From positions 1-26,638 of IMG/VR virus record IMGVR_UViG_3300040801_004468: a DNA stretch of 26,638 nucleotides; one strand, 5' to 3'. The notes under the pieces were generated by a model. That model saw only the letters and a program-made list of their open reading frames with translations, made no database searches and was not told the origin of the DNA. A program made the translations under genes and the position numbers. This DNA is from a virus. This document shows positions 1-26,638 of the stretch, in pieces (within the stretch, counting starts at the first letter, position 1; each line of letters opens with the position of its first letter).

Positions 1-117
1 GCCATCCACTTCGGCACCACCCTCGAGGATGAACAGGTAAACCCCGTGGCCTTCCCGGTTGAAGGTGTATTCCGTTTCCGTACCGGGATCAAAGCGGCCG
101 ATGCTGAAGTAGGCATC
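1..117 (-). pseudogene. Host pirin-family protein, 3' fragment broken by prophage insertion
   Basis: The minus strand reads 39 codons without a stop, beginning DAYFSIGRFDPGTETEYTF and continuing through NREGHGVYLFILEGG. This resembles the start of the C-terminal cupin half of pirin / YhhW-type quercetinase-like proteins (a QDAWFSLGRxxxG...YTLNxxGNGVYxFVLEG pattern). Pirins are metal-binding cytoplasmic bicupins. The fragment would be roughly the last quarter to third of such a protein, and its 3' end lies off the left edge. Just upstream (base 118 on) the frame becomes AT-rich, loses family resemblance and meets a TAA at 161-163, so the N-terminal domain is absent. The simplest reading is that the prophage end sits within the gene. 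The plus-strand frame that is also open here reads the same DNA antisense. Confidence 0.7.
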
Positions 118-176
118 TATAATCCGCAAAACCAAAAATACACTTTTTTCGACGCTGTTTTACCTCAAAAAGGGCT
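118..176. other. Probable prophage terminus, non-coding
   Basis: These 59 bases lie between the pirin fragment and the last phage gene. They are AT-rich compared with both sides and hold two similar motifs: ACC followed by AAAAA at 131-138, and ACC-TC-AAAAA at 162-171. Such repeats are what transposase end-binding sites could look like, but two short A-rich matches are weak evidence. A TG dinucleotide, as found at Mu-type ends, occurs at 156-157, which is about 39 bases inside the point where pirin similarity stops. The exact terminal base therefore cannot be fixed. No clear terminator hairpin is visible. Confidence 0.4.
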
Positions 177-869
177 TCAGTCGATGCGTCGGATAGCGTA
201 CTGACGATCGAGCGAAACCCATCGCTTCCTACGACGGCTGGAAGGGTCATAGATCAGCATGATGGATGGAAGTTCTCCTAGGTTTCTGATCTCGATGCGA
301 TTAGCATCATAGAGGCTCGCTCGGCCATTGCTTCGTAGGGAGCTGAGGACACGTATACGGTTCGGTCTACGGTCGATAGTAATGGTGTCGACACCTCCAT
401 CCGGAAGCTCCAGTCGCCAACTACCTAAATATACGTCATCCAAATCGGTGGTGGATTGAGAAAAATCTAATCCAGTGTGCTCCTCCCACAATAGAACAAC
501 GTCTCTCGTGTCCAAACCATAGCGTTGTCGGCGTCCCGCAAGGATGCGCTGATAGTCACCTGTGGTCGATGATTCGCCGCGCACGGACGCCTGGCCGACC
601 ATGCCTCCATTCCTGTACCTTTCGATAAGAAAGGCGGAGAGCGCGGCCGAATCGAGGTAAAGCTCATCGACGACCTTTCGGTCGCCTTCAGACGATCGCA
701 CTTCGCTGCGAAGCCCGGTTCGATCCGGTAAGAGGGAGGCGAGGACTGTGTCCGCTTCACTAACCTCTTGGGTATAGTTGATGGCAGCGTTTCCCAAATC
801 GATCGGAATTTGGGCGCTGAGGGGACACCCGATAAGGGCAGCTAGAAGAAGGCAGATTGCTGTGCGCAT
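177..869 (-). CDS. Secreted protein of unknown function at the phage end
   Basis: A 230-residue protein with a clear Sec signal peptide: MRTAICLLLAALIGCPLSA, with a likely cleavage before QIPID. No lipobox is evident, because the cysteine is not in an LxxC context near the cleavage point. The mature part is polar, rich in Arg, Asp and Ser, and ends in a basic stretch (SSRRRKRW). I recognise no family. It starts at an ATG 6 bases after the large beta-helix gene and is the last gene before the phage end. That position often holds tail-fibre chaperones or cargo (moron) genes. The signal peptide argues for export, either as a partner of the preceding exported protein or as a lysogenic-conversion factor; both are inference. 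Confidence 0.7.
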   Translation of the reverse strand: MRTAICLLLAALIGCPLSAQIPIDLGNAAINYTQEVSEADTVLASLLPDRTGLRSEVRSSEGDRKVVDELYLDSAALSAFLIERYRNGGMVGQASVRGESSTTGDYQRILAGRRQRYGLDTRDVVLLWEEHTGLDFSQSTTDLDDVYLGSWRLELPDGGVDTITIDRRPNRIRVLSSLRSNGRASLYDANRIEIRNLGELPSIMLIYDPSSRRRKRWVSLDRQYAIRRID

Positions 870-875
870 GGCTAA

Positions 876-3800
876 TTATTGAAGATTGATTGTGTATGAG
901 ATGGAGTAAGTGTTGGTCGGGTCCTTCCCCCTGACCACAAATTCCATTCCGGTTGACCCCTGGTTGCGAAGAAAAACGGTCTCGGTATCGGCCCAGGTAC
1001 CGGTGACTAAATTCAGATTGTAGGTAACTACGTAGTCTGGCTGTGACGGAAAAGAGACGGTGATTACGCTCTGCGTACCTTCGGGAGGCACTACGATGTT
1101 GTCACGGCGGATGAGGGGAAGCTGGACTATTCCGGTCGGCACCGCCAGCAACCCACTCTGGGTCAGGGCAGGCGGCGCAACCCAGATGGGTGAACCCTCC
1201 ACATCAAGCTGGTTGTCGTCATAACCTCCAGTAATGAGCGTACCTATAGCGACCAGCGTCGAAAGGGTGCCTACCGAATTACCGATGGCCGCGCCGCCGT
1301 TCGGCCGGGTGATTGCCCCGTTCACCATAGTAAGGGTGGCTCCACTATGGATATCGACGCCGTGCACGTTCCCATTTCCAGAGTAATTGCATATCGAGAC
1401 GTTCTGTAGGATTGGGTTCCCGCCGATGACGGTCAGTGCCGGATGGGTCTCGCTTCGGTTCAGGATGGTGGTGTTCAGGATGGTGGCATCGCCTATGACC
1501 TCGACACGGGAGCTCGCATCGGAAGTGCTACCGACCGTGTTCCCGATGAACTGTCCCCCGAAGATCCTTACCCGGCCGCCAAATACGCTATTCAGCACCT
1601 TGCCGCCCAGCATCTCGAACATTCCCACGTCGGGGCTCAACAGGCCATTGATGCTTATGCCGTTCCTCACCTGAATGCCTTTCCCCGACCCCCTAAGGGA
1701 AACATCATTCAGCGTAACCGACGTGAAGGGAAAGGGGTCGGTTTCAACGTGAAATTCGAGCCTTTGACCTCCATCTAAGATCAGCTGGTCGAGCACGACT
1801 GAGTCATTGCTGAGTCGAATGAGATTGAAGCTATTATCGTCACCGACAGCCCTCAGTGTCAGGTTCTTCAGAGCCACCCGCGAGGCCTGAATGCGGAACA
1901 TCTGGCTACCACCGAAGTCCTGGATAACGGTCTCGGAGGGCGTGTTTCCGAGCCCGACGATGGCCGTGCGCTCGCGGTCGATGTTCTCATTCGTGATGGT
2001 GTATACCCCCGGCTTCACGGCAATCTGCACCGATTGCCCGGCGGGAACCTGCCTGGCCGAGTCGACCGCCTCGTTCAGCGAGGTGAAATCGCCCGATCCG
2101 TCGAGTGCTACAGTGATCAGTCCTGACCCCTTCACAGGCTCGGCATTATTCTGCTGGATCAAAGGAGTCAGGTCCACAGGATCCTTGCCCCCCAGTAGGA
2201 AGTTGTCCTGCAGTTGCAGGTTCGGGACCCCGATCTCTTCCGGCAGATACTCACCAGCCGGACCGTCCCAGGGTTCCAGGAAGAACTCCGCTCGACTGTC
2301 ATCGTCATTGTCGAGGGGATAGCCATAGAATCGGTTCCCTGTGGTATTTCCCGCGTAGACGGTGATCGAGTCACCGCGGTCGATGGCCTTTATGCCCAGC
2401 GCCCCGCCCATATCCGGCTCGTTCTTCCGGAAGCGGTATACCGCATCGTACTGTCCCGGCGAACTGCCCCGGTAAAGATTGAATTCCTCAGCTACAAAAC
2501 CGTTCTCGAAGTCCACCCGGCCCCTAATAAATAACTCGGCCGAGGTGGTATTGGTGTACTGTGCTACCTCTTCGTCCACCAGCACCTCGCGTTTTTCCCG
2601 CCCGGGCAAAATCACGCCCAACCGGTAATAATAGGTCCCGTCGAGGTCGGTATCAAATGCCTCATCTTCCTGTTCGATATCGAGTCTAGTCTCTATCTCG
2701 GAGACCAGCGGTAAACCCTCGTTCTCCGGCAACATCATAGGGAAATAGGCCTCCAGGTCATTGCGCAGAAGTCCGCCCCGTGGCGTCCCGCTGGCGAATC
2801 GGGATAGCCCGAATTCGCCCACCAAATCCAGGGAGGGATCGAGCTCGGTAATATCTACCTCGCCACCGGTCCATCTCCATAGTGAATCTTCCACGATGAA
2901 GAGGCCCCCGCCAAATGTAGATTTCTCCAACCGGAAGTCCCGAAGGATACCACTACCGGCCCTCAGGGTGTCCTTGAAGGGGGTTGCCTTGCGACGTCCG
3001 CCCTCCAGGGTAATGTTCCTGGCCACTACGTTCGTCACCAGCATGTGGTGACCAGTCAGATTCACACCGCCTGCCTGAATGTCGTCCAATCTGGCGCGGA
3101 CACCACCACCCAGCCACTTCGCTCCGCCGCCGCCGTCCCGGTATCCGCGCAGCTCCATGCGGTAGATACGGTTCCAGTGATTCGTGATAAAGCCGCTGCC
3201 CTTCACGTTCTTCACGAAAATATCTTCGAGGTAAAGCGAGTCCACCAGCCAGTGATCGTCGTAGGGCTCTACGTCGAGGCCTGAACGGCCGGAGCGGTCC
3301 AGCCACAGGTGCTTCAGGCGGACCGTCCTGCCATCATTCACGCTGGCCAGCTGCCTCGATGCGCCCAGCGAGGTCAGGTAATTCACGTGGACCTCCCGGG
3401 GGGTTCGGCCTACCTGGAGGCCATCGCCGAGTAGTCCCTCAGCGTGGATGTATTCCAGGTAGATACTATCCGTCTCCTGGCCTCCGATCAGGAACGCGGA
3501 GCTGAACTCGTCCTCGTAGTCATGTTCGACGACGTTCCACCAGGCCACGGTATACTCTCCGGTATAGGTGCTGCTACTATCCGGCAAAATGCGGGTGGTC
3601 GTCATGTCATCCATCCTCGGCAGGGACAGCCAGATGTGGGCGGTGTCCTTAGTCGCGATGTGTCGGTGGATCAGGCGGTCAGTTCCCTGTACGTAGATCT
3701 CGACCGTATCGCCGGCACTGAGCGGCCAGACATCTACGCGCTCCCGTAGCCCCCGCTCCGAATCGTACACTCGCGAAACCCAGTAGGGATTGTCGATGTC

Positions 3801-5426
3801 GGTTCTACCCAGGCCAGTCAGTGCCTCGCGGTCGTCGCGGCTGCTATAGATCACCGACAGGTTCTCCCCCACGAAATTTGATGCGTCTGAGAGGCTGTAG
3901 AAGTGGGCACTATTGCCGTCGTTCGCTCCGCGCCAGGTGGAATCCACCGCGATGGTATTCCGCAGCGTAAGGTGCTGGGTATTCGCCGCGCTCACCCGGC
4001 CGCCGCCAAACTCGATGGGGAGGAAGGCCATATCCACGGTCTCGCCCGGATCGGCGGCGTGGACCATCGTGTTCAGAACGCTCGCGTTCGGTAGGCCCTC
4101 ATTGAACCAGGGGAGGCGGTTCACGAGACTGACCTCGGTGATGACCAGCGAAGTGCGTGGGTTGCTGGCCGCGTCCAAAACCGGCGGACCATCAAAATAA
4201 AAGCCAAGCGACCTGATTTGGTCCATGGTTTTCGGGATGCGCACGTAGTAGCTGCCCTGGGCGGTCTCGGAGATACGGTACATCCGGTGCTTCGCAAGCG
4301 TACCGGCCAGATCCTCCTGGTCGGAAATGGCGAGGGAGAGTCGGCTCATGTCCCCATCGACCTCGCTACCCTTCACGAGCGATACCTTCAGGTATCGATA
4401 GCCATCGGTGGCAAGTGACGGGACATTCGCCCACTTTTCAGGGATTGGCTCGGGGAAGGTGTACTTCACGGTCACCTTCACCCCATCCGGATGATCGGTT
4501 CCTTGGTCCCAGTTCGCCGGGTTCATCGCGCTGGCCACCGGCGTGATTATGAGCGGATACGCGGGGGGCTGGTCGTGGTAGTAGTCAGTCCTGGCGGTGA
4601 GGCTGTCGACTGCGCCCACGGGGGCGACCGTAAGCTTCGCGCGGAGGACCTTCGTGTTGTGCCAGTCGACGGATTGGTACAGCGCGGATAGCCCCTCGAC
4701 CTGCTGCACATAGAAAGTTCCCTCCACCCGTTCGCGCCCCTTCTGGCGGTCTCTTTCGATCTCCTCAATCACCATGGTCGCGGCGTAGGGCTGGGCGTGA
4801 AAGAAGGTATCACGGTCGATGCGTACGTCGACGGTGAAGCGGTAGCGGGTCCAAGGCTTGAGCGTCATACCCGCGTCTTGAATCTTTCTACGGTGATCAA
4901 CGCTAGTAGAGGGGAGCGAAAGCAGGGTCTGGCCGGCCGACCCGGTAACCGCGACCATGTCGGCGTACTGAATCGCACGCTGCTCGGCCGCATCCGCCAC
5001 GTTCCGAGCATAGATCCGACTGGCGATCTCATCGAGGTCTACCTCGACGGGTTCGCCCCGGCCACCGCGTAGCCCATCCCCTACTTCGATCTCAGCCGCA
5101 CTCCCAACACCCCGAGGCCGTACCGTATCCCTGCCTACCTCCTCATCTTCGACATAGTACACCAGTATCGAATCCTCCACGACGCGGACGCGGTAATTCG
5201 CCGTATCGCGGGCGGGGAGGGCATCCAGGGCGGCCTTTAAGGCGGCAGCAGTGATGAGCTGATCGGTGCGGCCATCGGCTAGCTCATCTGCAGTTGTAGC
5301 TATATCGCGAATACGCTTGCCATCAATCTCCGCTTCAGTGGCGCGGATGATCTTCCGCCCGAAAATCTGGGCTTGGGCGGGGACGCAGGTGCCAATTAGA
5401 ATGAGGGAAAGAAGTAGGTTACGCAT
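876..5426 (-). CDS. Giant secreted beta-helix (pectate-lyase-like) protein, tailspike or adhesin
   Basis: About 1516 residues. The preferred start is the ATG at 5426, because it opens a textbook signal peptide (MRNLLLSLILIGTCVPAQA, then QIFGRK). An in-frame upstream start at 5540 would bury this peptide behind 38 residues that overlap the previous gene. Residues about 30-75 (ELADGRTDQLITAAALKAAL) look like tail-fibre N-terminal repeats. A parallel beta-helix-like region lies near 650-870 (SGLDVEPYDDHW, then VKNVKGSGF). A beta-sandwich-like segment follows near 915-1000 (LYRGSSPGQYDAVYRF). A second right-handed beta-helix runs from about 1100 to 1370 and opens with a pectinesterase-like GSGDFTSLNEAVDSA. 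No type IX sorting domain is evident at the C-terminus (YSISYTINLQ). Position suggests a receptor-binding or depolymerising tailspike; the signal peptide suggests export to the cell surface instead. It overlaps the preceding gene by 8 bases. Confidence 0.8.
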   Translation of the reverse strand: MRNLLLSLILIGTCVPAQAQIFGRKIIRATEAEIDGKRIRDIATTADELADGRTDQLITAAALKAALDALPARDTANYRVRVVEDSILVYYVEDEEVGRDTVRPRGVGSAAEIEVGDGLRGGRGEPVEVDLDEIASRIYARNVADAAEQRAIQYADMVAVTGSAGQTLLSLPSTSVDHRRKIQDAGMTLKPWTRYRFTVDVRIDRDTFFHAQPYAATMVIEEIERDRQKGRERVEGTFYVQQVEGLSALYQSVDWHNTKVLRAKLTVAPVGAVDSLTARTDYYHDQPPAYPLIITPVASAMNPANWDQGTDHPDGVKVTVKYTFPEPIPEKWANVPSLATDGYRYLKVSLVKGSEVDGDMSRLSLAISDQEDLAGTLAKHRMYRISETAQGSYYVRIPKTMDQIRSLGFYFDGPPVLDAASNPRTSLVITEVSLVNRLPWFNEGLPNASVLNTMVHAADPGETVDMAFLPIEFGGGRVSAANTQHLTLRNTIAVDSTWRGANDGNSAHFYSLSDASNFVGENLSVIYSSRDDREALTGLGRTDIDNPYWVSRVYDSERGLRERVDVWPLSAGDTVEIYVQGTDRLIHRHIATKDTAHIWLSLPRMDDMTTTRILPDSSSTYTGEYTVAWWNVVEHDYEDEFSSAFLIGGQETDSIYLEYIHAEGLLGDGLQVGRTPREVHVNYLTSLGASRQLASVNDGRTVRLKHLWLDRSGRSGLDVEPYDDHWLVDSLYLEDIFVKNVKGSGFITNHWNRIYRMELRGYRDGGGGAKWLGGGVRARLDDIQAGGVNLTGHHMLVTNVVARNITLEGGRRKATPFKDTLRAGSGILRDFRLEKSTFGGGLFIVEDSLWRWTGGEVDITELDPSLDLVGEFGLSRFASGTPRGGLLRNDLEAYFPMMLPENEGLPLVSEIETRLDIEQEDEAFDTDLDGTYYYRLGVILPGREKREVLVDEEVAQYTNTTSAELFIRGRVDFENGFVAEEFNLYRGSSPGQYDAVYRFRKNEPDMGGALGIKAIDRGDSITVYAGNTTGNRFYGYPLDNDDDSRAEFFLEPWDGPAGEYLPEEIGVPNLQLQDNFLLGGKDPVDLTPLIQQNNAEPVKGSGLITVALDGSGDFTSLNEAVDSARQVPAGQSVQIAVKPGVYTITNENIDRERTAIVGLGNTPSETVIQDFGGSQMFRIQASRVALKNLTLRAVGDDNSFNLIRLSNDSVVLDQLILDGGQRLEFHVETDPFPFTSVTLNDVSLRGSGKGIQVRNGISINGLLSPDVGMFEMLGGKVLNSVFGGRVRIFGGQFIGNTVGSTSDASSRVEVIGDATILNTTILNRSETHPALTVIGGNPILQNVSICNYSGNGNVHGVDIHSGATLTMVNGAITRPNGGAAIGNSVGTLSTLVAIGTLITGGYDDNQLDVEGSPIWVAPPALTQSGLLAVPTGIVQLPLIRRDNIVVPPEGTQSVITVSFPSQPDYVVTYNLNLVTGTWADTETVFLRNQGSTGMEFVVRGKDPTNTYSISYTINLQ

Positions 5427-6108
5427 AGCTTTCGGTTTTGAACTTAATTCGAAAATTACCAGACAGATACAGGGTGGTCCGGTCCTCAAACAGTCCATTA
5501 AGGCCGTATGAGATAGGTACGTCCTGGACGCCCTCCTCATCCACTATTTCGCCTCCCCCAGGTGTGATGCCGATGCGGATGGGGCCATTGGCTAGAGGTG
5601 TCATGTAGAAGGTCTTCAGGACCGTGTCGGCGGGTACTTCGTAAGTCCGGCCGGACTCGACGGTCAGAGATACCGCAGGGCGGGCCTCGATGCCTTCCAC
5701 GGCGCTGGCAGGGATTCGGAGCCCCTCGAAGGCTGCCAGGCCGGTAGCAATCTCCTCGATGGTCTGATTCTTTTCGGCATCTGCCGGCAGGTCGCGGACC
5801 TTCGTGAAGAGGTCAGGCTGCAATAGCCCCGGCTCCGACTCATTAGCTGTCTCAATCCGCCCTATCGGAGTTTCTCCGTTCTGCAGATTCACGCCACCCT
5901 GGTCCCGCGTCACGTTCAGCACCACGCTGGTACGTGAGTTCAATTCAGCCGTGACGGCGGCGGCAATCAGCGCAGCCAGTCCGCTGATTTGCGCCGCCGG
6001 AATTGCTTCGAGCTTCGAGCGCAGGGAAGTGATCAGCTCGGCGAAATCCTCGCCGGTCGGGGTGTCGCCAGTCTCGAAGCGCTGTATGAGTTCTGAGGGT
6101 GTCAGCAT
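5419..6108 (-). CDS. Tail-fibre-associated protein of unknown function
   Basis: A 229-residue protein without signal peptide or membrane segment. The N-terminus (MLTPSELIQRFETGDTPTGEDFAELITSL) resembles the short helical openings found in many Bacteroidota phage fibre proteins. The middle, about 105-130, is helical (KNQTIEEIATGLAAFEGL). The C-terminal half is predicted beta-rich, with Thr, Val, Gly and Leu alternation (EDRTTLYLSGNFRIKFKTESYA). It starts with a TAATG overlap on the collar-fibre stop and overlaps the giant beta-helix gene by 8 bases, so it is translationally coupled within the fibre module. It could be a fibre subunit, an adaptor joining the fibre to the baseplate, or a fibre chaperone. 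The sequence alone does not decide. Confidence 0.7.
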   Translation of the reverse strand: MLTPSELIQRFETGDTPTGEDFAELITSLRSKLEAIPAAQISGLAALIAAAVTAELNSRTSVVLNVTRDQGGVNLQNGETPIGRIETANESEPGLLQPDLFTKVRDLPADAEKNQTIEEIATGLAAFEGLRIPASAVEGIEARPAVSLTVESGRTYEVPADTVLKTFYMTPLANGPIRIGITPGGGEIVDEEGVQDVPISYGLNGLFEDRTTLYLSGNFRIKFKTESYA

Positions 6109-7229
6109 TAGATGCGCTGGATTGTGAGCACCACAACGAAGGGCATTCGGTTCTCGTGAGGCTGCCCCCCGCCATCGGTGGGAAGCGGAATAGGGGAAGC
6201 CGTCAGGTCCGGCTCGATGCCGCTATCGCCCGGGTCGGTGGAGGCCACCGTACGATTGTCACCCTGGGTAGACTTCCGGACCAGTCCGTAGCGACCTTCC
6301 GGAAGTGTATTCCCCTGAACGCTGCCATGATTATGGCGCGGCATCTGGTCGGTGTCGAGCGTCACCTTCTCCTGACCACCCCGCGCCCCGATGCGGCCGT
6401 ACTCATTGGAAGCTGAGGGACTGTAGCCGACCCGCACCCGACCGGTCAGGTCAATCGTGCCATTTTTTCCATCGGCGATCGCCCAGCCCTTCCACTCCCA
6501 GCGCCCGACGCCACCGGTGTCGAAGCGGTCGCTGGCTACTGCCACCTCGCGAATCTCGCCTCGCTTCGCCATTGCCCTGGCCATTACATCAGCCTTGCGC
6601 TGGGAGGTGTGGGGGTCGAACCGAATGGCGTTCGTACTGGGCTCCTCGGCAGTCCAGCCGGCAGCGCTGTAGTAGACCGGAAACGCTCCCCTGTAGCTGG
6701 GCGCGGACAGGAATTGACCGTCAATTACGACCACACCATCGGCAATTCGCAGGGTTCCGGCGCTCTGCCCGGAGACGCTCGACACACCGCATCCCTCTAC
6801 GATTACGGCCGGCTCGAAGGCGATGAGACTGGCGGCCCGTCGCTGAAGGTCTAGGAGCGTCCCGGCCCGGCGCAGGGCGAAGAAGTCGACCGAGCCGCCG
6901 GCGTCGAAGCTGGCCACCTTACGGTAGTACCGATCGACCGACTGCCCGTTTTCGTTCTCGGCCGCGATGGCCGTCTCGGCTATACCCACCCGCGAGCTAC
7001 CCGCCAGGGTGCCGCCCTCGAAGTAGATCAGCTCGCCACCGATCCAGAGCCAGCCCTGCGTGACGCCAGAGCCAGCCAGCGCACAACCCTGCACTATGAC
7101 GTTCGACGAGCCGGCAAGGGCTGCTACCGCCCGGATCGCCTCGGTGTACGACTGCTGCATCCAGTCCAGCGTCGTATCGGCGTTCAGGGGGAACCCACTT
7201 GGGGAAGTTCTATAGTCCGTGCGTCTCAT
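6108..7229 (-). CDS. Phage tail collar / short tail fibre protein
   Basis: A 373-residue protein. The C-terminal third carries the collar-domain pattern: GWAIADGKNGTIDLTGRV at about 250-267, then VTLDTDQMPRHNHG near 291-304, and a final GGQPHENRMPFVVVLTIQRI. The HxH of PRHNHG and the HENR motif are typical of T4 gp12-like and related fibre tips, which trimerise and often bind metal in the receptor-binding head. The N-terminal part (residues 1-120) is beta-rich and probably docks on the baseplate. It follows the gp48-like gene with an ATGA overlap. It probably acts in host recognition at the distal tail. The assignment to the collar family is strong; the receptor is unknown. Confidence 0.85.
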   Translation of the reverse strand: MRRTDYRTSPSGFPLNADTTLDWMQQSYTEAIRAVAALAGSSNVIVQGCALAGSGVTQGWLWIGGELIYFEGGTLAGSSRVGIAETAIAAENENGQSVDRYYRKVASFDAGGSVDFFALRRAGTLLDLQRRAASLIAFEPAVIVEGCGVSSVSGQSAGTLRIADGVVVIDGQFLSAPSYRGAFPVYYSAAGWTAEEPSTNAIRFDPHTSQRKADVMARAMAKRGEIREVAVASDRFDTGGVGRWEWKGWAIADGKNGTIDLTGRVRVGYSPSASNEYGRIGARGGQEKVTLDTDQMPRHNHGSVQGNTLPEGRYGLVRKSTQGDNRTVASTDPGDSGIEPDLTASPIPLPTDGGGQPHENRMPFVVVLTIQRI

Positions 7230-7675
7230 ACGTAGGTGATTCGGTAGGTTTTAGTAGGCAGCTTGTAACGATCGAGGAAGCGACGAATCAGGGCATCGAA
7301 GCCCCGCAGCTCCGTAGGCACCTCGACGGTGAAGTCGATCCGCTGGGCACTCAGGAAGATGGGTAGGTAGATGGGCCGGTCCTCGGCCTCGGTGAACAGG
7401 CGCACTGACCCCCCAACCTGGCCGTCAAGGATCCGGATGCGCCGGCTCAAGTAGTCGAAGCGCTCATTGAGGTGAAAGCGCAGGATGCGCACCTGGGGGC
7501 TGATCGGTAGCTCCTCTAGTACCGCGCGACGCACGGCCATGAAGCGGCTGTGTAAGTCCTGTACGGGCCCCACCAGCGCCTCCAGGAAGGCGAGGATCCG
7601 GGGCTTCCTGAGTACGGCCGGGGTCATATCACGCACCAGGCGTAGGTAGTCGATACGGTACTGCTCACGCGTCAT
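7226..7675 (-). CDS. Baseplate wedge protein, Mu gp48-like
   Basis: A 149-residue protein when started at the ATG at 7675 (MTREQYRIDYLRLVRDMTPA), which overlaps the baseplate J gene by 11 bases. A longer in-frame start at 7732 adds 19 residues inside the J gene that look unlike the family. The helical N-terminus (ILAFLEALVGPVQDLHSRF) and the beta-rich C-terminus (IDFTVEVPTELRGFDALI, ending KTYRITYV) fit the small wedge protein that follows baseplate J in Mu (gp48) and P2 (gpI), which links J to the tail fibre. The call rests mainly on size, helical pattern and the invariant position J - wedge - fibre. It has no membrane segment. Confidence 0.7.
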   Translation of the reverse strand: MTREQYRIDYLRLVRDMTPAVLRKPRILAFLEALVGPVQDLHSRFMAVRRAVLEELPISPQVRILRFHLNERFDYLSRRIRILDGQVGGSVRLFTEAEDRPIYLPIFLSAQRIDFTVEVPTELRGFDALIRRFLDRYKLPTKTYRITYV

Positions 7676-8492
7676 CGTAGGGGATGTAGGTGATTGCCAG
7701 GTCGCCGCCGTTATCCAGCCGTACAAAGCCACTGCGGGGCTCGTAGGTGCTCGACACAGGGACCGCGGCCGGATCGCCGTCAGCGGTGATCTCTACCGCC
7801 TTCAGCACCGGGATCTGGATACCCGGGGTGCGCTGGAGCTGATCGACCAAGTGGGCGTTCACGAAGAGCCCGTCGAAGCGCAAAGTCTCGCAGTAGGCGC
7901 GTACGGCGTTTTCAATCACTCGATCGTCGGTACCGTCCACCCGCCGGCCCTGGCCGTCGATGATCTGGGCATTGTAGTAGATGTCGATCGTGGCCTGCAA
8001 CGTGTCAGCCGGATCGCTCGATACCTCGACCAGGACACCAGCGTCCTTGACCTCTGCGATGTAGTCCTGGAAGGCGGCAAGTTCGGCCGCGCTGAGGGGC
8101 TCGATGCCTTCCTTAGCCACCTTCACCTGCACCTGCGTCCCCGCCTCCCGAACGCTCGCATAGCGAATGATCTGCTGCTCGGCCACCAGTTCGGCATCCG
8201 GCTCTTCGGGGTACTCCGTACGGTCCTGCAGCAAATCTACCCCGAGCCGGAAAGCCAGGGCCCGGGCCTGGTACCAGCGTAGGGTATGGGGCTTCAGCTG
8301 AGCGGCCATGTCGCGGAGCTCGATGCCGGCCAGGTCGAAAAGGTTTTCGAGAGTTGCGATCGCTACTGCCACTACGTAGGCGAATAGTACGTACAGCGAC
8401 GTAGCCGACGTACTGGTCAGGCCGGCGAGGTCTTCGCGGCTGCGGATGTCGGCCAGGATGGCCTCGTGGATCTCTGTGATAGTCCTGGCCAT
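7665..8492 (-). CDS. Baseplate J-like protein, Mu gp47-like
   Basis: A 275-residue protein. The N-terminus (MARTITEIHEAILADI, then TSTSATSLYVLF) has the helical opening seen in baseplate J / gp47 proteins. The middle contains LKPHTLRWYQARALAFRLG near 67-85, a tryptophan-rich motif common in Bacteroidota versions, and YYNAQIIDGQG followed by ENAVRAYCETLRFDGLFV in the J domain. It forms the baseplate wedge around the hub. It starts with a 1-base TAATG overlap with the LysM gene, as in a tightly coupled operon. It is somewhat shorter than Mu gp47, so part of the usual central insertion may be missing. Confidence 0.8.
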   Translation of the reverse strand: MARTITEIHEAILADIRSREDLAGLTSTSATSLYVLFAYVVAVAIATLENLFDLAGIELRDMAAQLKPHTLRWYQARALAFRLGVDLLQDRTEYPEEPDAELVAEQQIIRYASVREAGTQVQVKVAKEGIEPLSAAELAAFQDYIAEVKDAGVLVEVSSDPADTLQATIDIYYNAQIIDGQGRRVDGTDDRVIENAVRAYCETLRFDGLFVNAHLVDQLQRTPGIQIPVLKAVEITADGDPAAVPVSSTYEPRSGFVRLDNGGDLAITYIPYDDA

Positions 8493-8770
8493 TACGATAC
8501 GGTGAAGTTTTCGCCGATGGTCCAGTAGCCGATGCCCTCGCGGCCCGCGTCGTCCAGGTTAGCGGCGGGCTGAGCCCCGCCCTCCTCCAGGATGCGGACT
8601 GCGCGGCGATCGGTCGCCAGCGGTAACTGTAGTTCATGCCCAGCATGAAGGGCTGCGGTTACCGGTAGTTCGTTCAGGGTAGCAAGTGCGAATAGCGACT
8701 CCAGGCTACCGCAGTAGCGCAGAGCAATGTCCGCCAGTGTCTGCCCGGCCTGTACCCTTACTTTACTCAT
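8492..8770 (-). CDS. LysM-domain tail/baseplate protein
   Basis: A 92-residue protein started at the ATG at 8770 (MSKVRVQAGQTLADIALRYC), which overlaps the gp46-like gene by 8 bases. A longer frame reaching 8833 adds 21 cysteine-containing residues inside that gene and is less likely. Residues about 3-50 form one LysM motif: VRVQAGQTLADIALRYCGSL, with a closing GHELQLP. In contractile phages small LysM proteins (P2 gpX, T4 gp53 type) sit at the hub-wedge joint; they are structural rather than cell-wall hydrolases. The remaining about 40 residues are acidic and unrecognised. It lies between gp46-like and gp47-like genes, which supports a baseplate role. Confidence 0.8.
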   Translation of the reverse strand: MSKVRVQAGQTLADIALRYCGSLESLFALATLNELPVTAALHAGHELQLPLATDRRAVRILEEGGAQPAANLDDAGREGIGYWTIGENFTVS

Positions 8771-9044
8771 AGGTGGCGTGGATTTCGGGTTGACCGGCGA
8801 CAGTGCGCACCCGGTGCAGGCGCATACCGTCACGCTGAAATTCCCGCTTCACGGCTGCATTGAGCGCGGCGGGGTTCTCGCTCAGCACCCAGGACTGTAT
8901 ACCTACCCCGCGTGTAGGGGTAGCACGCAGCTCCCCCTTTTCCAGGCGCAGGAGCAGTACCTGGTGCTGACGATCGCTCTCACCTACGACCAGGTCGCCG
9001 TTTTCCATCGTCAGATCCATGCCTTCAAGCAGGAAGTCTTGCAT
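8763..9044 (-). CDS. Baseplate wedge protein, Mu gp46 / gp25-like
   Basis: A 93-residue protein. The opening MQDFLLEGMDLTMENGDLVV matches the start typical of Mu gp46-like proteins (a target list of the form DxxLxxxGDLxxGES). This is followed by a conserved block with TPTRGVGIQSWVLSENP and the C-terminal strand pattern. These proteins share the gp25-like fold that builds the wedge next to baseplate J. It is coupled by TAATG to the spike gene upstream and overlaps the LysM gene downstream. It probably acts inside the virion only. The family call is from pattern and order, without an alignment. Confidence 0.75.
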   Translation of the reverse strand: MQDFLLEGMDLTMENGDLVVGESDRQHQVLLLRLEKGELRATPTRGVGIQSWVLSENPAALNAAVKREFQRDGMRLHRVRTVAGQPEIHATYE

Positions 9045-9667
9045 TACGAGAGGTGAGTTTTAGTAGCTAGGTGATTCTGCAGGTTGGCGGATACCTGGTT
9101 AACCCCCTGGTTAATTGGCGGGATGCTAGTCTGCAGGGCTGTCAGAGCCGCCGTTAGCTGTGCGGTTGCCGGGTTGGCGGCAGCGGCAGCAGACTGAACC
9201 ACAGCGAACGCCTGAAGGGCAGTCGACAGCGTATTAAGCAGGGTACAAAGGCTTTTTAAATTGGTGTTAAGCCGGCTGCCCATCACCGCTGGTTCAAGTT
9301 GACCACCACCCAGCTCCACCCTTCCTACCGCTTCAATCTTTGAGGAATCGGCGCTAAGGCTTACTGTCTGAATGTTCACGCACCATTGGTCTAACTGTGA
9401 GTAGGCAACTACCAGGTAGTCGCTTTCCTGTCGTCCGAGGGACTCCAGGATAACCCAGCTACCTACAGCTGGAATACAGACCCGTCCATGCTGGTCCGAC
9501 CGGTCGGCCACCGCCTGTAAGCGGATGTCGAATAGCGTTATGCCATCCAGATCTACGGCATCGATGGTCAGCGCCCCCGTATCCACGCTAACTACTCTAG
9601 CCAGTATGCAGCCCTCACCACGCTCGCGGCGGACCATGTCCAGTAATGCCTGTCCTGCGTTCATCAT
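9044..9667 (-). CDS. Baseplate central spike, gpV / Mu gp45-like
   Basis: A 207-residue protein. Residues about 20-100 show alternating strands suited to an OB-fold (CILARVVSVDTGALTIDAVD, later VCIPAVGSWVILESLG and YLVVAYSQLDQW), as in gpV/Mu gp45 spikes. A tail of about 70 residues is helical and Ala/Thr-rich (AVVQSAAAAANPATAQLTAA). The C-terminus (KTHLS) lacks the iron-binding HxH tip of P2 gpV. It sits between the hub and the gp46-like gene, the expected place. The first two codons are both ATG; the upstream one at 9667 overlaps the hub stop by 4 bases. Function: membrane-piercing needle under the hub. Confidence 0.75.
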   Translation of the reverse strand: MMNAGQALLDMVRRERGEGCILARVVSVDTGALTIDAVDLDGITLFDIRLQAVADRSDQHGRVCIPAVGSWVILESLGRQESDYLVVAYSQLDQWCVNIQTVSLSADSSKIEAVGRVELGGGQLEPAVMGSRLNTNLKSLCTLLNTLSTALQAFAVVQSAAAAANPATAQLTAALTALQTSIPPINQGVNQVSANLQNHLATKTHLS

Positions 9668-10635
9668 CCTACCCGTAGTGTTGGTTCGATGCGCCGCCGC
9701 CCGCCGCTGCTGTTAATTGTAGTGCTCACCTTTTCGACCAGGTAGTCGCCCTCCCGGTTAGCGAATAGCTCATCGCGGAGCCGCGCAACATTACCGATCG
9801 CTGCCCGCGGACGCAGGAACGTACGTAGTGTTCCCCGGTAGCCGGTGCGGCTGTACTTTACGAGCTCCTCTCTAGCTCGCTCCTCCAGACTATCGCCCGG
9901 TGCCAAGTCGTAAAAGTACAGGGTACGCAGCTCGCCTTCCGGATCGCCCACCTCAACCGTTTCGAGCTCGTTGGATTTACTGACCCGGATAGCTTTGATC
10001 CGCAGGCGTACGTCGTTCGTGCTGACCCACTCCAGGTCGTGATCAATCACATTACGACCGATCGTCAGAGGTATCACGACATCGTCGCTATCGCTGGCCA
10101 GGCCGACGAACAACTCGCCAATCTTGCGGAAGTAGATCGTCAAGCCGTACTTGTCACGCAGTTGCTTGAGCGCCCGGGCGGCTGTCACGTTCTTCAGGTA
10201 GAACTTCGTGAAGTCAATCTGCGGTAGCTCGCCCACGAGCTCTACGCTTGTTCCGGCCACGATAAAGCTTAATACCTCGGCTAGCGTAGTACTTCGCCAG
10301 CTACGACGTAGGTTACGGCGACGTAGCTGGAACATATCGTCTTCGCACTCGATGCGTAGCGGCGTAGAAGGTGATATGCGACGCACGTAGCCTTTAAATT
10401 CTTCGTGGATGCGGTCATCGTAGCCGGCTCGAATGGTAACCGGGTCTCCTACCTGAAATATCTTCGCCGTTTCGGTCTCAGCCACAAACTCCCCGGATCG
10501 CTCCAGGCGTGCGGTAGTCGGTAACTCGATAATGGCCATAGCCCCCATCCGCGCCAGCGACTGCTCGATCTTGACCGAGTGCACCCTGGAGAACCGTTTG
10601 CCCGCGATGTCAGCTTCGCACTTTAGTACGTACAT
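9664..10635 (-). CDS. Baseplate hub protein, gpD / Mu gpP / T4 gp27-like
   Basis: A 323-residue protein. The N-terminus (MYVLKCEADIAGKRFSRVHS) and the segment VGDPVTIRAGYDDRIHEEFKG near 72-92 are typical of hub proteins of the late-control gpD / gp27 superfamily, where two barrel domains form a pseudo-hexameric ring. Further marks are RALKQLRDKYGLTIYF at about 154-169, and a basic C-terminal segment (YRGTLRTFLRPRAAIGNVA) ahead of a final strand region. The hub connects tail tube and spike. It follows the DUF6046-like gene with a 1-base overlap and precedes the spike gene, the standard order for contractile tails. Confidence 0.8.
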   Translation of the reverse strand: MYVLKCEADIAGKRFSRVHSVKIEQSLARMGAMAIIELPTTARLERSGEFVAETETAKIFQVGDPVTIRAGYDDRIHEEFKGYVRRISPSTPLRIECEDDMFQLRRRNLRRSWRSTTLAEVLSFIVAGTSVELVGELPQIDFTKFYLKNVTAARALKQLRDKYGLTIYFRKIGELFVGLASDSDDVVIPLTIGRNVIDHDLEWVSTNDVRLRIKAIRVSKSNELETVEVGDPEGELRTLYFYDLAPGDSLEERAREELVKYSRTGYRGTLRTFLRPRAAIGNVARLRDELFANREGDYLVEKVSTTINSSGGRRRIEPTLRVG

Positions 10636-11201
10636 CAGGCGTCTATTTCGAGGATGAAGTCTTCGTCCGATCGGCAGCTCAGTTCGTAGGCCTGAACGTG
10701 CTGAAAGCCCCGCTGCTCGGGGAGTGTGATGTCGCGGATCACCAGGCGTTCAATACCGAGCAGCGCAGTGAGTCCGCTTTCGACCTTAAGCGCCTCCGGA
10801 CGCAGGTAGAGCTCGTGGAGCTGCTGCACCTCGTCCTCCGGATAGTCCTTATTGTTGTTGAGCTGGAAGGCAACACCCCGGATCAGCACGTCGTAGTCGT
10901 CGATGCCGATCAGCTCCTTGACTGCCCCCCGGCGGGAGCTTCCCACCAGGGTAGTCTCTACGATACGCTTACGGCCCCGTATCCGCACTACCGGCTCACC
11001 GGGTAGCTGGACGCCCCCCAGACGCACCGGGAGGAAATAGGGCCGCCCCAGTGCGTCCACAGCGGCAAGTGAGCGCTGCATCTGTACAAACTGACTCCCG
11101 CCGTCCGTAGCGATGTTATCTACGTCGAAAGGCTGGGGCTGATCGGTCCCATCATCGAAGGCCTCGCGTAGCAGCTCGGCTATGCTATAGGTACTGGCCA
11201 T
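10635..11201 (-). CDS. DUF6046-like tail/baseplate protein
   Basis: A 188-residue protein. Its pattern matches proteins that I recall as DUF6046 from Bacteroidota contractile phages: an IVETTLVGSSRRGAVKELI segment near 80-98 (in homologues KxIVKTxxxGRxGTVKEYI), DDYDVLIRGV after it, an EDEVQQLHELYLRPEAL block, and an LPEQRGFQHVQAYELSCRSD block close to the C-terminus. Position after the tape measure and before the hub equals that of Mu gpN or T4 gp53/gp48-type tail-tube initiator proteins, so a role in joining tape measure, tube and hub is plausible. No experimental function is known to me. It starts by TAATG overlap with the tape measure gene. Confidence 0.75.
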   Translation of the reverse strand: MASTYSIAELLREAFDDGTDQPQPFDVDNIATDGGSQFVQMQRSLAAVDALGRPYFLPVRLGGVQLPGEPVVRIRGRKRIVETTLVGSSRRGAVKELIGIDDYDVLIRGVAFQLNNNKDYPEDEVQQLHELYLRPEALKVESGLTALLGIERLVIRDITLPEQRGFQHVQAYELSCRSDEDFILEIDA

Positions 11202-12967
11202 TACTGGAGCTGTTGGGTAGTGTTGATGACCTGGACGAGTTTGGCGAGCACCTGGTCGGCCAGGTCGTCGATACCGTCGCTCGCCTTTTGGGTGTGCAAC
11301 GTGATGGTTTCGACCAGCTTACCGATGGAGATGTTGTAGTTCCGCTGACGCGCGCCGCCGCCGGTGATCGAGCTCATACCCTTACGTAGCTGCTCGTCGC
11401 TCTTTGCGCCCGTCCCACCTGCGTCCGCGTCCGCTGCACTACCTGTTTGGGTGTCGCCAAACGTAGCGCTGAGCGAGTCCGGTTTTGCGGCCGCCCTGGC
11501 CACTTTACTGGCTTCCTGATCCTGCCGGAAACTAGCACGGCCTTTAGCCTGGCCCCGCTTATAGCCTTCGTATACGGTGCGCCCGAGGTTAGACGGTAGC
11601 ATTCCGCTATAGGCTTCCTTAGCGGCCTTACCACTTTCGATGAAGGCAGCCTTGATCTTCTGCAGATCGAAGGACAGGGCTGCCTCGATGAGCGTAGCGG
11701 CCGTTTTGAAGGGCGAGATGAGGAACTGGAATACCGCGCTTCCTACGCTCTTGAGCGTCTCCCAGATACCATTCAGGTATCCCCGCCACTCCTCCGAGGT
11801 CTTCCAGGCTACCGTCATGGCCGCGACCAGTGCACCGATAGCCATCACCGTGGCCCCGATGGGATTGAGCGATATGGTGAGGTTAAGCGCCGTCATGACC
11901 TTAGTGAAAAAGCCCCCGGTGGCAGCAGCAAAAGCAGTAGCGATACCGTAGGCCTTCATAGCGATTGCGCCCCCTATTGCAGCACCTGCAACCATGGGGA
12001 TGATCTCCGCATTACGTGCGAGCCATTCGGCCGCCGGGATCAGGACCTTATCGACCAACTTGATGGCCGTCGGCATCAGCTTCTGGCCAAGGTTCTCCTG
12101 TAGTCGTAGTACGGCATTGTCCATCGCGGCGAAACGGGCGTTAGCCGTACCGAGGGCCGCTTCTACGCCCCCGCCGAATTCCTTATGCAGTTGTTGGGCA
12201 AAGCGGGGCAAAAAGTCCTCGGACATGATCTTACCCGAGTCGAGCATCTTATTGAACTCCCCCTGCGTCATATTCATGGACCGGGAGGCAATGGCCAGGG
12301 CCCCCGGCAGACGTTCACCCAGCTGCCCCCGCAGTTCTTCGGCCGAAACCTTACCCTTGCTGGCCATTTGCGAGAGCGCCAGGAATGCCCCTTCGGTTTC
12401 TTCGGCCGACATACCAACCACCCGGCCGGCCTCGGCTACGGAGTAGAACACGTCCCGCGCCTGCTGTCCTTCCAGACTGGTACCGCGGACCGCTCCCATC
12501 CATTTCTGGAACGCCGGTAGGCTGGAACGCATCGACACGCTGAGACTATCCGTCGTCTGTCGCAGGAACTTCACGTTCTCAGCCCCCTGCCCCGCAGTGG
12601 CAAAGTCGAGTGACGTAGTGGTGCTCTCCAGATCGGCCGCAGTGCGCAGCGAGTCGTAGGCAAACTTTACCGCGCCGACCTGGGCCGCCAAACGCATCAT
12701 CGAGCCGGCGACCTGGTTAGCACCCCGCTCCGCCTTACTGACGAAGCGGCCACTGGCATCACGTGCCTGGTTGAAGGCCGAGGTAACCTTACCTACGCCC
12801 CGCTCCGCTTTACTCGTAAAGCGACCGGTAGCATCCCGGGCCTGCTTAGTGGAGTGGTGCACCCGATCTACCGCCGTATCCAGCTTGTCTACCGCAGCAG
12901 TAGCCCGGCCCACCGTAGTGGACTGGGCTACTTTGAGGCCGATGGTATAGGTAAAGCCGGTACTCAC
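11201..12967 (-). CDS. Tail tape measure protein
   Basis: A 588-residue protein. Residues about 85-285 match the tape measure domain (TIGR02675 type): SAEETEGAFLALSQMASKGK, then VSAEELRGQLGERLPGALAI and FNKMLDSGKIMSEDFLPRF. A hydrophobic region follows at about 330-400 (MVAGAAIGGAIAMKAYG), as in proteins ejected into the host envelope. The N-terminal 90 residues are helical and contain a near-perfect 25-residue repeat. It sets tail length by lining the tube; 588 residues is short and implies a fairly short tail if the usual proportionality holds. It starts at GTG 12967, overlapping the stop of the frameshifted chaperone product (GTGA). Confidence 0.9.
   Translation of the reverse strand: MSTGFTYTIGLKVAQSTTVGRATAAVDKLDTAVDRVHHSTKQARDATGRFTSKAERGVGKVTSAFNQARDASGRFVSKAERGANQVAGSMMRLAAQVGAVKFAYDSLRTAADLESTTTSLDFATAGQGAENVKFLRQTTDSLSVSMRSSLPAFQKWMGAVRGTSLEGQQARDVFYSVAEAGRVVGMSAEETEGAFLALSQMASKGKVSAEELRGQLGERLPGALAIASRSMNMTQGEFNKMLDSGKIMSEDFLPRFAQQLHKEFGGGVEAALGTANARFAAMDNAVLRLQENLGQKLMPTAIKLVDKVLIPAAEWLARNAEIIPMVAGAAIGGAIAMKAYGIATAFAAATGGFFTKVMTALNLTISLNPIGATVMAIGALVAAMTVAWKTSEEWRGYLNGIWETLKSVGSAVFQFLISPFKTAATLIEAALSFDLQKIKAAFIESGKAAKEAYSGMLPSNLGRTVYEGYKRGQAKGRASFRQDQEASKVARAAAKPDSLSATFGDTQTGSAADADAGGTGAKSDEQLRKGMSSITGGGARQRNYNISIGKLVETITLHTQKASDGIDDLADQVLAKLVQVINTTQQLQ
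12722..12844 (-). repeat. Duplicated 25-residue unit in the tape measure N-terminus
   Basis: Residues 42-57 (QARDATGRFTSKAERG) and 67-82 (QARDASGRFVSKAERG) are almost the same, with a period of 25 residues. The two DNA copies differ at many synonymous positions, so this is an old or selected duplication rather than a recent slippage product. In tape measure proteins added helical repeats lengthen the molecule. Confidence 0.85.
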
Positions 12968-13131
12968 TTAGCTTCCTGTTGGCGGATGTGTTTGAGGTGG
13001 GCAAAGAGCTGGGCCCAGGTATGATCGTCGAGCTCTGCGGGATTGGGGACGTGCAGGTAGTAGCGCAGCATCGTATCTATGTAGCCGATCCAGTCTCCCG
13101 ACTCCGGACCGCCGCGGGCTGCGCTTAGAGC
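12964..13131 (-). CDS. Tail assembly chaperone, -1 frame extension (GT-like)
   Basis: This reading frame has no start of its own at its 5' end but encodes a protein-like stretch of 55 codons: ALSAARGGPESGDWIGYIDT, then MLRYYLHVPNPAELDDHTWA and an ending HIRQQEAK before TGA at 12966-12964. It is exactly the -1 frame relative to the upstream 99-residue chaperone and is entered at the slippery A AAA AAG (13137-13131), just before that gene's stop. A fusion of about 152 residues would result, like lambda gpG-GT and Mu gp41/42. These fusions bind the tape measure during tail assembly. The stop overlaps the tape measure start. Aromatic and Pro/Trp-containing composition supports real coding. Confidence 0.85.
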   Translation of the reverse strand, partial: ALSAARGGPESGDWIGYIDTMLRYYLHVPNPAELDDHTWAQLFAHLKHIRQQEAK

Positions 13132-13424
13132 TTTTTTAGGCTTACCGTTGCCGTCTGGAAGATCTCATCGATATGCGCCTGCAGGCTGATGAGCGCTCCG
13201 GCATCTTCCAGGATGTCGTCGCTGCCCCAGAGCGTGCAGTTTTCTACTACCACCTCGACCATGGCCAGGGGGTTAGTGCGCGACTTCGCCATAGCCAGGC
13301 CAGCGACCTGGCGGCTGGGCTTCGCTAGAATAATAGTGCGGCCGTCGATGTCGATCTCGAAGACCTGGCCGTGTTCTTTTTTCCACTCCTTGATCTGGTG
13401 GTCGGTAGGGCGTTTGTCTGGCAT
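13125..13424 (-). CDS. Tail assembly chaperone, zero-frame product (G-like)
   Basis: A 99-residue soluble protein, starting MPDKRPTDHQIKEWKKEHGQ and ending ATVSLKKL. It lies between the tail tube and tape measure genes, the canonical place of the G/GT chaperone pair of long-tailed phages. Size, charge pattern and the slippery heptamer just before its stop all agree. Only about a few percent of ribosomes normally shift, giving a small amount of the longer product; both forms keep the tape measure soluble while the tube polymerises. It starts 11 bases after the tube stop, at an ATG. Confidence 0.85.
   Translation of the reverse strand: MPDKRPTDHQIKEWKKEHGQVFEIDIDGRTIILAKPSRQVAGLAMAKSRTNPLAMVEVVVENCTLWGSDDILEDAGALISLQAHIDEIFQTATVSLKKL
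13131..13137 (-). promoter_or_regulatory. Programmed -1 frameshift slippery heptamer A AAA AAG
   Basis: Read in the chaperone frame the codons are CTA AAA AAG CTC TAA, a canonical X XXY YYZ heptamer two codons before the stop. The downstream RNA is GC-rich (for example CCCGCGGCGG) and could form a stimulatory stem, but I have not folded it. Confidence 0.85.
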
Positions 13425-13435
13425 GTAATCCGTGT

Positions 13436-13867
13436 TTAAGCGTTAGTCTTTTTGGCCAGTGCCATGAAGGGCACCGTGACGGCCATGAATTTGTCGTTCT
13501 GCCCCATGCCTTTCTCGTACTCTCCGAACTGAACCCCCAGCAAGATGTCGGTACGCAGGCTATTGCCCGATCCGTAGCTCATTACGATCTCTACGCCGGG
13601 CAGGTCGGTCAGATCGGCGGTAGGGTCTTCCAGGGCGACTTGGGCGGCCTGATCGAGCAGATCGATCTCGCTCTGCAGTAGCGTCACCTCCCCCTCCGTG
13701 GTCTTGTTTCCCGTGGCGATCGCACGGGGTAGGTTGCCGGCGCCGAAAATGAACTCCTTCTCGGTGGCGGTCTTGATCTTAATGCCCTGGATGCCGGTCA
13801 CCTTACGGCCGGCGATAATGACGTTGAGGTCCTTCCAGGCAAATTCGTCGGAGCTAAATAGGGGCAT
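13436..13867 (-). CDS. Tail tube protein
   Basis: A 143-residue protein, MPLFSSDEFAWKDLNVIIAG and onward with ITGI-type strands (KVTGIQGIKIKTATEKEFIF), a Gly/Asn segment (AGNLPRAIATGNKTTEGEVT) and a closing KFMAVTVPFMALAKKT. This matches the small beta-barrel tube proteins of Mu-like Bacteroidota phages, in which the GEVTL strand and the C-terminal strand form the hexameric ring. It sits 3 bases downstream of the sheath gene and upstream of the chaperone, as expected for the sheath - tube - chaperone order. It forms the inner tube through which DNA passes. Confidence 0.85.
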   Translation of the reverse strand: MPLFSSDEFAWKDLNVIIAGRKVTGIQGIKIKTATEKEFIFGAGNLPRAIATGNKTTEGEVTLLQSEIDLLDQAAQVALEDPTADLTDLPGVEIVMSYGSGNSLRTDILLGVQFGEYEKGMGQNDKFMAVTVPFMALAKKTNA

Positions 13868-13870
13868 GGG

Positions 13871-15058
13871 TTAGACGTTATTGGCGGCCTGGAAGCCGAG
13901 TTTTACAATGATGTCCTGAGCGTAGCCGACCGGACGGATACGCGCCTCGATGCAGATCCTGCCGGTAGTGATCACGTTCTGCTCCAGGTCGATGTAGGCC
14001 GCAAAGCCACTGATCTCGCCGTTAGCCGTCATAGCCTGGTTTACAGCGCGTTCGATGATGGCCTGGTAGTACTTCGCCAGGGCCGGATCGATGCGCCCCT
14101 GAGCGTCGATAGCGACCTCATCGAGCACCTGCTCGACGTAGGTGACGTAGGCGATGGTAGTAGCCTTATCGATCACGCGCCCGTAGCTGAGCCGTCGGTA
14201 GTCGTCCTGGGAGGAAGTGGCCGTAGGATCGTTGCTGAAGAAGTAGCCCGCCTTACCCTGGTAGGTGCGTAGCGTGACGAAGCCCTTATCGTGGAGGACG
14301 GCAGCCTCGCCCAGGGCTTGCTCTACTGGCTTGACGCCAATGAAGGCCGTAGATGTCTTAAGTGCCCCGTCCTTCACGCGCCCGATGTTGCGCTGAACGG
14401 GGATGCGGGCGGCGCGCCCCAGCAGCAGTCCGAGAGCCGCACCGTTGCCGACGGTAGTATCTCCGAGTAGAACGGTGACCCGATTATCCGTGCGCTCGGT
14501 TAGATCGACCAGCCCGCCGAAGTCACCGTCGTAGAACGTACCCTCCAGGAGGACACGAACCGGTTCGTGACTGGCTGCGAAGCCTTCGGCAAGGGCCTGC
14601 GCCTTACCAATGGCCGAAAGAACATCCGCATCGACGTGATCATCCTCGGCGTCGGATGCGTAGCCAGCATCCGGAGAGCGGGTGATGCCCAGTAGCCGAA
14701 TTTTGCCGGCTGCGGCGGTAAGTAGCTGTACGGCGTAGTCGGTTTCAGCCAGGTCGGCCATTGCCGTCAGACCAACCGCCTGGCTTACCAGCATGATCCA
14801 GATACGCGCCCCGTCGCCCGCCTCGGCATAGAACGCCGCCAGGTGGTGGTAGACGCGTACACCGTTTAGCTCGTCGTAGTCGGCATCGATACCCAGCGCT
14901 TCTACGTCCGCCAGACGCGTGACGAGCCGGGGAGTAAGTAAGGAAAGCGAGGTGGCCGCCGGGCCTTGCAGTAGCAGACCGGCCAGACCGTCATCGGTCG
15001 GTACCAGGCCGGGCAGGGCTCCGTTCTGAATTTGAATGTCAACGCCGGGAAGACCCAT
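13871..15058 (-). CDS. Contractile tail sheath protein, DUF2586-like
   Basis: 395 residues when started at the ATG at 15058 (MGLPGVDIQIQNGALPGLVP), which resembles the usual MGLPxVxI start of Bacteroidota sheaths. An upstream ATG at 15127 would add 23 residues. Other marks: LLQGPAATSLSLLTPRLVTR near 30-45, RIWIMLVSQAVG, VRVLLEGTFYDGDF, AFIGVKPVEQALGEAAVLHD, LRTYQGKAGYFFSNDPTATS, and a C-terminal domain (NVITTGRICIEARIRPVGYA). In the DUF2586 family the C-terminal segment is the conserved core of the sheath. The protein contracts on infection. It is the first tail gene downstream of the holin-like gene, after a 157-base non-coding island. Confidence 0.85.
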   Translation of the reverse strand: MGLPGVDIQIQNGALPGLVPTDDGLAGLLLQGPAATSLSLLTPRLVTRLADVEALGIDADYDELNGVRVYHHLAAFYAEAGDGARIWIMLVSQAVGLTAMADLAETDYAVQLLTAAAGKIRLLGITRSPDAGYASDAEDDHVDADVLSAIGKAQALAEGFAASHEPVRVLLEGTFYDGDFGGLVDLTERTDNRVTVLLGDTTVGNGAALGLLLGRAARIPVQRNIGRVKDGALKTSTAFIGVKPVEQALGEAAVLHDKGFVTLRTYQGKAGYFFSNDPTATSSQDDYRRLSYGRVIDKATTIAYVTYVEQVLDEVAIDAQGRIDPALAKYYQAIIERAVNQAMTANGEISGFAAYIDLEQNVITTGRICIEARIRPVGYAQDIIVKLGFQAANNV

Positions 15059-15151
15059 GAGTAGAAGTTGGTGGGATTCGGTGGCTGTTACCCCGACCGG
15101 GAGGCCGGGGCAACTGAAAAACGCCATCGTAGAAAACCAGAATAGAAATAG

Positions 15152-15200
15152 GGCGCGTGGGCGGAATCGAACCGCCCCGGGAGGGCATCACAGCACGCGC
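15152..15200 (-). other. tRNA-like acceptor/T-arm element (truncated or degenerate tRNA)
   Basis: On the minus strand the sequence reads GCGCGTG (15200-15194), 17 bases, then GGCGG-TTCGATT-CCGCC (15176-15160), then CACGCGC (15159-15153). The T-arm has a perfect 5-bp stem, a canonical TTCGATT loop and the full B-box GGTTCGATTCC. The flanking heptamers pair perfectly as an acceptor stem directly stacked on it. The 17-base linker starts CTGTGAT, the form of an anticodon loop for His (GTG), but no anticodon or D stem pairs. No CCA is encoded. It lies in the gap between the holin-like and sheath genes. It may be a tRNA relic, a tRNA-like RNA or a processing signal. Confidence 0.55.
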
Positions 15201-15215
15201 TGCAGGCGGGTGGTG

Positions 15216-15521
15216 CTAGGGCGCGGGGTGGGTACCGCCCTGCTTGGCCTTGTTGGGGATGACGGCATCGAAGATTCGCCGCAGCCAGCGGAAGCCGGCA
15301 TCATCTTTGGTGGTGGGCGTTAGCCGCACGACGACCTCGATGACACCCAGCAGGGCACTGAGCAGGCTTACCCAGTGGAGCAGGATGAACTGCCAGACGG
15401 AAAAGCCCGTCTCGGCCACGTCGGCGGCATCTTCGATGCCGACGCCGGCGTCCTGGGCTACGAGAGGAATGCAGCAGAATAGGGCCAGCAGGCAGAGCAT
15501 GTAGAGCTGGTAACGCTTCAT
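15216..15521 (-). CDS. Holin-like membrane protein with signal peptide
   Basis: A 101-residue protein: a hydrophobic signal-like N-terminus (MKRYQLYMLCLLALFCCIPLVA, cleavage likely before QDAG), a short acidic spacer (IEDAADVAETGF), one membrane segment (FILLHWVSLLSALLGVIEVV), then a charged cytoplasmic-type tail (RLTPTTKDDAGFRWLRRIFD). Small proteins of this build, with the RLTPTxKDD motif after the membrane helix, are common in Bacteroidota phages and are annotated as putative holins. It would permeabilise the inner membrane to release or activate the endolysin. Unusually, it lies in the tail operon while the amidase is in the opposite operon. A structural membrane role cannot be excluded. 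Confidence 0.65.
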   Translation of the reverse strand: MKRYQLYMLCLLALFCCIPLVAQDAGVGIEDAADVAETGFSVWQFILLHWVSLLSALLGVIEVVVRLTPTTKDDAGFRWLRRIFDAVIPNKAKQGGTHPAP

Positions 15522-15575
15522 AATGGAGGGATGAGAGAAGTGACTGGTTAGGGATGAGGGGGGAAGGGTAGCGAC

Positions 15576-15848
15576 CTACTCTTCTTCGTTGTGGTCCGGG
15601 TCCAGATCGCGTGGATCACCGGTGCCGAAGTCTTCGGCATTACCGCCGGTGTCCGGATCGGAAGCGGGCGGATCGGGAAGCGGCGGCAGCACGAGCGCCT
15701 CGTCCTGGTCACGCCTGACGACGCGAACCTGACGACCGCTGGTGCGCGCCTGATTCTGCGCGTCCTGCTCGCGGATGTAGGGTGTGGAACCCACTACGTA
15801 GAGCCGCTCGGCTTCGGGGTGGGCGTCGAATACGGTGTTGAAGTTCAT
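15576..15848 (-). CDS. Small acidic protein downstream of major capsid, function unknown
   Basis: A 90-residue protein. Residues 1-50 form a conserved-looking fold (FDAHPEAERLYVVGSTPYI, then EQDAQNQARTSGRQVRVVRR) similar to small proteins that follow the capsid gene in other Mu-like Bacteroidota phages. The C-terminal 40 residues are disordered, proline-rich and strongly acidic (DPDTGGNAEDFGTGDPRDLD, ending DHNEEE). Position right after the capsid gene (9-base gap) would fit a head decoration protein, head completion factor or capsid chaperone. I know of no demonstrated function. Confidence 0.7.
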   Translation of the reverse strand: MNFNTVFDAHPEAERLYVVGSTPYIREQDAQNQARTSGRQVRVVRRDQDEALVLPPLPDPPASDPDTGGNAEDFGTGDPRDLDPDHNEEE

Positions 15849-15857
15849 GGGAGCGGT

Positions 15858-16760
15858 TTAGACGGTTGCGCGGTAGATCATGCCAACCCCCTTGCCATCG
15901 GCGCGGTTAGCACGGCCACTGGCCCGTACGGAGAAGGAGAAGATGTCACCGTAGTACTCGGCCCGACCGTAGTTGTCGTACATGGTGATCTGGCCCAGGT
16001 AGCGCTCCAGGAAGTCCATCTGGTAGAATAGACCGGCGGAGCTGTCCGTGGTGGCGTTGGCCGACTTAGGGTCCTTAGCGTCCAGACCGGCATCCAGACG
16101 TAGCACCTGGCTTTCCTCGATGAGGTTGAAGCCGTAGAGCCGCCCGATGGTACCCTCCTGGAGGTTAACGACCTGCTGGAAGGCATACTTCAGCTTTTCG
16201 TCCAGCATCAGGTGCAGCATCGAGTCGCTGTCCAGGATCATATAGCGACCACGCTGGGGGACGCGCTGCTTGTTGAGCATGGCCCGGGCCATCAGAATGT
16301 CGTTGCCGGTGATGATCTTGCGACCACCGGTAGCACCCGGGGCGGTAGCGTTCTGCCCGGCACCCGTAGCGGCCAGCTTATTGGCGGCCGGAATGTTGCG
16401 GGCGAACTTGTAGAGCAGGTCGAAACCGACGTCTTCGTTGAGCTGGCCCATATTCTCCCGGATTACGCTCATGCGCTTGTTGTAGCTCAGCTCGACCACC
16501 TCCGGGTTGTAGATGCGCGTCGGGTCAGTGGTGAAGATGTCGATCTCTTCGGTCACCGTGTTATCCTCACGCGTCCGGATGGGAGCGGGGAATACCGTGC
16601 GGTTCTTCTCGGTGGGAGCCGGGCCGCCGGACTGGGGGATGTGAATGATCTTACCGTCGATCACCAGGTCATCGCGGTTGGTGACGTAGCGAAGGAAGGG
16701 GTGAGCCTCGAAGAGCGCCTCCTTGATGGTAGGCTGCCAGATTTGGACCTGTACGGCCAT
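15858..16760 (-). CDS. Major capsid protein
   Basis: A 300-residue protein in the capsid position, after the prohead protease/scaffold and before the tail genes. Segments consistent with an HK97-fold coat of the Mu-T / P22-like branch are the N-terminal helix (IKEALFEAHPFLRYVTNRDD), a strand segment (VIDGKIIHIPQSGG), a likely flexible loop near 130-150 rich in Ala, Thr and Gly (AATGAGQNATAPGATGG), the RYMILDSDSMLHLM block, and a C-terminal block (IFSFSVRASGRANRADGKGV) before RATV. It starts at the ATG at 16760, after an AT-rich leader (AAACTTTAACC on the minus strand) in an otherwise GC-rich operon, which may favour strong translation. A short 5+5 palindrome lies at 16795-16806. Confidence 0.85.
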   Translation of the reverse strand: MAVQVQIWQPTIKEALFEAHPFLRYVTNRDDLVIDGKIIHIPQSGGPAPTEKNRTVFPAPIRTREDNTVTEEIDIFTTDPTRIYNPEVVELSYNKRMSVIRENMGQLNEDVGFDLLYKFARNIPAANKLAATGAGQNATAPGATGGRKIITGNDILMARAMLNKQRVPQRGRYMILDSDSMLHLMLDEKLKYAFQQVVNLQEGTIGRLYGFNLIEESQVLRLDAGLDAKDPKSANATTDSSAGLFYQMDFLERYLGQITMYDNYGRAEYYGDIFSFSVRASGRANRADGKGVGMIYRATV

Positions 16761-16837
16761 GGTAGGTTAGGTTAAAGTTTCAATGAGAGAGGTTGCGCTC
16801 AAGCGCCAGTCGAAAAGGAGGTCAGGAAGAGGTGGGG

Positions 16838-17356
16838 CTACTTGTTTTCGTAGCGCTGGTAGTCGTTGCCGTACTGCGCCTTATACAGGCCGTTGAAGGT
16901 GTCGAAGTCGTCGGCCTTCAGCTGAGCCAGGGTACCGGGATCTTCGCGCTCGTATTCGGCGAAGGTTTTGCCCAGGTACTTACCGTCGGCGAGCTGGGCC
17001 GAGTCGCCGCCCCGCTGAACGCCGCCGGCCTTGCCGGCCACCGTGTGGAGCTTCGGAGTTGCCTTGAGGGCACCGAGCGCCTTGGCGGCCGCATCGTGGT
17101 TGGCATCGAACAGCTCGGCGTAGGCCTCACGCTGGGTGGCGTCGATGCGGCCGTCTTCGATGGCCGCGTCGAGCAGCTGGGCCGCACTGACCTGCCGGTC
17201 CTGCTTGATGGCCTTTTCCAGTTCGGTCACGCGGGCCTTGAGGGCGACGTTCTCGGTCTGGTGACCGCGCAGGGTCTGAATGGCGGTGGATACGTCACCG
17301 AGGGTAGCGGTGTCCTTCAGGCCGAGCGTGCCGGCCACGAACTGCAGTTCGTTCAT
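16838..17356 (-). CDS. Possible nested scaffold protein from an internal start (Mu gpZ-like)
   Basis: Directly after the Thr-rich linker of the protease there is an in-frame ATG at 17356 opening MNELQFVAGTLGLKDTATLG. It would give a 172-residue protein equal to the scaffold half alone. In Mu and lambda the scaffold is made from an internal start inside the protease gene (Mu I/Z, lambda C/Nu3). The split by a linker followed at once by a methionine is the pattern expected for that arrangement. Whether the start is used cannot be seen from sequence, since Bacteroidota starts lack strong Shine-Dalgarno signals. Confidence 0.5.
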   Translation of the reverse strand: MNELQFVAGTLGLKDTATLGDVSTAIQTLRGHQTENVALKARVTELEKAIKQDRQVSAAQLLDAAIEDGRIDATQREAYAELFDANHDAAAKALGALKATPKLHTVAGKAGGVQRGGDSAQLADGKYLGKTFAEYEREDPGTLAQLKADDFDTFNGLYKAQYGNDYQRYENK

Positions 17357-17872
17357 GGTGGGGGTAGATTGCTGATGAGTAGTGGTAGTGTTGGGAGTAG
17401 CCGGGGGTAGGAAGTCCGCCAGGCTGGCTACGTCCAGTTCCTTATCCTCCTCGTCCAGGAGGCGGACACAGCCGGCATTGCCCGGTATGTCCACGAAGGA
17501 GATCTCGCGGAGCTCGCACTTGGTGACCGTAGGATACTTTTGGCCCGGTAGGAGGTACTTGGGGTCCTCGGAGGTTTCCAGGATGCGAATACCGATCGAG
17601 GTGGCGTTGACGAAGCCGCGTTCGACCTTGCCGGCCAGGGCGGCACCGTTGTCGTCGGCCGTATCAAATTCAGGCTCGGCGGACATGTCACCCTTGACCT
17701 TCTGCAGATCATCCCAGCGCCCCAGTACGCCAATTCCGTGCTCGGAAGCATAGCGGCGATGATTGTAGAGCAGCACCGGATTGACCTCGAACCCACGGGT
17801 GTCGATACCGGCAGTCAGTACCCGGTAGCCGTAGTTATTAAGGTCCTCGTTGCTTACTGTAAATCTGGGCAC
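16838..17872 (-). CDS. Prohead protease fused to scaffold (Mu gpI-like)
   Basis: About 344 residues from GTG 17872 (VPRFTVSNEDLNNYGYRVLT), whose opening resembles HK97-type prohead proteases; an in-frame GTG at 17944 would add 24 residues that do not look like the family. The protease part covers the first 130 residues or so: LLYNHRR (likely catalytic His), GFVNATSIGIR (likely catalytic Ser in ATS), and LREISFVDIPGNAGCV, typical of S78-family proteases. A Thr/Pro/Gln linker (PNTTTTHQQSTPT) leads to a helical, coiled-coil scaffold (LKARVTELEKAIKQDR) with a C-terminal YERxDPxxLAQL-like segment. The protease matures the procapsid and removes the scaffold. It is the first gene of the minus-strand late operon. 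Confidence 0.85.
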   Translation of the reverse strand: MPRFTVSNEDLNNYGYRVLTAGIDTRGFEVNPVLLYNHRRYASEHGIGVLGRWDDLQKVKGDMSAEPEFDTADDNGAALAGKVERGFVNATSIGIRILETSEDPKYLLPGQKYPTVTKCELREISFVDIPGNAGCVRLLDEEDKELDVASLADFLPPATPNTTTTHQQSTPTMNELQFVAGTLGLKDTATLGDVSTAIQTLRGHQTENVALKARVTELEKAIKQDRQVSAAQLLDAAIEDGRIDATQREAYAELFDANHDAAAKALGALKATPKLHTVAGKAGGVQRGGDSAQLADGKYLGKTFAEYEREDPGTLAQLKADDFDTFNGLYKAQYGNDYQRYENK

Positions 17873-17916
17873 TGGGCTAGTTTGGTCCGCATTATCTACG
17901 ACAATGGTACGGCCCG

Positions 17917-17924
17917 TATTTTTG
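17917..17924 (+). promoter_or_regulatory. Candidate Bacteroidota promoter -7 element for the terminase operon
   Basis: TATTTTTG fits the TAnnTTTG -7 consensus and lies about 95 bases before the terminase start at 18020. No TTG is found at the usual distance of about 20 bases upstream, so an activator may be needed, as for late Mu promoters. Confidence 0.35.
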
Positions 17925-17960
17925 CTACGGGGCCATGCGTACACGTCGGAAAACCAGTCG

Positions 17961-17975
17961 ATTACGTGACGTAAT
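17961..17975. promoter_or_regulatory. 15-bp perfect palindrome between divergent late operons
   Basis: ATTACGTGACGTAAT is a perfect inverted repeat of 7+7 bases around one G. It lies between the start of the protease gene (minus) and the terminase gene (plus). It is the form expected of a site for a dimeric regulator controlling both late operons. A second, shorter inverted repeat (GACCG at 18003-18007, CGGTC at 18014-18018) follows just before the terminase start. The regulator is unknown. Confidence 0.5.
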
Positions 17976-18019
17976 GAGCCGTATAAGTAGCCAGCAATTC
18001 GCGACCGTTATTGCGGTCA

Positions 18020-18457
18020 ATGACCAACCAGCAAAAGCGTGAGCTCGCCGAAATCCTCTACGTCCGCGGCGGCATCACGCACCAGGGCGAACTAGCCGAT
18101 CGCGTCGGCGTCCGGCCGGCTACCATCTCTAAGTGGAAGGCCAAGTTCGAGTGGGACCGTCTGGCCCGTCCGCTGCTGGCCACGCGGCAGCAACAACTGA
18201 CCCACCTCTACGAGCAGCTGGAGGAGTTGACCAACGCCATTCGTGCTAAGGAAGAAGGCAAGCGGTACGCCGATTCCAAACAGGGCGACATCTACGCCAA
18301 ACTGACCAGCGCCATTCAGAAGCTGGAAATCGACCTGAGCATCCAGGAGATAGTCGACGTGATGATGCGCTTTAACGAGTTCATCGCTAAGGTCGACGTC
18401 GAGCATGCCCAGCTGATCCTGGACTACCAGGACAGCTTCATCAAGAGTCGACTATAG
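18020..18457 (+). CDS. Terminase small subunit / DNA-packaging protein, Mu gp27-like
   Basis: A 145-residue protein from the ATG at 18020 (MTNQQKRELAEILYVRGGIT); an in-frame TTG at 18011 is a less likely start. A helix-turn-helix lies at about 20-50 (HQGELADRVGVRPATISKWK), with a tryptophan following as in terminase small subunits and transposase-like HTHs. The rest is helical: a coiled coil (LTHLYEQLEELTNAIRAKEE), then ISxAIQKLEIDLSIQEIVDV. It should recognise phage DNA for packaging and recruit the large subunit. It is separated from the large-subunit gene by one base. The call relies on HTH plus context. Confidence 0.8.
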   Translation: MTNQQKRELAEILYVRGGITHQGELADRVGVRPATISKWKAKFEWDRLARPLLATRQQQLTHLYEQLEELTNAIRAKEEGKRYADSKQGDIYAKLTSAIQKLEIDLSIQEIVDVMMRFNEFIAKVDVEHAQLILDYQDSFIKSRL

Positions 18458-18458
18458 G

Positions 18459-19970
18459 ATGGCCCGCGCAAAGACAACCCGCCAGGCCCTGGAGAGCTGG
18501 GACGACTACCGCCAGCAGATCGAGCGCGAAACACCGGTGCCCCTCGAAACGCCGGCCGCCAAGTCTGCCCGGATAAAGAGACTGGAGAAAGACCCCGAGG
18601 CCTGGTTCGCCTACCACTTCCCGCACTACGCCTCCGCCCCGGCCGCCCCCTTTCACCGTAGGGCTACCCGCCGTCTGCTAGCCAACCCCCGCCACTACGG
18701 TGCCCGGGCCTGGTGCCGGGGCCTGGCCAAGTCCACCCGGGCGATGATGGAGCTGCTCTACCTGATCCTGGTCAAGAAGCGCTACCGCAACGTGCTCATG
18801 ATCTCCCACTCGGAGACCAACGCCATCGACCTGCTGGCCCCCTACCAGATCAACCTGGAGGGCAACCAGCGGCTCATCAACGACTACGGCAGGCAGAAGG
18901 GATACCGCAACTGGCAGCTCGGCAACTTCGTCACCAAGCAGGGCGTGAGCTTTCGCGGCCTGGGTGGCGGGCAGAGCCCCCGGGGTACGAAGAACGAATT
19001 TGCCCGCCCGGACGTGCTGCTTTTCGACGACCTGGACAACGATGAACTCTGCCGCAACCCCACCCGCGTCCGCCAGCGCTGGGACTGGGTCGAGCAGGCC
19101 GCCATCCCCACCGTCGACATCTCGGCCGACTACCTGATCCTGTTCCTGAACAACCTGATCGCCAAGGATTCCATCATGAGCCGCGCCATGGAGATGGCCG
19201 ACCACTCGGAGAAGATCAACATCCGCGACGACGAGGGCCGCAGCACCTGGCCGGAAAAGAACTCGGAGAAGGACATCGACGACATGCTTGATAAGCTCTC
19301 CTACCGGTCGAAACAGAAGGAGTACTTTAATAACCCCATTACGGAGGGTACCGTGTTTGAGTCCCTTACCTGGGACCGGGTGCCGCCACTGTCACGCTTT
19401 CGTTACCTGGTCGGTTACGGTGATCCATCCTACAAGAATAGCCGCAAGGCCGACTTCAAGGCGCTGCCGCTGATCGGTGAGCTGGGGGGTAAGTTCTACG
19501 TCGTGCGGGCCTACTGCGCCCAGGCTACGATCGCCAAGATGATCGACTGGTACTACGATCACCACACCCTGGTGGGTCAGAAGGCCGGCCTCTATCAGTA
19601 CATCGAGGCCGGCTCCCTACAGGATACCTTCTACGAGGAGCTCTTCCTACCCCGGCTGATCGAGCAGGGTGAGTCGCGCGGCCACCTTAGTATTTCGCCC
19701 GACCACCGCTCGAAGCCCGATAAGTTCACCCGCATCGAGGCAACCCTGGAGCCCCTGAATCGTCAGGGCAGACTCATATTCAACAAAGCCGAGCGGACCA
19801 ATCCCCACATGCAGGCCCTGGCCGCGCAGATGCTAGCCATCGCACCGAACCTTCCCGGTCACGACGACGGCCCCGACGCTCTGGAGGGAGCGGTGTGGAA
19901 GATCCAGAACAAACTGCGCACCTACTCCGTCACCGCCGGCACCCACCGCCGCCGCTCCAAAAAGTACTAA
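18459..19970 (+). CDS. Terminase large subunit, Mu gp28-like
   Basis: A 503-residue packaging motor. The ATPase half has a variant Walker A, RGLAKST at 87-93 (preceded by ARAWC), and a Walker B VLLFDDLD at 186-193. An adenine-binding-like FHRRAT segment lies at 65-70. The nuclease half has VGYGDPSYKNS (Asp 322 as likely metal ligand), then an IEAG segment near 390, and DDGPDALE at 469-476, the usual last acidic motif. It pumps DNA into the prohead and cuts the packaged DNA together with host flanks if packaging is headful as in Mu. It starts one base after the small subunit and ends 3 bases before the gp36-like gene. Confidence 0.9.
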   Translation: MARAKTTRQALESWDDYRQQIERETPVPLETPAAKSARIKRLEKDPEAWFAYHFPHYASAPAAPFHRRATRRLLANPRHYGARAWCRGLAKSTRAMMELLYLILVKKRYRNVLMISHSETNAIDLLAPYQINLEGNQRLINDYGRQKGYRNWQLGNFVTKQGVSFRGLGGGQSPRGTKNEFARPDVLLFDDLDNDELCRNPTRVRQRWDWVEQAAIPTVDISADYLILFLNNLIAKDSIMSRAMEMADHSEKINIRDDEGRSTWPEKNSEKDIDDMLDKLSYRSKQKEYFNNPITEGTVFESLTWDRVPPLSRFRYLVGYGDPSYKNSRKADFKALPLIGELGGKFYVVRAYCAQATIAKMIDWYYDHHTLVGQKAGLYQYIEAGSLQDTFYEELFLPRLIEQGESRGHLSISPDHRSKPDKFTRIEATLEPLNRQGRLIFNKAERTNPHMQALAAQMLAIAPNLPGHDDGPDALEGAVWKIQNKLRTYSVTAGTHRRRSKKY

Positions 19971-19973
19971 CCC

Positions 19974-20384
19974 ATGCCCCTGCTTACCGCGGCCGACCTA
20001 CGGCTAACCATTATGGACTCCGAACTGGAGGAGATTACCCACGGCGATAGCTCTATCGTCACCACCTGCCTCAGCGTTGCCGAGTCCGAGGCTCGATCCT
20101 ACCTACACGACGCCTTCGACGTGGCGACCGTCTTTGCCGCCACGGGTGAGGACCGCTTCCCCATGCTCGTGCAAGTGGTAGCCGACATCGCCGTTTACTA
20201 CGTGGTCGCACGTTGCCAGGCCGGTAGCTACCTGGAGGACCGCATGGCCCGCTACGACCGGGCCATCCGCTGGCTCAAAATGGTGGCCCGCTCCGAGCTC
20301 TATACCGAGCTGCCCCGCCGTAGCTCCACAGTGGAAAAGAAGGTGCTTTTCGGCTCCAACCGCAAACGTAGGAATTATTACTAG
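19974..20384 (+). CDS. Head-tail connector, DUF1320 / Mu gp36-like
   Basis: A 136-residue helical protein: LLTAADLRLTIMDSELEEIT at the start, ALESEA-type helix (SVAESEARSYLHDAFDVATV), and the DIAVYYVVARCQAGSYLEDR block typical of DUF1320/gp36-like proteins, which are adaptor rings between portal and tail. It ends with a basic segment (GSNRKRRNYY). In Mu it lies after the capsid gene; here it sits between the terminase and portal genes, an arrangement I believe is common in Bacteroidota Mu-like phages. Start: ATG at 19974, 3 bases after the terminase stop. Confidence 0.8.
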   Translation: MPLLTAADLRLTIMDSELEEITHGDSSIVTTCLSVAESEARSYLHDAFDVATVFAATGEDRFPMLVQVVADIAVYYVVARCQAGSYLEDRMARYDRAIRWLKMVARSELYTELPRRSSTVEKKVLFGSNRKRRNYY

Positions 20385-20519
20385 CCCTACACCCCGTTTA
20401 AGTGCCGTTTAAACTCTTCGAGAATCGCATTTCTTACCTCGCCCCGTGTAGTAACCCACAATTTGCGATAAAGTCGCTGAGAACGGCTCTACGGCCTTCG
20501 TTTAATTTTTCAGTCCCTC
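20385..20519. promoter_or_regulatory. 135-base gap with CGTTTAA repeats, possible internal control site
   Basis: This is the largest clear gap inside the otherwise coupled plus-strand operon. It holds CCGTTTAA twice in tandem with an 11-base period (20394-20401 and 20405-20412) and a third CGTTTAA at 20499-20505, close to the portal start. An AT-rich leader (TTTAATTTTT) precedes the portal ATG. No convincing TAnnTTTG promoter or open reading frame was found. It may hold an operator, an internal promoter or a processing site. Confidence 0.35.
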
Positions 20520-21773
20520 ATGAGTAAAAAAGCCAGTTTTCGCCGCGACTTCCGCGACTTCATCCTCTCCCCCTGGCTGCGGGTACGGAGGAAGCACGAG
20601 GGCAGCGTCGTGGTCAACAAGATCGACGTTCGCCCCATCCACCGCAAGACGCAGGACATCGGCAGTTGGCGGCGTGCCCTCCAGGTAGCCGAAAGCCCCA
20701 CCCAGGACCGCCGTGCCCTCTATGACCTCTACGCCGACTGCCTGTTAGACGGTACCCTGAAGCGCAGCGTCAAGCGGCGCATACAGGCCGTATCGAACCG
20801 CCGCATGCGCTTTACCGCCGGTGGTCAGGACGTGCCGGAAATCACCGCCCTGCTGTCCACCTCCTTTTTCGAGGACCTGCTGCGCTACATCATGCACGCG
20901 AATTTCTACGGCCACTCGCTCATCGAACTGGGCTGGCCGGCCCGGGGCTCCGAGCTAAGCGGATGGACCGCCGAGGTGGACCGCCGCTACGTCAAGCCGC
21001 GCTACGGCCTGGTCGTACCGGACTCCGGACAACTCGACGGCATCGACTACCGTAGCGAGCCCTTTACGCATACGGTCATCGAGGTAGGAGAACACGAAGA
21101 TCTGGGGGATTTGCTCGAAGCCTGCCAGTACGTGATTTACAAGCGGGGCAACATGGGTGACTGGGCCGAGTTCGCCGAGGTATTCGGAATGCCCTTCCGC
21201 TGGGCCAAGTACCAGAACGAGCAGACCCGGCAGGTGCTGGAGGAGGGGCTACGTACCGCCGGCTCGGCCGGGTTCGTGGTCGCTCCGGAGGATGCCGGCA
21301 TCGAAACGGTCCACGCCAACGTGTCGGGTGGCCACGACGTGTTTCGTTTCCTGCGCCAGGCCTGCAATGAGGAGATTCTCATCTGCATCCTGGGGGGGAC
21401 GATGACCACCACCGAGGCGCGCAGTTCTGGCTACGCTCAGGCGAAGGTGCAGGCCAGCGAGGAGGACGAGCTGCACGTAGCCGACCGGGAGTTCGTCCTG
21501 CGCGTACTGAACGAAAAGATCGTGCCCTACCTGGAGCGCATCGGCTACCCCGCCCGGGGCGGGTCCTTCGACTTCGTGGAGTCGGAGACGCTCAGTGACG
21601 CCCAGCGCATCGACGTGGTAACCAAGCTCAGCCAGCTGATACCCATTCCGGAGAGCTACCTCTACGACCGCTTCCGCGTACCCCGCCCCTCGGCCGAAGA
21701 CCCACCGATCCAACGCCGGGAAAGCAGCAACCCGGCAAAGGAGGAAGAAAAGCCAGCGCCGGGAAAGCAGTAG
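20520..21773 (+). CDS. Portal protein, DUF935 / Mu gp29-like
   Basis: A 417-residue protein. The DUF935 signature is clear: KRGNMGDWAEFAEVFGMPFR at 208-227 followed by WAKY. Other family segments are YDLYADCLLDGTLKRSVKRR near 68-87, HANFYGHSLIELGW at 126-139, LGGTMTTTEARSSGYAQAKV near 294-313, and a C-terminal disordered KEEEKPAPGKQ tail. It forms the dodecameric ring through which DNA enters and leaves the head and to which terminase docks. It starts at an ATG after the 135-base gap and ends at TAG 21771-21773. It is a little shorter than Mu gp29. Confidence 0.9.
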   Translation: MSKKASFRRDFRDFILSPWLRVRRKHEGSVVVNKIDVRPIHRKTQDIGSWRRALQVAESPTQDRRALYDLYADCLLDGTLKRSVKRRIQAVSNRRMRFTAGGQDVPEITALLSTSFFEDLLRYIMHANFYGHSLIELGWPARGSELSGWTAEVDRRYVKPRYGLVVPDSGQLDGIDYRSEPFTHTVIEVGEHEDLGDLLEACQYVIYKRGNMGDWAEFAEVFGMPFRWAKYQNEQTRQVLEEGLRTAGSAGFVVAPEDAGIETVHANVSGGHDVFRFLRQACNEEILICILGGTMTTTEARSSGYAQAKVQASEEDELHVADREFVLRVLNEKIVPYLERIGYPARGGSFDFVESETLSDAQRIDVVTKLSQLIPIPESYLYDRFRVPRPSAEDPPIQRRESSNPAKEEEKPAPGKQ

Positions 21774-21904
21774 GTCGGCGGGCGCGTGCGCGGGCACTCG
21801 TCGACCTCTACCGACACGCACACCACGGGGGCGCGGGCGCGGGTGCCGGGCTGACCGCGGGTGAAGGTGACCTACACAGTCGCTTCAGTGCCGTACCCCG
21901 TAGG

Positions 21905-22927
21905 GTGACCGACGACTTCCTGGAGCAGGTCTACGACGGTAAGGTCACCTCCCGTACCCCACACGCCGCGACCCACCACCACGTATACGAGCAGCTACTG
22001 GCCCAGTGTGAGGAGGGCTACGGCGTACGGTTTGCTGGCGGGGCGCGGGATGCCGACGAACTGCGCCGCTTCGCCAGGATGCGGAAGAACCTATCGCACT
22101 TCGCCGCCCAGAAACAACAGGCAGCCGTCGAAGCACTGGACGAGCTGCGCCAGCTACCCCGCGCGGACTTCCTGCGGGAGGCACGTAAGTACACCGACGT
22201 GTCTCACGGCGCGTGGCTCGAAGCCGAGGCTCGTGCCGCCCAGGTAGCCGGTGAGGCCGCCGATCGTTGGGCCACGATCGAGCGGCGGGCCTACCTCTAC
22301 CCCAACCTGCGCTACGAGACGGCCGGCGATGCCCGCGTGCGGGAGGCGCACCGTACCCTCGACCAGGCGATCTACCCGGTCTCCCACGCCTTCTGGGACG
22401 AGTACTACCCACCCAACGGTTACCGCTGCCGCTGTAAGGTCGTTCAGACCGACGATGAGCCGAACATGACCTCCGTCGACTGGCGGCCCGATCCGGGACT
22501 GCGGCATAATCCCGGCAAGACCGAGATCGTCTTCGGCGACGATCACCCCTACTTTGCCACCGACGCCGGGACCCGCGCCGACCTGGCCGGCGCGGCCGAG
22601 AAAATGCGCTTCGAGCGTGACCTGCCCCGTAACCGGCGTGCTGCCGTCAGGAAGCACGCCGGGACAAAGGTTCAGCTGCCCGGCATGAAAGAGCCGGCGC
22701 GTATTACCGAAAAGGGACTAGAGCAGGTAGTCCAGAGCCTGAACCAGATCGGCAGCCCCGAACAGGCGGCCATGGCCAGCGACCTACTTCCGGCATTCAG
22801 CCTACTGGGGACGCTGCTCCGGCCAGAGTCAGAGGCACGTACCTACTCCCTGCACCTGCTCGACGTAGTCTTCGTACTGGCTTTCGATACCGAAGGCGTC
22901 CTCGCCTCCCTAACCACCCGCTCGTGA
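21905..22927 (+). CDS. MuF-like minor head protein (SPP1 gp7 family), N-terminus uncertain
   Basis: The first usable start is GTG 21905, giving 340 residues. The frame stays open upstream past the portal stop, and about 44 codons from 21774 read as protein (ALVDLYRHAHHGGAGAGAG, then LHSRFSAVPRRV), similar to the usual N-terminal helix of the family, but with no ATG, GTG or TTG. MuF marks: RYETAGDARVREAHRTLDQA at about 136-155 and the cysteine motif FWDEYYPPNGYRCRCKV at 163-179. Residues from about 235 to 340 form an extra C-terminal domain (SLHLLDVVFVLAFDTEGVLA) of unknown role; some MuF proteins carry nuclease-like toxin domains there. It binds the inside of the head and is probably ejected with DNA. 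It ends in a GTGA overlap with the next gene. Confidence 0.8.
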   Translation: MTDDFLEQVYDGKVTSRTPHAATHHHVYEQLLAQCEEGYGVRFAGGARDADELRRFARMRKNLSHFAAQKQQAAVEALDELRQLPRADFLREARKYTDVSHGAWLEAEARAAQVAGEAADRWATIERRAYLYPNLRYETAGDARVREAHRTLDQAIYPVSHAFWDEYYPPNGYRCRCKVVQTDDEPNMTSVDWRPDPGLRHNPGKTEIVFGDDHPYFATDAGTRADLAGAAEKMRFERDLPRNRRAAVRKHAGTKVQLPGMKEPARITEKGLEQVVQSLNQIGSPEQAAMASDLLPAFSLLGTLLRPESEARTYSLHLLDVVFVLAFDTEGVLASLTTRS

Positions 22928-23349
22928 AGCCGACCGAATACTTCCGCTCGCTGGCCACGATGATCCCCCAGCTGGAGACCGACATCATGAGCGACGTAAT
23001 CAGCGTGGAGGCCGAGGCTTTCCACGCCAAGAACTTCCGCGACGAGGGCTTTACCGACCGCACGCTCACCAAGTGGCAGCGGCGCAAAAAACCGGATGCC
23101 AGTCGGGCACTGCTGGTCAAGACCTCGAAGCTGAAGGGTCACGCCCTGCGTGGTAAGCTTCGCGGCAGGCACGTCGACTTCGTCATGCCGGCCGCCTACA
23201 TGCGCGTGCACAACGACGGAGGTAAGGCCGGTCGGGGCAAGGGCTTCCAGATGCCGAAGCGGCAGTACCTGGGTGAGTCGCAGTACCTCAACGACCGCAT
23301 CAAACGCAAGGCCATCGCCGTACTTAATCACCGCTTTAAAGACCGCTAA
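22924..23349 (+). CDS. Virion morphogenesis protein, Mu gpG-like
   Basis: A 141-residue basic protein starting at GTG 22924, which overlaps the MuF stop (GTGA). The family pattern of phage virion morphogenesis proteins (PF05069 type) is plain: KWQRRKKPDASRALLVKTSK at about 49-68, LKGHALRGK after it, YMRVHNDGGKAGRGKGFQMP, and the closing KRQYLGESQYLND. In Mu, gpG acts in tail-head assembly and copurifies with tails or heads. Position after MuF matches Mu order F-G. It is tightly coupled and probably cytoplasmic during assembly. Confidence 0.85.
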   Translation: MKPTEYFRSLATMIPQLETDIMSDVISVEAEAFHAKNFRDEGFTDRTLTKWQRRKKPDASRALLVKTSKLKGHALRGKLRGRHVDFVMPAAYMRVHNDGGKAGRGKGFQMPKRQYLGESQYLNDRIKRKAIAVLNHRFKDR

Positions 23350-23352
23350 ACG

Positions 23353-23847
23353 ATGCGTGAACTACTAACTAAGGTCACCCGGGCGATCGCCGACCTACCG
23401 GAACTCCGGATGGCCGACCTCGACCTGGGCCAGCTCGAAAACAGCGAGGCCCCCGCCCTGAGCTTCCCGGCCGCCCTGGTGGGGGTCCTGAGCGGGCAGT
23501 ACGCCCTGATCGGACAGCAGGTGCAGGACGTCGAGCTGACGCTGTCCCTGCGCCTGGCGTTTCGCACCTTCAGCCGCACCCACACGCTAGCCACCACCGA
23601 GGTACGCGACCAGGGGCTGGCCCACCTGGACACCCTGGAGGCGGTCGATGACGTACTAGCCCTCCTGGAGGGGGAAAGCTTCAAAAATCTTCAGCTGCGG
23701 CAGGTGGCCACCGAGCCCCGGGCCGACCTGCGCGTCTACCGCATGACCTACCTGGTGCACTACCGCCGCCAGCGCCCCAGCCCTTCCGGACCCTACTCGG
23801 CACCCGCGTCCGCGCCTGACTTCTGCCTTAAACCCATAATCACCTAA
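23353..23847 (+). CDS. Tail terminator/completion-like protein, Mu gp37-like by position
   Basis: A 164-residue protein. MRELLTKVTRAIADLPELRM, then SFPAALVGVLSGQYALIGQQ, a strand VELTLSLRLAFRTF, and LEAVDDVLALLEGESFKNLQ follow the alpha-beta-beta-helix-strand order of tail terminator/neck proteins (gpU-like; DUF1834/gp37-like in Mu). The C-terminus (PSGPYSAPASAPDFCLKPII) is probably a disordered tail. It begins 3 bases after the gpG-like gene and is followed by the amidase 3 bases later. The assignment is by size, predicted topology and neighbours, so moderate. Confidence 0.6.
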   Translation: MRELLTKVTRAIADLPELRMADLDLGQLENSEAPALSFPAALVGVLSGQYALIGQQVQDVELTLSLRLAFRTFSRTHTLATTEVRDQGLAHLDTLEAVDDVLALLEGESFKNLQLRQVATEPRADLRVYRMTYLVHYRRQRPSPSGPYSAPASAPDFCLKPIIT

Positions 23848-23850
23848 CCC

Positions 23851-24543
23851 ATGGACCTTACCATCCTTGAATGGATTCTCACCTACCTGGGTGTAGCCAC
23901 CCCTGGCTTCGCCCTGGCCGCCTACCAGTACCGGAAGCGGCAGCACCGACAGCGCTTTGACTGGGCCATCGATAACGGCCACGGTAGTCTCCAGGCCGGT
24001 AAGCGTTCTCCCGTCCTGGACGACGGCCGTCAATTACTTGAGTGGGAGTTCAACCGCCGCATCGCCCGCCCCCTCGTAGCGCGCCTGACGGCCCGCGGGG
24101 TATCGGCTTGGCTGGTCGTGCCGGAGGACGAAGTAGGTGCCTTCCTTAACCCACGGATCGATCGCATAGAGGCTCGCCAGAGCTCCCTACCGAAGGTGTC
24201 GATGAGTATTCATGCCAATGCCGCAAAACCCAACCTGCCGGGCGGGTGGACTACGGCTAAGGGAACCGAAGTCTTTTACTACACCGGCTCTACCAAAGGC
24301 CGAGCACTCGCCGAGCGGGCGCAGCACTTCCTGATCAAGCACCTCGGGCGGCGTGACCGGGGCGTGAAGCACAATCGCTGGATGCGGATGCTGCAGGCCC
24401 GCTGCGTGTACTCCATCCTACTGGAGATCGCCTTTATGAATAACCCGGTCGAAGTAGAGCTGCTACTGGACGACGACTTCTGCGGCCGCACCGTCGATGC
24501 CCTGGAGGCCTTCGTGCTGGACGTGGAGCAAAACGGACTGTAG
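23851..24543 (+). CDS. N-acetylmuramoyl-L-alanine amidase endolysin (Amidase_3), membrane-anchored
   Basis: A 230-residue zinc amidase. Zinc ligands in order: His44 in DNGHGS, Glu64 in EWEFN, His121 in SIHANA, and catalytic Glu192 in LLEIAFMNNP, all as in the Amidase_3 family, which cuts the amide bond between muramic acid and the stem peptide. An N-terminal hydrophobic segment (residues 5-25, ILEWILTYLGVATPGFALAA) followed by RKRQHRQR resembles a signal anchor rather than a cleaved signal, so the enzyme may wait tethered in the inner membrane. It lies in the head operon next to a membrane coiled-coil protein, and is the likely lysis enzyme of the phage. Confidence 0.9.
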   Translation: MDLTILEWILTYLGVATPGFALAAYQYRKRQHRQRFDWAIDNGHGSLQAGKRSPVLDDGRQLLEWEFNRRIARPLVARLTARGVSAWLVVPEDEVGAFLNPRIDRIEARQSSLPKVSMSIHANAAKPNLPGGWTTAKGTEVFYYTGSTKGRALAERAQHFLIKHLGRRDRGVKHNRWMRMLQARCVYSILLEIAFMNNPVEVELLLDDDFCGRTVDALEAFVLDVEQNGL

Positions 24544-24544
24544 T

Positions 24545-24919
24545 ATGTGGCAGCTTGTCCTAGAATACTGGCCGGTAATCGCCACGCTGCTGGCTTCCGT
24601 TTCGGCCTGGATCATTTCCCCCCGCGCTAAACTGGCTACTCTGCGCTCGAAGAACGAGGCCGAGGATGTGAAGGTGGCCATCGACATCAATCGCATGATC
24701 CGCGAGGAACTCGACCGCGTCAACCGCACTATCGACGAGCACTCCGAGCAGATCCGGCGGCTCAAGGTTGCCCTCTTCGATGCCAACATGACCAATCGCC
24801 GGCAGGCCGCCGACCTGGAGGCGCGTGACGTCCGGATCGCCGAACTAGAAGCCGAAACCGAGGTCCTACGAACCGATCTATCCACCCTCAAAACTACCTG
24901 TACCTGCCATGAAGGCTGA
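24545..24919 (+). CDS. Membrane coiled-coil protein, DUF2730 (Mu gp25)-like or inner spanin
   Basis: A 124-residue protein from the ATG at 24545, one base after the amidase stop; an earlier in-frame ATG at 24497 lies inside the amidase gene and gives a Trp/Cys-rich prefix that is unlikely. One membrane helix at residues about 3-24 (QLVLEYWPVIATLLASVSAW) is followed by a long coiled coil (IREELDRVNRTIDEHSEQIR, later LEARDVRIAELEAETEVLRT) and a Cys pair near the end (CTCHEG). This shape fits Mu gp25-like DUF2730 proteins and also Rz-type inner spanins, which bridge the envelope during lysis. Position after the endolysin supports a lysis role; no outer-membrane spanin lipoprotein was found beside it. 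Confidence 0.65.
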   Translation: MWQLVLEYWPVIATLLASVSAWIISPRAKLATLRSKNEAEDVKVAIDINRMIREELDRVNRTIDEHSEQIRRLKVALFDANMTNRRQAADLEARDVRIAELEAETEVLRTDLSTLKTTCTCHEG

Positions 24920-25313
24920 AGACTTAAGCGCCCTGCTCGCCGAGATCCAGCAAGTGAACAACCGCCTGGATAGCATCACTGCAATCCTGGACGAAGGTGG
25001 CACCGTCACGCGGCAGACCATTTCCCACATCCTGGTCGGCGTCCCCTACCGTCTGGGCCGCACCGTCACCCACCGGGTCCCGACCGATAATCCGGATCAA
25101 TTACTACTGCTGCTGATCATGGAAGAGGACAGCGAGGTCGGGTGGCACGATCACGACTGCCCGGAACTGGGCACCGTTCTCTGGGGGAGCATTCGTAGTG
25201 GCGAAGCCGTCTACGGCCCCCTGCAACAGTACCGCTTCGCCGCCGGCCAGGGCCACGCCGTCCGGGCTCTGGCCGAAACCGGGATCCTGTTGGAGTTTCC
25301 CCCGCCGTGCTAG
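24909..25313 (+). CDS. Small phage protein with helical N-terminus and cupin domain
   Basis: A 134-residue protein. Residues 1-30 form an amphipathic helix (LSALLAEIQQVNNRLDSI). Residues 60-130 match both cupin motifs: HDHDCPELGTVLWG gives HxH-x3-E-x6-G with His80, His82, Glu86 and Gly93, and AAGQGH (111-116) gives the second motif with His116 and Ala in place of the usual Pro. The four classical metal ligands are thus present. Whether it is an enzyme or a structural fold is not known. It overlaps the preceding gene by 11 bases and shares the 4-base CTAG with the convergent repressor, so it closes the plus-strand late operon. Confidence 0.75.
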   Translation: MKAEDLSALLAEIQQVNNRLDSITAILDEGGTVTRQTISHILVGVPYRLGRTVTHRVPTDNPDQLLLLLIMEEDSEVGWHDHDCPELGTVLWGSIRSGEAVYGPLQQYRFAAGQGHAVRALAETGILLEFPPPC

Positions 25314-26053
25314 CTCAGCGCGCGCTGCTCAATGAGCTGTTCCACCAGCCGCTCGATGCGCTCGATGCGCTCGGTATTGCCCCGCACCCCGGTGGGAATG
25401 AACTCGAACTGCTGGTTGAGGATATGACGCGTGATGCGCAGCTGTACCTCCCAGAGCTCCACCACGTCCTCCAGGTCTACGTCGTAGCTGCCGTGCTCGG
25501 GATTGTGACTGTAGCAGCGCAGGGCCTCGGTACGCAGCTTAAGATACTTGACCGCAACGCCCCGCCCGCGGGCCACCACCACGTAGAGCAGCCCGTCGCG
25601 GATCTCCCGGCCGCTCACCCGCATTCCCGCCACGAAGTCGCCGTCCTGGATGACTGGCACCATCGAGTCGCCCGCCACCTCAAAAACCCGTGCATCCGTA
25701 CCCGGCACCCCGGGGACCACTACCTGCGGAAGGCCCGCCCGATCGTCCGTCTCCTCCGTATACCCCGCCTGGGCCGTAAGCGGAACCAGGAAGCAACCAC
25801 CCTCCAGGGCCGGCACCCCACCCCCATCCGTGAACAGCGGATCGACCCCGTTGAGCAGGTACCAAGGGTTGACCCCGAAGCGATCTACCAGGGTGTTGAG
25901 GTGGTCGATGGTGAGGTTGCGACGTAAAGTCTCACTCTCCATTTGTGAGTAGGAGGGCTGAGAAATACCAAGCTGCTCAGACATATCCTTTTGGGACATT
26001 CCGAGCTCAACCCGTATTCGCTTCAGGTAGCTGCTACGATCTTTTTTTACCAA
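25310..26053 (-). CDS. Phage repressor, XRE HTH plus S24 (LexA-like) peptidase
   Basis: A 247-residue protein. HTH at about 16-45 (ELGMSQKDMSEQLGISQPSY), then a linker and an S24 domain: likely self-cleavage site Ala96-Gly97 in TAQAGYTEE, catalytic Ser130 in VAGDSMVP and Lys169 in GVAVKYLKL. The last 25 residues are a charged helix (ERIERIERLVEQLIEQRA). It should keep the lysogenic state and be inactivated by RecA-stimulated cleavage. The only start in frame after an upstream TAA is TTG at 26053-26051 (then GTA AAA AAA GAT), an uncommon start that may keep expression low. It is divergent from the Ner-like gene, as c and ner are in Mu. Confidence 0.9.
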   Translation of the reverse strand: MVKKDRSSYLKRIRVELGMSQKDMSEQLGISQPSYSQMESETLRRNLTIDHLNTLVDRFGVNPWYLLNGVDPLFTDGGGVPALEGGCFLVPLTAQAGYTEETDDRAGLPQVVVPGVPGTDARVFEVAGDSMVPVIQDGDFVAGMRVSGREIRDGLLYVVVARGRGVAVKYLKLRTEALRCYSHNPEHGSYDVDLEDVVELWEVQLRITRHILNQQFEFIPTGVRGNTERIERIERLVEQLIEQRALS

Positions 26054-26153
26054 AACTTATAATTAAAGTTCTCTAAGTTTGGATAATATAAGTAAGGGTA
26101 ATATATTTGCATTGCGAATAATTCCTTAAAGCCATCTAAGATATAGTTAAATT
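26054..26153. promoter_or_regulatory. Early switch region: operators and divergent promoters
   Basis: These AT-rich 100 bases separate repressor and Ner-like genes. TAATATA occurs twice directly repeated with a 15-base offset (26084-26090, 26099-26105). ACTTATA (26055-26061) and TATAAGT (26087-26093) form an inverted pair. One of these sets probably binds the repressor or the Ner-like protein. No good TAnnTTTG promoter was found on the minus strand for the repressor. Confidence 0.55.
26078..26109 (+). promoter_or_regulatory. Bacteroidota-type early promoter (TTTG-N20-TATATTTG)
   Basis: TTTG at 26078-26081 and TATATTTG at 26102-26109 are separated by 20 bases, an exact fit to the Bacteroidota sigma-ABfr consensus. 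Transcription would start about 40 bases before the Ner-like ATG. One TAATATA copy lies in the spacer and the other overlaps the -7 element, so a bound repressor would block it. Confidence 0.75.
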
Positions 26154-26414
26154 ATGAAGCCCGATACATTAAAACGGCTCCGCGATGGGCTGCATAATCA
26201 TTATGGTGCGCTAGCTGAGGTAGTACGACGCACCGAGAAGCTCAAAGACGGCGGATTTACTAGGAATTACGTGCAACAGGTCCTATTGGGGAAGCATGAA
26301 AACTTTGACATCCTGGACATCGCAGTTGTGGTGCTATCAGAGAAGGAGACGACCCGGCGACAACGTGTAGAGCGGTTGGAGCAGAGGGTGAATAGCATTT
26401 TACAGCCGTCATAA
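26154..26414 (+). CDS. Ner-like early HTH regulator
   Basis: An 86-residue protein starting at ATG 26154. The helix-turn-helix is at about 17-50: LAEVVRRTEKLKDGG, then FTRNYVQQVLLGKHENFDIL, with the RxYVxQVLxGKxEN pattern common in small Bacteroidota DNA-binding proteins. A short coiled coil closes it (RQRVERLEQRVNSIL), suggesting a dimer. Placed between the repressor (divergent) and the transposase (co-directional), it has the place of Mu Ner, which represses the early promoter and repressor transcription. The gene order rather than similarity supports the name. It ends at TAA 26412-26414, 12 bases before the likely transposase start. Confidence 0.75.
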   Translation: MKPDTLKRLRDGLHNHYGALAEVVRRTEKLKDGGFTRNYVQQVLLGKHENFDILDIAVVVLSEKETTRRQRVERLEQRVNSILQPS

Positions 26415-26426
26415 GTATTGGCAATA

Positions 26427-26638
26427 GTGATCCTGCCCACAGACATATGGACCCGCCGCGAGCGAACGAAGCGAACCGTCGTCTGGGTCAGCCAACGCTA
26501 CCTCATGGAAGAGCTGCACATTACCGAGCCCTATTTGCGGATGAAAGCGCGTCTTCGCTACCGCAAGTCCATCGCCAAGCGTTACCGCGGCAGCGACTCA
26601 CCCCCCGACAGCGGTCAGCCCTGGCGCTACCGTAAGGA
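26427..26638 (+). CDS. MuA-like transposase, N-terminal part (cut by window edge)
   Basis: The frame is open from 26415 to the window end. Likely start is GTG 26427 (ILPTDIWTRRERTKR follows), with TTG 26418 also possible. An ATG at 26505 would lose the conserved-looking WVSQRYLMEEL. The segment VSQRYLMEELHITEPYLRMK, then ARLRYRKSIAKRYRGSD and DSGQPWRYRK, resembles the N-terminal DNA-binding (I-beta/I-gamma type) opening of transposases of Bacteroidota Mu-like phages, where a GxxWRWxK motif follows. The catalytic DDE domain lies outside the window. Gene order repressor - Ner - A supports the call. It would be expressed from the early promoter with the Ner-like gene. Confidence 0.6.
   Translation, partial: MILPTDIWTRRERTKRTVVWVSQRYLMEELHITEPYLRMKARLRYRKSIAKRYRGSDSPPDSGQPWRYRK

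What the first reader, a model, noticed from the sequence alone, without database searches (positions are those of the whole stretch)
15152..15200. 49-base tRNA-like acceptor/T-arm minihelix inside the late operon
A full canonical T-arm (B-box GGTTCGATTCC, 5-bp stem) is flanked by heptamers that pair perfectly as an acceptor stem, but the space for D and anticodon arms is only 17 bases, starting with CTGTGAT. The chance of both features falling together is small. It might be a tRNA relic, a tRNA-like transcript processed by RNase P/Z that cuts the polycistronic mRNA between lysis and tail genes, or a decoy of tRNA-acting enzymes.
Basis: seen in the sequence. Interest (0 to 1): 0.6.

Follow-up and report, generated by a model that had tools for sequence, protein, structure and literature searches.

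The report
Armless tRNA-like element in phage operon
Between two late genes of a Mu-like phage lies a 48-base RNA element that keeps only the acceptor and T arms of a tRNA; related phages carry intact or similarly cut-down tRNAs at the same spot, with the stems preserved by matching changes, so it is a shrunken tRNA that probably marks where the long messenger RNA is cut, although no RNA data were available to show that.

Summary
On the minus strand at 15200..15152, a canonical T-arm and a perfect 7-bp acceptor stem enclose 17 nt, giving a 12-bp coaxial helix. Simulations gave no such element. It lies between a small membrane-protein gene and the tail-sheath gene of a Mu-like Bacteroidota phage.

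Comparison changes the reading. Relatives carry tRNA-like elements in the same spacer. Four have intact initiator-like tRNA-Met(CAT); L108 and L157 have lost the anticodon loop or arm; three are truncated like the window (L259 53 nt, L106 54 nt, L102 46 nt). L259 is the window's sister in the sheath tree and lacks an anticodon arm.

Truncated forms recur at two other junctions. One matches the mascRNA/menRNA family (28 bits, below cut-off). Across four homologous truncated pairs, 20 of 48 base pairs show compensatory two-sided changes and 3 are broken.

So this is probably not a decaying relic. It is a truncated tRNA whose acceptor/T helix is conserved while decoding is lost. The best-supported mechanism, inferred and not shown, is cutting of the late mRNA by tRNA-processing enzymes (RNase P and the 3'-end maturase). 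Rivals are a neutral relic, a structured leader, or a decoy for acceptor-directed enzymes. New variant of a known kind.

The parts
15194..15200 (-). 5' acceptor strand GCGCGTG
   Evidence: direct sequence, pairs 7/7 with 15153-15159
15177..15193 (-). 17-nt linker CTGTGATGCCCTCCCGG where D and anticodon arms are missing
   Evidence: direct sequence; intact tRNAs with the same acceptor stem have roughly 40 nt here
15160..15176 (-). T-arm GGCGG TTCGATT CCGCC (B-box GGTTCGATTCC)
   Evidence: direct sequence; 5/5 Watson-Crick pairs
15153..15159 (-). 3' acceptor strand CACGCGC
15152..15152 (-). C at the discriminator position (73), followed by CTA; no encoded CCA
   Evidence: direct sequence
15216..15521 (-). 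upstream small gene (signal/TM-like protein with E-VVVRLTPT motif); homologs precede the sheath spacer in L259, L102, L106, L176 and Saprospiraceae prophages
13871..15058 (-). downstream tail-sheath gene (DUF2586, PF10758); relatives all start MxLPGV, so ATG 15058 is the likely start rather than ATG 15127
15092..15109 (-). second hairpin CCCGGCC-TCCC-GGTCGGG in the same leader; plain hairpins occupy a similar place in relatives without a tRNA-like element

Best explanation
The element is a tRNA gene that has lost its D and anticodon arms but keeps the 12-bp acceptor/T helix. It belongs to a set of full and cut-down tRNA-like elements at operon junctions of Mu-like Bacteroidota phages. Proposed mechanism: it is transcribed inside the polycistronic late mRNA, folds as an acceptor-T minihelix, and is recognised by host tRNA maturation enzymes that measure this helix (RNase P at the 5' side, RNase Z or another 3' maturase at the 3' side). 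This would separate the upstream small-gene message from the sheath message, or leave the tRNA-like as a protective 3' end on the upstream message. Shown here: tRNA signature, sense orientation in a spacer between genes, full tRNAs at the same site in relatives, repeated loss of the anticodon, conserved pairing. Inferred: transcription through the element, cleavage, and benefit to the phage.
For: Same-site full tRNA-Met(CAT): L002 2899-2973, L100 2410-2483, L104 2301-2373, L176 3231-3304. Anticodon loop shrunk in L108, no recognisable anticodon arm in L157. Truncated same-site forms: L102, L259 and L106. In the sheath tree window+L259 are sisters (100/99) and L102+L106 are sisters (98/92), so truncated forms appear in two separate lineages. 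Truncated forms at other junctions: after the MuA-like transposase in G416 and G419 (56 nt, plus shortened CAT tRNA-likes) and after a homologous small gene (54 and 63 nt). Compensatory changes: 20 two-sided, 3 broken of 48 pairs; sliding the 3' partners by 1-3 positions breaks most pairs. T-arms occur in 8 of 150 unique pre-sheath spacers on the sense strand, against a mean of about 1 in shuffles and 1 on the antisense strand. The G416 56-nt element aligns to RF01684 mascRNA-menRNA over its whole length, 28.1 bits; from general knowledge, that RNA is released by RNase P and RNase Z. Bacterial RNase P cleaves acceptor + T-stem/loop model substrates, and also polycistronic operon mRNAs and phage M3 and C4 RNAs (PMC11143913).
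Against: No RNA-seq or cleavage data. The window sequence itself is a single copy with no close homolog. About half of the 21-member sheath clade lack the element, so it is not essential. The window ends in C-CTA rather than a CCA-like tail, and position -1 is A rather than the commoner U. L259 has a 2-nt bulge and an A-C pair, L102 a short T-stem and L106 a non-consensus T-loop. Several relatives were found by scans that look for pairing, or by eye in the nearest spacers, which inflates apparent conservation. Truncation of window and L259 could be independent.
Confidence: 0.5

Rival explanations
1. Neutral tRNA relic: a former phage tRNA lost its middle by deletion and is simply decaying.
For: Phage tRNA genes are often lost. 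Two near-identical phages differ by a 5-nt deletion in the D-arm of their tRNA-Met (L094 vs L095). tRNA fragments are common in prokaryotes (PMC9897764).
Against: All 12 pairs and the T-loop are intact. Truncated forms exist on both sides of a deep split (window/L259, sheath 56% identical) with compensatory stem changes. Homologous truncated pairs in G416/G419 keep pairing through two-sided changes. Fragments left by integration keep only one side of the acceptor stem and are not expected in a transposing phage.
Confidence: 0.2
2. Structured 5' leader: the helix controls translation or stability of the sheath mRNA as a plain hairpin, and the T-loop is only its stable cap.
For: Relatives without a tRNA-like element have other GC-rich hairpins in the same spacer (L003, L004, L017, L018, L039). 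The window has a second hairpin at 15092-15109.
Against: It does not explain why the element is tRNA-like, why full tRNAs sit there in relatives, or why the acceptor/T helix stays at 12-13 bp.
Confidence: 0.17
3. Decoy or substrate for enzymes that read the tRNA acceptor/T half (CCA-adding enzyme, T-loop modification enzymes, acceptor-directed toxins).
For: Only the acceptor/T half is kept. Toxins acting on tRNA acceptor ends exist (PMC11559606, PMC10435456), and phage tRNAs have been linked to evasion of tRNA-targeting defences (PMC10264068) (titles/abstracts).
Against: Nothing here links the element to a toxin. Placement at fixed gene junctions is not needed for a decoy. No CCA is encoded.
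Confidence: 0.08
4. Chance fold.
For: The fold energy is ordinary for this GC content.
Against: 0 hits in Markov controls; same-site tRNAs in relatives.
Confidence: 0.02

Closest known systems
mascRNA / menRNA (Rfam RF01684)
   Same: Short tRNA-like with acceptor and T-arm, little or no anticodon arm, inside a longer transcript. The G416 56-nt relative aligns end to end (28.1 bits).
   Different: Mammalian lncRNA element; score below the family cut-off (42.5). The window element itself does not match and lacks even the small D-like arm. No processing shown here.
Phage-encoded tRNAs (Rfam RF00005), here initiator-like tRNA-Met(CAT)
   Same: Same spacer, same strand, same acceptor/T architecture; 18 intact phage tRNAs share its exact acceptor stem.
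   Different: No D or anticodon arm; cannot decode; not detected by ARAGORN.
Acceptor-T model substrates of RNase P (AT1 and similar; PMC11143913)
   Same: Acceptor stem + T-stem + T-loop as one 12-bp helix.
   Different: Model substrates are synthetic; this is natural, with a 17-nt linker and a non-CCA tail.
tRNA punctuation of mitochondrial transcripts
   Same: tRNAs, some of them reduced, lie between genes of polycistronic RNA and are cut out.
   Different: Those tRNAs still decode; these phage forms have lost the anticodon. The phage case is untested.
Phage M3 and C4 RNAs, RNase P substrates of phages
   Same: Phage transcripts with structures cut by RNase P (PMC11143913).
   Different: No relation by sequence was tested.

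Membership tests
Canonical tRNA | Acceptor stem and T-arm with consensus T-loop | tested here: met
Canonical tRNA | D-arm and anticodon arm with 7-nt loop | tested here: not met
   only 17 nt present; ARAGORN 0 genes
Canonical tRNA | Score above the Rfam RF00005 cut-off | tested here: not met
   no gathering match; best weak hit tRNA-Sec 15.4 bits
mascRNA-menRNA (RF01684) | Covariance-model score above cut-off 42.5 | tested here: not met
   window no match; G416 relative 28.1 bits
mascRNA-menRNA (RF01684) | Released by RNase P and RNase Z | not testable with these tools
   no RNA data
RNase P / RNase Z punctuation element (works-like) | 12-bp coaxial acceptor/T helix | tested here: met
   window 12 bp; relatives 12-13 bp with minor defects
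RNase P / RNase Z punctuation element (works-like) | Sense strand, between genes of one operon | tested here: met
   no promoter- or terminator-like site found between (weak test)
RNase P / RNase Z punctuation element (works-like) | Discrete RNA ends at 5' and 3' boundaries | not testable with these tools
   no RNA-seq
tRNA fragment left by integration (att site) | Only the 3' part of a host tRNA, at a prophage end | tested here: not met
   both acceptor strands present; internal to the late gene block; Mu-like phage (Portal_Mu, Phage_Mu_F)

The most novel reading that the evidence does not exclude
Mu-like Bacteroidota phages have turned phage tRNAs into operon punctuation marks that gave up decoding, shrinking in steps (intact initiator-like tRNA, anticodon loop lost, one arm lost, 53-56 nt, 46-48 nt) while the acceptor/T helix stays under selection. 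The window element would be among the smallest natural substrates of the tRNA maturation enzymes.
Probability: 0.42. Interest if true: 0.78.

Novelty: new variant of a known kind. Interest (0 to 1): 0.62.

Why it matters
Why phages carry tRNAs is a long-standing question, and most answers assume decoding or evasion of anticodon nucleases. A series of tRNA-likes at fixed gene junctions that lose the anticodon but keep the acceptor/T helix points to a role that needs no decoding. It would be a bacterial-virus parallel to mitochondrial tRNA punctuation and to mascRNA, and it can be tested directly by mapping RNA ends.

Tried and rejected
Exact search for the 3' half in IMG/VR: nothing. Acceptor + B-box pattern in IMG/VR: 18 hits, all intact tRNAs of 70-73 nt, none 48 nt; the same pattern in 396 genomes of the host order: none. 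Sheath as a single-protein query in genome contigs: none; as an alignment it worked. Head protein (15858-16760) query: none. Fold energy as evidence: not significant. Chance hits discarded: L021 31-nt hairpin, L103 and L258 hits inside ORFs, L020 and L041 weak hits. Apparent short forms in tRNA-rich control phages were alternative pairings of full tRNAs or chance AT-rich hits. Considered and rejected: permuted tRNA (the acceptor strands are in normal order) and att-site fragment. Searches were rejected requests. Literature searches found no report of such elements in phages; the library is incomplete.

Full report
What is there. The window is a 26.6-kb IMG/VR phage record with Mu-like head genes (Portal_Mu, Phage_Mu_F) and a DUF2586 tail sheath. 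On the minus strand, 15200-15152 reads GCGCGTG-CTGTGATGCCCTCCCGG-GGCGG-TTCGATT-CCGCC-CACGCGC-C. The acceptor heptamers pair 7/7 and the T-stem 5/5, making one 12-bp stack under a consensus T-loop, with only 17 nt where the D and anticodon arms should be. Simulated sequence of the same composition gave no such element. Tools for full tRNAs miss it. The fold energy alone is unremarkable, so the case rests on the tRNA signature and on comparison.

Origin. A scan of IMG/VR for the same acceptor stem around a B-box found 18 contigs, all with intact 70-73-nt phage tRNAs (Leu, Lys, Gly, Met, Arg). One, tRNA-Arg in L074, matches the window's 3' half at 23 of 24 bases. No other 48-nt form with this acceptor exists in that collection. 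The element is therefore of phage tRNA type with the middle missing.

Same spacer in relatives. The sheath was used to gather relatives, giving 150 distinct sheath proteins with upstream sequence. A T-arm lies within about 320 nt upstream of the sheath, on the sense strand, in 8 of 150; shuffles average about 1 and the antisense strand gives 1. L002, L100, L104 and L176 have full tRNA-Met(CAT); in L100, L104 and L176 positions 1 and 72 do not pair, as in initiator tRNAs. L108 has an intact body but its anticodon hairpin has closed to a 3-5-nt loop, and L157 has no recognisable anticodon arm. L259 (53 nt, D-arm kept, no anticodon arm), L106 (54 nt) and L102 (46 nt) are truncated like the window. 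In window, L259, L102, L106 and L176 the upstream neighbour is the same small gene, with one further small gene between it and the tRNA in L176.

Descent. In a maximum-likelihood sheath tree the window and L259 are sisters (100/99) and L102 and L106 are sisters (98/92). L108 lies close to the second pair and L104 is the outgroup of that clade. Truncated forms thus occur in two lineages and sit on both sides of deep splits (window and L259 sheaths are 56% identical). Full tRNAs are scattered through the same 21-member clade, and about half of the clade lacks any tRNA-like element. Independent truncation in each member cannot be excluded.

Other junctions. Phages G416 and G419 carry a homologous 56-nt element just after the MuA-like transposase gene, followed in each by a shortened tRNA-like with CAT. 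After another homologous small gene they carry 54- and 63-nt elements. The G416 56-nt element matches mascRNA-menRNA end to end at 28.1 bits, below the family cut-off. Some of these elements end about 18 nt before the next start codon, as in L100.

Selection on the stems. Four homologous pairs of truncated elements were compared pair by pair: 22 pairs unchanged, 3 changed on one side, 20 changed on both sides and still pairing, 3 broken. Sliding the 3' strand breaks most pairs. Caveats: the acceptor register was chosen to pair, L259 was scored with its 2-nt bulge removed, and L102/L106 use an 8+4 register. The G416/G419 pairs are the cleanest because their flanking genes fix the homology.

Mechanism. 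What is kept is the 12-13-bp acceptor/T helix; what is lost is decoding. Enzymes that read only this helix include RNase P and the 3'-end maturases. Bacterial RNase P is reported to cut acceptor + T-stem/loop models and some polycistronic and phage RNAs (PMC11143913). Sense placement between genes fits processing of the late mRNA. This is inference: no RNA ends were available. A neutral relic, translation control by a leader structure, and a decoy remain possible, in that order of likelihood.

Corrections. The sheath probably starts at ATG 15058, not 15127, because relatives start at MxLPGV. The leader is then longer (15218 to 15058) and contains a second hairpin at 15092-15109.

Verdict. I found no description of such truncated tRNA-likes in phages in the papers searched, but that library is incomplete.

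Noticed in passing
L002 2899-2973, L100 2410-2483, L104 2301-2373, L176 3231-3304, L041 3722-3795, L061 478-550, L134 1410-1484: Mu-like Bacteroidota phages repeatedly carry tRNA-Met(CAT), many with unpaired 1:72 as in initiator tRNAs, beside the sheath gene or elsewhere in the late operon.
   Followed up: partly
L137 1428-1501: A tRNA with an initiator-like body whose anticodon loop reads AAA instead of CAT.
   Followed up: no
L090 13753-13903: Two tandem tRNAs in the phage of L002 with 6-nt and 8-nt anticodon loops (ARAGORN cannot assign them).
   Followed up: no
L094 4326-4398 and L095 472-539: Two near-identical phages differ by a 5-nt deletion in the D-arm region of the same tRNA-Met.
   Followed up: partly
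L093 13967-14079 (minus): A 112-nt expanded tRNA-like with a CAT-containing stretch just after the MuA-like transposase gene in a close relative of the window (L003's phage).
   Followed up: no
L102 about 2325-2380; also the L106, L108 and L302 pre-sheath spacers: A shared CTCGGCGCGYGGGTT-like sequence starting a hairpin upstream of the tRNA-like element.
   Followed up: no
L018 and L039 just upstream of the sheath: Hairpins whose loop contains the stop codon of the upstream gene.
   Followed up: no
window 15058 and 15127: The likely sheath start is ATG 15058; the upstream ATG 15127 adds 23 residues not seen in relatives.
   Followed up: yes
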